Made by a program: the position numbers and the translations under genes
The notes under the pieces: generated by a model
What the model saw: only the letters and a program-made list of their open reading frames with translations
Database searches by the model: none
What the model was told of the DNA's origin: nothing
NCBI RefSeq assembly: GCF_001244545.1
Contig: NZ_LN852696.1
Location: 992,001-1,056,000 of the forward strand
DNA: 64,000 nucleotides
Direction: 5' to 3'
Source of the DNA: Candidatus Stoquefichus sp. SB1
Lineage (GTDB): Bacteria; Bacillota_I; Bacilli_A; Erysipelotrichales; Coprobacillaceae
Part shown: positions 1 through 64,000 of the stretch, piece after piece
Numbering within the stretch: position 1 is the first letter of the stretch
Layout of the letters: every line of letters begins with the position of its first letter

Positions 1-43
1 ATGGTCTTTAGACTATACTAGAACAATGAAAAGGGGTGTTATT

Positions 44-1120
44 ATGACACATTATCGTGATACGTATGCAGTCATTCGTTTAGATTATCTGCAAGATAAT
101 GTTGAATTATTATATCAAAAGGTTCAAAAACCAATGATGGCGATTATTAAAGCCAATGCATATGGACATGGTTATCAAGAAGTGGCAACGATGCTCAAAT
201 CTCATCCACATATATCTATGTTTGGAGTTGCAACTTTAAAGGAAGCTATTGATTTAAGAAGAATTGGTGTTGAAAAAGATATTTTGGTTTTAGGTGCTAT
301 TCCTCTAGAAGATTTAGATGAAGTGATTGCTAATAATATTAGTTTAACATTGTATTCAAAAGATTATATGCTAGAAATGATTGAATCTTTTCATGGTTTA
401 CAACCAGTGAAAGTGCATCTTAAAATAGATACAGGAATGAATAGACTTGGGTTAAAGTCTAAGAGTGAATTTGAAGAAGTACTTCATACTTGTCAAAAAT
501 CTATTTTTCAAGTTGATGGAGTTTTTACACATTTTGCATCAGCAGATGATGAATTGCAAAATGATGCCTATGAAGAGCAATTAAAGAAGTTTTATGAAAT
601 TATAGGTGATCATTCATTTCAATATATTCATTGTCAAAATTCAGCTGCTATGATGTATCATAATGATGAAAAATCTAATATTGCTAGAATTGGAATTGCT
701 ATGTATGGAGTGGATCCAGCTGGCGAAGAGTCACAAGAATTAAAACAAGTTATGTCGCTTTATACAAAAGTAACAATGGTTAAAAAAGTGGCAAAAGGTG
801 AACGTATTGGTTATGGATTGACTTATACTGCTGATCAAGATGAGTATATTGCGACAGTGCCAATTGGTTATGCTGATGGTTTTATTCGTGCCAATCAGGG
901 ACGTGAAGTTTATATAAATGGTCATTATTATCCAATTGTTGGAAGAATCTGTATGGATCAAATGATGATAAGAGTTGATGAAACAATCAAAGTCCATGAT
1001 TTAATAGAAATTTTTGGTGAACATTTGAGTCTTTCAAGAATGGCGAAAGAACTGCATACCATTCCTTATGAAATTACATGTTTAGTAAGTGAACGTGTTG
1101 AAAGAGTTTATCAGAAATAA
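44..1120 (+). CDS. alr: alanine racemase
   Basis: PLP enzyme interconverting L- and D-alanine for peptidoglycan; cytosolic. The 358-aa product has the usual family length. The PLP lysine is K36 in AIIKANAYGHGY, and the second catalytic residue is the tyrosine of GYGLTYTA, followed by the conserved PIGYADGF and GRICMDQ segments. An upstream in-frame ATG lies at 26, but AAGGGGTG at 31-38 is correctly spaced for the ATG at 44, so I take that start. The Nudix gene begins 2 bp after the stop, suggesting co-transcription. The 43 bases before the start hold only a tail I cannot assign. Confidence 0.95.
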   Translation: MTHYRDTYAVIRLDYLQDNVELLYQKVQKPMMAIIKANAYGHGYQEVATMLKSHPHISMFGVATLKEAIDLRRIGVEKDILVLGAIPLEDLDEVIANNISLTLYSKDYMLEMIESFHGLQPVKVHLKIDTGMNRLGLKSKSEFEEVLHTCQKSIFQVDGVFTHFASADDELQNDAYEEQLKKFYEIIGDHSFQYIHCQNSAAMMYHNDEKSNIARIGIAMYGVDPAGEESQELKQVMSLYTKVTMVKKVAKGERIGYGLTYTADQDEYIATVPIGYADGFIRANQGREVYINGHYYPIVGRICMDQMMIRVDETIKVHDLIEIFGEHLSLSRMAKELHTIPYEITCLVSERVERVYQK

Positions 1121-1121
1121 A

Positions 1122-1541
1122 ATGAAAATTAATTTTTATGAACCTATTCATGGAGACTATCTTCAATATGTTGTGATGATATGTCACTATCAGGGAAAAT
1201 GGGTTTTCTGTCAGCATCATACACGTCAGACACTTGAGTTGCCTGGTGGTCATCGTGAAGAGGGTGAAGATAACCTTACAGCAGCTAAACGTGAACTTTA
1301 TGAAGAAACAGGAGCTATTCAATATCATATCAAACCATTATGTGAATATTCAGTTGTCGATGATAATCAGAAAGAGAGTTTTGGGATGTTATATGATGTT
1401 GAAATTCTTGAGTTAGAATCACAATTACATTATGAAATTGCAAAAGTTGTACTTATGGATGAATTACCAAAACACTGGACTTATCCTGATATTCAACCTT
1501 ATTTAATCCAACATTATCAAATGATGAAAGAAAATGGCTAA
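1122..1541 (+). CDS. Nudix (NUDIX) hydrolase
   Basis: Hydrolase of a nucleoside diphosphate linked to another moiety; the substrate cannot be read from sequence. A complete Nudix box G-x5-E-x7-REL-x-EE-x-G runs from about residue 42 to 64 (GGHREEGED... then RELYEETGA). At 139 aa it is a single-domain member of a MutT/YjhB-like kind. A GTG at 1089 would add 11 residues inside alr; the ATG at 1122 directly behind the alr stop is preferred, although its Shine-Dalgarno is weak, consistent with translational coupling to alr. Confidence 0.85.
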   Translation: MKINFYEPIHGDYLQYVVMICHYQGKWVFCQHHTRQTLELPGGHREEGEDNLTAAKRELYEETGAIQYHIKPLCEYSVVDDNQKESFGMLYDVEILELESQLHYEIAKVVLMDELPKHWTYPDIQPYLIQHYQMMKENG

Positions 1542-1561
1542 TGTCATTTCTTTTTTTGCAT

Positions 1562-1588
1562 AAAAAAACCATCATTTAAAGATGATGG
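1562..1588 (-). terminator. intrinsic terminator for the minus-strand thioredoxin-fold gene
   Basis: CCATCAT (1569-1575) pairs with ATGATGG (1582-1588) around a short loop; on the minus strand a run of seven T follows the stem. It lies just past the stop of the gene at 1593-2021. Confidence 0.8.
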
Positions 1589-1592
1589 AATT

Positions 1593-2021
1593 CTATTTAA
1601 AATTCTCTTTTACAAAATCATAGAGAGAGTAATATTGCATTGCGCCTTCTTTTTTTGCTACCATTTTACCTTCTTTTATAATAAATGTCACAGGATAAGA
1701 AACTTCAGATTCAAATGTTTTTTTAACATAATCTTCTAATTTATCTACATCAGCTGTATTTAAATAGTAGAAAGGTGTAGATCTATTCTTTGTTGTATAT
1801 TTTGTCATAATACTTTGATAACCTTGAACAGTCGTATTGCTAGCATCCCCTAATACAACAACAAAGTCCTCTTTACTTTCAATCATTTGTGTTAATTTAT
1901 CCTGACTAATTGTCTTATAGTCTTTGAATGTCGCTTGACGATATATAAATAGTCCTAAAAAGATGACAAGTACTAATCCAAAGACACTAATTTCCTTAGC
2001 AAATTTTTTAATAAATTCCAT
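1593..2021 (-). CDS. membrane-anchored thioredoxin-fold protein lacking cysteines
   Basis: 142 aa. Residues 12-27 form one hydrophobic segment (signal anchor). The rest resembles a thioredoxin-like fold of the bacteriocin-accessory type: VVVLGDASNTT sits where the CxxC motif normally lies, and YPVTFIIKEGK carries the cis-proline strand. There is no cysteine anywhere in the protein, so it cannot be a disulphide oxidoreductase; a binding or chaperone-like role outside the membrane is an inference. Transcribed alone, divergent from the PAS-GGDEF gene, with its own terminator. Confidence 0.6.
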   Translation of the reverse strand: MEFIKKFAKEISVFGLVLVIFLGLFIYRQATFKDYKTISQDKLTQMIESKEDFVVVLGDASNTTVQGYQSIMTKYTTKNRSTPFYYLNTADVDKLEDYVKKTFESEVSYPVTFIIKEGKMVAKKEGAMQYYSLYDFVKENFK

Positions 2022-2148
2022 GATTTATGCCTCCTAGTGTTCTTATTTTAACAAATTTACATACATATGACAACAAGAAGATTATGTGAGAATATCTAAA
2101 TAAGTTTACTTTTCTTTTAGAGATGCTAAAATGAAAGTGGTGATGATA

Positions 2149-3120
2149 ATGAATTTAGCAAAATTAAAAATAGAATATCATATGGATTTAGAATATCTGT
2201 TAGAAACAATAATTAAATCGCCTATGCCGATTGTTATTCTTTTTAAAGATCGGCAAAGTCGTATCTTATATGTTAATGATCAATTTTATCAAAAACATCC
2301 TGAATTTAAAAAGAATCCTGATTCAGTTTTAGGAAAGACTGATTTTGATTTATTTCCTTCCTCTTTAGAACATGCTTCTCAAGCATTTAAAGATGAACAA
2401 AATGTAATGGAAACAGGTCAAGCGATTAATATTTTTGAAGTAGAAGGATTAAATCAACAAGGATTTTTTAAAATTGCTCATACCAGAAAATATCCTGTTT
2501 ATGATGATAATCGGGAATGTGTTGGTATTTTTGTTGTGACTGAAGATGTGAGTAATGATTTATCAGTATTACAAGAAAGTCAGGAAAAGAATGCACAATT
2601 GATGAAATTGAATAAAGAATTAACACAAGAGAATACAAAAGATAGTTTAAGTGGTTTATTTAATCGAAGATTTATTCGGGCACAGTTAAATTCATTGTAT
2701 CAACAATATTTAGAAGAAAAAACACCGTTTTCTATTTTATTAATAGATTTAGATAATTTCAAACAGATTAATGATACTTATGGTCATACATTAGGTGATG
2801 AAGTCATTCATTATGTTGGTGAAATTTTATTGAATATTAAAAGACAATATTATCCTACAATTGATCCTTGTCGTTATGGGGGAGATGAATTTTTAGTGAT
2901 TATTCCTATTTATCAAAAAGAAGGAGCATTAAAGATTGCAAAGGATATATTAGAGGCTTTTGAAAATCAAAAGCTACATTCAGGAGATTTTCATCAAAAT
3001 ATTCAAATGAGTATTGGTATTGCTACGATTGATAATGAAAGTATTCATCATTTATTAGAACGTTGTGATCAATGCTTATATCAGGCAAAGAAAGATGGAA
3101 AACATAAGATTTATGGATAA
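2149..3120 (+). CDS. PAS-GGDEF protein, putative diguanylate cyclase
   Basis: 323 aa. An N-terminal PAS domain (about residues 20-135; NDQFY and DFDLFP segments) is followed by a helical linker (about 138-165) and a GGDEF domain with intact RYGGDEF at about residues 242-248 and the Mg-binding DLDNFKQIND. It should make c-di-GMP from GTP under PAS control. No RxxD inhibitory I-site is seen upstream of GGDEF, so product inhibition is probably absent. No predicted membrane segment. Start at 2149 chosen because GTGGTGAT precedes it at good distance; ATG 2131 has no ribosome site. Confidence 0.85.
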   Translation: MNLAKLKIEYHMDLEYLLETIIKSPMPIVILFKDRQSRILYVNDQFYQKHPEFKKNPDSVLGKTDFDLFPSSLEHASQAFKDEQNVMETGQAINIFEVEGLNQQGFFKIAHTRKYPVYDDNRECVGIFVVTEDVSNDLSVLQESQEKNAQLMKLNKELTQENTKDSLSGLFNRRFIRAQLNSLYQQYLEEKTPFSILLIDLDNFKQINDTYGHTLGDEVIHYVGEILLNIKRQYYPTIDPCRYGGDEFLVIIPIYQKEGALKIAKDILEAFENQKLHSGDFHQNIQMSIGIATIDNESIHHLLERCDQCLYQAKKDGKHKIYG

Positions 3121-3142
3121 GTCGTGATTGAAACGACTTTTT
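3120..3142 (+). terminator. intrinsic terminator after the PAS-GGDEF gene
   Basis: AGTCGT (3120-3125) pairs with ACGACT (3133-3138), 7-nt loop, followed by TTTTT. It includes the last base of the stop codon. Confidence 0.75.
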
Positions 3143-3188
3143 CTTGTTTCAAATATGAGTTTCTTTTATAATATAAAGGGGTGATTTT

Positions 3189-3737
3189 GTGAATGAACAT
3201 GAACAAACACGTTATCTTTTTGCTCAAAGTGCTAAAGATTTAATGAATAAACGTCCATTAGATAAAATAACAGTGACAGATATTGTGAAACATAGTGGGA
3301 TGACAAGACAAACTTTTTATCGCTATTTTCAGGATAAATATGATCTGGTGAACTGGTATTTTGAAAAATTAGCGGATAAATCATTTCGTCAAATTGGAAA
3401 TTCTTCTACTTTAAGAGAAGGTTTGATTAAGAAATTTACATTTCTATTTAATGATAAAGTCTTTTTTATGCAAGCTTTTCGTTCTAAAGATTATAATAAT
3501 GTTGAAAACTATGATTATCAGTGTATCTTAGAATTTTATAAAAATATTATTCAAAAGAAAATTGGAGATATTCCTTCTGATATTATGTTCTTACTAGAAA
3601 TGTATTGTCATGGTTCCATTACAATGACAGTTGATTGGGCTATTGGTGGGATGCAAGAATCACCAGAAGTGATAGCTGACTTATTAATTGAAGCTTTACC
3701 ACCAAAATTAGAAAAACTTCTATCTGATTTACAATAA
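3189..3737 (+). CDS. TetR/AcrR-family transcriptional regulator (DhaS-like C-terminal type)
   Basis: 182 aa. The N-terminal helix-turn-helix (residues about 27-49, ITVTDIVKHSGMTRQTFYRYF) is a typical TetR DNA-binding domain; the C-terminal half resembles the TetR_C group found in dihydroxyacetone-kinase regulators. Starts with GTG at 3189 behind AAAGGGGTG; the ATG four bases later is out of frame. Flanked by terminators on both sides, so it is a single-gene unit. Target genes unknown; the nearest downstream genes are the polysaccharide locus, but the terminator and invertible segment separate them. Confidence 0.8.
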   Translation: MNEHEQTRYLFAQSAKDLMNKRPLDKITVTDIVKHSGMTRQTFYRYFQDKYDLVNWYFEKLADKSFRQIGNSSTLREGLIKKFTFLFNDKVFFMQAFRSKDYNNVENYDYQCILEFYKNIIQKKIGDIPSDIMFLLEMYCHGSITMTVDWAIGGMQESPEVIADLLIEALPPKLEKLLSDLQ

Positions 3738-3744
3738 TAGAAAA

Positions 3745-3785
3745 GGTCATTAATAAAGTTTTAATTCTTTATTAATGGCCTTTTT
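3745..3785. terminator. bidirectional intrinsic terminator between tetR and the invertible segment
   Basis: A 14-bp perfect stem GGTCATTAATAAAG (3745-3758) and CTTTATTAATGGCC (3767-3780), with G:C to G:T variation at one pair, is followed by TTTTT on the plus strand and by TTTTC on the minus strand. It ends tetR transcription and would also stop a leftward transcript from the promoter in the neighbouring invertible segment. Confidence 0.85.
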
Positions 3786-3794
3786 ATCATTTCA

Positions 3795-3820
3795 TTCACA
3801 GAATACAATATTCTACGAAA
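3795..3820 (+). repeat. left inverted repeat of the putative invertible promoter segment
   Basis: TTCACAGAATA-CAA-TATTCTACGAAA is a near-palindrome with centre CAA. Aligned to the reverse complement of the right copy at 3963-3988 it matches at 24 of 26 positions (mismatches at 3798 and 3815). The asymmetric centre (CAA here, TTG at right) shows that the copies are inverted, as expected for recombination that flips the DNA between them. Confidence 0.8.
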
Positions 3821-3960
3821 CAGATTATAACATAGTTCAATGAATTTTCAACCGAATTTAACAAATTTTGCTTTCATTTAGACTTATTTGTCATAAAAAT
3901 ATCACATTTAATAAGATAAATATTAGAGATAATGAAATAATAGATTGTTCATTGTCTTTT
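3821..3960. other. putative invertible (phase-variable) promoter segment, OFF orientation
   Basis: 140 bp bounded by inverted 26-bp repeats (3795-3820 and 3963-3988), located directly upstream of NusG-paralogue genes and a polysaccharide operon. This is the layout of invertible capsule promoters known from Bacteroides and other gut bacteria. The only consensus-quality promoter inside faces left, so the assembly captures the OFF state. No recombinase gene is present in the window; a serine or tyrosine recombinase elsewhere would be needed. Confidence 0.72.
3824..3851 (-). promoter_or_regulatory. strong promoter inside the invertible segment, pointing away from the polysaccharide genes
   Basis: Read on the minus strand: -35 TTGAAA (plus 3846-3851), 16-bp spacer, -10 TATAAT (plus 3824-3829). 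It fires leftward into the bidirectional terminator at 3745-3785. If the segment between the repeats were inverted, the same promoter would face the antiterminator gene at 4011. Only weak plus-strand elements are visible in the present orientation (TTGTCA 3888-3893, 18 bp, TAAGAT 3912-3917). Confidence 0.75.
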
Positions 3961-3989
3961 TTTTCGCAGAATATTGTATTCTGCGAAAA
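3961..3989 (+). repeat. right inverted repeat of the putative invertible promoter segment
   Basis: A perfect 13-bp-arm palindrome: TTTTCGCAGAATA (3961-3973), centre TTG, TATTCTGCGAAAA (3977-3989). It is the inverted partner of the copy at 3795-3820. It ends 21 bp before the start codon of the first antiterminator gene, so recombination would exchange the promoter without touching the gene or its ribosome site. Confidence 0.8.
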
Positions 3990-4010
3990 GGTAATGGATG
4001 GAGGAGTTAT

Positions 4011-4511
4011 ATGTTTTGGTATGTTGCCAGATGTAAAGCTGGTAAAACAAAGAAACTTGTGAGTACATTAAATAAACAAGCAAACATGAACGCCTTTATA
4101 CCTAAAAGTGAAAGATGGTTTGGTAGACAAGGAAAGACTATTGAATTTATCGTTAAAGAACTCTATCCCGATTATGTGTTTATCAAGAGTAGTCTGGATA
4201 TGGAAAGCTTTGATAAAAGATTTAAAGAGTATTTTAAAACTATTAGTGGATTGATAGATTTACTTGAATATAAAGATACATATCCACTTACTAGTAATGA
4301 ACAGGTTTTATTAGAAAAGTTATTAGATAATGCTGATACGATCAAACATACAAAAGGAATTGTTGTAGATCAGAAATTTGTTCCAACTGATGGTCCCTTA
4401 GTAGGTTTAGAAGATATGATTAAAAAAGTTGATAAACATCGAAGAATAGCAACATTAGATACTAGTATTTTGACTGGAAAACTAATGGTTGCAATAGAGA
4501 TTGAATATTAA
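4011..4511 (+). CDS. loaP: NusG-paralogue transcription antiterminator, LoaP-like (first copy)
   Basis: 166 aa. The N-terminal NGN domain begins MFWYVARCKAGKTKKL and contains the conserved AFIPKSERW and PDYVFIKS segments; the C-terminal KOW-like domain has PTDGPLVGLEDMIKKVDKHRR, typical of LoaP proteins. This family rides with RNA polymerase and suppresses termination in long polysaccharide or polyketide operons. Start at 4011 chosen by GGAGGAG at 4000-4006; the frame remains open upstream across the inverted repeat, but with no ribosome site. It is the first gene downstream of the invertible promoter and overlaps the next paralogue by one base. Confidence 0.85.
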   Translation: MFWYVARCKAGKTKKLVSTLNKQANMNAFIPKSERWFGRQGKTIEFIVKELYPDYVFIKSSLDMESFDKRFKEYFKTISGLIDLLEYKDTYPLTSNEQVLLEKLLDNADTIKHTKGIVVDQKFVPTDGPLVGLEDMIKKVDKHRRIATLDTSILTGKLMVAIEIEY

Positions 4512-5008
4512 TGAATTGGTATGTCTTATATGTATTAAGTAATAAAACAAATAAAATACTTTCTAATTTGAATCAAAGAGAAGAACTTACTGCCTTTATA
4601 CCTAAAAGTGAAGTATTTCATAGGGAAGCAAAGACAAAGACGGTAAGAGATATGTTTAATAACTATATCTTTGTAAAGTCAGACATGAATCAAAGTGATT
4701 TTAATAATCTTTTGTTGTCTATGAAAGAAGAAAATGATGGACTTATTAAACAATTAGAGAATGCTGAAGTATCTGCTCTAAGAGAAAAAGAAATAGAATT
4801 CTTTAATACTGTATTAGATGATGAGTATGTTGCTAGAGTATCTGTTGGGTATCAAGAAAATGGTAAGACAGTTATTACGAGTGGACCATTACTTCATTAT
4901 CAGGATCATATTATTAGAGTTATTAAGCATCATTGTATAGCACAACTAGATTTACCTTTCTTTGATAGAAAGATAGTTCTAGGTGTTGAAATTAAAAGCA
5001 AGAATTGA
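4511..5008 (+). CDS. NusG-paralogue transcription antiterminator, LoaP-like (second copy)
   Basis: 165 aa, starting inside the stop codon of the first copy (TAATG). Clearly paralogous: MNWYVLYVLSNKTNKI, the shared AFIPKSE segment, NYIFVKSD, and a C-terminal TSGPLLHYQDHIIRVIKHH in place of the DGPLVGLEDMIKK of copy one. The KOW-like region is more diverged, so target RNA or partner binding may differ. In Bacteroides the antiterminator UpxY is paired with the unrelated inhibitor UpxZ; here both members are NusG paralogues. Antitermination or competition between the two is inference. Confidence 0.75.
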   Translation: MNWYVLYVLSNKTNKILSNLNQREELTAFIPKSEVFHREAKTKTVRDMFNNYIFVKSDMNQSDFNNLLLSMKEENDGLIKQLENAEVSALREKEIEFFNTVLDDEYVARVSVGYQENGKTVITSGPLLHYQDHIIRVIKHHCIAQLDLPFFDRKIVLGVEIKSKN

Positions 5009-5094
5009 GTGTTACGTTGGTTAACTGGCTGACACTTGTATTTGGAACATAAAAGCTAGTTTATTTGGGGTAAGGGGGAACTGTATCTTCTAGC
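5008..5094 (+). promoter_or_regulatory. structured leader upstream of the polysaccharide operon, candidate LoaP recognition RNA
   Basis: Two imperfect hairpins can be drawn. The first has AGTGT (5008-5012) with ACACT (5032-5036) enclosing GTTGG/CTGGC around TTAA. The second has GCTAG (5055-5059) with CTAGC (5090-5094) enclosing a G-rich stretch. They precede an intrinsic terminator at 5111-5134. LoaP is known to need an RNA hairpin in the leader of its target operon; that either hairpin serves this role is inference. Confidence 0.45.
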
Positions 5095-5110
5095 CCATAA
5101 ATATGGCTTA

Positions 5111-5134
5111 AACAGGTGATGAACCTGTTTTTTT
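5111..5134 (+). terminator. leader terminator ahead of the polysaccharide operon (antitermination target)
   Basis: AACAGGT (5111-5117), loop GATGA, ACCTGTT (5123-5129), then T to 5134. It lies between the antiterminator genes and the first biosynthetic gene, so transcription from the upstream promoter must read through it to reach the operon. Confidence 0.8.
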
Positions 5135-5344
5135 ATGTTCAAAAGAGAGGTGGGAAATTTGTTAAAGATAATAGAAGAAATAAAATTAGCAACTATCAAA
5201 TAACTACTTTATTAAAACTTTTAACAGTCAAATTATTATTAACTTAGAACCAAAAGATAATAACAAAGAACAAGATTGGTAAAAAGATTATAAGAAACAG
5301 TTTGAGAAAAGCTAAGTTTCTTTTAAAGATGGGGAGGTAATTTA
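5135..5344 (+). other. 210-bp non-coding stretch, possible remnant of a small gene
   Basis: After the leader terminator there is GAGAGGTGGG followed by a TTG-initiated 14-codon frame at 5160, closed by TAA. A second short frame reads NYFIKTFNSQ... to a TAA before 5290. Together they resemble debris of a short gene, but I cannot assign a family. GGGGAGG at the 3' end is the ribosome site of the acyltransferase gene. Confidence 0.3.
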
Positions 5345-6331
5345 ATGGAAAAGAATTATAACTTGCAAGTACTTCGGGGGATTGCATGTATTTTTGTGTG
5401 TCTTAATCATTTTACTTTTTTTAATAAATACGGATTTGGTAGTGCAGGAGTAGAAGTTTTTTTGATTTTATCAGGATATTTAACAATATTTAATTATTAT
5501 AAAAAAGGGGGAAATTTATCTGACCATTATCTAAAAAGAAAATTCATCACAATATTACCAATGTATTGGATTCTAACAGTATTAGTTTATATAGTTGGTT
5601 TAATAATACCCAGCATTTTTAATACTTTAGATTTTAGTTTTAAAAATCTGATATATTCACTTCTATTAATTCCTGGTAAAACTCCTTTCATTCCACCTGG
5701 ATGGACTTTAACATATATTTTTTATTTTTATATAATTGTTTATCTATGCAATTCATGTTTTAAACAGATAAGGCTAGAAACAAAAATTACGATTTGGATA
5801 GTGTTAGCTATTATTGTTTCTTTCATCATACATAATGAGTTTGTGATTAGTTTGAATAGTCCAATTATGATTGAATTTGTCTATGGTTTTATCTTGTATA
5901 GAATTAAAGATTTAAAATTTACTTCAAATAATAAAATTATAACTTCATTCATATCTATTATGTTAGTTCTTATTTTTTTCTTTCCAGGATTACGTTTATT
6001 TTTTCAAAACACTATATTAGATTGTAGATTTATTATTCAGGCGTTAATTACTACAGTTTTAATAAAAGGATTTTTGGATGTTGACTTATCGGGATTAAAG
6101 TCGAGTCATTTAAAAATGATTGGAGATATTTCGTTCACTATTTATTTAGCGCATGTACTAATAATTAGACCGTTTGATAAAATTGCTCGAATATTCAAAA
6201 TAGATACATCATTTGTAATGTTATTAATGATACCTATTTGCTTATTTTTTGTTGTGATAATATGCAAATATATTGATTTAATAAATAAAAAAATTTGTAT
6301 TTATTTAAATAGAATAAATATGGTGGGTTAA
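5345..6331 (+). CDS. acyltransferase family 3 membrane protein (polysaccharide O-acyl transfer)
   Basis: 328 aa, about ten hydrophobic segments. The N-terminus has the family hallmark: NLQVLRGIACIFVCLNHF, with the conserved arginine and the histidine of the first transmembrane region, then GVEVFLILSGY. Members move acetyl or other acyl groups onto exported glycans at the cytoplasmic membrane. Ribosome site GGGGAGG precedes ATG 5345. First intact biosynthetic gene after the leader terminator; a decayed acetyltransferase gene follows immediately. The exact acyl donor and sugar acceptor cannot be read. Confidence 0.82.
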   Translation: MEKNYNLQVLRGIACIFVCLNHFTFFNKYGFGSAGVEVFLILSGYLTIFNYYKKGGNLSDHYLKRKFITILPMYWILTVLVYIVGLIIPSIFNTLDFSFKNLIYSLLLIPGKTPFIPPGWTLTYIFYFYIIVYLCNSCFKQIRLETKITIWIVLAIIVSFIIHNEFVISLNSPIMIEFVYGFILYRIKDLKFTSNNKIITSFISIMLVLIFFFPGLRLFFQNTILDCRFIIQALITTVLIKGFLDVDLSGLKSSHLKMIGDISFTIYLAHVLIIRPFDKIARIFKIDTSFVMLLMIPICLFFVVIICKYIDLINKKICIYLNRINMVG

Positions 6332-6335
6332 TTGT

Positions 6336-6897
6336 AGAACGAATTTATTAATAATAGGAGCAGGTGGACATGGTCGTTGTTGTTTGGATATTGCAAGAGA
6401 TATGAATGTATTCGATAGGATATCCTTTCTTGATGATAATCACATTAATGAACTAATCAATGATTGTGAGGTTATTGAACCAATTGATGAGATGAGTTCA
6501 TATTATCCAGAATACACATATATTCATATTGCGATAGGCAATAATGTGGCTAGAAGTAATTTGTTATTAAGAGCGAAAGAAATTGGATATTCATTATCAG
6601 TATTAAAGCACCTTACTAGCGTAGTATCTAAATACGAATCTTTGGATGTGGAAGTGTTTTATTCACATATTCGGTTGTAGAAGCCAATAGCAAGATAGGT
6701 AAGGGAAGTATAATTGCTTCTAATGTTGTTATAAATCATGATGTTCAAATTGACGAATATGTTTTGTAAATACTGGGACGATAATTCGTCCAAATACAAT
6801 AATAAAAAAATATGTAAGTATAGGCAGTCAATGCTTAATTGAAATGAACACAATAATTGAAAAGAGAAAAATAATTAAAGATGGTGTCAAAATGTAG
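6336..6897 (+). pseudogene. broken NeuD-family sugar O-/N-acetyltransferase
   Basis: Pieces of one left-handed beta-helix acetyltransferase lie in three frames. The first, without a start codon, reads NLLIIGAGGHGRCCLDIAR (N-terminal nucleotide-fold domain) and continues to about 6680. The second, from about 6657, reads VVEANSKIGKGSIIASN plus NHDVQID (hexapeptide repeats) and stops at about 6769. The third, from about 6770, reads NTGTIIRPNTII then YVSIGSQCLIEMN, ending at TAG 6895. At least two frameshifts plus loss of the start show a dead gene. It would have acetylated a nucleotide-linked sugar for this polysaccharide. Confidence 0.75.
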
Positions 6898-6932
6898 CCA
6901 TTTTTTTAATTTGGGAAATTATGGAGGAAAAA

Positions 6933-7577
6933 ATGATAACTGAAAAACAAAAAAAGTATTTGCCACTCAAAAGAGGAATTGATGTTATATTAAGTGGTGC
7001 TGCAATTGTTGTATTAAGTCCAATACTTGGACTACTAGCTTTAGTTATTAAATTAGATTCACCAGGACCAGTACTATTTAAGCAAAAAAGAATTGGTAAA
7101 GATAAAAAACTATTTGAGATTTATAAGTTTAGAACTATGAGAATAGATGCTCCTAGAGACATGCCTACTCATATGTTAAAAGATCCAGATCAATTTATTA
7201 CTAAAACTGGTAAGTTTTTAAGGAAGACTTCTTTAGATGAATTACCTCAAATTTTTAACATCTTTACAGGCAAGATGTCCGTAATAGGACCAAGACCTGC
7301 TTTATGGAATCAAGATGATTTAATAGCAGAAAGAGATAAATATTTTGCTAATGATATAACACCAGGATTAACTGGGTGGGCACAAATCAATGGTAGGGAT
7401 GAATTAGAGATAGAAGTAAAGGCAAAATTGGATGGAGAGTATTATTCAAATTTCTCACTTGTTTTTGATATAAAATGTTTTTTTAGCACAATTGTTTCTG
7501 TCCTCAAACATGACGGTGTAGTAGAAGGAAGTACAGGAACAAGAAAAAGTGATAGCGAGGTTAATAAGCATGGATAA
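6933..7577 (+). CDS. priming sugar-phosphate transferase (undecaprenyl-phosphate sugar phosphotransferase)
   Basis: 214 aa. Transfers a sugar-1-phosphate from a UDP-sugar to undecaprenyl phosphate, the first step of repeat-unit assembly. One N-terminal membrane hairpin (about residues 18-40) is followed by the conserved catalytic core: SPGPVLFKQKRIGK, YKFRTMR, LRKTSLDELPQ with the D-E pair, MSVIGPRPAL, and PGLTGWAQINGRDE. It is the short form without the extra N-terminal domain of WcaJ/WbaP. ATG 6933 is used because GGAGG (6923-6927) precedes it; ATG 6921 overlaps that site. The next gene overlaps its stop. Confidence 0.9.
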   Translation: MITEKQKKYLPLKRGIDVILSGAAIVVLSPILGLLALVIKLDSPGPVLFKQKRIGKDKKLFEIYKFRTMRIDAPRDMPTHMLKDPDQFITKTGKFLRKTSLDELPQIFNIFTGKMSVIGPRPALWNQDDLIAERDKYFANDITPGLTGWAQINGRDELEIEVKAKLDGEYYSNFSLVFDIKCFFSTIVSVLKHDGVVEGSTGTRKSDSEVNKHG

Positions 7578-8313
7578 GTTAGTTTCAATAATAACTCCAG
7601 CATATAATTGTGAAGAATTTATTGAAGAAACAATCGATAGTGTATTGAATCAAACTTATCAAAATTGGGAAATGATTATAATTGATGATTGTTCTACAGA
7701 CAAAACATCTGTATTAGTAAATAAATATTCACTAGAAGATTCACGAATAAAGTTGGTGTCATTAAATAAAAATGGAGGAGTATCAAATGCCCGAAATATT
7801 GGTTTATCTAAAGCGCAGGGATCTTTCGTTGCTTTTTTAGATAGTGATGATATCTGGGCAAAGAATAAATTAGAAAATCAAATTTCGTTTATGGAAAAAA
7901 ATGATTATTATATAACGTACTCTTCATATGCAAAATTTATAACAACAACACAAGATGTTAAGTCAGTTATATCCGTACCACATAAAATGGAAAAAAATGA
8001 TATATTGAAAAATACCATTATAGGCTGTTTAACAGTTATTATAAATGTTGAAGAAGTGGGAAGTATTGAAATGCCAAACATTTCACATGCTGAAGATCAA
8101 TGTACATGGATAAATGTATTGGAAAGAGGATATGTTGCTTATGGAATAAATGAAGTTCTTGCCTATTATAGAATTAATTCTACGTCATTAAGTGGAAATA
8201 AAATAGAAGCTGCAAAGAAACAATGGACTGTGTATAGAAAATATCATCATTTCTCTATATTGAAAAGTTTATATTATTACTTTTACTATGCTATTAATGT
8301 GTTAAAACGATAG
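7570..8313 (+). CDS. glycosyltransferase family 2 (GT-A)
   Basis: 247 aa. Starts MDKLVSIITPAYNCEEF and carries the GT2 features LNQTYQNWEMIIIDDCSTD, NGGVSNARNIGL and the metal-binding FLDSDDIW. An inverting transferase using a nucleotide sugar at the cytoplasmic face of the membrane; sugar and linkage unknown. The true start is the ATG at 7570, overlapping the last codons of the priming transferase; GAGG at 7557-7560 serves as the ribosome site. Part of one co-directional operon. Confidence 0.87.
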   Translation: MDKLVSIITPAYNCEEFIEETIDSVLNQTYQNWEMIIIDDCSTDKTSVLVNKYSLEDSRIKLVSLNKNGGVSNARNIGLSKAQGSFVAFLDSDDIWAKNKLENQISFMEKNDYYITYSSYAKFITTTQDVKSVISVPHKMEKNDILKNTIIGCLTVIINVEEVGSIEMPNISHAEDQCTWINVLERGYVAYGINEVLAYYRINSTSLSGNKIEAAKKQWTVYRKYHHFSILKSLYYYFYYAINVLKR

Positions 8314-8361
8314 TGTTTTTGGGAGAATGGGTATTGAGATAATATGAAAGTGGAGGAAATT

Positions 8362-9504
8362 ATGAAAAAAATAGCAATTATTACTATATATCATAAAAAT
8401 TATAATTATGGTGGACAACTTCAAGCATATGCTATGACAAGTTTTCTAAATAAAAAGGGATATACAGCAAAACAAATAGATTTCGATAGAGTTAGTGGTG
8501 GTTTTTTAAAAAATAAGGGAAAAGTTTTTATGAAGTGGCCTTATTCTAAGAAAAAAGAATTTATTATAAATCATTTTCAAAGATGGAAATCATCTAAAAA
8601 TAGTGGAACGTTTACTATGCAATATAATAATACTATTAAGAAATTTGATGATTTTATATTAGAAATACCACATACATCCAAATATAATAAATCAAATATT
8701 TCTCAAATAAGTGATAATTATGATTTTTATATTACTGGAAGTGATCAGGTTTGGAATATGGATTATTGCACAGACGAATATTTTTTAGAATTTGTTAAAG
8801 ATAAGAAAAAATGTATCTCTTATGCTGCTAGTATGCAAGTTTTAGATTTAGGGGAAACTTCAAGACAAAAATTATTTAAACAAATAAAGGATTATAAGGC
8901 TATTTCAGTAAGAGAAAGTGGTGCAAAAAATTTAATTGAATCATTAGGAATAGATAATGTTAGTTTGGTTTGTGATCCTGTAATGCTTTTGGATAAAGCA
9001 CAATGGGACGAAATTGCAAAAGAACCTGATACTAAGAAAAAATATTTGTTTGCGTATTTAATTCAAAGAAATAAGAAAGAACGATCAATTGAATGCGAGA
9101 AACTTGCTGACAAACTAGGGTTAGAATTAATATGCATTACTTCTCCTGGATGGGAAAATGATTTGAGTTCAACAATTAATCAAGTTCCTAATGGTATTGG
9201 TCCAAAAGAATTCTTAGGATTAATAAAAAACGCTGAATATATTGTTACTGACTCATTTCATGCTGTTTCATTCTCTATTATTTTTAATAAAGTATTTTTC
9301 AGTTATGGGGAAGATGATAGAAAAATAACGTTGTTAAATTTTTTTGGATTAAAGAATCAAATAGTTAAAAAATCTGGATTACAAGAAACATATGCAAATA
9401 GAGTGATTGATTACTTAGAAGTTAATAAAAAATTAAGTGCATATAATAACAGTTCTATAGAATATTTAGAGAAAGCATTAAATAGTGGTGAAGAAAATGA
9501 TTAG
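8362..9504 (+). CDS. polysaccharide pyruvyl transferase family protein
   Basis: 380 aa. Begins MKKIAIITIYHKNYNYGGQLQ and has the PF04230 pattern: DFYITGSDQVWN in the middle, CISYAAS, a second domain with VCDPVML, and TDSFHAVSFSIIF near the C-terminus. Family members transfer pyruvate from phosphoenolpyruvate onto a sugar as a ketal, adding negative charge to the polymer. GGAGG precedes ATG 8362 (an upstream ATG at 8344 lacks a site). It overlaps the FrhB-like gene by 8 bp, a pairing common in gut-bacterial polysaccharide loci. Confidence 0.85.
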   Translation: MKKIAIITIYHKNYNYGGQLQAYAMTSFLNKKGYTAKQIDFDRVSGGFLKNKGKVFMKWPYSKKKEFIINHFQRWKSSKNSGTFTMQYNNTIKKFDDFILEIPHTSKYNKSNISQISDNYDFYITGSDQVWNMDYCTDEYFLEFVKDKKKCISYAASMQVLDLGETSRQKLFKQIKDYKAISVRESGAKNLIESLGIDNVSLVCDPVMLLDKAQWDEIAKEPDTKKKYLFAYLIQRNKKERSIECEKLADKLGLELICITSPGWENDLSSTINQVPNGIGPKEFLGLIKNAEYIVTDSFHAVSFSIIFNKVFFSYGEDDRKITLLNFFGLKNQIVKKSGLQETYANRVIDYLEVNKKLSAYNNSSIEYLEKALNSGEEND

Positions 9505-10663
9505 TCCTTCTAATGATTATAAGAAATGTATTAATTGTGGGGTGTGTGAAAGTGTTTGTAAAAATGACGCTATATATTTTGAAAATAACAATGAAGGTTT
9601 TCTTTATGCAAAAATTGATAGTAAAAAATGTATAGGTTGTTTACAGTGTCAAAAAAACTGTATCGCCAATATCGAGTTAGAATACAATCTAATAGAAAGT
9701 ATGCGAGGCTATGCCGGAAAGTATATGGTTAAAGAAGAAAGAATTAAATCTACAAGTGGGGGATTTTGTGATGCATTATCTAAATATGTAATCAAAAATA
9801 ATGGATGTGTTTTTGGAGTAGCATATAGTGAAGATTTTAAATTAACAGAATATATATGTGTAAATAATTTTAAAGATTTATCTAAAATACGTGGTGTAAA
9901 ATATTGTCAATCTACTAATCCAAACATAGCTTTGCTAGAAAAAAAACTAAATGAAACTAATCTGGTTTTAATTATAGGATTACCTTGTGTTATAACTGCA
10001 TTAAGCAATGCTTTTTCTAGAAAATATAATAATTTATTACTCGTAGCATTAGTATGCCATGGACCCACTAGTACAAAAGTTCATAATAAATTTCTTAGTA
10101 AATACAATGAAAATTTTAATTGTATACAACTAAGAAAAAAATATGGTGGAAAAGATTATTTTTATTTAGCTAATGATAATAGAGTTATAGATAAAAGACT
10201 ATGGGAAAATACATCATATTTTGAAGCGTTTAATATTCTAAATAATGAAGCATGTTACTCTTGCAAATACAAACTAAGTTCTATTAAGGCAGACATATTA
10301 GTTGGGGATTATTGGGGATTAGAAGATGATAAAGAATTTTTTTCTGAAGATGGAAATAATGCAATCATATTTATGAATGACAGAATTAAAGAAGATGAAT
10401 TATTTAGTAATTTGCCTAATTTTGAATATAAAAAGAAAACTATTAATGATATTGTTTCTAGAAATAAATCGATTATTTGTAAAGGAGAAAAATCACCATA
10501 TTATGATAACTTTATAAAATATATTGATACCTGTGCAAACTTAGATAACACTATAAAGAAAACAATTCCTTTTAAAATTAGAATAAAAAAAAATATAAAA
10601 ATTATAATTATGAAATTTTTACCAATAAAAGTAATAACTTTCGTACGACAAAGGAGAAAATAA
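9497..10663 (+). CDS. FrhB-like iron-sulphur protein (F420 hydrogenase/dehydrogenase beta-subunit family)
   Basis: 388 aa. N-terminal ferredoxin-type region with two clusters, CINCGVCESVC and CIGCLQCQKNC, then the FrhB N- and C-terminal domains (STSGGFCDAL, GLPCVITAL, ACYSCKYK, DILVGDYWG). In deazaflavin-using archaea this family handles F420; in polysaccharide loci it is found beside pyruvyl transferases with unknown role. Possible reductive modification of the glycan is inference. Start chosen at ATG 9497 with GGTGA upstream, inside the end of the pyruvyl transferase gene. Confidence 0.82.
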   Translation: MISPSNDYKKCINCGVCESVCKNDAIYFENNNEGFLYAKIDSKKCIGCLQCQKNCIANIELEYNLIESMRGYAGKYMVKEERIKSTSGGFCDALSKYVIKNNGCVFGVAYSEDFKLTEYICVNNFKDLSKIRGVKYCQSTNPNIALLEKKLNETNLVLIIGLPCVITALSNAFSRKYNNLLLVALVCHGPTSTKVHNKFLSKYNENFNCIQLRKKYGGKDYFYLANDNRVIDKRLWENTSYFEAFNILNNEACYSCKYKLSSIKADILVGDYWGLEDDKEFFSEDGNNAIIFMNDRIKEDELFSNLPNFEYKKKTINDIVSRNKSIICKGEKSPYYDNFIKYIDTCANLDNTIKKTIPFKIRIKKNIKIIIMKFLPIKVITFVRQRRK

Positions 10664-10664
10664 G

Positions 10665-11558
10665 ATGATTATTTTAAGAATGATAGGTGGATTAGGAAAT
10701 CAAATGTCTCAAGTTGCTTATTCGGCTATATTGGCTAAAAAACTAAACAAAAAATTATATATAGACACTAGTTCATATAATAATTATAAAATAAGACCAT
10801 GTTCTATACAAAAATTCAGATTAGATGATGGTATAGAATTTTACAAAGACTATAGTAAAATCCAATATAAACGACTACGTATTTCTCAAAGGATATATCA
10901 TTTACTTCAATTTGTTATAGGAAAGCGAAAACAAATGGGAATAAAATGGTATAACTTTTTTTGTGAAATGGGTCATTATTATTCGTTTGATTCAGATTAT
11001 TATGGATTTCCAGATTCAAAAAAAGACGTTGTAGATGTATATGGGTATTTTTTAGCAGAAGAGTATTTTCGTGGGAATAAAGAATATATAAAAAAACTTT
11101 TTTTATTAGATGATAAGTACATATCTAATACTGCTAAAAACTATTATTCAAGTATAACAAATTGTATATGTCCTGTAGCAATAAGCATTAGACTGCAAGA
11201 TGATTATCTAAAAAGTAATGTTCACAATGTATGCACAAAAGAATATTTTTTGAAATCTATACAAGTGATACAAGAAAAATTTCCAAATGCCTATTTCTTT
11301 ATTTTTGCTGATGATATTGAGAGAGCTAAAGAATTGGGATTAAATATACCTTCAACATATATTGAAAATATGACTGATGTTGAAGGTATGTACCTTTTAA
11401 GTAAGTGCAAGCATTATATCATTTCTAATAGTTCTTTTTCATGGTGGGGAGCATATTTAGGTGAATTTTCTGAAAAAGTAATAATTGCTCCAAAAAAATG
11501 GATGAACAATTCAATAAATTATTCATCAAAATATTATGAAGGAGTTGTTAAGATTTGA
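10665..11558 (+). CDS. alpha-1,2-fucosyltransferase-like protein (GT11)
   Basis: 297 aa. N-terminus MIILRMIGGLGNQMSQVAYS is the GT11 GGLGNQ signature; further in are SIRLQDDY (region of the donor-binding motif) and SNSSFSWWGAYLG near the C-terminus. GT11 enzymes transfer fucose from GDP-fucose, so the polymer probably carries terminal fucose or a related 6-deoxyhexose. No GDP-fucose synthesis genes are in the window. AGGAG lies at good spacing before ATG 10665. Confidence 0.87.
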   Translation: MIILRMIGGLGNQMSQVAYSAILAKKLNKKLYIDTSSYNNYKIRPCSIQKFRLDDGIEFYKDYSKIQYKRLRISQRIYHLLQFVIGKRKQMGIKWYNFFCEMGHYYSFDSDYYGFPDSKKDVVDVYGYFLAEEYFRGNKEYIKKLFLLDDKYISNTAKNYYSSITNCICPVAISIRLQDDYLKSNVHNVCTKEYFLKSIQVIQEKFPNAYFFIFADDIERAKELGLNIPSTYIENMTDVEGMYLLSKCKHYIISNSSFSWWGAYLGEFSEKVIIAPKKWMNNSINYSSKYYEGVVKI

Positions 11559-12391
11559 TGAGAACTGATAAAAATAACACTATAAATATTTGTGCTGGAA
11601 TTACAACATTCTATCCAACTATAGATGATGTGGAAAACATAATGATGTTAAGTAATTGGTTTGAAAAAATCTACATATATGATAATACACCAAATAGTAA
11701 TTTAGATTTTACTGAACAAAATATTATGATTATAACTTCTGGTGAAAACAATGGATTAGGTATTGCATGTGATAAAATGTGTAAGATTGCAAAAAAAGAA
11801 AAATTTCCATTCATAATGTTTTTAGATCAAGACAGTCGAATTGATTATAAAGATTTAGAAATAATGTCTAATTTTATAAAATCAAATATCCAATTAGCTA
11901 CTATTTATTGCCCGAAGATAAGTGTTATTAATAATGAAGAAAAACGTAAAGAACAAGAAAAAAAATTTTTTGAATTTGAACTGATCAAATGGTGCATTAC
12001 TTCGGGAACTATTCTAAGACTTTGCGATTATGGAGAAATATTTTTTGATAAAAATTACTTTATAGATAGGTTGGATATGGATTTATGTACGCAAATAATC
12101 AAAAAAGGAGGGAAAATATGTCGTATTAATAGTGCTATTTTGGAGCAAAAGCTTGGTAATAATTATAAAAATAGTTATGCAACACATAGTGCTATTAGAC
12201 ATTATTATATAGCTAGAAATAGATTATATTATAATCACAAATATCAAATTAGTGCTTATGTTAGTGTTTTGCAGTTTATTAAGCATTTTTTAAATATTTT
12301 GTTCTATGAGCAAGAAAAATTAAAAAAAATTATTTGCGTAAAGGAGGGTATAAATGATTTCAAAAAAAACAGAATGGGGAAAAAAGTATGA
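11558..12391 (+). CDS. glycosyltransferase family 2, rhamnosyltransferase-like
   Basis: 277 aa. GT-A fold: CAGITTFYPTIDDVEN, YIYDNTPN, NNGLGIACDKMC, and the metal-binding FLDQDSR typical of WbbL-type rhamnosyltransferases. The C-terminal basic helix region probably touches the membrane. Sugar specificity is not certain. The start at ATG 11558 shares bases with the stop of the fucosyltransferase gene (TGATG), suggesting translational coupling; TTG at 11555 is an alternative. Confidence 0.8.
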   Translation: MRTDKNNTINICAGITTFYPTIDDVENIMMLSNWFEKIYIYDNTPNSNLDFTEQNIMIITSGENNGLGIACDKMCKIAKKEKFPFIMFLDQDSRIDYKDLEIMSNFIKSNIQLATIYCPKISVINNEEKRKEQEKKFFEFELIKWCITSGTILRLCDYGEIFFDKNYFIDRLDMDLCTQIIKKGGKICRINSAILEQKLGNNYKNSYATHSAIRHYYIARNRLYYNHKYQISAYVSVLQFIKHFLNILFYEQEKLKKIICVKEGINDFKKNRMGKKV

Positions 12392-13469
12392 TATTGTTTT
12401 TGTATTGCCTATGCCAACCAATAAAATAGTTGGTGGATATAAAATGGTGTATGAATACTCTAATTATCTTGTTAATAAAGGGTTAACAGTTTGTTTAATT
12501 TATAATGGATGTAATGGTAAGAATTCAAAAGGAATTCCAAAACCAATTATTTTAGGAATGAGATTTATAATGGCAAAAAATGGTCCAAAATGGTTTGATT
12601 TAGATAAAAGAGTTGTTCAAAAAACTATTAGTTGTTTTGATGAAAAACTTTTGCCTTCTTCATATATTTATATTGCTACAGTTGCTCGATCAGCAATATT
12701 TATAAATTCTATTGACAAGGCGAAGAGCAGGAAAATATATTTTATTCAAGGATATGAAGATTGGGAAATTAGCGAAGAAGAATTACATGAAACATATTCT
12801 TTTAATATGAAAAAAATTACAGTATCTAAATGGCTGAAAGATATTATTAGTAAATATTCTAGTTCAGAGGTTGAGTACTTACCAAACGGAATTAATTGTA
12901 ATATTTTTACTGAAAGTAAACCATTTAATACTAGAAATAATTATACTATTTCAATGTTATTTCACAATAGTGTTTTAAAGGGGGCAAATATAGGTATAGA
13001 TGTTTTACTCGCTTTGAAAGAAAAGTACCCTCTACTTGAGGCACATTTATTTGGCACTCCAAAAAGACCTGATAGCTGGCCTGAATGGATTAAATACACA
13101 CAAAATGCGAGTCCTTATGAAGTAAGCGCAATAATGAATAATACTAAAGTTTTTCTTTGTACTAGTAAATCGGAAGGTTATGGGTTAACTGTGTTAGAGG
13201 CAATGTCTTGTGGTTGTGCTATTGTAACTACAAAGTGTGGTGGCATAAATGAGTTTACTACTAATAATAATACTTTGTATTGTGAAATTGACGATAAAGA
13301 TGGATTGATTGCAGCTGTTTCTCTTTTATTTAATAATAATAAAATGTGTAAGCAGTTTGGAAATTTAAGTTTACAAATTTCAAAAGAATTTAATATTGAC
13401 TATTTAAAAGAAAAATTTTATTTAATCATTCAAGAAGAATTATGTAATATAAAGGAGGAAAACAAATGA
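12354..13469 (+). CDS. glycosyltransferase family 4 (GT-B)
   Basis: 371 aa. GT-B retaining transferase: N-terminal Rossmann domain with LPMPTNKIVGGYKM, linker motif VEYLPNGIN, and the C-terminal donor-binding region KSEGYGLTVLEAM followed by GCAIVTTKCGG. The ribosome site AAGGAGGG lies within the preceding gene, giving a 38-bp overlap and firmly supporting ATG 12354. Donor sugar unknown. Confidence 0.87.
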   Translation: MISKKTEWGKKYDIVFVLPMPTNKIVGGYKMVYEYSNYLVNKGLTVCLIYNGCNGKNSKGIPKPIILGMRFIMAKNGPKWFDLDKRVVQKTISCFDEKLLPSSYIYIATVARSAIFINSIDKAKSRKIYFIQGYEDWEISEEELHETYSFNMKKITVSKWLKDIISKYSSSEVEYLPNGINCNIFTESKPFNTRNNYTISMLFHNSVLKGANIGIDVLLALKEKYPLLEAHLFGTPKRPDSWPEWIKYTQNASPYEVSAIMNNTKVFLCTSKSEGYGLTVLEAMSCGCAIVTTKCGGINEFTTNNNTLYCEIDDKDGLIAAVSLLFNNNKMCKQFGNLSLQISKEFNIDYLKEKFYLIIQEELCNIKEENK

Positions 13470-14815
13470 TAGTTTTTTTAATGTTAGTTATACTATTTTT
13501 TATGGTTTTTTCTTATATTACTGAAAAAAATTTGTTTAATCCAATTATGATATTTAATGGTGCGTTTTTTATTTTAGTTTTATTATATTCTTTTCGATTG
13601 TTTGGTATATATAGTGTTAATACAATAGTTTTTGATTATATTCTTATTGGAATACTTTTGTTTAATTTAGGAGCTATATTTATTAGATTACTTTCTGGAA
13701 ATTTTTCGGGTCATATTGGTTCTAAGTCTATGTTTAAGTTTACAAATTTAGAAATCAAGAAATGGAATCATGTATACAACATTCTTATTAAATGTGTAAT
13801 TATTGCAATTATTATAGAGTTTATTTATGTTATACCATCGATTGAATATTTATTGCAAGGTAATTCGCTTTATGCTTTACGATATGTTGCTGCGAATTCA
13901 TTGAATGGTGCTAACTCAACAATTATGGTTATACTGCATTCGTATTTTGCTGTACCATTTCTTTTTATTGCTTTACCTGTTTCCTGTATAGAATTTATAT
14001 GTGAACGTAAGAAAAAACTATTAATACTTGCAATCATTCTTGATATATTATTCTTCTTTACAAATGCTGAAAGAATGGCGTTTGTGTATCCTGTAATTTA
14101 TATAATTAGTTCACTTCTTTTATTAAGGAATGGTAGAAATAGCATTGTTGATAAAAAACAAAAGAAAAAAATAATTATTATTTTTTGTATTATCATATTT
14201 GCAATTTATTTATCAACAATTATTAGAAGTTCAGGAATCAATCAACAGTCTGAAACCTTTTTTAATTCAATGTACCGATATATTATCGGTGCATTGCCTA
14301 ACTTTTCGCAAAAACTAAATGATTCACAGATTCAGCCATTGTATTCAATGGGACAAGTAACTCTTTATGGATTTTATAATATGTTTAATACTATTTATGA
14401 AATATTATTCCATAATACATTACAGTTTTTTTCTAATGGACAATTATTGTGGGATTTAATTAGAGGTGGAATTGTATTTATAGATACTTCGGGTAAACTA
14501 TATAATTTTTGTACTACAGGATTTATTTATTTCTATGCAGATTATGGAGTTTTTGGTATCTGTTTTTTTAGTACACTTTTTGGAATGCTTTCTGAGTATT
14601 TCTATATAAAAGTATTGAGGAAGCAGACTATGTTCAACATGTTGATATATTTAAATATTATGCAATCGCTTGCGATGTTTATTCTTTATAATATGTACAG
14701 TAATGTTCAATTTGTTTTAGCTATTGTTTATATTATTATATTTTTTAATGGTAAATTTAAAATGAAAATTAATTTATCAAAAAATAACAATTCTAGTTAT
14801 GGTGGAGTGCGGTAA
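13466..14815 (+). CDS. wzy: O-antigen/polysaccharide polymerase (Wzy-like)
   Basis: 449 aa and very hydrophobic, about 12 membrane segments, with a large extracytoplasmic region after residue 260 (IRSSGINQQSE onward), as in oligosaccharide repeat-unit polymerases. These join lipid-linked repeat units on the outer face of the membrane. Identification rests on topology and context (between transferases and flippase), since Wzy sequences are poorly conserved. AAAGGAGG precedes ATG 13466, which overlaps the GT4 stop by 4 bp. Confidence 0.78.
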   Translation: MIVFLMLVILFFMVFSYITEKNLFNPIMIFNGAFFILVLLYSFRLFGIYSVNTIVFDYILIGILLFNLGAIFIRLLSGNFSGHIGSKSMFKFTNLEIKKWNHVYNILIKCVIIAIIIEFIYVIPSIEYLLQGNSLYALRYVAANSLNGANSTIMVILHSYFAVPFLFIALPVSCIEFICERKKKLLILAIILDILFFFTNAERMAFVYPVIYIISSLLLLRNGRNSIVDKKQKKKIIIIFCIIIFAIYLSTIIRSSGINQQSETFFNSMYRYIIGALPNFSQKLNDSQIQPLYSMGQVTLYGFYNMFNTIYEILFHNTLQFFSNGQLLWDLIRGGIVFIDTSGKLYNFCTTGFIYFYADYGVFGICFFSTLFGMLSEYFYIKVLRKQTMFNMLIYLNIMQSLAMFILYNMYSNVQFVLAIVYIIIFFNGKFKMKINLSKNNNSSYGGVR

Positions 14816-14817
14816 AT

Positions 14818-16218
14818 ATGAAAATAAAAATAACAAAATATGATGTGATTTGGAATTGGGTAGGTATAATTGTTTCATTGTTTTCGAATTTTTTAATGAT
14901 ACCATTTTTAGTATTGTATTTAGATAGTGATACTTATGGACTTTGGAATGTATTTGTCTCTTTAGGAAGTATTTCAGTTTTATTTGATTTTGGTTTTAAT
15001 TCAATGTTTTCAAGGAATGTATCTTATTGTTGGAGTGGGGTTAATGAATTAAAAAAAGAAGGAGTAATGCAGGCCAATAAGGATGCTAAAACGAATTATT
15101 TATTGCTTGGAAAGGTAATTAAAACTTGTCAATTAATATATTTTTTTATTTCAATAGTAGCTTTTATAGGATTATCAACAATTGGAACAATTTATATAAT
15201 ATATGTGTCTAAAGAAATATTTAATATGAATATTTTATATGCATGGATTATTTATGCAATAGGTGTTTTTCTAAATTTGTTTTATGGTTACTATGATGCG
15301 TTTTTACGAGGCGTAGGAGAAGTTGGTACAGTAAATAAAATTAGAACAATTGCTAAAGTAGTACAAATAACTGTGACTGTAGTTCTTTTGTATTTAGGAT
15401 TAAATTTAATCGGTGTAGCAATTGCATATGTTATTTATGGAATGATTTTCAGAATATTATGTAAAAGAGCATTTTACTCTATTGATGATATTTCAATGAA
15501 TCTTAACAAAAAATCCAAAATTGATAGATGTGATATTAAACAGATTTTTGAAGTAGTATGGTATAACGCATGGAAAGATGGAGTTGTTTCAATAGCAAAT
15601 TATATTTCGAATCAGGTTACGACGATTTTATGTTCTCTATATTTAGGCTTGACGGCAACAGGAGAATTTGGATTGATAGTGCAGTTATTCTCAGCAATTG
15701 CTCAAATTTCTGGATCCCTTTTCAGTGTTTATCAGCCTTCATTACAAGAAGCGTATGCTAGGAGAGAAAAAGAATATTCGCAAAGAGTTTTTTCTTTCTC
15801 AATTATTGTTTTTGGACTTTTATATGTTATAGGTTCAATTGCTGTAATAGTAATAATTATTCCTATTCTTAAACATATGCGTCCACAAATGACATTTAAT
15901 ATTTCTGTGTTAATGCTTCTTTGCGTTTATCAAGGCGTATTAAAATATAGAGATTGTTATGCTTGCTATTTAGCAGGAACTAATAGATTAATCTATTATA
16001 AGTCATTTCTTTTTTCAGCGATAGTATGCCTATTATTATCATTAATATTCTTAAAATATTTTGATTTGGGGATTATTGGACTTGGAATAGCCCAGATAAT
16101 AAGTCAATTGATATATAACGTTTGGTACTGGCCAAGATTGGTTGATAATGAGTTATCGTTGAATTTTACAATGAAATATAAAAAATTTATTAGTGTGTTA
16201 CAGGATAAAAAATTATAA
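14818..16218 (+). CDS. wzx: polysaccharide flippase (Wzx-like, MOP superfamily)
   Basis: 466 aa with about 12-14 membrane segments, starting IVSLFSNFLMIPFLVLYL and with a TYGLWNVFVSLGS segment typical of MOP-type Wzx proteins. It should flip undecaprenyl-diphosphate-linked repeat units to the outside. Ribosome site GGTGGAG. It is the last intact gene of the continuous biosynthetic operon, and a decayed acyltransferase follows. Confidence 0.85.
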   Translation: MKIKITKYDVIWNWVGIIVSLFSNFLMIPFLVLYLDSDTYGLWNVFVSLGSISVLFDFGFNSMFSRNVSYCWSGVNELKKEGVMQANKDAKTNYLLLGKVIKTCQLIYFFISIVAFIGLSTIGTIYIIYVSKEIFNMNILYAWIIYAIGVFLNLFYGYYDAFLRGVGEVGTVNKIRTIAKVVQITVTVVLLYLGLNLIGVAIAYVIYGMIFRILCKRAFYSIDDISMNLNKKSKIDRCDIKQIFEVVWYNAWKDGVVSIANYISNQVTTILCSLYLGLTATGEFGLIVQLFSAIAQISGSLFSVYQPSLQEAYARREKEYSQRVFSFSIIVFGLLYVIGSIAVIVIIIPILKHMRPQMTFNISVLMLLCVYQGVLKYRDCYACYLAGTNRLIYYKSFLFSAIVCLLLSLIFLKYFDLGIIGLGIAQIISQLIYNVWYWPRLVDNELSLNFTMKYKKFISVLQDKKL

Positions 16219-16261
16219 AACTAAATGCAAAATATTTTAAGAAGATCGTAATTATAAAAAC

Positions 16262-16700
16262 AAGAGATTACGAATATTTAGCCTTTATAATAAGTTTAAT
16301 TTAAGAAGAAATAGTGGTATAGATTCGTTAAGGATAATAGCAATATTATTAATTGTTCTTAGCCATACTATATCATTTTACTAGAATAATGAGTTCTTTA
16401 GTTATGTGAATTTGAGTAATTTTATTAGAGTAATTATTAATTTTATTCTTATTTTGATTAGAAATTTCGGTCAACAAGGAAATATTATTTTTGTAATATG
16501 CTCTATATGGTTTCTTATTAGAAATAATAAGATAAATATTAAAAATGTAGTTATTGATATTTTGAGATATTAGTAATATTTCTTATTATATTTAAATTTT
16601 TTTAGAATATCTATAAGCATTACGTTAATGGTAAGAAACTTATTATCTATTTTATTCAATGATAATTACTTTTCTAGGAATTTTCATCTAAATAATCATT
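16262..16700 (+). pseudogene. remnant of an acyltransferase family 3 gene
   Basis: One frame reads NLRRNSGIDSLRIIAILLIV then LSHTISFY, the N-terminal signature of acyltransferase-3 (compare the intact copy at 5345). It is cut by an in-frame TAG at 16382-16384, continues as membrane-like sequence (GNIIFVICSIWFLIRNN), and meets another stop at about 16572. The rest up to 16700 is hydrophobic debris in other frames. No start codon with a ribosome site is visible. Confidence 0.65.
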
Positions 16701-16868
16701 TATTTATTATTTCGTATATATGAAGTAACTATAAAATAGATAATAACTAAAATGGGCACTTATATTATAGGTTTAGTTTCTAAAGATACATATGAATTAA
16801 AGAAAATATTATTAAAATTGGATTAAAACATAATTATAATTTGTAATTATTTTAATGGAGGTGAAACA
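16701..16868 (+). other. A/T-rich decayed stretch with no recognisable gene
   Basis: Continues the debris of the acyltransferase remnant. A 25-codon frame starting ATG 16752 (MGTYIIGLVS) has no ribosome site and is not called. The final bases carry GGAGGTGAAAC, the ribosome site of the next gene. Confidence 0.4.
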
Positions 16869-17693
16869 ATGCAATTAAAAACTACATCATATCAAGATAT
16901 ACTGGATTCATTATGTTCAGCATTAGAATTAAAAGAACAAGTCATACTAGATATCATTGATTCTGGCTACTACATGTTTCAACAAGATCATCAAATACTA
17001 TATATTGATGAATTATATGATTGCTATTTCAGTATAGTTAAGAAAAATTTAAAACATAATATTGAATCAATTCCATTCTATAGCATATCTAGAAGACTAA
17101 ATGATAATGATAATGAAGGATTAAGTCTGTTAGACTTACTAACAGGAGACAATAGTTTTTCAAACTATTTAAAAGAATATGGACTTACATTCAAATTTGA
17201 TAATGAAATTGAAATGTATGTTAATGGAAACAAGGTTGATATTCCTGAGAAAGATAGATATAAACATTATTTAAAATATAGATTTAAATATAATTATGCA
17301 TTTAAGGGATATGCTTTTGATGATCAATTAATGAATAATGAAATATTAGAAATAGTAAAATATGGTCCTGAATTCTTTGGACATCTTTATGAATATATAG
17401 ATAATGATGATGAAATTATCGATAATTATTTAGAACAAAGTAAATTATATAAGTTTGAGTACTTAGTACCAATTGATGATATATATTTTGAAAATTATGA
17501 AGAATTAACTTATAAAGAAAAGCAATATCATATACTTACTATGATGATGCTTAGATTATATTTTTATAAATATGATAAAGGTTTTGTTAAAACTGATGAA
17601 CTTAATCCACTAATGGTAGTGATTGATAATAAATCACTTTCTAGCAAATATCTTATAAATAAAACTGAATTAGATGATGAGGCACTAGGTTAA
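16869..17693 (+). CDS. hypothetical protein at the end of the polysaccharide locus
   Basis: I do not recognise this 274-aa protein. It is acidic and rich in Y, D, E, N and L. It has no convincing signal peptide, membrane segment or cysteine cluster, so a cytosolic location is likely. The first 60 residues look helical (SYQDILDSLCSALELKEQ); a FGHLYEYIDNDDEIIDNYLE region is strongly acidic. An excellent ribosome site (GGAGGTGAAAC) and a strong terminator overlapping its stop show that it is an expressed gene. Codon use is as A/T-rich as the polysaccharide genes, suggesting it belongs to the same exchangeable block. Confidence 0.7.
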   Translation: MQLKTTSYQDILDSLCSALELKEQVILDIIDSGYYMFQQDHQILYIDELYDCYFSIVKKNLKHNIESIPFYSISRRLNDNDNEGLSLLDLLTGDNSFSNYLKEYGLTFKFDNEIEMYVNGNKVDIPEKDRYKHYLKYRFKYNYAFKGYAFDDQLMNNEILEIVKYGPEFFGHLYEYIDNDDEIIDNYLEQSKLYKFEYLVPIDDIYFENYEELTYKEKQYHILTMMMLRLYFYKYDKGFVKTDELNPLMVVIDNKSLSSKYLINKTELDDEALG

Positions 17694-17714
17694 CAAGTAA
17701 CTTAGTGTCTTTTT
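17681..17714 (+). terminator. intrinsic terminator at the end of the polysaccharide locus
   Basis: A 12-bp stem GGCACTAGGTTA (17681-17692) with TAACTTAGTGTC (17698-17709), two wobble pairs, followed by TTTTT. It overlaps the stop codon of the preceding gene. Confidence 0.8.
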
Positions 17715-18031
17715 CTGAACAGGTATTTTTATTATTGGTGATTAAATATATAGAATTATGACTAAAAATATTTATAAAACAGTGAATTCTTAAATGTGCA
17801 AGATTAAAGTTGTTGAGAATATGTCATGAACAATTTTTAATTAGGAAAGATATGATTTTTAATTTGATAGCAAGTATATTGTATTATAGAATCCTTTTCT
17901 TATTTTCATCAGTTATATAAAGATATATGAAAAGTGATTTGAAATGTGACAGATTGATTTATCTGTCACTTGTTTTTAATTTCACATGAATGATAAAATG
18001 TGAATAGATAAAAACAAAGGAGATTAGAGAT
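17715..18031 (+). promoter_or_regulatory. intergenic region before fucO, with a hairpin at 17946-17975
   Basis: Mostly featureless A/T-rich DNA. GTGACAGAT (17946-17954) pairs with ATCTGTCAC (17961-17969) and is followed by TTGTTTTT, so it can terminate an upstream transcript. A weak promoter (TTGTTT, 16-18 bp, GATAAA/TAAAAT near 17992) could lie just after it. AAAGGAG at 18016-18022 serves the next gene. Confidence 0.5.
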
Positions 18032-19177
18032 ATGGCAAACAGATTTATTTTAAATGAAACAAGTTATCATGGAAGTGGAGCAATTAAAGAAATTCCTAAT
18101 GAAGTTAAAGCAAGAGGATTTAAAAAAGCAATGGTTTGTTCTGATCCTGATTTAATTCAATTTGGTGTTACAAAAAAAGTAACAGATTTATTAGATGAAG
18201 CTGGTTTAGATTATGTTATTTATTCTGATATTAAAGCAAATCCAACAATTGAAAATGTACAAAATGGTGTAAAGGCATTACAAGATGCTAAAGCTGATTA
18301 TATCATTGCAATTGGGGGAGGATCTTCTATGGATACTGCAAAAGGTATTGGTATTATTGATAGAAATCCTGAATTTGCAGATGTAAGAAGTTTAGAGGGT
18401 GTTGCAGATACAAAGAATCTTTGTACACCTATATTGGCTGTTCCAACGACAGCAGGTACTGCTGCTGAAGTCACAATTAACTATGTCATTACAGATGCTC
18501 AAAAAGATCGTAAAATGGTATGTGTAGATCCACATGATTTACCAGTTGTTGCATTTGTTGATCCAGATATGATGTCAAGTATGCCTAAAGGTTTAACAGC
18601 AGCTACAGGGATGGATGCATTAACACATGCAATTGAAGGTTATATCACTGCTGGAGCATGGGAAATGAGTGATATGTTCCATATCAAAGCCATTGAAATC
18701 ATTGCTCGTTCTTTGCGAGGAGCTGTTGAAAATACACCTGAAGGTAGAGAAGGTATGGCTTTAGGACAATATATTGCTGGAATGGGATTTTCTAATGTTG
18801 GGTTAGGTATTGTTCATTCTATGGCTCATCCTTTAGGAGCATTATATGATACACCTCATGGTGTAGCCAATGCTATTATTTTACCAACAGTTATGGAATA
18901 CAATGCTCCTGCAACGGGAACAAAGTATAAAGATATTGCTGAAGCTATGGGTGTTGATACAACAGGTATGAGTCAAGAAGAATATCGTCAAGCAGCCATT
19001 AATGCTGTTAAGAAATTATCTCAAGATGTCGGAATTCCTGCTGATTTAAAAGATATTGTCAAAGTCGAAGATTTAGATTTCTTGAGCGAATCTGCATATG
19101 CTGATGCTTGTCGTCCTGGTAATCCAAGAGAAACAAGTGTAGCAGAGATTAAAGAATTATATCAATCATTATTATAA
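18032..19177 (+). CDS. fucO: iron-containing alcohol dehydrogenase, lactaldehyde reductase type
   Basis: 381 aa. NADH-linked reduction of lactaldehyde to 1,2-propanediol during fucose or rhamnose breakdown; related enzymes act on other short aldehydes. The sequence follows E. coli FucO closely as I recall it (MANRFILNET start, NPEFADVRSLEG, PTTAGTAAEVTINYVITD, GQYIAGMGFSNVGLG). NAD motif IGGGSSMDTAK; the four iron ligands correspond to D195, H199, H262 and H276. Single-gene unit ending in its own terminator. No fucose isomerase or aldolase is nearby, so it may serve general aldehyde disposal. Confidence 0.88.
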   Translation: MANRFILNETSYHGSGAIKEIPNEVKARGFKKAMVCSDPDLIQFGVTKKVTDLLDEAGLDYVIYSDIKANPTIENVQNGVKALQDAKADYIIAIGGGSSMDTAKGIGIIDRNPEFADVRSLEGVADTKNLCTPILAVPTTAGTAAEVTINYVITDAQKDRKMVCVDPHDLPVVAFVDPDMMSSMPKGLTAATGMDALTHAIEGYITAGAWEMSDMFHIKAIEIIARSLRGAVENTPEGREGMALGQYIAGMGFSNVGLGIVHSMAHPLGALYDTPHGVANAIILPTVMEYNAPATGTKYKDIAEAMGVDTTGMSQEEYRQAAINAVKKLSQDVGIPADLKDIVKVEDLDFLSESAYADACRPGNPRETSVAEIKELYQSLL

Positions 19178-19202
19178 TGCATGTATTCCACATGCATTTT
19201 CT
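19176..19202 (+). terminator. intrinsic terminator after fucO
   Basis: AATGCATG (19176-19183), loop TATTCCA, CATGCATT (19191-19198), T-rich tail. Confidence 0.7.
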
Positions 19203-19216
19203 TTATTGTTTGATTG

Positions 19217-19225
19217 TGTTATAAT
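19217..19225 (+). promoter_or_regulatory. extended -10 promoter of the 48-aa membrane peptide gene
   Basis: TG-T-TATAAT is an extended -10 element without a good -35. It is placed 20 bp before the start codon region, so the message would have a very short leader. Confidence 0.55.
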
Positions 19226-19245
19226 ACTTTCAAGGAGTTGAGAGG

Positions 19246-19392
19246 ATGGAATTAATTAATCAGACATTAATCATGGCTTTTTTAGGAATTATAGCAGCTT
19301 GTAGTGTTGTCTTTCCCATATTGTTTCTGGTACAAAGAAAAAAACAGCACAAAGCAATAATGGAATTATTAAATAAGAACTCCTCATCTTAA
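19246..19392 (+). CDS. 48-aa single-pass membrane peptide
   Basis: Small gene with a full set of signals: extended -10 at 19217, AAGGAG at 19232-19237, ATG at 19246, and a terminator at the stop. The peptide begins MELINQTLIMAFLG, has one transmembrane helix (about residues 8-29, with one cysteine at position 19), then a basic cytoplasmic segment QRKKQHK and a short helix ending in NKNSSS. Function unknown; no family recognised. Confidence 0.65.
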   Translation: MELINQTLIMAFLGIIAACSVVFPILFLVQRKKQHKAIMELLNKNSSS

Positions 19393-19409
19393 ATAGGAGT
19401 TCTTATTTT
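19375..19409. terminator. bidirectional terminator between the small membrane peptide and the C26 peptidase
   Basis: AAGAACTCCT (19375-19384) pairs with AGGAGTTCTT (19395-19404), ten-base loop; T-rich on the plus side. It overlaps the 3' ends of both convergent genes. Confidence 0.65.
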
Positions 19410-20064
19410 GAGAAATAAAGTCAATCATCATTATGATAAATTGTTTTTGATGAAATGGTGGCATTCTTTCTGGATGCCATTGAACAGCTATGATGAGATG
19501 ATTTTCTAAGCCTTCAATTAATCCATCTTCGCTCATTGCGCTCAATTTAAGAGATGGTGCTATGTCTTTAACATTTTGATGATGGAAAGAATTAACTTGT
19601 ATTTTATCAGGAAAATACAAACTCAATAATGAATGAGGTTGAATCAAAACATCATGATAACCTTTTTGATGTTGAATAGATGTCTGATAAAGACTATCAA
19701 TATCTTGATAGAGTGTTCCTTTAAAAAAGACATTAATGATTTGAATGCCACGACAGATGCCAATAATAGGTTTATGAGCATGATAAAACTGTTGTAACAA
19801 AGCAAAATCCATTGTTTCAATCAGTTCATCTTCTTGGATGTTTGAAACATGTGTTCTTTGGTGATAATAATGAGGGTTAATATCATTACCCCCACAAATG
19901 AGTAAAGCATCATTTCTTTTGACTATATCACTATAATGATGATGAGTTCTTGGAACAACAAGTTCAATATCAAAATAGGGAAGAAGAAACTGATAATAAG
20001 TTTCATTCATAAAAAAAGTCATATGATCTTCTTTTTTTCTTAAAGTAATGGCAATTTTTAACAT
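19384..20064 (-). CDS. peptidase C26 family (gamma-glutamyl-gamma-aminobutyrate hydrolase-like)
   Basis: 226 aa class I glutamine-amidotransferase fold. ALLICGGNDINP and the nucleophile elbow PIIGICRGIQIIN carry the catalytic cysteine; the histidine-glutamate pair is in AVQWHPERM. The best-known relative, PuuD, cleaves gamma-glutamyl-GABA in putrescine degradation, but many Gram-positive members act on other gamma-glutamyl compounds. No other putrescine-pathway gene is near. Its 3' end overlaps the convergent 48-aa peptide gene by 9 bp. Confidence 0.82.
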   Translation of the reverse strand: MLKIAITLRKKEDHMTFFMNETYYQFLLPYFDIELVVPRTHHHYSDIVKRNDALLICGGNDINPHYYHQRTHVSNIQEDELIETMDFALLQQFYHAHKPIIGICRGIQIINVFFKGTLYQDIDSLYQTSIQHQKGYHDVLIQPHSLLSLYFPDKIQVNSFHHQNVKDIAPSLKLSAMSEDGLIEGLENHLIIAVQWHPERMPPFHQKQFIIMMIDFISQNKNSYLR

Positions 20065-20145
20065 ATTTCTACCTCAAATGTATTTTATTTATTGATAATT
20101 CATAAAAATTGATTATACTAATATATATGTAAATACGCGAAGAAT

Positions 20146-20174
20146 TTGACAATTCTTTTAAATTATATTACTAT
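20146..20174 (+). promoter_or_regulatory. promoter of the CNNM/CBS gene
   Basis: -35 TTGACA (20146-20151, perfect), 17-bp spacer, -10 TACTAT (20169-20174); the start codon is 35 bp further on, behind AAGGAG. Confidence 0.6.
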
Positions 20175-20208
20175 TGAATAAATTTAATCATAAGGAGATT
20201 AACAATAG

Positions 20209-21507
20209 ATGGACCCGAGTCAGATAGTTATGATTTTCATGTTTATTATATTAATTGCTTTGTCAGCACTTTTTTCAATGAGTGAAACTGCATTTATGGC
20301 GGTTAATAAAATTAGAGTAAGAACTTTAGCAGAAGAAGAGAATAATAAAAAAGCAAAGATCGTTGATAGTTTATTAGACAATCAAGATCGTTTATTAAGT
20401 TCTATTTTGGTGGGCAATAATCTTGTGAATATTGCGGCATCATCACTCACAACTTCGTTTGTCATTTCTATATTTGGTAATGAGGGAACTGGTGTGGCAG
20501 TAGCGACTGGTGTTGTCACATTAGCGATTTTGATTTTTGGAGAGATTACCCCAAAATCTTTAGCAACGAAGAATGCAGAGTCTATTTCATTTGGTGTGTG
20601 TCGTTTTATTAAATTGATAACTATTATTTTTTCGCCAGTAGTGGTTATATTAAATATTATTTCTAGTGTCTTTATTCATTTGTTGGGTGGTGACACAGTC
20701 AGTGGACCAACAATGACAGAAGAAGATTTAAAAACCATTGTCACAGTTTCACATGAAGAAGGTGTCTTAGAAGATGAAGAAAAAGAAATGATTCATAATG
20801 TCTTTGAATTTGGTGAAACTGAAATCAAAGAAATTATGACACCTAGAATTCATGTTGTGAGTGTGGCCGATGATGTCACATACAATGATTTGATGAAAAT
20901 TTTTAAAGAAAGTCAATTTTCAAGAATTCCTGTTCATTCAGATTCATATGATGAAATTATAGGTGTTTTGCATATTAAAGATCTAATGTTATCAAAGGTT
21001 GTCAAATCTAAATTTGATGTCAAAGATTTTATGCGTGAAACATTTGTTGTTTATGAGTTTAATCATATTTCTGATGTTTTTGAATCAATGCGTAAAGAGC
21101 ATGTTTCATTAGCGATTGTATTAGATGAATATGGTGTTATGAGTGGAATTGTGACTTTAGAAGATATTGTTGAAGAAATTGTTGGTGAAATTGATGATGA
21201 ATATGATGAGATTGAAGATTCTATCATTCAATTAGATGATAATCTTTATACAATTGATGGAAGTTTGAATATCGATGAAGTGAACGAAACATGTGGAACT
21301 GAGTTTGCTTCAGAAGATTTTGAATCAATTGGCGGTTTGGTATTAGGACAATGTAATGGGAGTCCAGAACTTAACCAGGTTTTAAAGATTGATAATGTTT
21401 TATTAACAATTAAAGAAATAGATAAGAATAGAATTGTTTCATTGCAATTAGAACTTTTAAATGAAGAAGAACATGAAGAAGAGGAAAATGAGGAAAAGCA
21501 TGACTAA
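20209..21507 (+). CDS. CNNM/CorC-type membrane protein with CBS domains (hemolysin-C family)
   Basis: 432 aa. N-terminal DUF21 membrane domain (residues about 1-180, three to four helices; SMSETAFMAVNKIR and GEITPKSLAT are conserved), a CBS pair (about 205-325, with MTPRI and SRIPVH then IVLDEYGVMSGIVTLEDI), and a C-terminal CorC/HlyC domain ending in a Glu-rich tail. Members are linked to Mg2+/Co2+ transport, and haemolysin activity is doubtful. AAGGAG precedes ATG 20209. The YihY gene follows after 36 bp. Confidence 0.88.
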   Translation: MDPSQIVMIFMFIILIALSALFSMSETAFMAVNKIRVRTLAEEENNKKAKIVDSLLDNQDRLLSSILVGNNLVNIAASSLTTSFVISIFGNEGTGVAVATGVVTLAILIFGEITPKSLATKNAESISFGVCRFIKLITIIFSPVVVILNIISSVFIHLLGGDTVSGPTMTEEDLKTIVTVSHEEGVLEDEEKEMIHNVFEFGETEIKEIMTPRIHVVSVADDVTYNDLMKIFKESQFSRIPVHSDSYDEIIGVLHIKDLMLSKVVKSKFDVKDFMRETFVVYEFNHISDVFESMRKEHVSLAIVLDEYGVMSGIVTLEDIVEEIVGEIDDEYDEIEDSIIQLDDNLYTIDGSLNIDEVNETCGTEFASEDFESIGGLVLGQCNGSPELNQVLKIDNVLLTIKEIDKNRIVSLQLELLNEEEHEEEENEEKHD

Positions 21508-21520
21508 TGTTTTTCCTTTC
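21491..21520 (+). terminator. possible weak hairpin between the CNNM and yihY genes
   Basis: AGGAAAAGCAT (21491-21501) can pair with ATGTTTTTCCT (21507-21517), but the tail (TTCTTAATC) is poor in T. It is probably a partial terminator or mRNA-stability element. Confidence 0.35.
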
Positions 21521-21543
21521 TTAATCAATGGAGGGAAAACATC

Positions 21544-22323
21544 ATGATAGCTTTTTATGAGCGTTGTGTTAAAATTTATGATGATTATCGGGCTGTTGTG
21601 CCACCATATGCAGCAGCGGCTTTATCGTTTTATTTGTTATTGATTTTAATTCCCGCATTTTCATTGATAGCTGTGGGAACTTCGCTTTTAAATATTGATA
21701 TGGGACTCATTGAGTCTTTGATTCAACGTATTGTGATGCCAACTTATTCACAGATGTTAATTGATATTTTAGAATCTCGTTCTATGAATACTGTGGCATT
21801 AATTACTATGATTATTTCAATTTATACTGTCTCACGCGGGATTGGTAATATTTATGAAATATCTAAGAATATGTATCATCAACATATTGAGGAAACAATT
21901 GTTGGGTATTATATTTATACGTTTAAAGTAACGATTTTTTTGTTGTTATTGTTTATTGGAATTATTGCCATTTTGGCCTTAGGTCCATTAGCATATATTT
22001 TTAATTTTTTATATTCATATTTTGGCATTAGGCATATTGTTTTATATTTTTTAATGGTCTTTTGCTTAATGAGTATTTATTTGATTGTTCCACGGATCCG
22101 TATTCATTATGGTGATGCTTTTCAAGGCGCACTTGTTGCAAGTGCATTAATGCTTGTTTTGTATTATGGATTAAATATTTACTTTCGATTTGCCGATTTT
22201 CAGTCTGTTTATGGACCTTTAGCATCTATTGTGGTCATTTTATTTGTATTTGATTGGGCAGCAGAAATCTTTTATATTGGTATGTATATAACGAATATTT
22301 TACATTTAAGGAGAGAGAAATGA
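21544..22323 (+). CDS. YihY/UPF0761 (BrkB-type) inner membrane protein
   Basis: 259 aa, six predicted membrane segments; PPYAAAALSFYLLLILIPA near the N-terminus and VYGPLASIVVILFVFDWAAE near the C-terminus are the family hallmarks. It was once misnamed RNase BN; the actual role is unresolved. GGAGGG precedes ATG 21544, and the stop overlaps the start of the RlmD-like gene (ATGA), so these two are translated together. Confidence 0.85.
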   Translation: MIAFYERCVKIYDDYRAVVPPYAAAALSFYLLLILIPAFSLIAVGTSLLNIDMGLIESLIQRIVMPTYSQMLIDILESRSMNTVALITMIISIYTVSRGIGNIYEISKNMYHQHIEETIVGYYIYTFKVTIFLLLLFIGIIAILALGPLAYIFNFLYSYFGIRHIVLYFLMVFCLMSIYLIVPRIRIHYGDAFQGALVASALMLVLYYGLNIYFRFADFQSVYGPLASIVVILFVFDWAAEIFYIGMYITNILHLRREK

Positions 22324-23627
22324 GAAAAGAAAGAGTAGAAATTAAGAAGTTAGGAATTAATGGTGAAGGAATAGGATATATCAATAAAAAGATATGCTTT
22401 ATTGATAATGCGATGCCTGGAGAAATTGTTGAAGTAGAAATTACAAATGAAAATCCAAAGTTTTATAAAGGAAAAGTCTTACAATATATTGAAAAATCTA
22501 CTGATCGAGTAGATACTATTTGTAAAGAAGATCGTCATTGTCAGGGATGTTCATTAACATCTCTGGCTTATAGTAAACATCTTCCTTATAAAAAAGGGAT
22601 TTTAAAAGATGCATTAAAAAAATATACAAGTTTTGATGTTGATAAATTACCTATAAAAGCCACTTACCCTTCACCAATTGAAAAAGGATATCGACATGTT
22701 GTATCATTACCTATTACTTATTTTAAAGGTAAAGTTCATGCAGGTATTTATCAAAGGGAAACAAAATATTTAACATTAATGAATGGATGTCCTATGCAGG
22801 ATTCATTGATTAATGAATGTTTAGTAAAGATAGAAGATATTTTAAATAACTACCATGTAAGAGATTATAATGATAAGATAAAAAAAGGTTTACGTTTTAT
22901 GAAACTTCGTAATATCGATGGACAAATTCAAGTTTTATTTGTGACAGGACAAGATGGTATCAAATCAGAAGTGATTGAAGAAATCAGTCAAATAGATGCT
23001 GTTAAAAGTATTTGGTTTACTATCAATACAACAAGACATCAAGAGTTTGAATTACAGGGATATAAGAAAGTCTATGGTCAGTCAACTTTACCATTTACAT
23101 GTTTCAATCAACAATATCTTTATTCTGTTAAATCAGAATTTCCAATGAATCCAGATATGGAAAAAGTAAAATTAGATATCATTCGTTCAATGATTCCAAC
23201 AGATGCTTCAGTATTATCTTTAAACTGTGGAGTAGGAGTATTAGAATTGGCTTTAGAAAATCCACAAATTATTGCTATTGATGAAAAAAATTATCATATT
23301 AAAGATGCTAAAGATAATGCCAAATTCTTACATAAAGATAATGTTGATTTCTTATGTAAAAACATTAATGAAGGAACAATTTCTCAATGTAAAAAACAAT
23401 CATTTGATTATATTATTGTTCGCAGTGAAGAATTAAGTTCAGCAATGAAGCAAAGTTTTGTCTTATCAAAGTCTAAAAATGTTATTTATGTTAGTGATCA
23501 TCCATCATCACTTGCTAAAGATTTAGAAGAATTAAGCCAATATTTTGAAATTGAATCTATTCTGCCATTAGATACATATCCATACACAGCGAAACTAGAA
23601 ACAATCGTTAAACTGAAAAGAAAGTAA
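22320..23627 (+). CDS. RlmD/TrmA-family 23S rRNA uracil methyltransferase-like protein lacking the catalytic cysteine
   Basis: 435 aa. N-terminal TRAM domain (residues 1-60), the Fe-S cysteine set (CKEDRHCQGC and NGCPMQD), and a C-terminal methyltransferase domain. Several catalytic parts have changed: the SAM-binding loop reads LSLNCGVGVLELAL, the usual DPPR motif is VRSE, the nucleophile of YVSC is aspartate (YVSDHPSSLAKDL, D393), and the final H-E base pair reads KLE. Overall length and fold are kept, so it is folded but probably not an active m5U methyltransferase of the known mechanism. Start at 22320 by AAGGAGAG. Confidence 0.8.
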   Translation: MRKERVEIKKLGINGEGIGYINKKICFIDNAMPGEIVEVEITNENPKFYKGKVLQYIEKSTDRVDTICKEDRHCQGCSLTSLAYSKHLPYKKGILKDALKKYTSFDVDKLPIKATYPSPIEKGYRHVVSLPITYFKGKVHAGIYQRETKYLTLMNGCPMQDSLINECLVKIEDILNNYHVRDYNDKIKKGLRFMKLRNIDGQIQVLFVTGQDGIKSEVIEEISQIDAVKSIWFTINTTRHQEFELQGYKKVYGQSTLPFTCFNQQYLYSVKSEFPMNPDMEKVKLDIIRSMIPTDASVLSLNCGVGVLELALENPQIIAIDEKNYHIKDAKDNAKFLHKDNVDFLCKNINEGTISQCKKQSFDYIIVRSEELSSAMKQSFVLSKSKNVIYVSDHPSSLAKDLEELSQYFEIESILPLDTYPYTAKLETIVKLKRK

Positions 23628-23652
23628 AAAAAGGACTAAGGTCCTTTTTTTG
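23626..23652. terminator. bidirectional terminator between the RlmD-like gene and hxlR
   Basis: AAGGAC (23631-23636), loop TAAG, GTCCTT (23641-23646), flanked by A-run on the left and T-run on the right, so it works for both convergent genes. Confidence 0.8.
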
Positions 23653-23656
23653 ATTC

Positions 23657-24085
23657 TTAATGAGAATGAACAAGCAGTTCATCTTTAGAAAGTTCTTTTC
23701 CACATTTTTTACAAATATAAACAATTTCAATGTTGCCATCACAGTCTTTATGATGAAGGCATTTATAACTTTTATCAAGGTGACGATCACCCCAAATAAT
23801 TAATGCATTGAAAATATCATCTAAGTCTTCACTTTTTTTTGTTAAATGGTATTGGTAACGAGGTGGATGCTGTGAATATAAATCACATTTTAATAAATCA
23901 TCTTCACATAATGTTTTCAAGCGATTAGATAGTAAATTGGTTGGAATACCAGGTAGGTTTTCTTGTAATTCTTTATATGTTTTGTAACCAGATTGAATCG
24001 CATGTAATATCAGAAGAGTCCATTTATCACCAATCAAATTTAAAGTTTGAGCAATATTGCATTCAATATCATATTGTTTTTTCAT
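23657..24085 (-). CDS. HxlR-family transcriptional regulator
   Basis: 142 aa. Winged helix typical of HxlR: CNIAQTLNLIGDKWTLLIL, where the first cysteine is the redox- or electrophile-sensing position in several members, then LSNRLKTLCEDDLL and YQYHLTKKS. A C-terminal extension holds CLHHKDC and CKKCGKE, a probable zinc site not usual in short HxlR proteins. ATG 24085 is preferred over GTG 24094 because GAGGTG lies upstream. It is the last gene of the rclA-trx-ccdA operon and its likely redox-responsive regulator (inference). Confidence 0.82.
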   Translation of the reverse strand: MKKQYDIECNIAQTLNLIGDKWTLLILHAIQSGYKTYKELQENLPGIPTNLLSNRLKTLCEDDLLKCDLYSQHPPRYQYHLTKKSEDLDDIFNALIIWGDRHLDKSYKCLHHKDCDGNIEIVYICKKCGKELSKDELLVHSH

Positions 24086-24095
24086 CGTTTTCACC

Positions 24096-25244
24096 TCATT
24101 TGTTTAAAACTTCATGAATCATTGATTCCATAATATCAATATTTAACTGTCCAATTGCATAACCATATGGCTTTCCATCTTTATCAATCATAAAAGATGT
24201 TGGTAAACTTGATACCTTAAAGTCATATGAGACTTCTCCATTATCAAAGAGAACGGGCATATTATAACCCTTTTCATCTAAAAATTCTATAATTTCTTGT
24301 TGACTTTTTTCTCTACCACCAGGATTAACAATTGTTATAATCGCAACTTGATTACTGTTTTTATATTTATCATAGAGTTTTTGAATTTCAGGCAATTCTC
24401 TTTGACATGGTGGACACCATGTTGCCCAAAAATTAACAAAGACTGCTTTTCCTTTTAAAGATGCAAAAGAAACATCTTTTTGATTTTGATCTTTTAAAGT
24501 ATAAGGGAGAGGAAATTGATTATCTTCAGTAGATTCCTTTGGGGTAGCAACTGGCGCTGATGCATGACTCATATACTGAGAAATATCATTCATTTTACCT
24601 GTGATCATAATTATACCGATAACGATAAGAACAATCGCTCCAGCTTTGACAGCAATATTCATCCATTTTTTACGCTTACTTAACCATTCTAATGCTTGAT
24701 CAGTAAAGAGACCAACAATAAAGAATGGGAGTGTTAAACCAATCGCATAAATAATAACCAAAAGATTACTTACAAGGAAACTACCTGTACTTGTACCTAA
24801 AATAAGAATGGATGCTAGGGCTGGACCAATACAGGGAGTCCAGGCAAAGCCAAATGTAAAGCCTAGAATAAAAGCGAAGATAAATTGTGATGACACATGT
24901 TTCCTCGTTGTAAAACGCTTTGTTTGACTCAGCTTTTGTGAACGAATAATTCCAAACTGATAGAGTCCAAGCATAATAATAAGAATTCCACCAATTCGCG
25001 TCATAAGGGTCATATATTCTTTAAAGAAAGAACTGATCACCTGGACTGATATATTCAATAAGAATATTGCTATAAAGATACCAATAATAAAACATGTTGT
25101 GAGTAAGAATAGTTTTTTACGACTAGGTTTTTTGTCATCATGATTTTGACCAGAAAGATATCCTATATATAAAGGAATAAGTGGTAAAACACATGGTGAG
25201 AAAAAAGAGAAAAGTCCTTCAAAGAAAACAAGAATAAAATTCAT
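24096..25244 (-). CDS. CcdA-TlpA fusion: membrane thiol transporter with extracytoplasmic thioredoxin domain
   Basis: 382 aa. Residues 1-215 are a CcdA/DsbD-type six-helix domain with the two transport cysteines C18 (FSPCVLPLIP) and C138 (FAWTPCIGPA). Residues 216-245 are a linker. Residues 246-382 are a TlpA-like thioredoxin domain with WCPPC (C277, C280) and the cis-proline loop SLPTSFMID. It should carry reducing equivalents from cytosolic thioredoxin to the cell surface and use them directly through the fused domain. The thioredoxin gene lies 3 bp upstream, giving an obvious electron donor. Confidence 0.88.
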   Translation of the reverse strand: MNFILVFFEGLFSFFSPCVLPLIPLYIGYLSGQNHDDKKPSRKKLFLLTTCFIIGIFIAIFLLNISVQVISSFFKEYMTLMTRIGGILIIMLGLYQFGIIRSQKLSQTKRFTTRKHVSSQFIFAFILGFTFGFAWTPCIGPALASILILGTSTGSFLVSNLLVIIYAIGLTLPFFIVGLFTDQALEWLSKRKKWMNIAVKAGAIVLIVIGIIMITGKMNDISQYMSHASAPVATPKESTEDNQFPLPYTLKDQNQKDVSFASLKGKAVFVNFWATWCPPCQRELPEIQKLYDKYKNSNQVAIITIVNPGGREKSQQEIIEFLDEKGYNMPVLFDNGEVSYDFKVSSLPTSFMIDKDGKPYGYAIGQLNIDIMESMIHEVLNK

Positions 25245-25247
25245 AAA

Positions 25248-25559
25248 TTATCCTTTCAACATCTTTTCTAAAGTAGGATAAGGAACAAATCCTAACTGCT
25301 TGTTTATGATATTACCGTTTTTCACAACAAATAAACTTGGAATGGATTGAACATTGAATTTTGCTGCTAATGTAGGGAGAGCATCAACATCAACTTTTAC
25401 AACTGTTGCTTCAGGATGTTCATCAGCTAATTTATCAATACTCGGTGCTAACATTTGACATGGACCACACCATTTGGCAAAGAAATCTATAAATAATAAC
25501 TCAGCATTTTGATATAGTTCTAAAAATTCATTTTCATTTGGATGTAATACTTTTGACAT
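25248..25559 (-). CDS. trxA: thioredoxin (operon copy)
   Basis: 103 aa with the active site FFAKWCGPCQML and the cis-proline in SIPSLFVVK; a standard cytosolic thioredoxin. It is sandwiched between an RclA-like flavoprotein and the CcdA-TlpA fusion, so it is likely the shuttle feeding the membrane protein. A second copy, similar around the active site, lies at 41270. Confidence 0.92.
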   Translation of the reverse strand: MSKVLHPNENEFLELYQNAELLFIDFFAKWCGPCQMLAPSIDKLADEHPEATVVKVDVDALPTLAAKFNVQSIPSLFVVKNGNIINKQLGFVPYPTLEKMLKG

Positions 25560-25575
25560 AATTCATCTTCCTTTC

Positions 25576-26895
25576 TTATATATTGAATAAATCATTGAGA
25601 GCTTCACTCATTGATGGATGAGTAAAGATGTGATTTCCAATATCCTGATATTTTAAATTTTGATTCATAGCAAGTTGAACAAAGTTAATCATTTCTTCAC
25701 TATGTTCACATAATAAGACACAACCTAAAATAGCATCTGTTTTTGTATCAATAATAGCTTTTAAGATGCCTTCTGGTTTGCCATCAACATTGGCACGTGG
25801 AATCGCAGCTGTTGGTAATTTAGCAACTTTAACATCATATCCTTGAGCAATAGCTTCTTGTTCACTTAATCCAACGCGAGAGAATGTTGGTGAAATAAAG
25901 ACAGAATAAGGAATATGTCCACGATTGTGAATTGTTCTTGTTTTATTTCCAAAGAGATGATCTTTAACAATACGATAATCATCTAATGAAATATATGTGA
26001 ACTGTAATCCACCTTTGACATCACCCATTGCATAAATGTGAGGAACATCAGTTTGTAAGTAGTCATTCACAATAACATTTCCTCTTTGATCAACTTGAAC
26101 ATCAGTGTTTTCTAAACCTAAATCAGCTGTATTAGCAACGCGGCCAGTGGCTAATAAGACGGCATCAAAACGATCAATATATCCAACATGATCTTGATTG
26201 TATTGAATAACAACTTTTTCACCTTGGTTGCTGACTTCTTGAACACGGCTACTGAATTTAAAGTGTACGCCTTGATTTTCCAAAATATGTTGAATTTCTA
26301 AAGCGACATCTTCATCTTCACGTCCGACTAAGCGTTCATTGAATTCAAAGACTGTGACATGACTACCATAACGTGCATACATACTGGCAAATTCTAAACC
26401 AATGTAGCCACCACCAATGATTGCCAAATGTTGAGGAAGTTTTGTTTCTTTCATCATCTTATCGCTTGTATAAATATGTTTCGTTTCATGGATTCCTTTT
26501 ATTGCTGGAATGACAGATTTTGAACCTGTATTAATAAAGATATAATCAGCTGAAATATTGTCTTTTCCATTGATTTCAACGGTATGATTATCTATAAATC
26601 TGGCTGTTCCATCAATGATATCTACATTATCTAATTGTGCTAATTTATCATAATTCTTTTGACGTAATTTTGTAATTAAGTTTTCTTTTTGTTCAACAGC
26701 TGCCTGATATTCTTTTGTACCTGCTTGAACAATTAAAGATTTAGAAGGAATACATCCTTCATTAATACATGTTCCACCATACATTTGATTTGATTTTTCA
26801 ATTAAAGCAACTTTTTTACCACGCTTTGCAAGATCTCCTGCCAACGTTTTTCCACCTTTACCAAATCCAATAATAATTGCATCATAATGTTTCAT
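25576..26895 (-). CDS. rclA: RclA-like pyridine nucleotide-disulphide oxidoreductase (hypothiocyanous acid reductase type)
   Basis: 439 aa flavoprotein. FAD motif IIIGFGKGGKTLAGDLAK, redox pair YGGTCINEGCIPSKS, NAD(P)H motif IGGGYIGLEFASMYA, and dimer-interface motif FTHPSMSEALNDLF. Long stretches follow E. coli RclA (GDVKGGLQFTYISLDDYRIV, IPYSVFISP), closer than to mercuric reductase or lipoamide dehydrogenase, and there is no N-terminal HMA domain. RclA-type enzymes reduce HOSCN and related oxidants with NAD(P)H. First gene of a four-gene thiol-stress operon. Confidence 0.78.
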   Translation of the reverse strand: MKHYDAIIIGFGKGGKTLAGDLAKRGKKVALIEKSNQMYGGTCINEGCIPSKSLIVQAGTKEYQAAVEQKENLITKLRQKNYDKLAQLDNVDIIDGTARFIDNHTVEINGKDNISADYIFINTGSKSVIPAIKGIHETKHIYTSDKMMKETKLPQHLAIIGGGYIGLEFASMYARYGSHVTVFEFNERLVGREDEDVALEIQHILENQGVHFKFSSRVQEVSNQGEKVVIQYNQDHVGYIDRFDAVLLATGRVANTADLGLENTDVQVDQRGNVIVNDYLQTDVPHIYAMGDVKGGLQFTYISLDDYRIVKDHLFGNKTRTIHNRGHIPYSVFISPTFSRVGLSEQEAIAQGYDVKVAKLPTAAIPRANVDGKPEGILKAIIDTKTDAILGCVLLCEHSEEMINFVQLAMNQNLKYQDIGNHIFTHPSMSEALNDLFNI

Positions 26896-26925
26896 TTTCT
26901 CAAGACCTCCTTTGTCTACGATATC

Positions 26926-26954
26926 ACTTTAACATAGTAACTTTATAAAATCAA
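26926..26954 (-). promoter_or_regulatory. promoter of the rclA-trxA-ccdA/tlpA-hxlR operon
   Basis: On the minus strand: -35 TTGATT (plus 26949-26954), 17 bp, -10 TAAAGT (plus 26926-26931); start codon 31 bp downstream behind AAAGGAGG. Confidence 0.55.
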
Positions 26955-27017
26955 GTAATATGAATAAATAAAGTATTTGGTTTTTTTTCGTGATTTATTT
27001 TTTTCATGTCTTTTATA

Positions 27018-27026
27018 TGGTACAAT
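27018..27026 (+). promoter_or_regulatory. extended -10 promoter of the UPF0145-like pair
   Basis: TG-G-TACAAT, with only a T-rich -35 area; AAAGGAGGG and the start codon at 27047 follow. Confidence 0.5.
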
Positions 27027-27046
27027 GAAAACAAAGGAGGGATAAC

Positions 27047-27307
27047 ATGATTGTTTCTACATTATCAACTTATCCAGGTAAGAAAGTGGTCAAAGATTTA
27101 GGCATTGTTTTTGCGTATGATGATGCTATAAGAATGACTAGGATAGCTATGAATATGGATAAGTATTTAAATCATGCATTAGATTATTTAGGAGAGAAAG
27201 CAAAAGAAAGAGGGGCTAATGCTGTTTTAGGAATATGTTTTGATGTAAGAGATACAATGAAACCGATGTTAATGGGGACAGCGGTAATTTTGGAGGATGA
27301 AGTATGA
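27047..27307 (+). CDS. UPF0145/YbjQ-like protein, first of a tandem pair
   Basis: 86 aa. [21 protein letters not shown] at the N-terminus and [20 protein letters not shown] in the C-terminal half match the YbjQ/UPF0145 (heavy-metal-binding-like) fold, but it is shorter than the usual ~105 aa: the helical middle is reduced. Function of the family is unproven; pentamer formation is known for some. It overlaps the second copy by 4 bp (ATGA). Confidence 0.65.
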
Positions 27308-27555
27308 TTATTTCCGCTTTACCCTATTATAAGGATAATGAAATTGTTGAAGATTTAGGGTATATTTATGCATTTGATGATCAGATGATGTTTTCTAGAA
27401 CTGTCGATGATAGTATGGAAGAGGCAATGAAAGCACTGAGTCTAAAAGCTAAGAAACGTGGAGCCAATGCTGTTTTAAGTGTCCATGCACTTATTAATGA
27501 AAAATCACGTATTATGCTGTGTGGACAGGCTGTTTTATTGGCTGATAAAGAATAA
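27304..27555 (+). CDS. UPF0145/YbjQ-like protein, second of a tandem pair
   Basis: 83 aa, a diverged duplicate of the preceding gene: [39 protein letters not shown] and a C-terminal GQAVLL strand. Overlapping start suggests one-to-one production, possibly as a mixed oligomer. Followed by a terminator before the rnf operon. Confidence 0.62.
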
Positions 27556-27584
27556 GAGGATTTTGTCATAGTGTGTCATTTGAT

Positions 27585-27634
27585 GGAAAATAACAGAGAA
27601 TTGGAAAATATTGTTTGTTATTTTTCCTTTTTTT
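27585..27634 (+). terminator. intrinsic terminator after the UPF0145-like pair
   Basis: GGAAAATAACA (27585-27595) pairs with TGTTATTTTTCC (27616-27627) with one bulge, followed by TTTTTTT. Confidence 0.7.
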
Positions 27635-27727
27635 GTCTAATAAATAATTATTGATAAAAAAAACGTTTATTTTGCTTTTCTAAATAAGAAATTGACTCGT
27701 GAAAAGGTTCCCAAAATGAAAAGTTGA

Positions 27728-27736
27728 TGTTATAAT
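27728..27736 (+). promoter_or_regulatory. extended -10 promoter of the rnf operon
   Basis: TG-T-TATAAT. No good -35 at the right distance (TTGACT near 27691 is too far). The start codon of rnfC is 29 bp on, with GGAGGG. Confidence 0.6.
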
Positions 27737-27765
27737 GTATAAGTAAAAAGATATGGAGGGATACA

Positions 27766-29073
27766 ATGTCGATTTTATCTGGAAAAGGAAAAGTGAAATT
27801 AAATGGACAAAAAGGTTTAACAAAAGATAAACCTATTTTATCTATTGAAGCACCTGACGTTGTTTATATTCCCCTTGTTTTGGGAGTCGCAACTGATTTT
27901 GATGTTCATGTCAAAGAAGGCGATCATGTATGTATAGGAACAAAAATTGCAACTCGTAAGAGTATGTATGTACCTATCTATTCATCTGTTTCTGGAACAG
28001 TTAAGGGAATTGAAAAACGTATGCATGCTTCAAAAAGATTGCAACAGCATATTGTCATTGAAAATGACCATAAAAATGAGAGAGTGAAAGCATATGAAGT
28101 GAAAGATCCTGATCGTATGAGTCAAGAGGATGTCTTCAATGCGATTAAAGAATTAGGAATTGTTGGTTTAGGTGGGTCTGGATTCCCAACTTATATTAAA
28201 TATTCTCATACAGAAAATATTGAAACAATCTTAATTAATGGTGTGGAATGTGAACCATTCTTAACAAGTGATCATCTTGCAATGAAAAGAGATATTAAAG
28301 CTTTGTTTGATGGAACACAATATTTAATGAAAGCTGCTGGAGCAAAGAATGCAGTTATTGCGATTAAAGAACATAAACCAGACTTAATGGAATTATTGGT
28401 TGAAGAAGCAAAGAATTACAGCAATATTGAACCAAGAGAAGTTCCTGATCGTTATCCAATGGGATGGGAGAGAGTTTTGGTTGAAACTGTCTTTAAAAAA
28501 GAATATGATAAGTTACCTGCTGAAATTGGTGTTATTGTTAATAACTCATCAACGGCAATTGCCTTATCAAAAGGTATTCGTAATGGTGAACCAATAACTC
28601 ATAGAGTTGTGACTTTCTCTGGTAATGGATTGAAAAATCCTCAAAATGTCGAAGTTGCAATTGGAACACCAGTCAACTATATTGTTGAAAAAATTGGTGG
28701 CTATATTGATGAAGACTGTGATGGATTCTTAGTTGGTGGTGGACCAATGATGGGAAAATCAGTCATGAATGATACATTTGTGATTTATTCTCATAATAAT
28801 GCAATTACAGTGATGAAGAAAGAAGACATCAAACCTTTACCATGTTTAAAATGTGGTGAATGTACATTACATTGTCCTGCTCATTTACAGCCAGTACGTA
28901 TTATGCAAGGTGAAAAAGCAGCCAATGTAGAATTGATTGAAAAATTAGAAGTTGATCGTTGTGTTGAATGTGGTATGTGTACTTATATTTGTCCAAGTAA
29001 GATTGAAGTGACAGATATGGTGGCGAAAGCAAAACGTCGTTATCAGTTAGCACAAAAGAGAAAGAATGCGTAG
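27766..29073 (+). CDS. rnfC: Rnf complex subunit C
   Basis: 435 aa peripheral subunit that exchanges electrons with NAD(H). GLGGSGFPTYIKY is the FMN/NADH-binding glycine-rich loop, a SLBB-type region follows, and two 4Fe-4S motifs lie near the C-terminus (CLKCGECTLHCPAHLQP and CVECGMCTYICPSKIEV). Length matches clostridial RnfC. First gene of rnfC-D-G-E-A-x-B, the order usual in Bacillota apart from the extra small gene. Confidence 0.93.
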   Translation: MSILSGKGKVKLNGQKGLTKDKPILSIEAPDVVYIPLVLGVATDFDVHVKEGDHVCIGTKIATRKSMYVPIYSSVSGTVKGIEKRMHASKRLQQHIVIENDHKNERVKAYEVKDPDRMSQEDVFNAIKELGIVGLGGSGFPTYIKYSHTENIETILINGVECEPFLTSDHLAMKRDIKALFDGTQYLMKAAGAKNAVIAIKEHKPDLMELLVEEAKNYSNIEPREVPDRYPMGWERVLVETVFKKEYDKLPAEIGVIVNNSSTAIALSKGIRNGEPITHRVVTFSGNGLKNPQNVEVAIGTPVNYIVEKIGGYIDEDCDGFLVGGGPMMGKSVMNDTFVIYSHNNAITVMKKEDIKPLPCLKCGECTLHCPAHLQPVRIMQGEKAANVELIEKLEVDRCVECGMCTYICPSKIEVTDMVAKAKRRYQLAQKRKNA

Positions 29074-29087
29074 GGAGGATTATATAG

Positions 29088-30938
29088 ATGAAGATTACTT
29101 TACAAAGAACATCACCAAATTATCGTCAAAAACTCTCTACACATAGAATTATGAGAGATTTGACAATCGGATTATTAGTGATTGTTGCTTATTCATTATA
29201 CAATTTATATTATAACTATACATCTAATGAACCATTAATAACAGCTGCTTTAATTTATGGTGTCTCTATTGTTGTGGGACTTGTTACAGAAGCTGTATGG
29301 GGATTAGTTCATAAAACAAATGTATTAGAACAAATAAAAAATGGGTTTCCTTGGGTTACATCAATTATTTTTGCATTGACATTACCTATTGGAACACCAC
29401 TATATGTTGTAGCCATTGGCTCATTTATTTCTATTTTCTTAGGAAAATTAGTATTTGGTGGTTTTGGACAAAATATCTTTAATCCAGCTTTAGTTGGACG
29501 TGTGATTGTTCATTTATCTTTTGGTGATAAGTTATTACCTTATATTGAAGCGATGAAAGGTGCAAGTGGTGCTATTGATATTACAACATCTGCAACACCA
29601 GCAGCAATGCTTGCTGGAACAAACTGGATGGGTGGCGATGGATTTAGCTATACACTCACTGACTTGTTGCTAGGAAATCATGGTGGAACATTAGGTGAAA
29701 CATGTATTTGGCTTATCTTATTAGTTGGAATTGTTTTAGTTGTGAGACGTGTTTTTGATGCCAGAATTCCAGTTGCTTATTTAGGTACAATTTTGGTATT
29801 AAGTGAAGTCTTTGCATTAGTATGTGGGTTAGATCCTGTAACTTATCCATTAACACAATTATGTTTAGGTGGAGTTGTCTTTGGGGCTGTCTTTATGGCT
29901 ACTGATCCAGTGACATCACCAACGAGTCCGCTTGGTAAGATTGTTTACGGTATTTGTTTAGGTTTCTTAACAATGATTATTCGTTTGAAAGCCAATTATC
30001 CTGAAGGTGTGCTTTTCTCTATTCTTATTATGAATATGTTAACACCACTTATTGATTCATTTATTCTTGGTAGAACAAATACAAGAATGGCAAAACAATG
30101 GTTAACTGTTGGACTTTCTTTAGCTATTGCTGGTGGTTGCGTTGCTGGTATTGGTAATGGTATCCAAAGTGATATTGCTGCTGCTGAAGCAAAAGCTGCT
30201 GAAGAAGCAAAGAAAAAAGAAGAAGCTGAAAAGAAAAAAGCTGAAGAAGAAGCCAATGCATTTAACTTTAAGGTATTAGAAGAAATTGATGGTGGATACA
30301 TCATGGAAACAACTGGATATTCTTCTGATAAACCAATGAAAATTGAAGTCAAGATTTCAGGAGATACAGTGAAATCTGTTAAAGTTTTAGAAGCACCAGG
30401 TGAAACTGAATATTATGGAGCTGAACTTGTTAAAGGAACTGATAAGGCATCAACAGAAGCAAAAGCTTTCTATGATAAGTTCTTAACTGGAGAATTTAAG
30501 ACAAGCGATATTGATGGTGTAGATACAGCAACGGGTGCAACAATGACAACAAAAGGAATTGTTAATGCAATTAAAGGTGCAATTGTTATGTCACAAATTG
30601 AACGTGAAGTGAAAGGTGACACTTATGTATATACAATCAGTGAAGCTGGATATAGTGCTGATAAACCAATGAAAATGAAGATTACAGTGGATAAAGCAAA
30701 AGAAACTGTAACAAAAATTGAATTCTTAGATGCATCAGGTGAAACTGAATATTATGGTGCTGAACTTGTCAAAGGAACTGATAAAGCTTCTGATAAAGCC
30801 AAAGCATTCTATGATAAATATTTAGCACAGCCATTCCAATATGCAGATATTGATGGTGTTGATACTTCAACTGGAGCAACAATGACAACGAAAGGAATTG
30901 TAACTGCAATTAGAAAAGCAATTGCAGCGACAAAATAG
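29088..30938 (+). CDS. rnfD: Rnf complex subunit D fused to two FMN-binding domains
   Basis: 616 aa against about 310-350 for ordinary RnfD. Residues 1-355 are the membrane subunit, with the flavinylation region ATDPVTSPTSPLGK (about 271-284). Residues 362-390 form a charged Ala/Lys/Glu helix. Residues about 393-500 and 508-616 are two similar FMN_bind domains, each with a covalent-flavin motif: DTATGATMTT (479-488) and DTSTGATMTT (592-601). The two repeats share YYGAELVKGTDKAS. This subunit could hold up to three covalent flavins, with the extra domains outside the membrane. Confidence 0.9.
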   Translation: MKITLQRTSPNYRQKLSTHRIMRDLTIGLLVIVAYSLYNLYYNYTSNEPLITAALIYGVSIVVGLVTEAVWGLVHKTNVLEQIKNGFPWVTSIIFALTLPIGTPLYVVAIGSFISIFLGKLVFGGFGQNIFNPALVGRVIVHLSFGDKLLPYIEAMKGASGAIDITTSATPAAMLAGTNWMGGDGFSYTLTDLLLGNHGGTLGETCIWLILLVGIVLVVRRVFDARIPVAYLGTILVLSEVFALVCGLDPVTYPLTQLCLGGVVFGAVFMATDPVTSPTSPLGKIVYGICLGFLTMIIRLKANYPEGVLFSILIMNMLTPLIDSFILGRTNTRMAKQWLTVGLSLAIAGGCVAGIGNGIQSDIAAAEAKAAEEAKKKEEAEKKKAEEEANAFNFKVLEEIDGGYIMETTGYSSDKPMKIEVKISGDTVKSVKVLEAPGETEYYGAELVKGTDKASTEAKAFYDKFLTGEFKTSDIDGVDTATGATMTTKGIVNAIKGAIVMSQIEREVKGDTYVYTISEAGYSADKPMKMKITVDKAKETVTKIEFLDASGETEYYGAELVKGTDKASDKAKAFYDKYLAQPFQYADIDGVDTSTGATMTTKGIVTAIRKAIAATK

Positions 30939-30949
30939 GAGGGTTATTT

Positions 30950-31483
30950 ATGAAGAAAATTATAACATTAGCTCTTTTCCTTGCGGTTGTTGCTGGACTT
31001 TCTGGAGCAGCTTTGTCATTTGTTTTTCAAATGACAGATCCTGTTATTCAGGAAGCAAAAATTGCAAGTGAGAAAGAAAACTTAGTTAAGATTTATACAT
31101 CTGGTGAAGAATTTAAGGCAGTTGAAACAAACTTAACTGATTATCCTGCTATTCAAGGTGTTTATGAAGCGAGCAGTGGTGGAACTGTAAAAGGTTATGT
31201 CTATAAATGTAGTGTTGTAGGATATGGTGGAGCAAGTACACCTATTCAATACTTAATTGCTTTAGATCAAGATGGAACTTATAAAGGTTATGAAGTTCTT
31301 GATAAAAGTGGTGAAACAAATGGTTTTGGTTCTAAAATTGGCGATGCTGATTTTAAGAACGGTATTGTAGGAAAAAATATTGGTGACTCTATTGATACAA
31401 TCTCTGGGGCAACAATATCATCAAGTGCAGTTGTTAGTGGTATCGAACAGGCAACTGCTCATTACGAAGAAAATTTGAAATAG
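30950..31483 (+). CDS. rnfG: Rnf complex subunit G
   Basis: 177 aa. One N-terminal membrane anchor (residues 5-25) and an extracytoplasmic FMN_bind domain with the covalent-FMN motif DTISGATISSSAVV near the C-terminus; SGETNGFGSKI is also conserved. Normal length. GGAGGG ribosome site, 11 bp after rnfD. It needs an ApbE flavin transferase, which is not in the window. Confidence 0.92.
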   Translation: MKKIITLALFLAVVAGLSGAALSFVFQMTDPVIQEAKIASEKENLVKIYTSGEEFKAVETNLTDYPAIQGVYEASSGGTVKGYVYKCSVVGYGGASTPIQYLIALDQDGTYKGYEVLDKSGETNGFGSKIGDADFKNGIVGKNIGDSIDTISGATISSSAVVSGIEQATAHYEENLK

Positions 31484-31496
31484 GGAGGGAACATAG

Positions 31497-32147
31497 ATGA
31501 AAAAATTTGATATCTTCAAAAAAGGTTTACTGATTGAAAATCCAATCTTTGTCTTATTGTTAGGTCTATGTTCAGCTCTAGCAATTACAACAAATTTAAC
31601 AAATGCAGTTGGTATGGGAATGGCTGTTATTTGTGTCTTAATTATGAGTAATGTGATTATTTCATTATTGAGAAAAATCATTCCTAATGAAATTAGAATT
31701 CCTGTCTTTATCGTAATTATTGCCACATTAGTTAAATGTGTACAAATGTTAATGAATGCTTATACTCCTGCTTTATATGAATCATTAGGGGTATTCATTC
31801 CATTAATTGTTGTGAACTGTATTATTCTTGGAAGAGCTGAAAGTTTTGCTTCTAAGAATGGTGTCTTTGATTCTTTCTTAGATGCTTTAGGAATGGGATT
31901 AGGATATACTTTTGCAGTTGTTGTGATTTCATTCTTTAGAGAATTGATTGGAACAGGAGGATTATCTTTATATAATCCATTTGATGCAAGTCAAGTTATC
32001 TTTGAATTTAAGATTATTAGTGATTATGCCGTTTCATTGTTTACACAACCAGCAGGTGCATTTATCACTTTAGGTTGTATCCTTGCTTTTATTCAATTCT
32101 TAAGAGTGAGAAAAGAAAACAAAGCAAAGAAAGTGGAGGTAAAATAG
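31497..32147 (+). CDS. rnfE: Rnf complex subunit E
   Basis: 216 aa, six membrane helices. Conserved ENPIFVLLLGLCSALA, FIPLIVVNCIILGRAE (with the Fe-S-ligating cysteine shared by RnfA and RnfE) and FREL. Antiparallel homologue and partner of RnfA in the ion-translocating core. Confidence 0.93.
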   Translation: MKKFDIFKKGLLIENPIFVLLLGLCSALAITTNLTNAVGMGMAVICVLIMSNVIISLLRKIIPNEIRIPVFIVIIATLVKCVQMLMNAYTPALYESLGVFIPLIVVNCIILGRAESFASKNGVFDSFLDALGMGLGYTFAVVVISFFRELIGTGGLSLYNPFDASQVIFEFKIISDYAVSLFTQPAGAFITLGCILAFIQFLRVRKENKAKKVEVK

Positions 32148-32148
32148 T

Positions 32149-32721
32149 ATGGAATTGGTCAGTTTATTTATTGGATTAACTTTTGTGAATAACGTTGTTT
32201 TAAGTAAATTCTATGCTGTTTGTCCATTGCTTGGGGTTTCTAAGAAACCTAAGAATGCTTTAAACATGGGATATGCTGTTACATTTGTTATTTTTGTAGC
32301 ATCAATTGTGACATATGCTCTTTATCATGGTGTATTGGAACTATTAGATATTACTTATTTAGATTTAATTACATTTATCTTGGTTATTGCTTCTTTAGTC
32401 CAATTTGTTGAAATGTTCTTAAAGAAAACAAGTCCAGAGATTTATAAATCAATGGGAGTTTATTTACCATTAATTACAACAAACTGTGCTGTTTTGGGTG
32501 TTGCATTAGACAATATTAGTGCAGGTTATGGGATTGTACAAGCAGCTGTAGCTGGATTAGCAGTTCCAATTGGATTTACTATTGTTATTTATGTGTTTGC
32601 AACAATTAGAGAAAGATTAGATATCGCTAATGTTCCTGAAAGTTTTAAAGGAACTCCAATTGCATTAATTACTGCTGGTCTTATGGCATGTGCACTTGCC
32701 GGAATCGCAGGTCTTGTTTAA
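32149..32721 (+). CDS. rnfA: Rnf complex subunit A
   Basis: 190 aa, six membrane helices; NNVVLSKFYAVCPLLGVS and YLPLITTNCAVLGVAL carry the two conserved cysteines of the intramembrane Fe-S cluster. Starts 1 bp after rnfE, and its stop overlaps the start of the small gene. Confidence 0.93.
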   Translation: MELVSLFIGLTFVNNVVLSKFYAVCPLLGVSKKPKNALNMGYAVTFVIFVASIVTYALYHGVLELLDITYLDLITFILVIASLVQFVEMFLKKTSPEIYKSMGVYLPLITTNCAVLGVALDNISAGYGIVQAAVAGLAVPIGFTIVIYVFATIRERLDIANVPESFKGTPIALITAGLMACALAGIAGLV

Positions 32722-32894
32722 TGAATATTTGGGCGTTTGTTTGGCTAGCCATTTTGGTTGCTGTCTTTATTGGAACGTATTTATTGAATAAAAATACCCC
32801 TAAACCTGAAGGGTGTGAAGATATGAGTGAGTGTGGAGGATGCAATAATATAGCATGCTCTCATCACAGTGCTCATCATGAGGAGGAAGACTAA
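32721..32894 (+). CDS. 57-aa Cys/His-rich membrane peptide encoded inside the rnf operon
   Basis: Starts in the last base of the rnfA stop (TAATG) and ends 1 bp before rnfB, so it is locked into the operon. Residues 4-22 form one membrane helix. The C-terminal tail has four cysteines (C32, C38, C41, C46) and four histidines (H48, H49, H52, H53), then an acidic end. This resembles the tails of FeoB-associated Cys-rich membrane peptides in style, but no family is certain. A metal- or Fe-S-binding partner of the Rnf complex is inference. Confidence 0.72.
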   Translation: MNIWAFVWLAILVAVFIGTYLLNKNTPKPEGCEDMSECGGCNNIACSHHSAHHEEED

Positions 32895-32895
32895 G

Positions 32896-33207
32896 ATGAA
32901 TATTAGTGCTGTTTTATCATTGGTGGCTATTGGAGCGGTGCTTGGTGCTATTTTAGGTATTGCTAATAAGTATTTAATTGTTGAAGAAGATAACCGCATT
33001 GGTGAAGTTATGGAAATGTTACCTGGTGCCAATTGTGGTGGTTGTGGTTATCCTGGATGTTCTGGATTTGCTAATGCACTTGTTGAAGGTGAAGCGAAAA
33101 AAGTTTCTGCTTGTGTCGTAAGTAATCAAGAAACAAGAGAAAAAATTTCAACTTATTTAAATGAAACACCAGGGCCAGATGGTCAACCGGTGAAAGTTAC
33201 TATTTAA
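32896..33207 (+). CDS. rnfB: Rnf complex subunit B, short form without ferredoxin domains
   Basis: 103 aa against roughly 190-330 for other RnfB proteins. It keeps the N-terminal membrane helix (residues 5-25) and the first Fe-S domain (GANCGGCGYPGCSGFANAL with a further cysteine in SACVVS), but the C-terminal 4Fe-4S ferredoxin-like domains that receive electrons from ferredoxin are absent. The stop is followed at once by a good terminator, so this is not a sequencing frameshift into a longer gene. Ribosome site AGGAGG; start at 32896. Confidence 0.85.
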   Translation: MNISAVLSLVAIGAVLGAILGIANKYLIVEEDNRIGEVMEMLPGANCGGCGYPGCSGFANALVEGEAKKVSACVVSNQETREKISTYLNETPGPDGQPVKVTI

Positions 33208-33219
33208 TCAAGAAGAATG

Positions 33220-33252
33220 AAGAATCATGAATAAAAATCATGATTCTTTTTT
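33220..33252 (+). terminator. intrinsic terminator of the rnf operon
   Basis: AAGAATCATGA (33220-33230) with TCATGATTCTT (33238-33248), followed by T run. Confidence 0.88.
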
Positions 33253-33313
33253 TGAGCAAATTTTTTGTAATTGGGTATACTTAGGTGTAGAATAGTTAGC
33301 GAGGTGAATGAGG

Positions 33314-34492
33314 ATGAATGTAACTGATTCGATAAAATATATTGGAGTTTATGATCAAGAACTTGATTTGTTTGAAGGACAATATCCACTTAGAAATGGT
33401 GTCACTTATAATTCGTATATAATTATTGATGACAAAATTGCGATTATGGATACAGTTGATCGTAGAGGTAAGGATATTTGGCTTGAGAATGTTGAAAAGG
33501 CGCTTAATGGTAGAGAACCAGATTATTTGGTTGTTTCTCATATGGAACCAGATCATGGGGCTTGTGTGCAATACATTGCTGAGAAGTTCCCAAATATGAA
33601 AATTGTTGGAAATGTAAAAACATTTGCAATGATTGATGAATATTTTGATTTAAATGAAAACACTAAGCGTGTTCAAGTTAAAGAAGGAGACACACTGCAA
33701 CTGGGTTATCATACATTACAGTTTATGATGGCGCCAATGGTTCATTGGCCAGAAGTCATGATGACTTATGAGTTGCAAGAGAAAGTTTTATTCTCAGCTG
33801 ATGCTTTTGGAACATTTGAAAAAATGTCAGAAGATGAAGCATGGGTTGAAGAAGGTAGACGTTATTATACCAATATTGTTGGTAAGTATGGTTTACAGGT
33901 CAAGAATGTTTTAAAAAAGGTAAAAAACTTAGATGTTCAAATGATTTGTCCATTGCATGGACCAGTTTTAAAAGAAGAAATCATGCAATATGTCCGTTAT
34001 TATGATTTATGGAGTACATATACACCTGAAGAAAGTGGTGTATTGATTGCTTGTGCTTCTATTCACGGTCATACGATGGAAGCAGCTCAGTTACTTAAAT
34101 CAAAATTAGAACAACAAGGTGAAACTGTTGTTTTGCGTGATTTATCAAGAATAGATGTTTCTTATGTCATTGCTGATGCATTTCATTATGATCGTCTTGT
34201 TTTGGCAGCTTCAAGTTATGATGGTGGTGTTTTCTGTCCAATGGAGCAGTTTATTCATCATTTGAAAAGCAAAAATTTTCAAAATAGACCTATAGCATTT
34301 ATTGAAAATGGAACATGGGCACCAAGTGCAGTCAAAACAATGAAAGATATCTTAGGCACTTTAAAAAACATTGATTATATGGAACCAGCAATAACTATTC
34401 GAGGAGCTTTAAAAGAACAAGATAAAGATGCTTTAGAAACAATCGCAACAACAATTATGGAAGGTGGATGTATAGATGAAATATGTGTGTGA
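33314..34492 (+). CDS. fprA: flavodiiron protein (O2/NO reductase)
   Basis: 392 aa. An N-terminal metallo-beta-lactamase-like di-iron domain with HMEPDH (H76, E78, D80, H81), MVHWPEVM and LHGPV ligands, then a C-terminal flavodoxin domain (from about residue 250: [23 protein letters not shown]). It reduces oxygen to water or NO to N2O, protecting an anaerobe. Start at 33314 by GAGGTGA spacing, six bases after another in-frame ATG. The rubredoxin gene overlaps its end and is the probable electron donor. Confidence 0.92.
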
Positions 34493-34637
34493 TGTATGTG
34501 GATATATTTATGATGAAGAATTAGGAGATCCTGATCAAGGGGTTGCCCCTGGAACAAAATTTGAAAATATTCCTGAAGAATGGGTTTGTCCATTATGTGG
34601 TCTAGGAACAGATGTTTTTTCTCTCATTGAAGAATAA
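34476..34637 (+). CDS. rubredoxin
   Basis: 53 aa, overlapping the 3' end of the flavodiiron gene by 17 bp in another frame. Both CxxC iron knuckles are intact: [13 protein letters not shown] and WVCPLCGLG, with the usual [10 protein letters not shown] between. It supplies electrons to the flavodiiron protein. Expression is probably coupled translationally to fprA. Confidence 0.95.
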
Positions 34638-34661
34638 TATATAAATATTAATAAAGAATTG

Positions 34662-34688
34662 ACCAAGCAGAATATGTTTGGTTTTTTT
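34662..34688 (+). terminator. intrinsic terminator after rubredoxin
   Basis: ACCAAGCA (34662-34669) pairs with TGTTTGGT (34675-34682), one wobble, then T7. Confidence 0.8.
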
Positions 34689-34703
34689 CATTAAAAAAAT
34701 GGC

Positions 34704-34732
34704 TTTACATTTTTTATTGAATATGATATATT
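34704..34732 (+). promoter_or_regulatory. marR promoter
   Basis: -35 TTTACA (34704-34709), 17 bp, extended -10 TGaTATATT (TATATT 34727-34732). The MarR operator begins one base after the -10. Confidence 0.7.
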
Positions 34733-34733
34733 A

Positions 34734-34749
34734 TGTTCGTAGCCGAACA
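34734..34749 (+). promoter_or_regulatory. MarR operator (marR promoter)
   Basis: Perfect palindrome TGTTCG-TAGC-CGAACA covering the transcription start region; a related sequence (TGTTCGTTAGCAAACA) stands at 35244-35259 before the exporter genes. The match between the two supports autoregulation plus control of the exporter. Confidence 0.65.
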
Positions 34750-34765
34750 AATAGGAAGTGAAAAC

Positions 34766-35209
34766 ATGTATAGAGACCCTGTTGGTCATAGGATTAAGAC
34801 ATTAAATAATTTAATGAAACGTGCAATGGATAAAGAGTTTGGTCATCGACCTGATCGTGCAACATTGATGCATACTTGGATTATTGGTTTTTTACAAGAC
34901 CGTGAAGATTCAAATATAGATACGTTTCAAAAAGATATAGAAGAAGAGTTTTCTATTAATCGTTCAACGACTTCAGAAATGTTAAAATTGATGTGTCAAA
35001 AAGGGATGATTGAAAGAGTTGCAGTTGCTCATGATGCCCGTTTAAAGAAAATTGTTTTAACAGAGCAAAGTCGAGAGTTTAATGCCCGTATGTCTCGCCA
35101 AATGGAACATATACATGATCGCTTAGTTGATGGTTTAACCGAGTCAGAAATTGAATGTTTTATCAATATTTCGGATAAGCTTATTCATAATATAAAGAAT
35201 GCACTATAA
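34766..35209 (+). CDS. MarR-family transcriptional regulator
   Basis: 147 aa winged-helix dimer. Recognition region NRSTTSEMLKLMCQKGMIERV and wing AHDARLKKIVLTEQ are typical. ATG 34766 behind AGGAAGTG is the start, not the earlier frame that runs through the operator. It sits upstream of a heterodimeric multidrug-type ABC exporter and shares an operator motif with it, so it probably represses the exporter until a ligand binds. Confidence 0.87.
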   Translation: MYRDPVGHRIKTLNNLMKRAMDKEFGHRPDRATLMHTWIIGFLQDREDSNIDTFQKDIEEEFSINRSTTSEMLKLMCQKGMIERVAVAHDARLKKIVLTEQSREFNARMSRQMEHIHDRLVDGLTESEIECFINISDKLIHNIKNAL

Positions 35210-35233
35210 AATCAGGATAATCCTGATTTTTAT
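35210..35233 (+). terminator. intrinsic terminator between marR and the ABC genes
   Basis: AATCAGGA (35210-35217), loop TAA, TCCTGATT (35221-35228), then T run; it partly uncouples marR from the exporter. Confidence 0.7.
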
Positions 35234-35243
35234 TCAATTATAT

Positions 35244-35259
35244 TGTTCGTTAGCAAACA
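35244..35259 (+). promoter_or_regulatory. second putative MarR operator, before the ABC exporter genes
   Basis: TGTTCGTTAGCAAACA shares TGTTCG and TAGC and the AACA end with the operator at 34734 but is less symmetrical. A -10-like TATATT (35239-35244) directly precedes it, the same arrangement as at marR. Confidence 0.55.
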
Positions 35260-35296
35260 GTTTGGTTACGTACTAAATAAAAGAAAGGATGATCTT

Positions 35297-37027
35297 ATGA
35301 TTAAAACTTTAATGAAACAAATTAAAGAATATAAAAAATCCTCTTTAGCAACTATATTCTTTGCTGTTATTGAGGTCGTTCTTGAAATTATTATTCCATT
35401 ATTAATGGCAAGTTTAATTGATAAAGGGATAGAAGCTCAGAATATGGATGCAGTTATTCAATATGGTGCATTTATGTTTGGTATAGCTATTTGTACTTTA
35501 CTGTTAGGTTTTTTGGCAGGAAAATATGCTGCAAAGTCTTCAACTGGATTTGCTGCAAATTTAAGAGATGCAATGTATACAAATATTCAAACATTTGCAT
35601 TTTCTAACATTGATAAATACAGTACAGCAGGATTGGTGACACGTTTAACAACTGATGTTACTAATGTTCAAATTGCTTATCAGATGATTATTCGTATGTG
35701 TATTCGTGCACCAATGAGTTTGATTTGTGCTTTAGCAATGGCTTTAATGATTAATGTTGAATTAAGTATGATTTTTGTTGGTGCCATTGTTTTCTTAGTC
35801 ATTATACTTGGAATCATTATGTATAAAGCTATGCATTATTTTAATGAAGTTTTTCCTAAATATGATGATTTAAACGAAAGTGTTCAAGAAAATGTTGTTG
35901 GTATTCGTGTTGTTAAATCATTTGTGAGAGAAAAACATGAGAATGAAAAATTTAAAAAAGCAGCACAAAGTATTTATAAAATGTTTGTGAAAGCTGAAGG
36001 TATCTTAGCTTTTAATAATCCTGCTATGATGTGTGCAGTATATAGCTGTATCTTATTATTGTCATGGTTAGGTGCAAAAAGTGTTGTTGCTGGAAATTTA
36101 ACAACAGGAGAGTTAACAAGCTTATTTAGTTATACAATGAATATTTTAATGTCATTAATGATGTTGTCTATGGCTTTTGTCATGATTACTATGTCACTTG
36201 CTTCAGCAAGACGTATTGTGGAAGTCATTAATGAAAAATCTGACCTTGTATCTCCACCTCAAGCTTTGACTTCAGTCAAAGATGGTTCTATTGATTTTAA
36301 TAAAGTGACTTTTTCTTATAAACATGGTGATGGTGAACCTGTTTTAAGAGATGTTGAATTGCATATTCATAGTGGTGAAACAATTGGGATTATTGGTGGA
36401 ACTGGAAGTGCAAAAAGTAGTCTTGTGAATTTAATTAGTCGTCTTTATGATGTTGAATCAGGTAGTGTTTGTGTTGGCGGTGAAGATGTTCGCTTTTATG
36501 ATTTAGAAGTTTTAAGAGATGAAGTTGCAGTTGTTTTACAAAACAATGTTCTATTTAGTGGAACAATCCTTCAAAATTTAAGATGGGGAAATGAATCTGC
36601 CACATTAGAAGAATGTCAGGATGCCTGTCGTTTGGCTTGTGCTGATGAATTTATTCAAAGATTTGAAGATGGTTATAATACTTATATTGAACAAGGTGGA
36701 ACAAATGTGTCTGGAGGACAAAAGCAACGTTTATGTATTGCTAGAGCATTATTAAAGAAACCTAAAATTTTAATTTTAGATGATTCAACAAGTGCTGTAG
36801 ATACAGCTACAGATGCCAGTATTCAAAAATCATTTGAAGAACGTATTCCAGATACAACAAAATTAATTATATCTCAACGTATTTCAAGTGTTCAAAGTGC
36901 TGATCGTATTATTGTTTTGAATGATGGTATTGTGGATGGCTTTGATACACATGAAAATTTATTAGCTGGAAATGAAATTTATCAAACAATTTATGAAACA
37001 CAAATGAAAGGGAAGGAGGAAGCTTAA
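35297..37027 (+). CDS. heterodimeric ABC exporter, subunit with degenerate ATP site
   Basis: 576 aa: six-helix transmembrane domain (1-320) and nucleotide-binding domain (330-576). Walker A GGTGSAKSS, signature VSGGQKQRL, Walker B ILILDDSTSAVD, in which aspartate replaces the catalytic glutamate, and H-loop changed to Q (ISQRIS). This is the normal non-hydrolysing half of a heterodimeric exporter. Start at 35297. Its stop overlaps the partner gene by one base. Substrate unknown; MarR control suggests drug or metabolite efflux. Confidence 0.9.
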   Translation: MIKTLMKQIKEYKKSSLATIFFAVIEVVLEIIIPLLMASLIDKGIEAQNMDAVIQYGAFMFGIAICTLLLGFLAGKYAAKSSTGFAANLRDAMYTNIQTFAFSNIDKYSTAGLVTRLTTDVTNVQIAYQMIIRMCIRAPMSLICALAMALMINVELSMIFVGAIVFLVIILGIIMYKAMHYFNEVFPKYDDLNESVQENVVGIRVVKSFVREKHENEKFKKAAQSIYKMFVKAEGILAFNNPAMMCAVYSCILLLSWLGAKSVVAGNLTTGELTSLFSYTMNILMSLMMLSMAFVMITMSLASARRIVEVINEKSDLVSPPQALTSVKDGSIDFNKVTFSYKHGDGEPVLRDVELHIHSGETIGIIGGTGSAKSSLVNLISRLYDVESGSVCVGGEDVRFYDLEVLRDEVAVVLQNNVLFSGTILQNLRWGNESATLEECQDACRLACADEFIQRFEDGYNTYIEQGGTNVSGGQKQRLCIARALLKKPKILILDDSTSAVDTATDASIQKSFEERIPDTTKLIISQRISSVQSADRIIVLNDGIVDGFDTHENLLAGNEIYQTIYETQMKGKEEA

Positions 37028-38880
37028 TGAAAAAGCAAAATGTATTAATGCGTTTATTAAAAGATATTTTTAAACAATATAAGATCCATTTGATTATTGT
37101 TTTTATTTGTATTATTGGAAATGCTTTTGCAACAGTACAAGGAACATTATTTATGCAGGTTTTAATAGATGATTATATTATTCCTTTGATTGGAAATCCT
37201 CATCCTGATTTTAGTGGTTTATTTCAAGCTTTAATACGTGTAGGATGTTTCTTTGGTTTTGGTGTTGTATGTGCTTATTCATTTAACCGTATTATGGTTT
37301 CTGTTACTCAAGGATATTTAAGACATTTAAGAATTCAATTATTTGAACATATGGAGTCTTTACCTATTCGTTATTTTGATAGAACATCACATGGTGATAT
37401 TATGTCAGTCTATACAAATGATACAGATACACTTAGACAATTAATTAGTCAATCGATCCCACAATTAGTATCAAGTGCTATTACAATTGTTACTGTCTTT
37501 ATATCTATGCTGACTTTAAGTTTACCTTTAACAGGAGTAAGTCTTATCATGTTGTGTGTTATGATGTTTATATCTCGTAAACTGGGAAGTTTATCTGGTC
37601 ATTATTTTGTACAGCAACAAAATGATTTAGGGAAAGTCAATGGATATATTGAAGAGATGATTTCTGGTCAAAAAGTAGTAAAGGTCTTTAATTATGAAGA
37701 TAAAGCAATTGAAGGCTTTAGAAAAATGAATGGTGAGTTGCGAGAAAGTGCTTATCAAGCCAATAAATTTGCTAATATCTTAATGCCAGTTACAGTGCAA
37801 ACAGGAAACATATCTTATATTATTTGTGCAATCATTGGGGCGGTATTAAGTTTAAGTGGCTATGCTGGGATAACGATAGGAACATTAGTATCATTTTTAA
37901 CTTTAAATAAAAACTTTAATCAGCCAGTTGGTCAAATTTCACAACAGATCAATAGTGTTGCAATGGCACAAGCAGGAGCAAAACGTATTTTTGATTTATT
38001 GGATCAAAAAAGTGAAGTTGATGAAGGTGTTGTCACTCTATGCCGTGTGAAATATGAGAATTCTAAGATGATTGAAACGAATGAAAGAACTGGTCATTGG
38101 GCATGGCGTCATCCTCGTAGCAATGGAGAAGTTGAACTTGTTCCAATGCAAGGAGATATACGTCTTGAAAATGTTGATTTTGGTTATTTTGATGATCGAA
38201 TGGTTTTACATGATGTCAGTGTTTTTGCTTCTCCTGGTGAAAAGATTGCTTTTGTTGGAGCAACAGGAGCAGGGAAAACAACGATTACAAACTTAATTAA
38301 TCGTTTTTATGATATTCAAAAGGGAACAATCACATATGATGGTATTGATATTAAACTGATTAAAAAAGATGATTTAAGACGTTCTTTAGGTGTGGTTTTA
38401 CAAGATACTCATTTATTTACAGGTACAATTATGGATAATATCCGCTATGGACGATTAGATGCAACTGACGAAGAATGTATTGCGGCGGCTAAGCTAGCGA
38501 ATGCAGATATGTTTATTAAACATTTACCTGAAGGTTATCAAACAATGCTGACAGGTGATGGAAATCATTTATCACAAGGTCAAAGACAGTTATTGGCAAT
38601 TGCCAGAGCAGCAGTCGCTAATCCACCTGCTTTGATTTTAGATGAAGCAACCTCTTCGATTGATTCTCGTACAGAAAAACTTGTTCAAAGTGGAATGGAT
38701 AAATTGATGGAAGGAAGAACAACATTAGTGATTGCGCATCGTTTATCAACAATCAAAAATAGTGATTGTATTATGGTTTTGGAACAAGGGCATATTATTG
38801 AACGTGGTAATCATGAATCTTTAATGAAAGAAAAAGGAAAATATTATCAGTTATATACAGGAGCTATTGAAATGGATTAA
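37027..38880 (+). CDS. heterodimeric ABC exporter, catalytic subunit
   Basis: 617 aa with transmembrane and nucleotide-binding domains fused. Canonical ATPase motifs: Walker A GATGAGKTT, signature LSQGQRQLL, Walker B LILDEATSSID with the catalytic glutamate, H-loop AHRLST. An insert of about 40 residues between the two domains (around 340-375, NERTGHWAWRHPRSN) is longer than usual. Forms the exporter with the preceding subunit. Confidence 0.92.
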   Translation: MKKQNVLMRLLKDIFKQYKIHLIIVFICIIGNAFATVQGTLFMQVLIDDYIIPLIGNPHPDFSGLFQALIRVGCFFGFGVVCAYSFNRIMVSVTQGYLRHLRIQLFEHMESLPIRYFDRTSHGDIMSVYTNDTDTLRQLISQSIPQLVSSAITIVTVFISMLTLSLPLTGVSLIMLCVMMFISRKLGSLSGHYFVQQQNDLGKVNGYIEEMISGQKVVKVFNYEDKAIEGFRKMNGELRESAYQANKFANILMPVTVQTGNISYIICAIIGAVLSLSGYAGITIGTLVSFLTLNKNFNQPVGQISQQINSVAMAQAGAKRIFDLLDQKSEVDEGVVTLCRVKYENSKMIETNERTGHWAWRHPRSNGEVELVPMQGDIRLENVDFGYFDDRMVLHDVSVFASPGEKIAFVGATGAGKTTITNLINRFYDIQKGTITYDGIDIKLIKKDDLRRSLGVVLQDTHLFTGTIMDNIRYGRLDATDEECIAAAKLANADMFIKHLPEGYQTMLTGDGNHLSQGQRQLLAIARAAVANPPALILDEATSSIDSRTEKLVQSGMDKLMEGRTTLVIAHRLSTIKNSDCIMVLEQGHIIERGNHESLMKEKGKYYQLYTGAIEMD

Positions 38881-38899
38881 GGTCGTAAGACCTTTTTTC
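38879..38899 (+). terminator. intrinsic terminator after the exporter genes
   Basis: AAGGTC (38879-38884), GTAA loop, GACCTT (38889-38894), T run. It overlaps the stop codon. Confidence 0.8.
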
Positions 38900-38903
38900 T
38901 TTG

Positions 38904-38932
38904 TTGATAAATAAGTAAGGCTGTGATAGACT
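38904..38932 (+). promoter_or_regulatory. topB promoter
   Basis: -35 TTGATA (38904-38909), 17 bp, extended -10 TGaTAGACT (38924-38932), followed by a palindromic CTATATATAG (38936-38945). Closely parallels the trxA promoter at 41189. Confidence 0.6.
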
Positions 38933-38961
38933 CAATCTATATATAGAAAAGAGGTAATGAG

Positions 38962-41145
38962 ATGTCAAAAATATTAGTTTTAGCAGAAAAACCATCTGTG
39001 GGTAAAGATATAGCAAGAGTTTTAAAATGTCATCAGAAATTAAATGGAGCATTGGAAGGAAATCAATATATTGTCACTTGGGCATTGGGTCATTTGGTGA
39101 CTTTAGCAGATCCAGAAAAATATGATAAACGATATAAAAATTGGAATTTAAATGATTTGCCAATTATGCCTGAACGTATGTCATTGGTGGTTATTCATCA
39201 AACAGGGAAACAATATAATGCTGTCAAAACACAAATGTTAAGAAATGATGTATCTTCAATTGTTATTGCAACGGATGCAGGACGTGAAGGAGAATTGGTT
39301 GCACGTTGGATTATTCAAAAAGCAGGAGTTAAAAAACCATTAAAGCGTTTATGGATATCATCAGTAACAGATAAAGCCATTCAAGATGGTTTTAAGCATT
39401 TAAAAGATGCAAAAGAATATGAAGCTTTATTTTATAGTGCTTATAGTCGCAGTGTTGCTGATTGGTTAGTTGGTATTAATGCAACACGTGCTTTGACTTG
39501 TAAATATAACGCACAACTCGCATGTGGGAGAGTCCAAACACCAACTTTGGCTATGATTGCTGCTCAGGAAGATAAAATTCGTCAATTTAAACCTAGGGAT
39601 TTTTATGGCATTCAAATCAAAACTGATGGAATGATATGGACATGGAGAACTCAAAAAAACGAAACACATCTTTTTGATGAAGAAAAAGTTGATCACATGA
39701 TAGAGGATTTACAAAATCACTCATTTCAAGTCACAGATATTCAAAAGAAAGCAAAAAAGAAATATTCACCCCAACTCTATGATTTAACAGAATTACAAAG
39801 AGATGCTAATAAAATATATGGATATTCTGCAAAAGAAACATTATCCATCATGCAAAATTTATACGAATATCACAAACTACTGACATATCCTCGAACAGAT
39901 TCACGTTACCTAACAGATGATATTGTTCCAACTTTAAAAGAACGTTTAGAAGCATCATTAGGAGGACATCATGATAATACGATTCAAAAGATTCTTGCAA
40001 AACCTATTCAAAAACAATCTCACTATGTTAATAATAGTAAAGTCAGTGATCACCATGCAATCATACCAACTGAACAGCCTGCCTATTTAGGAGAACTTAA
40101 TGATAGTGAATTAAAAATTTATGAATTGGTCTTAAAAAGGTTTTTAGCAGTATTATTACCACCATATGAATATGAACAAACCACATTAACTGCAACAATT
40201 GCTCATCAGTCTTTTTATGCCTCTGGGAAAATAGAAAAAGCTTTAGGCTGGAAAGAAGTTTATGGCCATATTGAAGAAGATGAGGATGATCTTTCACAAA
40301 CTTTACCTGCTGTAAAAAATGGTGAGTATTTGAAAATAACAGATATGAAAAAAACCAGAGGGCAAACACAACCACCAGCTTATTTCAATGAAGCTTCTTT
40401 GTTGTCAGCAATGGAAAATCCAGTGCGTTATATGAGCGGAACTTCACAGGAATTAAATAAAACGCTCATTCATACAGGTGGTCTTGGAACTGTCGCAACA
40501 AGAGCTGATATTATTGAGAAATTATTCAATACTTTCTTAATTGAAAAACGTGGGCAAGACATTCATGTAACACAAAAAGGCCGTCAATTATTAAATCTTG
40601 TTCCTCATGACCTATGTTCACCAGAATTAACAGCGAAATGGGAAAGTGAACTTGCTTTAATTGCCAAAAGAAAGAAACATTCACAGGAATTTATTAAAGA
40701 AATACGTCAATATACAACACAAATCATTGATGAAATTGAAAACAGTGATGCTCAATTTAAACATGATAACCTAACGACCAAAAAATGTCCTGAATGTGGA
40801 GAATTGTTACTAGAAGTCAATGGTAAAAAAGGAAAAATGCTTGTGTGTTCATCACGAGAATGTCATTATAAAGAGAGTTTATCGATTGTAACAAATGCCC
40901 GCTGTCCTCAGTGTCATAAAAAATTAGAACTGGTTGGCAAAGGTGAAAAGCAGATGTTTGTTTGTAAAACATGCGGATATCGTATAAGTATGAAAGCTTT
41001 CCAAAAAGAACGCAATGAAAGAAAAACAGCAGCTGGACGAAGTGATGTTAAAAAGTATTTACAAAAACAACAAAAAGAAAAACAAACAAGTGTTGAAGAT
41101 TCTCCTTTTGCAGCATTATTGAATTTAAAAGATCAGTTAAAATAG
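38962..41145 (+). CDS. topB: DNA topoisomerase III
   Basis: 727 aa type IA topoisomerase. The N-terminal TOPRIM domain starts ILVLAEKPSVGKDIARVL with acidic ATDAGREGE; the catalytic tyrosine is Y309 in LLTYPRTDSRYL. The C-terminus has two zinc-ribbon-like motifs (CPECGELLLEV with CSSREC; CPQCHKKLE with CKTCGY). It decatenates and relaxes single-stranded-region DNA in replication and repair. GAGGTAATGAG precedes ATG 38962. Confidence 0.93.
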   Translation: MSKILVLAEKPSVGKDIARVLKCHQKLNGALEGNQYIVTWALGHLVTLADPEKYDKRYKNWNLNDLPIMPERMSLVVIHQTGKQYNAVKTQMLRNDVSSIVIATDAGREGELVARWIIQKAGVKKPLKRLWISSVTDKAIQDGFKHLKDAKEYEALFYSAYSRSVADWLVGINATRALTCKYNAQLACGRVQTPTLAMIAAQEDKIRQFKPRDFYGIQIKTDGMIWTWRTQKNETHLFDEEKVDHMIEDLQNHSFQVTDIQKKAKKKYSPQLYDLTELQRDANKIYGYSAKETLSIMQNLYEYHKLLTYPRTDSRYLTDDIVPTLKERLEASLGGHHDNTIQKILAKPIQKQSHYVNNSKVSDHHAIIPTEQPAYLGELNDSELKIYELVLKRFLAVLLPPYEYEQTTLTATIAHQSFYASGKIEKALGWKEVYGHIEEDEDDLSQTLPAVKNGEYLKITDMKKTRGQTQPPAYFNEASLLSAMENPVRYMSGTSQELNKTLIHTGGLGTVATRADIIEKLFNTFLIEKRGQDIHVTQKGRQLLNLVPHDLCSPELTAKWESELALIAKRKKHSQEFIKEIRQYTTQIIDEIENSDAQFKHDNLTTKKCPECGELLLEVNGKKGKMLVCSSRECHYKESLSIVTNARCPQCHKKLELVGKGEKQMFVCKTCGYRISMKAFQKERNERKTAAGRSDVKKYLQKQQKEKQTSVEDSPFAALLNLKDQLK

Positions 41146-41188
41146 TTTCATGATATTTGGAAATATTTGTGATATCCAAGCACATTCG

Positions 41189-41217
41189 TTGAAAAATAAC
41201 ATAGTCTATGATAGACT
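41189..41217 (+). promoter_or_regulatory. promoter of the second thioredoxin gene, with overlapping palindromes
   Basis: -35 TTGAAA (41189-41194), 17 bp, extended -10 TGaTAGACT (to 41217). A perfect 15-bp palindrome AGTCTATgATAGACT (41203-41217) overlaps the -10, and CTGTAT-6-ATACAG (41218-41235) follows at once. Confidence 0.6.
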
Positions 41218-41269
41218 CTGTATAGATTGATACAGAAGTATCATAATAGAGAGTGAAAGGATGATAAAT

Positions 41270-41578
41270 ATGTCAAATGTAATACATGCAAATAGTAGTG
41301 AATTTAATGATGTCATTGCCAATAATGAATTGGTTTTTGTGGATTTCTTTGCTCAATGGTGTGGACCATGTAAAATGTTAGCACCTAGCATTGAAAAATT
41401 AGCTGATGAACATCCAGAAGCAAAAGTTTTAAAAGTTGATGTTGATCAGGAAAATGCTTTAGCAATGCAATTTGGAGTTCAATCTATTCCAACTTTAATT
41501 GTGTTTAAAAATGGTCAACCAGCATCTCGTCAAATGGGATTCATGCCTTATGAAGCATTAGAACAAATGTTAAAATAA
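41270..41578 (+). CDS. trxA: thioredoxin (second copy)
   Basis: 102 aa with FFAQWCGPCKML and the cis-proline of SIPTLIVFK. Similar in the active-site half to the thioredoxin at 25248 (SIEKLADEHPEAKV is almost shared). Expressed alone from its own promoter, so it is probably the general cytosolic thioredoxin. ATG 41270 preferred over 41261 for ribosome-site spacing (AAAGGATG). Confidence 0.92.
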   Translation: MSNVIHANSSEFNDVIANNELVFVDFFAQWCGPCKMLAPSIEKLADEHPEAKVLKVDVDQENALAMQFGVQSIPTLIVFKNGQPASRQMGFMPYEALEQMLK

Positions 41579-41589
41579 AGTGATATTTG

Positions 41590-41619
41590 AAACGGTATAG
41601 TTTGCTATATCGTTTTTTT
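41590..41619 (+). terminator. intrinsic terminator after the second thioredoxin gene
   Basis: AAACGGTATAG (41590-41600) with CTATATCGTTT (41605-41615), one wobble, then T run. Confidence 0.78.
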
Positions 41620-41627
41620 GTATAATT

Positions 41628-41651
41628 AAAAAAGCAAGGAATTAACCTTGC
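41628..41651 (-). terminator. intrinsic terminator for the rsmF-like/HD operon
   Basis: GCAAGG (41634-41639) with CCTTGC (41646-41651); on the minus strand six T follow. It overlaps the stop codon of the HD gene. Confidence 0.75.
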
Positions 41652-42088
41652 TGAAGAAGTCTTTTTAAACGCATTTGTGAAGCTGTTTTCAAAATGATAT
41701 CAGGTTCATTGAGATATTGGGCTAAAACATCTGCATCTTTTAACAGTTCACTATACTCATCATCAATATGTTCTTTATGACTGTGTAAAGCAATCGCATT
41801 TAAAATGATTTGTTTTTCTGAATCATTGAATTCATTTAATAAAGAAGTTAACATTTCACTGCTTCTTTTTGCATGTTCAAATGAAGAATGATGAATAAAT
41901 TGAGCATAGTCATGAAATAAGCCGATAATTGCAGCCAATTCAATATTCAATCCTCTTTCTAAGGCAAGTTTTTGGCATAATGAAGAAACAGCAAGACTGT
42001 GAAAATAAGCTCTTTGTTTATAAATACCATGTGTTTTCTCTTCAATAGTTTGATAAAAAATATCTTTTAAATTCTCATATCGATTCAT
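41642..42088 (-). CDS. HD-domain phosphohydrolase
   Basis: 148 aa. Metal ligands of the HD fold: a histidine in YFHSLAVSSL, the HD pair in GLFHDYAQF, and a late aspartate in LLKDADVLAQYL. A single-domain member likely to hydrolyse a small phosphorylated metabolite or nucleotide; substrate unknown. Overlaps the upstream methyltransferase gene by 4 bp (ATGA), forming a two-gene operon. Confidence 0.8.
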   Translation of the reverse strand: MNRYENLKDIFYQTIEEKTHGIYKQRAYFHSLAVSSLCQKLALERGLNIELAAIIGLFHDYAQFIHHSSFEHAKRSSEMLTSLLNEFNDSEKQIILNAIALHSHKEHIDDEYSELLKDADVLAQYLNEPDIILKTASQMRLKRLLQQG

Positions 42089-43407
42089 CGTCTTAACCCC
42101 TTTGGATATAAATTTTTAGCCTGATGATTGCTTTCTTTGTAAAAAGAAAGTGGATAATCTTCAACAAATAAAACACCATAGCCCGATTGATTGCTACCGG
42201 GAATCGATTCACCATGAAGATAGTCTAGAATTTCTTTATCAAATTCATGATATGTATAAGATTGTTTAACATCCTCTTTGTGTAAAGTTCTTGCTAAGGC
42301 TAAACTCGGTTCAAAACGATTCTTTTTACATTCACCTAGATAGAGACCATTTCTTAAAACACGTAATCCTTTCAGTTCAGGAAATTGTGGCATAATTGCA
42401 TAAATATGATTGTTGTTGTCATAGAGATAAGGGGGTGTTTTGATAGAAAGATATTGTTTGAAAAAGTCATTAACGAGTTGCTGATTTTGTTTTGAAATCA
42501 TCGGTTTGAGAGCTTTGATTTTAACCGGTTTGGCTTCTCCGTGTTTTTGAATAAGAGCAATAAAATGTCCTTCGCCTTGGTAATGATGAGGATATAGACG
42601 CACAGCCTCTGGCATATGAACACCTGGCAGTATGCCATGACTCTTATCAAGCGGTATGAGAGAGCAATCATGGTGGTCTAATAAATACTGGATCTGTTGT
42701 TCATTTTCAATCGTATTGTATGTACATGTTGAATAAATCAGTTGTCCACCTGGTTTTAATAAAGTCATTGCTGCATCAATCAATTGACGTTGAATATAAG
42801 CACATTCATGCACTTTTTCCATTGACCATGTATCAATAGCTGCGTCGCTTTTTCGAAACATCCCTTCACCACTGCAAGGGGCATCTAAAATAATCTTATC
42901 AAAAAAACCTACTAATCCTTGAGTCATCTGTAAAGGATCACAATTTGTAACAATAGTATTTTTAAGTCCAAATCTTTCAACATTCTCAGAAAGGATCTTA
43001 GCACGCAATAAAACAATATCATTCGTAATCATTAGCCCCTGAGAGGATAAACGACTTGCGACTGCACAGGTTTTTCCACCAGGAGCCCCACACATATCTA
43101 AAATATAATCATCTGGCTGAATATCTAAAAAGTGTGAAACAAGCATTGCGCTTGGTTCTTGAATATAATAAAGTCCACATGAAAAAAAAGGCGATTTTCC
43201 TAATGGATAGCTTTCATAATCAAAATAATAACCATCTTTTACAACAACATGAGGATGAATATATTGTTGCTTTAAATATTTTAATCCATTTTTTTTAGCT
43301 GGATTAAGATAAAAACCCTTAACTGGTGGTTTTTCTAATGCCTGCATAAAATCATCATATTCATCTTTTAATAAATCTTGCATTTGTTCTTGAAATAATT
43401 TATTCAT
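42085..43407 (-). CDS. RsmF-like rRNA (cytosine-C5) methyltransferase
   Basis: 440 aa NOL1/NOP2/Sun-type enzyme. SAM site MCGAPGGKT; catalytic cysteines in DAPCSGEGMFRK and STCTYNTIENEQQI; C-terminal RsmF-type domain (LRVLRNGLYLGE). It should make m5C in 16S rRNA (the RsmF/YebU group); the exact position is not inferable. Start chosen at the internal ATG 43407 because AGGTG stands correctly before it. Divergent from tag. Confidence 0.87.
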   Translation of the reverse strand: MNKLFQEQMQDLLKDEYDDFMQALEKPPVKGFYLNPAKKNGLKYLKQQYIHPHVVVKDGYYFDYESYPLGKSPFFSCGLYYIQEPSAMLVSHFLDIQPDDYILDMCGAPGGKTCAVASRLSSQGLMITNDIVLLRAKILSENVERFGLKNTIVTNCDPLQMTQGLVGFFDKIILDAPCSGEGMFRKSDAAIDTWSMEKVHECAYIQRQLIDAAMTLLKPGGQLIYSTCTYNTIENEQQIQYLLDHHDCSLIPLDKSHGILPGVHMPEAVRLYPHHYQGEGHFIALIQKHGEAKPVKIKALKPMISKQNQQLVNDFFKQYLSIKTPPYLYDNNNHIYAIMPQFPELKGLRVLRNGLYLGECKKNRFEPSLALARTLHKEDVKQSYTYHEFDKEILDYLHGESIPGSNQSGYGVLFVEDYPLSFYKESNHQAKNLYPKGLRR

Positions 43408-43489
43408 TCTTATCACCTTTTATCATTATACAAATCAAAATGAGATGTGTAAACAAAGAATCTATGATATACTGAATTTGGTGATGAAA

Positions 43490-44035
43490 ATGAAAAGATG
43501 TGCATGGGCATACAATGATGAATTAAGAGAATATCATGATCATATTTGGGGTCAGCCTCAACATGATGAGGTGATGCTCTATCGAATGTTAATATTAGAA
43601 GGGTTACAAGCTGGATTAAGTTGGGATATTGTTTTAAAAAAAGAAAAGGCTTATGAACAAGCGCTTGATCATTTTGAATATGAAAAGATTGCAAAGTACA
43701 ATGAAGACAAATATCAGGAATTAATGCAAACACCTTTATTGATTAAAAACAAACTCAAAATGAAAGCCATTATAACAAATGCGCAGGCATTTATAAAAGT
43801 ACAAGATGAATTTAAGAGTTTTGATCATTATATTTGGTCATACGTTAATTTTAAACCAATTAAACACCATTATCATTCTTCATCAGAGGTACCAGCTTTT
43901 GATGAACTTTCACAATTGATTTCTAAGGATTTAAAGAAGAGAGGGTTTAAATTTGTTGGACCAACTATTATTTATAGTTATTTACAGGCAATTGGTATTT
44001 ATAATGATCATGAAATTGATTGTGACTTATATTGA
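43490..44035 (+). CDS. tag: DNA-3-methyladenine glycosylase I
   Basis: 181 aa. Matches Tag throughout: MKRCAWAYND start, EYHDHIWGQP, LEGLQAGLSWDIVLKK, KRGFKFVGPTI and the zinc-site end NDHEIDCD. Zinc ligands C4, H17, and the late H and C are all present. It removes 3-methyladenine from alkylated DNA. The longer open frame upstream has no ribosome site; GGTGATG supports ATG 43490. Confidence 0.93.
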   Translation: MKRCAWAYNDELREYHDHIWGQPQHDEVMLYRMLILEGLQAGLSWDIVLKKEKAYEQALDHFEYEKIAKYNEDKYQELMQTPLLIKNKLKMKAIITNAQAFIKVQDEFKSFDHYIWSYVNFKPIKHHYHSSSEVPAFDELSQLISKDLKKRGFKFVGPTIIYSYLQAIGIYNDHEIDCDLY

Positions 44036-44079
44036 CGATTCCTTTTTAAAAATGAATATTGTATAATATAAGTATCTAA

Positions 44080-45573
<1,494 letters not shown>

Positions 45574-45579
45574 TCATTA

Positions 45580-45609
45580 AAAACCAATCTCTTATGGGGA
45601 TTGGTTTTC
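45580..45609 (+). terminator. intrinsic terminator after the GH1 gene
   Basis: AAAACCAATC (45580-45589) with GATTGGTTTT (45599-45608). Confidence 0.78.
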
Positions 45610-45633
45610 CATATAAATTAATCATAATTTCTA

Positions 45634-45662
45634 TTGCATTTTATAAAAATATATAATATAAT
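45634..45662 (+). promoter_or_regulatory. tRNA-Leu promoter
   Basis: -35 TTGCAT (45634-45639), 17 bp, perfect -10 TATAAT (45657-45662); the tRNA begins 18 bp later. Confidence 0.7.
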
Positions 45663-45680
45663 AATTGAGCAGTTCGCATT

Positions 45681-45765
45681 GCCCGAGTGGCGAAATTGGT
45701 ATACGCACAGCACTCAAAATGCTGCGACTCGCGTCATGTCGGTTCGAGTCCGACCTCGGGCACCA
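45681..45765 (+). tRNA. tRNA-Leu (anticodon CAA)
   Basis: 85 nt including encoded CCA (45763-45765). Acceptor stem GCCCGAG/CTCGGGC; anticodon stem CAGCA/TGCTG with 7-nt loop CTCAAAA, anticodon CAA at 45715-45717, reading UUG. A long variable arm marks a class II tRNA, and the T arm has GGTTCGAGTCC. Isolated gene, not part of a cluster, with its own promoter and terminator. Confidence 0.95.
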
Positions 45766-45778
45766 ATACTTATATGAA

Positions 45779-45807
45779 AGACTTTCTTTATGAGAAGGTC
45801 TTTTTTT
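45779..45807 (+). terminator. intrinsic terminator after tRNA-Leu
   Basis: AGACTTTCT (45779-45787) with AGAAGGTCT (45793-45801), one wobble, then T run. Confidence 0.75.
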
Positions 45808-46060
45808 GTTTTTGGTTTCAATATTCTTTATAAACTATTTATGCATTATTCATGAGAATAAAGGTGATTTTCATCAATAATCAATTAAATTTGTTGAAAA
45901 ATGTTATCCTATAGATAGATAATGTTTTACAAATTTAGACAAAAACAGATAAGAACTGATACGCAAAAATTCTTATATTCGTCTTTTTTTTGCTATAAAA
46001 GTATAAACTTCTTAGGAAATATATCGTTTTATAGTAGAATGGAGTTAGGAGGTAACGTAT

Positions 46061-46897
46061 ATGATATTAGAACGTGTTGTAAATTGTATTGATGAGGTCT
46101 ATAAGGATATTTTAAAGAGTCCGTCAGTGAATATTCAAAAATGGATTCATCAGTTTCGTGAGGAAATGGATGATCAGGAAGTTGAGGGAATGATTAAAAA
46201 ATCAATTATAGCATCACTGACTTTATGTATGTCTCAAGGGATTATTGATGATGATTTTTTTGAAAGTGCATTAATTCAAAATTTTGACTTTATTATTCAA
46301 AAATTACCAAATATGAAAAAAAGTATGTTATTAAAAATAGAATTAGTGGGATTAGAAAAACAAATTTATCGTGTTATGAAAGTGCCTTATGGCATTATAT
46401 TGGCTGATTTAGCTTATCTTATTTTGGCTTCTATGAATGCTGATGGGAGTCATTTGTTTACTTTGAAAATCGATGGTGTGCGTTATGGGTGTGATGCATG
46501 TGATGAGGACTTTATTGAGGAATATGCAGCAGATGTAACAATTCCTGAATTAGAGCTTGAAAAAGGTGATCAATTTGAATTATGGTATGATTTTGGTGAT
46601 GATTATTTCTTTCATATTGATATTATTGATATTGAAGAACATGATCAGTTACAATCTTTTGAAGATTTGGAAATTATTGATGGAAACGGTTATGGTATTT
46701 GGGAAGATGCACATCGTTTGTTAGATTTGTATTATATGAATCGTAAGGAATTTTTAAAGACAATTGATGAGTATGGTTTATCAGATGAAGATTTTATATT
46801 TGAAGAGTTTGATATTGATACATATAATGAAATGTTAATTGATGATTTTGAATATTTAAAGATGGCTTATGAAATGCCAGAAGAAATGGAAATATAA
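46061..46897 (+). CDS. plasmid pRiA4b ORF-3-like domain protein
   Basis: 278 aa. The middle (about residues 95-230) matches the pRiA4b ORF-3-like fold: IYRVMKVPYGIILADLAYLI, a FTLKIDGVRYG strand, and the strongly conserved DQFELWYDFGDDYFFHIDI. The N-terminal 90 residues are a helical extension and the tail is acidic. The family is common but of unknown function, with no catalytic motif known. TTAGGAGG supports the start. About 295 bp upstream hold only the tRNA terminator, an ATAAGAA/TTCTTAT hairpin near 45951-45978 with a T run, and scattered -10-like sequences. Confidence 0.78.
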   Translation: MILERVVNCIDEVYKDILKSPSVNIQKWIHQFREEMDDQEVEGMIKKSIIASLTLCMSQGIIDDDFFESALIQNFDFIIQKLPNMKKSMLLKIELVGLEKQIYRVMKVPYGIILADLAYLILASMNADGSHLFTLKIDGVRYGCDACDEDFIEEYAADVTIPELELEKGDQFELWYDFGDDYFFHIDIIDIEEHDQLQSFEDLEIIDGNGYGIWEDAHRLLDLYYMNRKEFLKTIDEYGLSDEDFIFEEFDIDTYNEMLIDDFEYLKMAYEMPEEMEI

Positions 46898-46952
46898 AAA
46901 ACTTGACTTAGAGTAGGCTTTAAGTTGTATACTTAATCATAGGAGGTTAAGT

Positions 46953-47708
46953 ATGATTTATAAATTTGAAGTTTTGATAACACCTTTTCAATTATCTCGA
47001 ACAATTCATTTGTATTTGCCAGATAATTATGAAGAAAGTGATGAAAGATATCCAGTGATTTATATGTATGATGGTCATAATTTGTTTCGTGACCAAGATG
47101 CAACATATGGAAAATCATGGGGAATGGAGACGTTTTTAAATAACTATGATAAACCTTTTATTGTTGTAGGCATGGAGTGTAATCATGAAGGACAAAAACG
47201 TTTAGATGAATATTGTCCCTATGAAGTTGAAAATGCCTACTTTGGTAAGATTCAAGGACAAGGTAAGCCGTTTATGCAATGGGTTGTTGATGAATTAAAA
47301 CCATATATAGATACTCATTATCGAACAATTCCATTTCGTGAATGTACAATGATAGGAGGCAGTTCAATGGGTGGTCTGATGGCTTTATATACAGTTATCA
47401 AGCATAATGATATTTTTTCTAAGGCGGCCTGTTTATCATCAGCAATTGGATTTTGTTTTCATGAATTGCAGGATGAATTAAATCAAGCCAATCTGCAATC
47501 TGATACCAAGATTTACATGGATTGGGGAAGTGAAGAATCACGTCATAAACGTGGACTTGCCTATGCCACTTCACAGAATCTTGAAATGTCTCACCAACTT
47601 GTATTAAGAGGTGCTCAAACATATCCTCATCTTATCATTAATGGAAAACACAATGAAGCAACTTGGGAGAAACAGATTCCTATTTTCATGGATTATTTAT
47701 GGAAATAA
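46953..47708 (+). CDS. alpha/beta-hydrolase esterase (Fes/esterase-D-like)
   Basis: 251 aa. HLYLPDNYEESDERYPVIYMYDGHN at the start is typical of the putative-esterase family; the nucleophile elbow is GGSSMGGLMALY, and the catalytic histidine is likely in NGKHNEATW. No signal peptide, so cytosolic. Substrate unknown. AGGAGG before ATG 46953. Confidence 0.85.
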   Translation: MIYKFEVLITPFQLSRTIHLYLPDNYEESDERYPVIYMYDGHNLFRDQDATYGKSWGMETFLNNYDKPFIVVGMECNHEGQKRLDEYCPYEVENAYFGKIQGQGKPFMQWVVDELKPYIDTHYRTIPFRECTMIGGSSMGGLMALYTVIKHNDIFSKAACLSSAIGFCFHELQDELNQANLQSDTKIYMDWGSEESRHKRGLAYATSQNLEMSHQLVLRGAQTYPHLIINGKHNEATWEKQIPIFMDYLWK

Positions 47709-47735
47709 AAGTATAAAAAAGTTTTTACGTCTAAG

Positions 47736-47782
47736 AGGTTATTAACAAGACTGGTTGACTGGTTTTGTTGATAACCTTTTTT
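47736..47782 (+). terminator. intrinsic terminator after the esterase gene
   Basis: A 16-bp stem between AGGTTATTAACAAGAC (47736-47751) and GTTTTGTTGATAACCT (47762-47777), with near-complete pairing, then TTTTTT. Confidence 0.82.
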
Positions 47783-47792
47783 GCATGATATC

Positions 47793-47828
47793 AAAAAAGT
47801 GACTAAAGACTTGGCGTCTTTAATCACT
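47793..47828 (-). terminator. intrinsic terminator for the Mbeg1-like gene
   Basis: AGTGACTAAAGAC (47798-47810) with GTCTTTAATCACT (47816-47828), one wobble; on the minus strand six T follow. Confidence 0.82.
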
Positions 47829-47860
47829 CATATTTTCACTCTCTTATAGATAATGATATA

Positions 47861-49042
47861 TTATTCAGTTTTTGTTTTTTTAGCTTCAAGCCATAACATA
47901 TGTAGAACTTCAATCAGCATTTTACGTGTTTTGGAATCAAGTAACGTTAATTCTTTGATAGCATTTAATATATGTTTATAAGAAATGTGTGATAAATCAG
48001 TAAAGGTATAAAGATCTAATGAATCAAAGAGTCCAAACATGGCTTCTACAAATTGATGTTTTTCTTCATTGGTTAATTTTTCTAAGAAAAGAATGACTTT
48101 GATTGCAAATTGTACACTTTCAAAAGATAATTCATCATCAACAAAATGCTGTGGTGCCACTTCCCATGAAAAGCCGTTGTGCTGTAACATGCCAGTATAA
48201 TGACTATGAACAACAGTATATTGTTCTTCGTGACCGAGGACAATGCCAAAAAAAGAATAGTGAGGTATATAGCTATGAATACGTGGTAACATGTCTTTAT
48301 ATTGTGATGAGACCATAATTTCATCCTGAAATCCTGGCCCATCAAAATTATCAACTTTAATGATTCGCTTTTTTGTATCATTGTGCGTAAAACAGGCAGC
48401 ATACATAGCAAGATTTCCACCTTTAGAATGACCTACTAACCATAATGGACAATTCTTTTTGTATTGAAAATGTTTTTTTATTCTTTGAAATAAAGATGAA
48501 TCAAGATGTCTATTTTTTAATGATTCAATCAATGAAGTGTTATTTTGATACTGTGAAATATAGTGCAGATATTCAGCAGAAGATATTTGTGCTGGAACAA
48601 CATTTTCACATAGCATTAAAAAATCTTCATGCCATCCAACGAGAGTATCATCTGTACCACGATAGGCAATCACTAATCTTTGATCCTCAAGCTGCAAAGT
48701 CATTGCTGAAAATTGTTTAATCAGTTCTTTATCAATATCATTAATATAACTAAGAATACGAATGTTTTGATAACGAAGAGAATGTGCCATCTTTTCAAAA
48801 AGATAATGACTTTCAATAAGAATGGAAGAGAGTTGCATTTCATCTAATGATTTATTTCTATGAACATAAAGTTCATAGACTTCTTTTAAAGTATATGACT
48901 TTTCAAAATCCAAATCAATTAAACCATCTAAATTGACATAAGCGAATTCACTAAAAATCAGTGCATCTACTTCATTGTATGGAAAATCAATTGGAGAAAG
49001 ATCACCACGTAAATCTACATAATCGTAAATTGTGTTTTTCAT
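47861..49042 (-). CDS. Mbeg1-like (DUF2974) alpha/beta-fold lipase-like protein
   Basis: 393 aa. N-terminal DYVDLRGDLSPIDFPYNEVDALIFSEFAYV is the DUF2974 signature. A lipase-type fold follows with RLVIAYRGTDDTLVGWHEDF and the nucleophile elbow WLVGHSKGGNLA. The family is widespread in gut Bacillota and of unknown substrate. No signal peptide. The correct start is ATG 49042 behind GGAAGGG; an earlier frame start at 49099 has no ribosome site. Confidence 0.83.
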   Translation of the reverse strand: MKNTIYDYVDLRGDLSPIDFPYNEVDALIFSEFAYVNLDGLIDLDFEKSYTLKEVYELYVHRNKSLDEMQLSSILIESHYLFEKMAHSLRYQNIRILSYINDIDKELIKQFSAMTLQLEDQRLVIAYRGTDDTLVGWHEDFLMLCENVVPAQISSAEYLHYISQYQNNTSLIESLKNRHLDSSLFQRIKKHFQYKKNCPLWLVGHSKGGNLAMYAACFTHNDTKKRIIKVDNFDGPGFQDEIMVSSQYKDMLPRIHSYIPHYSFFGIVLGHEEQYTVVHSHYTGMLQHNGFSWEVAPQHFVDDELSFESVQFAIKVILFLEKLTNEEKHQFVEAMFGLFDSLDLYTFTDLSHISYKHILNAIKELTLLDSKTRKMLIEVLHMLWLEAKKTKTE

Positions 49043-49141
49043 AAGCACCCTTCCTTTCATAATGAAACCTATTCTACATGATTTTTGAATAAAAATCAAA
49101 TAACTAAAAATAAGATATTTGGTGTCTAAAAAAGAGATAAT

Positions 49142-49170
49142 TTGCCAAAATATATAAAATGTGATACTCT
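49142..49170 (+). promoter_or_regulatory. promoter of the LCP gene
   Basis: -35 TTGCCA (49142-49147), 17 bp, extended -10 TGaTACTCT (ending 49170); AGAGGAAGTG and the start codon at 49192 follow. Confidence 0.6.
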
Positions 49171-49191
49171 TACAAAAGAGGAAGTGAAAAA

Positions 49192-50652
49192 ATGAAAGCG
49201 TTTGATAATAAATATTTAAAAAGAATTGTTTTTAGTATTCAATTGGTTTCTTTATTGGTATTATTGAGTGTGGCTTATACGGTCCAACTTATACCAGTAA
49301 AATATTTAATTATTGTAAGTATTGTATTGATTTTATTGTTGGTTGGAGAATATTTTTTTATATTTTATAAAAAGCCACGAAGTAAAAGATCATTAATAAC
49401 GCAAATAATGAGTGTTTTGTTAAGTTGTGTCATGGTTGTAGGGGCTTTTTATATTTATAAAACAAGACAAATTGTTGATTTAATGACAGAAAGTAAATTT
49501 CAAACAAGAGCAATTTCTGTGATTGTTTTAAAAGATTCTGCTATTAAAAATGTTGAGCAATTGCCTAAACATCAAACAGGTTATATTTCTTCAATAGATG
49601 CACAAACAATGACTTATACAATTGATCAATTGAAAAAAGATATTGGAGATATTCAGTTAAGTGATTATAAAGATTTTACTAAATTGGTAGGCGCTCTTTA
49701 TGATCAAAAAGTTGATGCGATTATTTTAGATGAAGCGTTTAGAAGTTTGGTAGAACAAACACATGATGCTTTTAATGATGAAACACGTGTCATCTATCAG
49801 GTGAAAAAGGATGAAAAGGCTGTCAGTGCAAAAAATGTAGATGTTACTGAGAAACCATTTTTGGTATTTATTAGTGGTAATGATGAATATGGTGATTTAT
49901 CTGCTGTTTCACGTAGTGATGTGAATATGCTAGTTGGTGTGAATCCAAAAAATCATCAAATTCTTTTAATTAGTATTCCTCGTGATACATATTATCCTTT
50001 GCATATGAATGGTCAATATGATAAATTTACCCATGCCGGTATTTATGGATTGCAAGAAAGTGTCAATACTTTACAAGATATCGTCAAAGAAGATATTAAC
50101 TATTATGCCCGTATGAATTTTACTTCTTTTATTAAAATTGTTGATGCATTAGGAGGAATTACTGTTAATTCACCAGTTGCTTTTACAACTAAAATTGGTA
50201 AATATGAAATTAAAGAAGGAGAAAATAAGCTGAATGCAAAACAGGCGTTATCATTTGTAAGAGAAAGAAAATCTTTTGTAGATGGTGATTTTGCACGTGG
50301 ACGTAATCAGCAGCGTATGATTTCAGCCATTGTTAAAAAGGTTTGTTCACCAGCTATCTTAACATCTTTTTCAGCTGTTTTAGATACTGTAAGTCAAAGT
50401 GTTGAAACAAATTTTTCTAGTCATGAAATCAACGCATTGGTTCAAATGCAGTTATCAGATATGCCTTCTTGGGATATTCAGTCATATCAAATATCTGGGG
50501 TTCCTAATACATTGCCTTGTTATTCAATGGGAGGTATTAGTGCTTCAGTTGTTCAGCCATCCCCAGCATCTATCAAACAAGCTACAGAATATATAGATGC
50601 TTTAATGGCAAATCAAAAAATCCAGACGGATGCTGGAGATTTAAATCAGTAA
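49192..50652 (+). CDS. LytR-CpsA-Psr (LCP) family cell-wall glycopolymer ligase
   Basis: 486 aa. Three N-terminal membrane segments (about 13-30, 37-55 and 68-90), then an extracytoplasmic region with an accessory domain (100-220) and the LCP catalytic domain (about 225-410): ISIPRDTYYPL, FTHAGIYGLQESVNTL, VDALGGITVNSP and FARGRNQQRMISAI carry the polyprenyl-phosphate- and metal-binding Arg/Asp residues. LCP enzymes attach teichoic acids or capsule to peptidoglycan, so it may finish export of the polysaccharide made at 5-16 kb. Confidence 0.88.
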   Translation: MKAFDNKYLKRIVFSIQLVSLLVLLSVAYTVQLIPVKYLIIVSIVLILLLVGEYFFIFYKKPRSKRSLITQIMSVLLSCVMVVGAFYIYKTRQIVDLMTESKFQTRAISVIVLKDSAIKNVEQLPKHQTGYISSIDAQTMTYTIDQLKKDIGDIQLSDYKDFTKLVGALYDQKVDAIILDEAFRSLVEQTHDAFNDETRVIYQVKKDEKAVSAKNVDVTEKPFLVFISGNDEYGDLSAVSRSDVNMLVGVNPKNHQILLISIPRDTYYPLHMNGQYDKFTHAGIYGLQESVNTLQDIVKEDINYYARMNFTSFIKIVDALGGITVNSPVAFTTKIGKYEIKEGENKLNAKQALSFVRERKSFVDGDFARGRNQQRMISAIVKKVCSPAILTSFSAVLDTVSQSVETNFSSHEINALVQMQLSDMPSWDIQSYQISGVPNTLPCYSMGGISASVVQPSPASIKQATEYIDALMANQKIQTDAGDLNQ

Positions 50653-50664
50653 AAAGGAGATATT

Positions 50665-51051
50665 ATGAAAGAAACGCTATTATTATACCATATGCCCCAA
50701 TCTATTTTAGAAAAGATAGAAGACATTGCTAAACAATTACATATTGATATTCAAATCATTGATGATTCTCAAATTCATGAAACGATGGGATATCTTTTAT
50801 CAATAGAGGGTTATCCAGCTTCAAAACCTCAAGATAAACCAGAAGATATGAATCAGGAATTTATCTTCTTTGCTGGTATGAGTGATCAGCAATTGGATAT
50901 TCTTTTACAATTATTCCAGATGAATGATATTCCTAAAATTCCCTATAAAGCAATGTTAACAAAACATAATATGAACTATACTTTTATTCAATTATATAAA
51001 AGTGTTCAAAATGAATATTGGCAGATGTCACAAATGAGTAGAACTGATTAG
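50665..51051 (+). CDS. DUF3783-like small protein
   Basis: 128 aa, resembling DUF3783 (ETLLLYHMP start, FIFFAGMSDQQLDILLQLF, PKIPYKAMLTKHN). No catalytic motif known. It follows the LCP gene by 12 bp with AAGGAG, so it is co-transcribed; a functional link to the ligase is only contextual. Confidence 0.65.
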   Translation: MKETLLLYHMPQSILEKIEDIAKQLHIDIQIIDDSQIHETMGYLLSIEGYPASKPQDKPEDMNQEFIFFAGMSDQQLDILLQLFQMNDIPKIPYKAMLTKHNMNYTFIQLYKSVQNEYWQMSQMSRTD

Positions 51052-51063
51052 TTCTACTTTTTT
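51037..51063 (+). terminator. intrinsic terminator after the DUF3783-like gene
   Basis: AGTAGAAC (51037-51044), TGATTA loop, GTTCTACT (51051-51058), T6. It overlaps the stop codon. Confidence 0.8.
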
Positions 51064-51065
51064 GC

Positions 51066-51098
51066 TAAAAAAATCCTAAGCAGTTGCATACTTAGGAT
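51066..51098 (-). terminator. intrinsic terminator for the DUF1846 gene
   Basis: ATCCTAAG (51073-51080) with CTTAGGAT (51091-51098); minus-strand T run from the A run at 51067-51072. It overlaps the gene end. Confidence 0.75.
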
Positions 51099-52542
51099 CA
51101 CAAGTTAAATTCATTTGTAGATTTCTGAGGGTTGCCATATCTTTATTGCTAAGAATAACAGTTGAATGTATTTCGCAATCTTTTAACAATGGTAAAACCT
51201 CTAAACATTTTTTTGCATTAGGTTCAGTTGATGAAGCAATTGTAAGTGTTAATAAAACTTCATCAATATCTAATAGCGGATTTTTAATATTCAAATAATC
51301 ATTCTTTAATGAAAGAATAGATTGCAGCATAGCAGGAGAAATTAATTCAATTTCCTGATGAATGCCAGCTAGATATTTCAAGGCATTCAATAATGCCGCA
51401 CTAGAAGAACGTAATAATGAAGATGTTTTTCCACTAATCAGTTGTCCATCATTTAATTCAATAGCACAAGCAGGAACTTGCCTGATTTTGGCAACTTCTT
51501 TAGCCACAATTGCACATTTACGATTTTTCGCATCAACATTTGCCTGTGATAATAACATTTGCATTTTTTCTAATGATTTGTTGTTGATTTTACCCATTAG
51601 AAAATCAACTTGCGCATGATAATAACGTCTGACAATTTCTCGACAACTTGCATCTTTAGCGGCTTCATCATCAATAATTGCATAACCAGCCATGTTGACA
51701 CCCATATCAGTTGGTGAAGCATAAGGTGATTCACCAAATATTTTTTTAAACATAGCATTTAAAACTGGGAAAATCTCGATATCACGATTATAATTGACAG
51801 TTGTTTCGTTATATTTTTCTAGATGGAATGGGTCAATCATATTCACATCATTTAAATCAATTGTTGCTGCTTCATAGGCTAAATTGACAGGATGCTTTAA
51901 TGGTAAATTCCAAACTGGGAAAGTTTCAAACTTTGCATAACCAGCATGAATACCATGAAGGTGTTCATGATATAATTGAGATAAGCAAGTTGCCATTTTT
52001 CCTGAACCAGGTCCTGGAGCAGTCACAACAACCAAAGGTTTAGAAGTTGTGATATAATCATTTTTTCCAAATCCCTCAGATGAAATGATATGATCAACAT
52101 CATGAGGATAACCTTCAATAGGATATTGCATAAAAACTTTTATCCCACTGTTTTCAATTTTTTTCTTAAATGTATCAGCAGCATTTTGATGCTGATATTG
52201 AGTAATTGTGACACTACCAACATATAAACCAACACGGTTGTATTCACCAATTAATCGTAACACTTCATCATCATATGAAATTCCTAAATCTCGTCTCACT
52301 TTATGACGCTCTAAATCTTTTGCACAAACAGCGATAATGACTTCTACTTTATCTTTTAAGGTAAGCAACATCTTTAGTTTACTGTCTGGTTCAAAGCCAG
52401 GCAAAACACGTGACGCATGATTATCATCAAAAAGCTTACCACCAAATTCTAAGTATAATTTATTATCGAATTGGTCAATTCTTTCTTGAATATGTTTTGA
52501 TTGTAATTCTACATATAATTCATTACTAAATGCCTTTTTCAT
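51076..52542 (-). CDS. DUF1846 / UPF0371 family protein
   Basis: 488 aa, full family length. Conserved RIDQFDNKLYLEFGGKLFDD, LPGFEPDSKLKML, VVTAPGPGSGKMATCLSQLYHE and HAGYAKFETFPVWNLPLKHPVN. The GPGSGKMAT loop suggests nucleotide or phosphate binding; the biochemical function of the family is not established to my knowledge. Single-gene transcript, opposite to the mraY operon. Confidence 0.88.
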   Translation of the reverse strand: MKKAFSNELYVELQSKHIQERIDQFDNKLYLEFGGKLFDDNHASRVLPGFEPDSKLKMLLTLKDKVEVIIAVCAKDLERHKVRRDLGISYDDEVLRLIGEYNRVGLYVGSVTITQYQHQNAADTFKKKIENSGIKVFMQYPIEGYPHDVDHIISSEGFGKNDYITTSKPLVVVTAPGPGSGKMATCLSQLYHEHLHGIHAGYAKFETFPVWNLPLKHPVNLAYEAATIDLNDVNMIDPFHLEKYNETTVNYNRDIEIFPVLNAMFKKIFGESPYASPTDMGVNMAGYAIIDDEAAKDASCREIVRRYYHAQVDFLMGKINNKSLEKMQMLLSQANVDAKNRKCAIVAKEVAKIRQVPACAIELNDGQLISGKTSSLLRSSSAALLNALKYLAGIHQEIELISPAMLQSILSLKNDYLNIKNPLLDIDEVLLTLTIASSTEPNAKKCLEVLPLLKDCEIHSTVILSNKDMATLRNLQMNLTCDPKYATA

Positions 52543-52665
52543 TCTCTTTCACTCCTAGATTTCATTATATAGAAATTGGATTGAAGATAAAGAAAATAAT
52601 AAGATTTTGTCAAAATAAGAAATATTGTTTATTGTCAAAAATCTTGCATTTCAGTTTTTGGTGAG

Positions 52666-52694
52666 TTGTTATTGAAAAAGAAATGTGGTATATT
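52666..52694 (+). promoter_or_regulatory. promoter of the mraY-murD genes
   Basis: -35 TTGTTA (52666-52671), 17 bp, extended -10 TGgTATATT (TATATT 52689-52694); mraY starts 35 bp on. Confidence 0.65.
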
Positions 52695-52728
52695 GTAAAA
52701 GATAGAATATGTATAAAGGAGTCTAATT

Positions 52729-53712
52729 ATGTTTACGATGATATTTTTGAGAATAGTACTAAATTTTATTGTAGCGTTTGTACTTGTCATGGTTGCCATG
52801 CCTAAGTCTATTCAATATTTAAAAAAGTTAAAGTTTGGTCAGGTAGAAAGAGAAGAAGGACTAGAGTCACACAAGGCAAAAGGTGGAACACCAACAATGG
52901 GGGGGATTGTCTTCATTTTATGTTCTGTTTTGGTTGTCTATGTATTGAATTTTTCATTTTTACAAAATCCTTATGTTCATTTAATGACATTTGCATTTGT
53001 GGGATTTGGATTGATCGGTTTTTTAGATGATTATTTAATTGTTGTCAGAAAGACAAATGATGGATTAAAGCCATTATATAAATATGCCTTACAATCAGTT
53101 GTTGCGATTGCATTTTATATTTTAGCAAAATATTTTATTCCTGATTTTGATACAGCAATTTCTATTCCTTTATTACATATAAATGTAGATTTAGGATGGT
53201 TTTATCCAGTTTTAGTTTATTTCATGTTTACTTCTGGTAGTAATGCTGTCAATCTTACAGATGGATTAGATGGTTTAGCGACAGGACTTTCGATGATTGC
53301 AACATCTGTTTTTGTTATTTTTGCAATTATGAATAAAAACTATGAAATTGCTATTTATGCTATGATTATTGTTGGGGCTTTACTTGGATTTATGTATTTC
53401 AATTATCATCCAGCACGTATTTTTATGGGGGATACTGGTTCTCTTGCATTAGGAGGAATGTTAGCAGCATTAGCTGTATTAACAAATCAGGAATTATTAT
53501 TTATTTTAATTGGTGGTGTTTTCTTAATGGAAACATTATCAGTTATTATCCAGGTTGTTTCTTTTAAAACAAGAGGAAAAAGAGTTTTTAAAATGGCTCC
53601 TATTCATCATCATTTTGAAATGTTAGGATGGAGTGAACAACAGGTTGTCATTTCATTTTGGTTTTTAGGTTTTATTTGTGGCATTATCAGTATTGTGTTG
53701 GGAGTTATGTAA
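52729..53712 (+). CDS. mraY: phospho-N-acetylmuramoyl-pentapeptide transferase
   Basis: 327 aa, ten membrane helices. KAKGGTPTMGGIVF, FLDDYLIV, NAVNLTDGLDGLATG and FMGDTGSLALGG are the MraY catalytic segments, and APIHHHFE is the conserved histidine cluster. It makes lipid I from UDP-MurNAc-pentapeptide. First gene of the partial division/wall cluster here; no mraW, ftsL or pbp gene precedes it. Confidence 0.96.
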   Translation: MFTMIFLRIVLNFIVAFVLVMVAMPKSIQYLKKLKFGQVEREEGLESHKAKGGTPTMGGIVFILCSVLVVYVLNFSFLQNPYVHLMTFAFVGFGLIGFLDDYLIVVRKTNDGLKPLYKYALQSVVAIAFYILAKYFIPDFDTAISIPLLHINVDLGWFYPVLVYFMFTSGSNAVNLTDGLDGLATGLSMIATSVFVIFAIMNKNYEIAIYAMIIVGALLGFMYFNYHPARIFMGDTGSLALGGMLAALAVLTNQELLFILIGGVFLMETLSVIIQVVSFKTRGKRVFKMAPIHHHFEMLGWSEQQVVISFWFLGFICGIISIVLGVM

Positions 53713-53713
53713 A

Positions 53714-55057
53714 ATGCTAAAAGGAAAAAAAGTTTTGGTCTTAGGATTAGCCAAAAGTGGACAGGCAGCTGTAGAGTTACTTATGGCTATGCATGCGACA
53801 ATTACAGTTAATGAATTTGCGACGCAGGATAAAATAGCTTGTTATGATGAGTATGTTGCTCGTGGTATTGAAATGGTTGTTGGTGGACATCCTGCTGAAT
53901 TATTTGAAAGAGATTTTGATTTTGTTGTTAAAAATCCTGGAATTAATTATCATAAACCATTTGTTTTAAGGTTAAAAGAAAGAGGTATTCCAGTTTATAC
54001 CGAAATTGAATTAGCATATCAGGTTTCAAAATCTCAGAATTATATTGCAATTACCGGAACAAATGGGAAAACCACAACAGTGACTTTAATAAATGAAATT
54101 TTAAAGAATGCCACTCGTCGTGTTTGTCTAGCTGGTAATGTAGGTATTCCATTATCAAAATGTGTTTTAGAAAATGATTTATGTAATCAAAGTGGTTTTG
54201 ATATCGTTTTAGAAATGTCTAATTTTCAATTATTAGATATTGCAACATTTCATCCTCATATTTCCACAATTATCAATTTAACACCAGATCATTTGGACTA
54301 TATGGCATCGTTAGATGAATATTATGCTTCTAAAACACGTATTTATATGAATCAAAATTCTGATGATTATTATTTAGAAAATAAAGATGATCCAATCTTA
54401 CAGGAATATTTATCTCGCTATCCATGTCCAGCACAAAAGATTTCTTTTTCATTAGAGCAAGAAGCAGATTGTATGCTTAAAGAGAATGCAATTTATTATC
54501 AGGGAGAGCATATTATTGATTTAGATGAAATTAAAATTGTTGGTCGACATAATCTTCAAAATATGATGATTGCCATTTGTTCATGTCTTTTATCAGGTGT
54601 TGATATTCCTTGTATTCATGATACATTGGCCTCATTTACTGGGGTTGAGCATCGAATTGAATTTGTAAGAGAATATCAGGGTGTAAAATATTATAATGAT
54701 TCAAAGGCGACTAATACGGATGCAGCAATCATCGCATTAAAAGCCTTTGAAAAACCTGTTATCTTATTAATGGGTGGTCATGAAAAAGGGTTGGATTTGA
54801 CGGAAATGTCAACTTATCAAGATCATATTTCTCATTTGATTTGTTTTGGTGATGCTGGTAAAAGATTTGCTGAAGAAATGAAATGTGCACATACTGAAAT
54901 TGTTGAGCATATGAAAGATGCTATTATTAAAGCCAAAGAATTAGCTCAAGATGGTGATATTGTCTTGCTTTCTCCATCAACCAGTTCATATGATGAATTT
55001 AGTGGTTATGAAGAAAGAGGGAATATTTTTAAACAGATTGTGAATGATTTGAAATAA
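53714..55057 (+). CDS. murD: UDP-N-acetylmuramoyl-L-alanine--D-glutamate ligase
   Basis: 447 aa Mur ligase: N-terminal Rossmann domain VLVLGLAKSGQAAVELL, ATP loop ITGTNGKTTTVTL, NLTPDHLDY, and the C-terminal NDSKATNTDA with LMGGHEKGLD. The longer frame beginning inside mraY has no ribosome site; ATG 53714 uses GGAG at 53701. A terminator after it separates it from the Bce module. Confidence 0.95.
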   Translation: MLKGKKVLVLGLAKSGQAAVELLMAMHATITVNEFATQDKIACYDEYVARGIEMVVGGHPAELFERDFDFVVKNPGINYHKPFVLRLKERGIPVYTEIELAYQVSKSQNYIAITGTNGKTTTVTLINEILKNATRRVCLAGNVGIPLSKCVLENDLCNQSGFDIVLEMSNFQLLDIATFHPHISTIINLTPDHLDYMASLDEYYASKTRIYMNQNSDDYYLENKDDPILQEYLSRYPCPAQKISFSLEQEADCMLKENAIYYQGEHIIDLDEIKIVGRHNLQNMMIAICSCLLSGVDIPCIHDTLASFTGVEHRIEFVREYQGVKYYNDSKATNTDAAIIALKAFEKPVILLMGGHEKGLDLTEMSTYQDHISHLICFGDAGKRFAEEMKCAHTEIVEHMKDAIIKAKELAQDGDIVLLSPSTSSYDEFSGYEERGNIFKQIVNDLK

Positions 55058-55081
55058 GAAAGCTGAAGAGCTTTCTTTTTG
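55057..55081 (+). terminator. intrinsic terminator after murD
   Basis: AGAAAGCT (55057-55064), GAAG loop, AGCTTTCT (55069-55076), T run. Confidence 0.82.
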
Positions 55082-55082
55082 C

Positions 55083-55096
55083 TTACATTTTTGTAA
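55083..55096 (+). promoter_or_regulatory. BceR-type operator upstream of the response regulator gene
   Basis: TTACA-TTTT-TGTAA fits the TNACA-N4-TGTAA inverted repeat described for BceR-like regulators. It lies 24 bp before a -10 TATAAT (55120-55125), at the -35/activator position, where no good -35 hexamer exists. Confidence 0.65.
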
Positions 55097-55144
55097 GTCA
55101 AAAGTCAATGAAAATCATGTATAATAGAGAAAGAGGTGATACAT

Positions 55145-55807
55145 ATGAAGAAAATAGTCATTGTAGAAGATGATCAGGAACTATGTCAAGAGTTAAAACT
55201 ATTGCTAGAAAATGCTGGCTATAACGGGATTGTCTTAGAAGATTTTCTTAATGCCAAGCAAACTATTTTAAATGCTCATCCTGATTTGATATTATTAGAT
55301 ATTGGTATTCCTTATATGAATGGTGAAATATTATTAAGAGAATTAAGAAAAGAGAGTCAAGTTCCTGTGATTATGGTAACCAGTCGAAATAATGAAACAG
55401 ATGAAGTTTTAAGTATGAGTTTTGGGGCTGATGATTATATTAGTAAACCCTATAATCCAACTTTATTATTACTCAGAATTGAAGCGGTTTTAAGAAGAGT
55501 GAATCATTCATTCAATTCATTAACATATCATGATTTATTATTGATACCAGAAAGAGGTGTTTTAAAATATCATGATGAGTCACTTATTTTAACCAAGAAT
55601 GAGATGCTGATTTTAAAATATTTAATGACAAATCAGGGCAAGATCGTAAGTCGAGAAGAACTTATGATGGATTTATGGGATAGTGAGGAGTTCGTTGATG
55701 ATAATACGTTAACTGTTAATATCAGTCGTTTAAGGCATAAACTAGGAGCATTTGGATATCGGGATGCAATTGAAACAAGAAAGGGATTAGGGTATATACT
55801 AATATGA
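55145..55807 (+). CDS. bceR: BceR-like OmpR-family response regulator
   Basis: 220 aa. Receiver domain with acidic pocket VEDD, phospho-acceptor aspartate in LILLDIGIP, and lysine in YISKPYNP; C-terminal winged helix with LTKNEMLILKYLM and TVNISRLRHKLG. Start at ATG 55145 (AGAGGTGAT). Forms a complete module with the kinase, ATPase and permease genes that follow. Such modules sense and resist cell-wall-active peptides such as bacitracin or lantibiotics. Confidence 0.88.
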   Translation: MKKIVIVEDDQELCQELKLLLENAGYNGIVLEDFLNAKQTILNAHPDLILLDIGIPYMNGEILLRELRKESQVPVIMVTSRNNETDEVLSMSFGADDYISKPYNPTLLLLRIEAVLRRVNHSFNSLTYHDLLLIPERGVLKYHDESLILTKNEMLILKYLMTNQGKIVSREELMMDLWDSEEFVDDNTLTVNISRLRHKLGAFGYRDAIETRKGLGYILI

Positions 55808-56826
55808 TGACATTAAAAGCATATCTAAAAGATAAAAGTATTCATGGCTTGATGATGCTGATTATGTTGTTGCTGATATGGTCTATGATGATGGCTTTTC
55901 AGTTGAATCGTGCACTTATTTTATCAGTTATACTGGTGATTATTTTCTTTATGATGATAATCATTGTTTATGATTATCAAAGACAAATTTCTTTTTATCG
56001 TTTTTATCAAAAACAATTAGAACAGTTAGATAAAAAATATTTGATATGTGAATTGTTAAGAGAACCAGATTTTTTAACTGGTCAAATCCTTTATCAATCA
56101 CTCTATGAGATTAATAAATCTATGTTAGAAAGAATTAATGAATTAGATATTCAAGTCAATGATTTTAAGGATTATGTAGAAATGTGGATTCATGAAGTCA
56201 AAATACCATTATCTCATTTAACACTAACTGTTCATAATCATAAAAGTGATGTGAGTCCACAAATCTTAGAACAAGTCCGTAAATTAGAAAACCAGGTTGA
56301 TCAAGTGCTCTATTATGTACGTTGTGAAAATAGTCAAAAGGATTATTTGATCAAAAGTTCTTCTTTATCTAAGATTGTTAAAAATGTAATTATGAAAAAT
56401 AAAGATTATTTTATTTATCATCAATTAAAATTGAATTTACATGATTTAGATAAAACAGTTTTAACAGATTCAAAATGGTTAGAATTCATCATTAATCAAA
56501 TTATTAATAATAGTTTTCAATATAGTCAAAATCAAAATGAAGCAACTATAGAAATATTTGCATTAGAGGATAATGATCAAGTCATTTTAACAATTCTAGA
56601 TAATGGAATAGGAATTTGTGACCAGGATTTACCACGTGTATTTGAAAAGAGTTTTACAGGTTATAATGGCAGAATTCTTAAAAAATCAACGGGTATGGGT
56701 CTCTATATTTGTCAACGGATGTGTCAGCGTTTAGGTCATCATATTGCGATTGAATCTGTTCAAAATGAATATACAAAAGTGATGATTGTCTTTCATAAAG
56801 ATCACTATTATGATGTTGTGAAATAA
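55804..56826 (+). CDS. bceS: BceS-like intramembrane-sensing histidine kinase
   Basis: 340 aa. Two membrane helices (about residues 14-31 and 35-54) with almost no extracytoplasmic loop, the mark of intramembrane-sensing kinases that take their signal from the partner transporter. Phospho-acceptor histidine in MWIHEVKIPLSHL; ATP-binding N box NQIINNSFQYS and G box STGMGLYICQRM. Overlaps the regulator gene by 4 bp. Confidence 0.88.
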   Translation: MMTLKAYLKDKSIHGLMMLIMLLLIWSMMMAFQLNRALILSVILVIIFFMMIIIVYDYQRQISFYRFYQKQLEQLDKKYLICELLREPDFLTGQILYQSLYEINKSMLERINELDIQVNDFKDYVEMWIHEVKIPLSHLTLTVHNHKSDVSPQILEQVRKLENQVDQVLYYVRCENSQKDYLIKSSSLSKIVKNVIMKNKDYFIYHQLKLNLHDLDKTVLTDSKWLEFIINQIINNSFQYSQNQNEATIEIFALEDNDQVILTILDNGIGICDQDLPRVFEKSFTGYNGRILKKSTGMGLYICQRMCQRLGHHIAIESVQNEYTKVMIVFHKDHYYDVVK

Positions 56827-56828
56827 GA

Positions 56829-56842
56829 TGACAAATCTGTAA
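56829..56842 (+). promoter_or_regulatory. BceR-type operator upstream of the ABC transporter genes
   Basis: TGACA-AATC-TGTAA again fits TNACA-N4-TGTAA, two bases after the kinase stop and about 75 bp before the ATPase start. No strong -35/-10 pair is obvious behind it (GATAAT at about 56884 is a candidate -10). Confidence 0.6.
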
Positions 56843-56916
56843 GGTTATGTTATATGAATCGATGGTTAAAATGAACAAAATGATAGATAATGAGGATGAC
56901 AAAGGAGGAAGGTCTA

Positions 56917-57669
56917 ATGGAACCTATTTTAAGAATTGAAAATATAGATAAATATTATGGAAACAAATCTAATTTAACAAAAGCCTTAAGTCATCTTTCA
57001 TTAAATGTAGATAAGGGCGAATTTTTAGCAATTATGGGAGCAAGTGGCTCAGGAAAGACAACTTTATTGAACTGTGTTTCAACCATTGATAAAGTCACAG
57101 CTGGACATATATATGTAGGAAAGACAGATATTACTCATCTAAAAGGAAATCATTTAAATCGTTTTAGAAGAGAAGAGTTAGGTTTTATATTTCAGGATTT
57201 TAATTTATTAGATACGCTTACTGCTTATGAAAATATTGCACTGGCTTTATCTATTCAAAAAATCCCAGTCAAAGAGATTCAAAAGCGTGTTCATGCTATG
57301 GCAGAAACTTTGAATATAAGTGATGTTTTGGATAAATATCCTTATCAAATGAGTGGTGGACAAAAGCAACGTGTTGCTTCAGCAAGAGCATTAATTACAG
57401 ATCCAAAACTGATTTTAGCAGATGAACCAACAGGAGCACTTGATTCACAATCTTCACAAATGTTATTAGCAAGTCTTAAAAAATTAAATGAACAATTACA
57501 GACAACGATTTTAATGGTCACACATGATGCTTTTAGTGCAAGTTATGCAACACGTGTTGTCTTTATTAAAGATGGATCTATCTTTAATGAACTCAGAAGA
57601 GGAAATCAAGAGCGTAAACAGTTCTTTGATGCTATTATTGATGTTGTGACATTACTTGGAGGGGATTAA
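56917..57669 (+). CDS. bceA: BceA-like ABC transporter ATPase
   Basis: 250 aa. Walker A MGASGSGKTTLLN, Q-loop FIFQDFNLLD, signature MSGGQKQRV, Walker B LILADEPTGALD, H-loop VTHDA: a LolD/MacB-type ATPase. The start at ATG 56917 is fixed by AAAGGAGGAAGG. It works with the ten-helix permease that follows after 1 bp. Confidence 0.9.
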   Translation: MEPILRIENIDKYYGNKSNLTKALSHLSLNVDKGEFLAIMGASGSGKTTLLNCVSTIDKVTAGHIYVGKTDITHLKGNHLNRFRREELGFIFQDFNLLDTLTAYENIALALSIQKIPVKEIQKRVHAMAETLNISDVLDKYPYQMSGGQKQRVASARALITDPKLILADEPTGALDSQSSQMLLASLKKLNEQLQTTILMVTHDAFSASYATRVVFIKDGSIFNELRRGNQERKQFFDAIIDVVTLLGGD

Positions 57670-57670
57670 T

Positions 57671-59734
57671 ATGTTATTGAAACTCTCTTTAAGAAATATT
57701 CAACGTAGTTTTAAAGACTATACTATTTATTTTATGACGCTTATTTTAGGAGTTGCTATCTTCTATTTATTTAATTCAATTGAAAGTCAAACAGTGATGA
57801 TGGATGTTTCATCTTCAACACGTGAATTGATTAGTCTTATGGTTAATATTCTTTCTGGAGTCAGTGTCCTTGTTTCTTTTATTCTTGGCTTTTTGATTGT
57901 TTATGCAAGTCGTTTCTTAATGAAACGTAGAAATAAAGAATTTGGTATATATATGACTTTAGGAATGGGGAAACGTCAAATCTCAACAATTCTTTTATGT
58001 GAAACATTCTTGATTGGCATCATTTCTCTAGCAATTGGCTTGGTGATTGGGATTGCTCTGTCACAATTGATGAGTATCTTTGTTGCAAGTATGTTTGAAG
58101 CAGATATGACACGTTTTGAATTTGTTTTCTCAACTTCAGCAACGTTAAAGACAATGTTGTATTTTGGTGTGATTTATTTAGTTGTTATGATTTTTAATGT
58201 TTTCTTTATTGGTAAACAAGAATTAATTGATTTATTATTAGCACATCGTAAAAATGAAAATGTGAAAATGAAAAACATGTGGTTATGTAGCGCCATCTTT
58301 TTAATAGGTGTAACAATGTTAGGATATGCTTATTATTTAGTGACTGCAGGTGTTACGAAACTTGATACAGCAGATAAGATTTTTATTCCTATTGGACTTG
58401 GGATTGTTTCAACATTTATGATTTTTTGGTCTGTTTCAGGTTTTGTTTTAAAACTTTTTATGGCTCATAAGAAAACTTATTATAAAGGTTTAAATACTTT
58501 TACATTAAGACAATTTAGCAGTCAAATGAATACGACTGTATTTTCAATGGGAATGATTTGTTTAATGTTGTTTGTTACTATTTGTGTTCTTTCAACTGGT
58601 ATTTCTTTAAAAAATGCAACAACAGCAAATTTACATGAATTATCACCTGTTGATATATATATTGAAAAAAATTGGGATCTTAAAGGCAATAAAACAAATG
58701 GTAAACCTTATAGTCAAGTTGATATCAATGATTCTCATATCCCTATTTCTGAAACTTTAGAAAAGTTAGATTTTTCTGTTGATGAGAATTTAAAAGATGT
58801 TGTGAGTGTGAATGTTTATGCAACCAATGATTTGACTTTTAAAGATACTTTGGGAGATTATGCTTCTGAAGTCCATTCACAAATGCCTTATTTAAGATTA
58901 GACTCGGCAGAAGCGATTATGCGTTTAAGTGATTATAACAAAATTGCTAAAAGTTATGGAAAACCCACACTTCAACTGCAAGATAATGAATACATTATGG
59001 TTGCTAATTTTAGTGGGATGATTCCTTTGAGAAATGAAGCGTTAAAAAGAGGGACACAAATTAAATTGTTAGGAAAAACATATTCTCCAGCAATTAATGA
59101 ATGTCAAGATGGTTTTTTAGTACCTGGTGCAAATCGAAGTAATGGTGGCATTATTGTTGTGAATGATCAAGCTGTTAATGAAACAATGAGAGAAGAAAAT
59201 ATTTTGATTGCAAATTATCGAGCTAATGATGAAGTGACAAGACAAGCAATTGAAAACAAAGTCTTGTCTTTAAATCAACATCCTTATGCAAAAGGATTGA
59301 CAAATTTAGATGAAATAACGAAAATCAGTGTTTATGAAAGCAGTATTGGTATAGGAACAATGGTTACATTTATTGGAATCTATATTGGTGTGATTTTCTT
59401 GATATCTAGTGCAGCTATTTTGGCATTGAAAGAATTAAGTGAAAGTGCTGATAATAAGGAAAGATATATGATGTTAAGAAAAATTGGGACAGATGAAGGA
59501 ATGTTAAATAAGGCTTTATTTATGCAGATATTCTTATTCTTTATGGCCCCATTGATTTTAGCAATCATTCATTCACTTTTTGGAATTGAATTCTGTAAAT
59601 TCTTCCTGCAGTCATTTGGTGAAGAAAATTTACTTCCTTCGATTGCAATGACAACAATCTTTATTATCGTGATTTATGGAGGATATATGTTATTAACATA
59701 TCTGACAAGTCGTCAGATGATTAAAGATAAATAA
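57671..59734 (+). CDS. bceB: BceB-like ABC transporter permease
   Basis: 687 aa with ten predicted membrane helices and a large extracytoplasmic region (about residues 310-530) between helices 7 and 8, the BceB topology. Two FtsX-like halves (LIVYASRFLMKRRNKEFGIYMTLG near the N-terminus; SADNKERYMMLRKIGTDE near the C-terminus). It is both resistance pump and signal detector for the kinase. The extracytoplasmic domain sets peptide specificity, which cannot be read here. Confidence 0.9.
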   Translation: MLLKLSLRNIQRSFKDYTIYFMTLILGVAIFYLFNSIESQTVMMDVSSSTRELISLMVNILSGVSVLVSFILGFLIVYASRFLMKRRNKEFGIYMTLGMGKRQISTILLCETFLIGIISLAIGLVIGIALSQLMSIFVASMFEADMTRFEFVFSTSATLKTMLYFGVIYLVVMIFNVFFIGKQELIDLLLAHRKNENVKMKNMWLCSAIFLIGVTMLGYAYYLVTAGVTKLDTADKIFIPIGLGIVSTFMIFWSVSGFVLKLFMAHKKTYYKGLNTFTLRQFSSQMNTTVFSMGMICLMLFVTICVLSTGISLKNATTANLHELSPVDIYIEKNWDLKGNKTNGKPYSQVDINDSHIPISETLEKLDFSVDENLKDVVSVNVYATNDLTFKDTLGDYASEVHSQMPYLRLDSAEAIMRLSDYNKIAKSYGKPTLQLQDNEYIMVANFSGMIPLRNEALKRGTQIKLLGKTYSPAINECQDGFLVPGANRSNGGIIVVNDQAVNETMREENILIANYRANDEVTRQAIENKVLSLNQHPYAKGLTNLDEITKISVYESSIGIGTMVTFIGIYIGVIFLISSAAILALKELSESADNKERYMMLRKIGTDEGMLNKALFMQIFLFFMAPLILAIIHSLFGIEFCKFFLQSFGEENLLPSIAMTTIFIIVIYGGYMLLTYLTSRQMIKDK

Positions 59735-59773
59735 GACTATCATTTTGTTTGTTATGAAAATGATGAAATTTTG

Positions 59774-59800
59774 AGAAGATATGAAGATATCTTCTTTTTT
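59774..59800 (+). terminator. intrinsic terminator after the Bce module
   Basis: AGAAGATAT (59774-59782), GAAG loop, ATATCTTCT (59787-59795), T run. Confidence 0.85.
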
Positions 59801-59841
59801 GTTGTTATTAATCATATAAATAAAATGATGGAGGAGTTGCC

Positions 59842-60927
59842 ATGAAAACAAAAAGGATTACAGTCTTAACTTTAATAATTGTTGTTTTTGGATTGATAAG
59901 TGTTTATAGCTCATCGCATGTTTGGGCACTCTATAAATATGATGATTCATTATATTATATTAAACGTCAAGCTATTTTTGCTTGTATTGGTGTCATTGCA
60001 ATGTATGTCACATCCCGAATTGATTATCATCTTTATAAAAAGTATTATAAGCCAATTATTGGCGGATGTTTTCTTTTGATGATTTTGGTTTTGATTCCTG
60101 GTTTAGGAGTTGTCAGAGGTGGCAGCCGCAGTTGGTTTAATTTTGGTGTTTTTGCCTTGCAGCCGAGTGAGTTATTTAAGATAGGAATGATTATTTTTGC
60201 TGCGGTTTATATTGAAAAAAATTATTATCATATGAAGAAACTACGTTATAGTTTACGCTTGTTATTGGTAATGGGATTAGGGTTTTTGCTCATTATGTTA
60301 CAACCTGATTTTGGAAGTGGAATCGTCATGGCATGCAGTATTGTGGTGATGTTAATTGTTTCACCTTTTCCTTTTATATATTTTATTTCTTTAGGTTGTT
60401 TAGGAGTAGTGGGAATTGTTATTATGATTTTATCTGCACCTTATCGAATGGAACGTATTTTATCTTTTCTTGATCCTTTTCAGGATCCACTTGGTAGTGG
60501 CTTTCAGGCTATTCAGGCACTGTATGCGATTGGTCCAGGAGGATTATTGGGTGTAGGATTTGATCAGAGTATTCAAAAACATTTTTATTTACCCGAACCA
60601 CAAACTGATTTTATTTTTGCAATTGTTGCTGAAGAATTTGGCTTTTTAGGAGGAATTATTCTGATTGGACTTTATCTATGGCTATTTAAGACGATTTTAC
60701 AAGTGAGTCAGAATGTCAAAGATATGTTTGGAACTTTACTGATGGTTGGTATTGTAGGAATGATTGGCATTCAAACTCTAATTAATTTAGGTGTTGTTGT
60801 AGGATTATTTCCAGTGACTGGTGTGACATTACCATTAATGTCGTATGGTGGAACCAGTTTAACAATTACATTAATGAGTATTGGAATTTTAATTAATATT
60901 TCGAAATCAGCAAATTGTGTGCTATAA
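59842..60927 (+). CDS. ftsW: FtsW/SpoVE-type SEDS peptidoglycan polymerase
   Basis: 361 aa, about ten membrane helices. SSHVWALYKYDDS, NFGVFALQPSELFKIGM, LQPDFGSGIVM, LPEPQTDFIFAIVAEEFGF and LPLMSYGGTSLT are the SEDS signatures, the last with the conserved division-type ending. Lipid II polymerase of the divisome, or SpoVE if the organism sporulates. GGAGG precedes ATG 59842. In Bacillus order this gene follows murD directly; here the Bce module lies between. Confidence 0.92.
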   Translation: MKTKRITVLTLIIVVFGLISVYSSSHVWALYKYDDSLYYIKRQAIFACIGVIAMYVTSRIDYHLYKKYYKPIIGGCFLLMILVLIPGLGVVRGGSRSWFNFGVFALQPSELFKIGMIIFAAVYIEKNYYHMKKLRYSLRLLLVMGLGFLLIMLQPDFGSGIVMACSIVVMLIVSPFPFIYFISLGCLGVVGIVIMILSAPYRMERILSFLDPFQDPLGSGFQAIQALYAIGPGGLLGVGFDQSIQKHFYLPEPQTDFIFAIVAEEFGFLGGIILIGLYLWLFKTILQVSQNVKDMFGTLLMVGIVGMIGIQTLINLGVVVGLFPVTGVTLPLMSYGGTSLTITLMSIGILINISKSANCVL

Positions 60928-60948
60928 TGATGTATAGGAGTTGATAAA

Positions 60949-62037
60949 ATGAAAGTAATCGTAAGTGCAGGTGGAACAGGCGGACATTTATATCCTGCTT
61001 TGGCACTTGTTGAACATATAAAGACAAAGGAAAAAGATGCTGAATTTTTGTTTGTTGGTACAACTGATCGTTTAGAATCACAAATTGTTCCTCAAATGGG
61101 ATATGCATATCGTGGATTGCATGTGAAAGGATTGGTAGGAAATCCTATTCAAAAAATGAAAAATGCAATGATATTTATGAAATCATTATCGAAATCTAAA
61201 CAAATTTTGAAAGAATTTAAACCAGATATTGTTGTTGGATTTGGTGGTTATCCAAGTGCTTCAATTGTTTTAGCAGCTGCTAAAATGAAAATTCCAACAA
61301 TAATCCATGAACAAAATTCAATTATTGGTCTCACAAATAAAATTTTAATAAAAAAAGTAGATAAGATTGTATGTTGTTATCAAAAGGCGTATAATGAATT
61401 TCCTCATGAAAAAACTGTTTTATTGGGAAATCCACGTGCAAGTGTTGTTTCACATCAGCGTCTTTTAGATATTCATGATATCTATCATATCCCTATAAAA
61501 CGAAAAACAGTTGTGATTGTCATGGGAAGTTTAGGTTCATCATCAGTCAATCGTGTCATGAAGGAAGCGTTAAGAGAAATTCAACATGATGCATTTGATG
61601 TTGTTTATGTAACTGGTAAAAATTATTATGATGAAATGAAAGAAGAATTAAGTGATTTAAGTGATTCAATTCATTTGGTTAGTTATATTGAAGATATGCC
61701 AAGTTTAATTGCTAGTTGTGATTTGATTGTTTCTCGAGCAGGAGCAACGACTCTAGCAGAAATTACAGCTTTAGGAGCAGCATCTTTAATTATTCCAAGT
61801 CCTTATGTTGTGGCAAATCATCAAGAGTATAATGCAAAGGAATTGGTTGATGCTAATGCGGCTCGCTGGATTTTAGAAAAAGATTTGGATGCTGCCACTT
61901 TTGTTAAAGAAATCAGATATTTATTGAATCATGAAGATGTTTTAAAAGCGTTAAGAACAAATGCACAGGCATTAGGGAAACCTCAAGCTTGTGAAGATAT
62001 ATATCAGGAAATGTTAAAGACATTAGAAAGGAAATAG
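60949..62037 (+). CDS. murG: UDP-GlcNAc:lipid I N-acetylglucosaminyltransferase
   Basis: 362 aa GT28. N-terminal SAGGTGGHLYPALAL, VGFGGYPSAS, IIHEQNSIIGLTN, the C-terminal donor site MGSLGSSSVN and RAGATTLAEITALG. Converts lipid I to lipid II at the membrane. AGGAG before ATG 60949; murB starts 2 bp after its stop. Confidence 0.95.
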   Translation: MKVIVSAGGTGGHLYPALALVEHIKTKEKDAEFLFVGTTDRLESQIVPQMGYAYRGLHVKGLVGNPIQKMKNAMIFMKSLSKSKQILKEFKPDIVVGFGGYPSASIVLAAAKMKIPTIIHEQNSIIGLTNKILIKKVDKIVCCYQKAYNEFPHEKTVLLGNPRASVVSHQRLLDIHDIYHIPIKRKTVVIVMGSLGSSSVNRVMKEALREIQHDAFDVVYVTGKNYYDEMKEELSDLSDSIHLVSYIEDMPSLIASCDLIVSRAGATTLAEITALGAASLIIPSPYVVANHQEYNAKELVDANAARWILEKDLDAATFVKEIRYLLNHEDVLKALRTNAQALGKPQACEDIYQEMLKTLERK

Positions 62038-62039
62038 AT

Positions 62040-62954
62040 ATGGATTTTGATCAATTATTTTTTGACTTAGTTGATTTAGATTTGGGTGAAATTATAGAAA
62101 ATGAACCAATGTATAAACATACAACATTCAAAGTGGGTGGCCCTGCTCGCTTTTTTATAAATATTAAAGATATTGATGCTTTAAGACGTGGTATTCAATA
62201 TTGTCGTCAACATCAGGTTAAGCATATGACAATTGGAAAAGGATCGGATATTTTATTTTCGGATAAAGAATATGAAGGTGTTATTTTTTCATTGTCACAA
62301 GGATTAAATCAAGTCCATTTTAATGGTTTGCAAATTCGTGCTGAGGCTGGTGTGAGTATGATTTATTTAGCTTATGAGGCAGCCAAAACGGGTTTGTCTG
62401 GTTTTGAATTTATGGGTGGTATCCCTGGTACTGTTGGTGGTGGCGTTTATATGAATGCGGGTGCCTATAAGTACTGTATGGCAGATGTTTTTGAATCTGC
62501 TCTTATACTCGATGATAATGGAAAGTTAATAACTCTTTCAAAGGAAGAAATGGCTTTTGATTATCGTAAGTCTATTTTACAGCAACATAAAGATTGGGTG
62601 TTAGTTGAAGCAACTTTTCAAATGATGCCACGAGATCCTCAGGAAATCATGAGAGTTTTAGATAAACGTAAAGAAAAACGTATGTCAACACAACCATGGA
62701 ATTTTGCAAGTGCTGGCAGTATTTTTAGAAATCCTGATGAAAAACCAGCATGGCAATATATTGATGAATGTCATTTAAGAGGTTATGAAATAGGTGGAGC
62801 ACAAGTGTCACCAAAGCATTCTAATTTTATTGTCAATAATGGTTATGCCAGTGCTAAAGATATATTGGATTTAATTTTGTTAGTTGAAAAAACAGTATTT
62901 GACCGTTTTCGTGTGGAGTTGAAAAAAGAAGTCATTTTGGTTAACTGGGAGTAG
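62040..62954 (+). CDS. murB: UDP-N-acetylenolpyruvylglucosamine reductase
   Basis: 304 aa FAD enzyme, type II (short) form as in Gram-positives. HTTFKVGGPARF, IGKGSDILFSD, MGGIPGTVGGGVYMNAGAY, catalytic serine region FASAGSIFRNP, and SPKHSNFIVN. It reduces UDP-GlcNAc-enolpyruvate to UDP-MurNAc with NADPH. AAAGGAAAT ribosome site. Confidence 0.95.
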   Translation: MDFDQLFFDLVDLDLGEIIENEPMYKHTTFKVGGPARFFINIKDIDALRRGIQYCRQHQVKHMTIGKGSDILFSDKEYEGVIFSLSQGLNQVHFNGLQIRAEAGVSMIYLAYEAAKTGLSGFEFMGGIPGTVGGGVYMNAGAYKYCMADVFESALILDDNGKLITLSKEEMAFDYRKSILQQHKDWVLVEATFQMMPRDPQEIMRVLDKRKEKRMSTQPWNFASAGSIFRNPDEKPAWQYIDECHLRGYEIGGAQVSPKHSNFIVNNGYASAKDILDLILLVEKTVFDRFRVELKKEVILVNWE

Positions 62955-62963
62955 GTGATGAAT

Positions 62964-63731
62964 ATGTCTCATCAGCAGGAGTACTATTATAATGAACATG
63001 ATGAGAACCAGGTTAAAAAAATATTGAAAACAAAAAAGAAAAAGAAATTGAAAAGACGAATTAAGATTTTGTTATTTTTGATTGTTTTTGTATGTATTGG
63101 TTCCTATTTTTTAAGTGATTATTCAAAAGTTAAATCAATGACAGTAACAGGTTGTCAAGAAGTCAAAGAGGAAGATATTTTAAACCATATTTCAGTTGAT
63201 AAAAATTCTTTTTACTTATTTGTCAATACGAGCCGTTTAGAAGATGAAATCAAAGAAGTGCCCTTGGTCAAAAAAGCTCAGGTTAGCAAAGATCTTTTGG
63301 GTCATATTAAGATTGAAATTGTAGAGGCTGATAAGGTGGCTTATTGTATTATTGATAAAAAAACATATGTTATTGATGAATTGGGAAATGTAGTAGAGAC
63401 AAAGGATCAAAAGATTATTCAATCTTTACAGGCAACTCCGCGTTTGAGTGAATTTAAAGATTTGAAATTTTTAAAAACTTTTGCGAAAGAATATGTAAAA
63501 TTGCCTGAACTTATAAAAAGTCAAACGAGTGATATTGTCTATTCTCCTCAGGTTGCTGATGAAACAAGAATAAAATTTTTGATGGATGATGGAAAAACAC
63601 TTTATCTAAGAGTGGAAGATATGGTCGAACAGTTAAATAAATTTGATTATGAAGCCAATAAGACAGTTTTTAAGGATCAATGTGTTTTTAAGTTTGAAGG
63701 AAAAAATGTATATATGGAAAAATGTAAATGA
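62964..63731 (+). CDS. ftsQ: FtsQ/DivIB cell-division protein
   Basis: 255 aa. Basic cytoplasmic N-terminus (KKILKTKKKKKLKRR), one membrane helix (about residues 35-52), then a POTRA domain (VKSMTVTGCQEVKEEDIL) and beta domain. Divisome assembly protein. GTG 62955 and ATG 62958 are possible starts, but AGGTGATG fits ATG 62964 best. Overall position after murB matches the Bacillus dcw order. Confidence 0.88.
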   Translation: MSHQQEYYYNEHDENQVKKILKTKKKKKLKRRIKILLFLIVFVCIGSYFLSDYSKVKSMTVTGCQEVKEEDILNHISVDKNSFYLFVNTSRLEDEIKEVPLVKKAQVSKDLLGHIKIEIVEADKVAYCIIDKKTYVIDELGNVVETKDQKIIQSLQATPRLSEFKDLKFLKTFAKEYVKLPELIKSQTSDIVYSPQVADETRIKFLMDDGKTLYLRVEDMVEQLNKFDYEANKTVFKDQCVFKFEGKNVYMEKCK

Positions 63732-63762
63732 TGTATCTTGATGGACAAGGTGCATCATTTTT
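63726..63762 (+). terminator. possible intrinsic terminator between ftsQ and ftsA
   Basis: AATGATGTA-type stem at 63727-63735 with TGCATCATT (63751-63759), wobble pairs, 15-nt loop, then T run. Confidence 0.5.
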
Positions 63763-63816
63763 GATAAAAAAACATAGATTGTTTCAAGATTATGTGTTTT
63801 CTTATCAGAAGATTTA

Positions 63817-63825
63817 TGATACAAT
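63817..63825 (+). promoter_or_regulatory. extended -10 promoter of ftsA
   Basis: TG-a-TACAAT without a clear -35; AAAGGAG and ATG 63859 follow. Suggests that ftsA has its own transcript. Confidence 0.5.
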
Positions 63826-63858
63826 GTTAAAGAAGTATTTTTTAAAGGAGAATCATTT

Positions 63859-64000
63859 ATGAAAGATATCTATGCTGTATTAGATATAGGGAGCGCAACA
63901 GTAAAATTGCTTGTTGGAGAAGTCGTTAGCGCAAATATCAATATATTATTTTCAAAGAAAATAACGAGTCATGGCATTCACAAAGGGAAGATTGAAAGTA
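63859..64000 (+). CDS. ftsA: cell-division protein FtsA (5' part only, cut by the window end)
   Basis: The first 47 residues are visible: IYAVLDIGSATVKLLVGEV is the actin-fold phosphate-1 loop of FtsA, followed by the region leading to HGIHKGKI. AAAGGAG supports ATG 63859. Position after ftsQ agrees with the dcw order; ftsZ would be expected next, outside the window. Confidence 0.85.
   Translation, partial: MKDIYAVLDIGSATVKLLVGEVVSANINILFSKKITSHGIHKGKIES

Follow-up and report, generated by a model that had tools for sequence, protein, structure and literature searches.

A very probable tyrosine-recombinase promoter switch upstream of a LoaP-like NusG pair and a polysaccharide operon in Candidatus Stoquefichus sp. 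SB1, with six similar loci in the same genome

Promoter inversion as a means of capsule switching is most familiar from Bacteroides. PSC of Bacteroides fragilis is known as a capsule locus without a switch. The capsule loci of this species are described with the Mpi invertase and with UpxY/UpxZ (Krinos 2001, Coyne 2003, Chatzidaki-Livanis 2009/2010, as cited in PMC11892184 and PMC12691694). Antitermination by LoaP has been described for dfn/mln of Bacillus velezensis (PMC12691694). In a read-based survey, the median number of invertons was zero for Bacillus-like Firmicutes, and in inverton group 139 of hCom2, with invertase group 35, clostridial inverted repeats lie near a tyrosine recombinase and inversion is seen in reads (PMC11892184). 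The nearest reported Gram-positive cases are the switches of RecV in Clostridioides difficile and the megabase capsule inversions of Eggerthella lenta (PMC13174815). A literature search found no paper on inversion in Coprobacillus or on phase variation in Thomasclavelia ramosa. The RecV enzyme belongs to the tyrosine recombinases, and to our knowledge no LoaP-like pair is known at its switches.

The DNA analysed here, called the window, is a 64-kb stretch (G000:C6:992001-1056000) within the 3.59-Mb genome of Candidatus Stoquefichus sp. SB1. Its segment 3807-3975 is very probably a phase-variable invertible promoter that is flipped by a tyrosine recombinase and drives a NusG pair and a polysaccharide operon. 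This reading is based on direct analysis of the sites, spacers, promoter geometry, gene order and, across species, both orientations. The elements of the locus, in window positions, are as follows.

3189-3737, plus strand: TetR-family gene upstream of the switch (Pfam TetR_N/TetR_C_8)
3740-3786, both strands: bidirectional terminator-like hairpin, folding z -8.7 / -8.0, flanked by T-runs
3794-3820, plus strand: left putative recombination site, ATTCACAGAA-TACAATA-TTCTACGAAA, outer half degenerate
3804-3810, plus strand: 7-bp spacer TACAATA of the left site, presumed strand-exchange region; its partner is TATTGTA at 3972-3978
3807-3975, no strand: proposed invertible segment, 168 bp between the site centres
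3824-3851, minus strand: promoter TTGAAA-16-TATAAT with extended TG; the -10 element ends 13 nt from the AGAA box; it points left (OFF)
3962-3988, plus strand: right putative recombination site, TTTCGCAGAA-TATTGTA-TTCTGCGAAA, with perfect palindromic arms
4011-4511, plus strand: LoaP-like NusG paralogue A, first of a tandem pair (PF02357; A clade)
4511-5008, plus strand: LoaP-like NusG paralogue B, second of the pair (PF02357; B clade)
5009-5035, plus strand: leader hairpin, candidate recognition element of the paralogue, folding z -3.1
5041-5136, plus strand: conserved leader with the TTGGGGTAAGGGGGAACT motif and a terminator (5110-5130 plus U-run), z -3.1
5345-13469, plus strand: polysaccharide operon (Pfam)
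13466-16218, plus strand: two more open reading frames in line with the operon, without a Pfam match

An earlier note on this DNA had described two inverted 26-bp repeats around a single consensus-grade promoter that points left into a bidirectional terminator, with antiterminator genes and a polysaccharide operon downstream, and this description was borne out. The arms at 3795-3820 and 3962-3987 are complementary at 24 of 26 positions and lie 141 nt apart. The opposite centres that it gave to the repeats, CAA and TTG, are real as well, and can be refined to the middle of a 7-bp spacer (TACAATA and TATTGTA). Each repeat is itself a palindromic site in which 10-bp arms flank this spacer; the spacer of the left site is the exact inverted match of the right one, the spacers of the other six pairs in the genome differ, and the two mismatches of the left site both fall in its outer arm. 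Such a 10-7-10 layout, with short inverted arms and a spacer identical in both sites, is that of a tyrosine-recombinase site. When the window was searched with the 21-nt site pattern, allowing up to three mismatches, the two repeats were the only copies, and 100 shuffles gave none.

The promoter (minus strand, 3851..3824) matches the consensus at 11/12 and is the best match in the region. Plus-strand candidates reach 9/12 at most, and the total number of promoter candidates in the region is at the chance level given by shuffles. The hairpin at 3740-3786 folds on both strands, with -22.6 and -16.0 kcal/mol. The two NusG-family genes, 4011-4511 and 4511-5008, are followed by genes for an acyltransferase, a sugar transferase, GT2, a pyruvyl transferase, an FrhB-like protein, GT11, GT2 and GT1 (Pfam). 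In the window locus, inverted recombination sites bracket a promoter that lies ahead of an operon, which is the arrangement of a promoter inverton.

The rest of the genome was searched by pattern and by inspection of the surroundings, and the copies found were resolved into pairs. The further copies of the site to which the earlier note had looked do exist: there are seven pairs, at C6:995.8 kb (the window), C2:124.8, C2:213.2, C4:176.6, C4:294.3, C5:465.2/469.6 and C6:748.0 kb, each with its private matching spacer. Every site is TTTCGCAGAA-N7-TTCTGCGAAA or a close variant. Within each pair the 7-bp spacers are exactly identical when inverted, and they are distinct among all seven pairs. Picking the sites by their arms alone, with the spacer ignored, gave the same seven pairs, and all the spacers matched. 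The 27-mers of one pair differ at 2-6 positions, all of them in the arms. Since the spacers are matched within pairs and differ between pairs, the spacer is taken to be the strand-exchange region and not a protein operator.

Immediately downstream of all seven pairs come LoaP-like NusG paralogue genes, one or two per locus, and then a polysaccharide operon, whose genes include sugar transferases, glycosyltransferases, DegT aminotransferases and ATP-grasp proteins. As in Bacteroides fragilis, the polysaccharide operons are numerous, and each has an invertible promoter of its own, a NusG-type antiterminator and a second small gene. The OFF orientation given earlier for the window promoter is supported: at each of the seven loci the promoter faces away from the genes, and in six of them an extended -10 element ends 12-13 nt from the AGAA box of one site. 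The all-OFF state of the seven switches may reflect the sequenced culture or a locked state.

Apart from the housekeeping NusG and one other, all NusG paralogues of the genome sit at the seven switch loci. The exception, at C4:592 kb (G000:C4:592260; L120:6264-6752), belongs to an eighth polysaccharide locus with a single LoaP-like gene. No pair of recombination sites was found at this locus, which is possibly a non-switching coat. In having one LoaP-like polysaccharide locus without a switch, the genome again resembles B. fragilis.

Relatives from the same family, with one genome per species, were scored identically, and 21 site pairs upstream of NusG genes were collected. The comparison with related species revealed, across species only, the same promoter geometry in both orientations. 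In 16 of the 21 loci the promoter points away from the genes (OFF), in three it points towards them (ON; G036 L113, G035 L114 and G007 L117), and at two loci, L024 and its relative L067, the promoter is a variant one, likewise directed away from the genes. In 19/21 pairs, one arm and only one has an extended -10 element (TGnTATAAT) at a distance of 12-13 nt, and the spacer is exactly inverted within the pair in 21/21. The ON loci belong to other species, and their promoter DNA beyond the core elements is little like that of the window. L113 is the closest ON relative of the window's NusG pair that was found (82-83% identity). In the sister species G001, the switch orthologous to that of the window, which has the same spacer and is flanked by a TetR gene 90% identical to the window's, is OFF. 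In G010, a fourth such case outside the three ON loci, the promoter points towards the genes and the partner site has decayed.

A search of the family with protein B showed that most A/B pairs have a site directly upstream and that a minority subtype does not. At L142, L144 and L147 (G036, G037 and G038), the A/B pairs have a fixed upstream TTCGTAGAGTACTTTAAT sequence and no site pair; this subtype may derive from a switch whose decay left a fixed promoter.

The search for a recombinase in the rest of the genome, also foreseen in the earlier note, yielded candidates of the tyrosine class. In many relatives, a tyrosine recombinase gene lies inside a segment of ~1.1 kb and faces the opposite way from the promoter. 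In this genome, one such gene is inside the C5 switch and another is directly beside the C2:213 switch (2/7 loci). The switch-linked recombinases have Phage_integrase and SAM-like domains, share the catalytic motifs GLRxGE, HxLRH and LGHS...LYV, and form a cluster distinct from the genome's remaining tyrosine recombinases, C6:661 excepted. The C5 recombinase is a full-length frame of 316 aa with the motifs GLRIGE, HSLRH and LGHSNVGTTLNLYV. At the C2:213 locus the arms have diverged, and the recombinase is of a separate type, common to this locus and its sister-species relative; the six other loci share the arms seen at the C5 switch. The window's own segment holds no recombinase gene, and a trans-acting enzyme is therefore inferred. 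The best candidate is the tyrosine recombinase at C5:468.7-469.6 kb, L027:8691-9641, and its action in trans is the most economical assumption because six loci share the C5 switch arms. The C6:748 switch shows that a recombinase gene can leave or enter a segment: its sister-species orthologue is a 1213-bp segment with a recombinase, and here it is 192 bp long and has none. Action in trans on several inverted-repeat switches is also known for a Bacillota recombinase, RecV, whose targets are flagella, CwpV and others, in contrast to the set of capsule operons found here (PMC5386303, PMC2784873). The hCom2 group mentioned above is similar, by its description, in having inverted repeats near a tyrosine recombinase (PMC11892184).

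From these observations we infer catalysis and the acting recombinase, antitermination and its specificity, polysaccharide expression, the role of A and flipping in this strain. A tyrosine recombinase would pair the two 27-bp sites and swap strands within the matching 7-bp spacers, and this exchange would invert the 168 bp between the site centres. As long as the switch is OFF, the extended -10 promoter would fire leftward, and the terminator-like hairpin at 3740-3786 would halt it. Inversion would place the end of the -10 element near 3954 and the transcription start ~50 nt upstream of the ATG that opens paralogue A. The ON transcript would run through the A and B genes, and B, acting on the leader hairpin and terminator at 5009-5136, would allow RNA polymerase into the polysaccharide operon.

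The palindromes could also be operators, with a DNA-binding regulator, e.g., the product of the neighbouring TetR gene, looping or repressing the promoter and no inversion taking place. Each site is a near-perfect palindrome that flanks the promoter, and a TetR gene adjoins. Nevertheless, this is very improbable, as an operator needs no locus-specific spacer that is exactly inverted within the pair at all 21 loci. The promoter occurs in both orientations among relatives, recombinases sit within the segments, and the identified upstream genes at other loci differ in kind (e.g., germination protease, cyclophilin-like protein). The orientations among relatives also bear on the idea that the promoter does its work while pointing left, yielding an antisense or small RNA, and is fixed in that orientation for this purpose. 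The 16 of 21 family loci so oriented, and two more pointing the same way with a variant promoter, would suit it. There is only a slight chance of this, as in the window the bidirectional terminator would end such an RNA within ~90 bp, three loci with the same geometry are oppositely oriented, and the genes flanking the left side vary among loci.

Inversion itself could be catalysed by an Mpi-like serine recombinase, as in B. fragilis. Three genes of the serine-recombinase family (PF00239) are present in the genome, and none of them lies at any of the seven loci; an unlinked serine enzyme could in principle still act on the switches in trans. Serine invertases exchange over 2 bp, and the 10-7-10 site with its long matched spacer fits tyrosine recombinases, which are physically present within segments, so that a serine enzyme is highly unlikely to be responsible. 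The switch may instead be locked in the OFF state in this strain, with no recombinase acting on the sites. All seven switches are OFF, as is the sister-species orthologue, the window segment lacks a recombinase, and the assembled C5 switch region contains an IS30-like insertion as well as an exact duplication that looks suspicious. Against this stand the full length and the catalytic motifs of the C5 recombinase frame and the spacers, which stayed exactly matched though the arms drifted, suggesting continued exchange. A locked switch is accordingly rather unlikely, and the preferred reading is a promoter that still inverts. The capsule phase variation that the earlier note had seen in the layout of the window is thus supported by the rest of the genome and by the relatives.

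The logic of this locus is that of the B. fragilis capsule loci, with a different recombinase class, site and NusG branch. Here the recombinase is of the tyrosine and not the serine class and often lies within the segment, the site is another one, the spacers are private to each locus, and the lineage is Gram-positive and LoaP-bearing. Moreover, both small proteins are NusG paralogues nearer LoaP than UpxY. LoaP (NCBIfam NF033641) was the best family for all seven paralogues scanned, with 80-105 bits (104.9 for A and 93.7 for B), which is below the cut-off of 125; UpxY (NF033644) was second-best, with 35-50 bits for the window pair against a cut-off of 100. In a tree of 43 NusG paralogues from 23 loci, the first genes (A) and the second genes (B) formed two clades with support 97/98, and this separation indicates that the A-then-B order is old.

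As in the LoaP system, a NusG paralogue lies beside a biosynthetic operon whose leader has a small hairpin followed by an intrinsic terminator; unlike in that system, the paralogues form a tandem A/B pair, score under the LoaP cut-off and have an invertible promoter upstream, and the window hairpin shows no clear UNCG loop (PMC12691694). UUCG/AUCG is found near the hairpin apex in L025/L065. Most loci carry a short hairpin, a TTGGGGTARGGGGRAACT motif and a terminator between B and the first polysaccharide gene, and this leader element is present in L023, L025, L027, L028, L065, L066, L113, L117 and others. In the L023 variant, the motif is within the terminator hairpin itself (z -6.4). The GGGGTAG core of the leader resembles the core GGTAG of the RfaH ops element. 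A comparison of the switch and leader with Rfam gave no match at the gathering threshold or at E<=1.

Among 15 loci, the similarity of the hairpin follows B (partial r 0.53 given A) and not A (0.10 given B), an indication rather than a test, as the loci are related. At G001 L066, A is like its positional orthologue (80%), and both B (88%) and the hairpin at 5009-5035 (identical) are like those of the window. This suggests that B reads the leader in the LoaP manner (PMC12691694). The correlation could also be mere linkage, B and the leader being neighbours. The fixed A-then-B pair and the leader that tracks B make the specificity of an antiterminator for its own operon directly testable.

A wider picture can be proposed tentatively, and we would put it at somewhat less than an even chance: a capsule-choice circuit of Bacillota that evolved separately from that of Bacteroides, in which seven tyrosine-recombinase switches with private spacers and one fixed locus are combined, each B opens the leader terminator of its own operon, and A works across loci, e.g., as an inhibitor, to limit the cell to a single coat. 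The same capsule-switching logic in a Gram-positive gut family, with another recombinase class and another NusG branch, would in itself be a clear instance of convergence. One genome with seven natural switches also provides a defined set for studying the choice of surface coat. Eggerthella lenta is also a Gram-positive gut bacterium in which inversions rewire LoaP-carrying capsule loci; in contrast to the switches here, these are megabase inversions at a 16-bp repeat, with no adjacent recombinase and no promoter flip (PMC13174815).

The switch family extends beyond the capsule loci of this bacterial family. When 295 genomes of the order were searched by pattern, one matched pair (G192) and scattered single matches turned up outside the family. 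The exact 21-nt site is also present in Lachnospiraceae and other contigs, several of which have a matched partner and a tyrosine recombinase. Contigs of other gut bacteria (L006, L007, L008, L010 and L016) carry the same arms and a partner site with a matching spacer, and several of them have a tyrosine recombinase. No NusG A/B genes were found on these contigs, and they were rejected as the same system and kept as related sites. Viral contigs, when searched, gave no ON-junction pattern and no relative of NusG-B. The site pairs of L102 (G040:C24) and L106 (G040:C13) enclose a tyrosine recombinase in stretches without NusG A/B genes.

Some further genes and assembly features were noted along the way. 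The gene at 5948-6916 of L028, which abuts a site, was considered as a recombinase and rejected, as it encodes a germination protease (Pfam PF03418). Three tandem tyrosine recombinase genes at G000:C4:625060-627484 are likely a mobile element unrelated to the switches. IS30-like transposase frames lie inside the C5 switch, and L027:5566-8898 (G000:C5:465.6-468.9 kb) contains an exact tandem duplication of 1,666 bp with a single N between the copies. This duplication is probably a scaffolding artefact, and the true C5 segment may be about 2.8 kb long.
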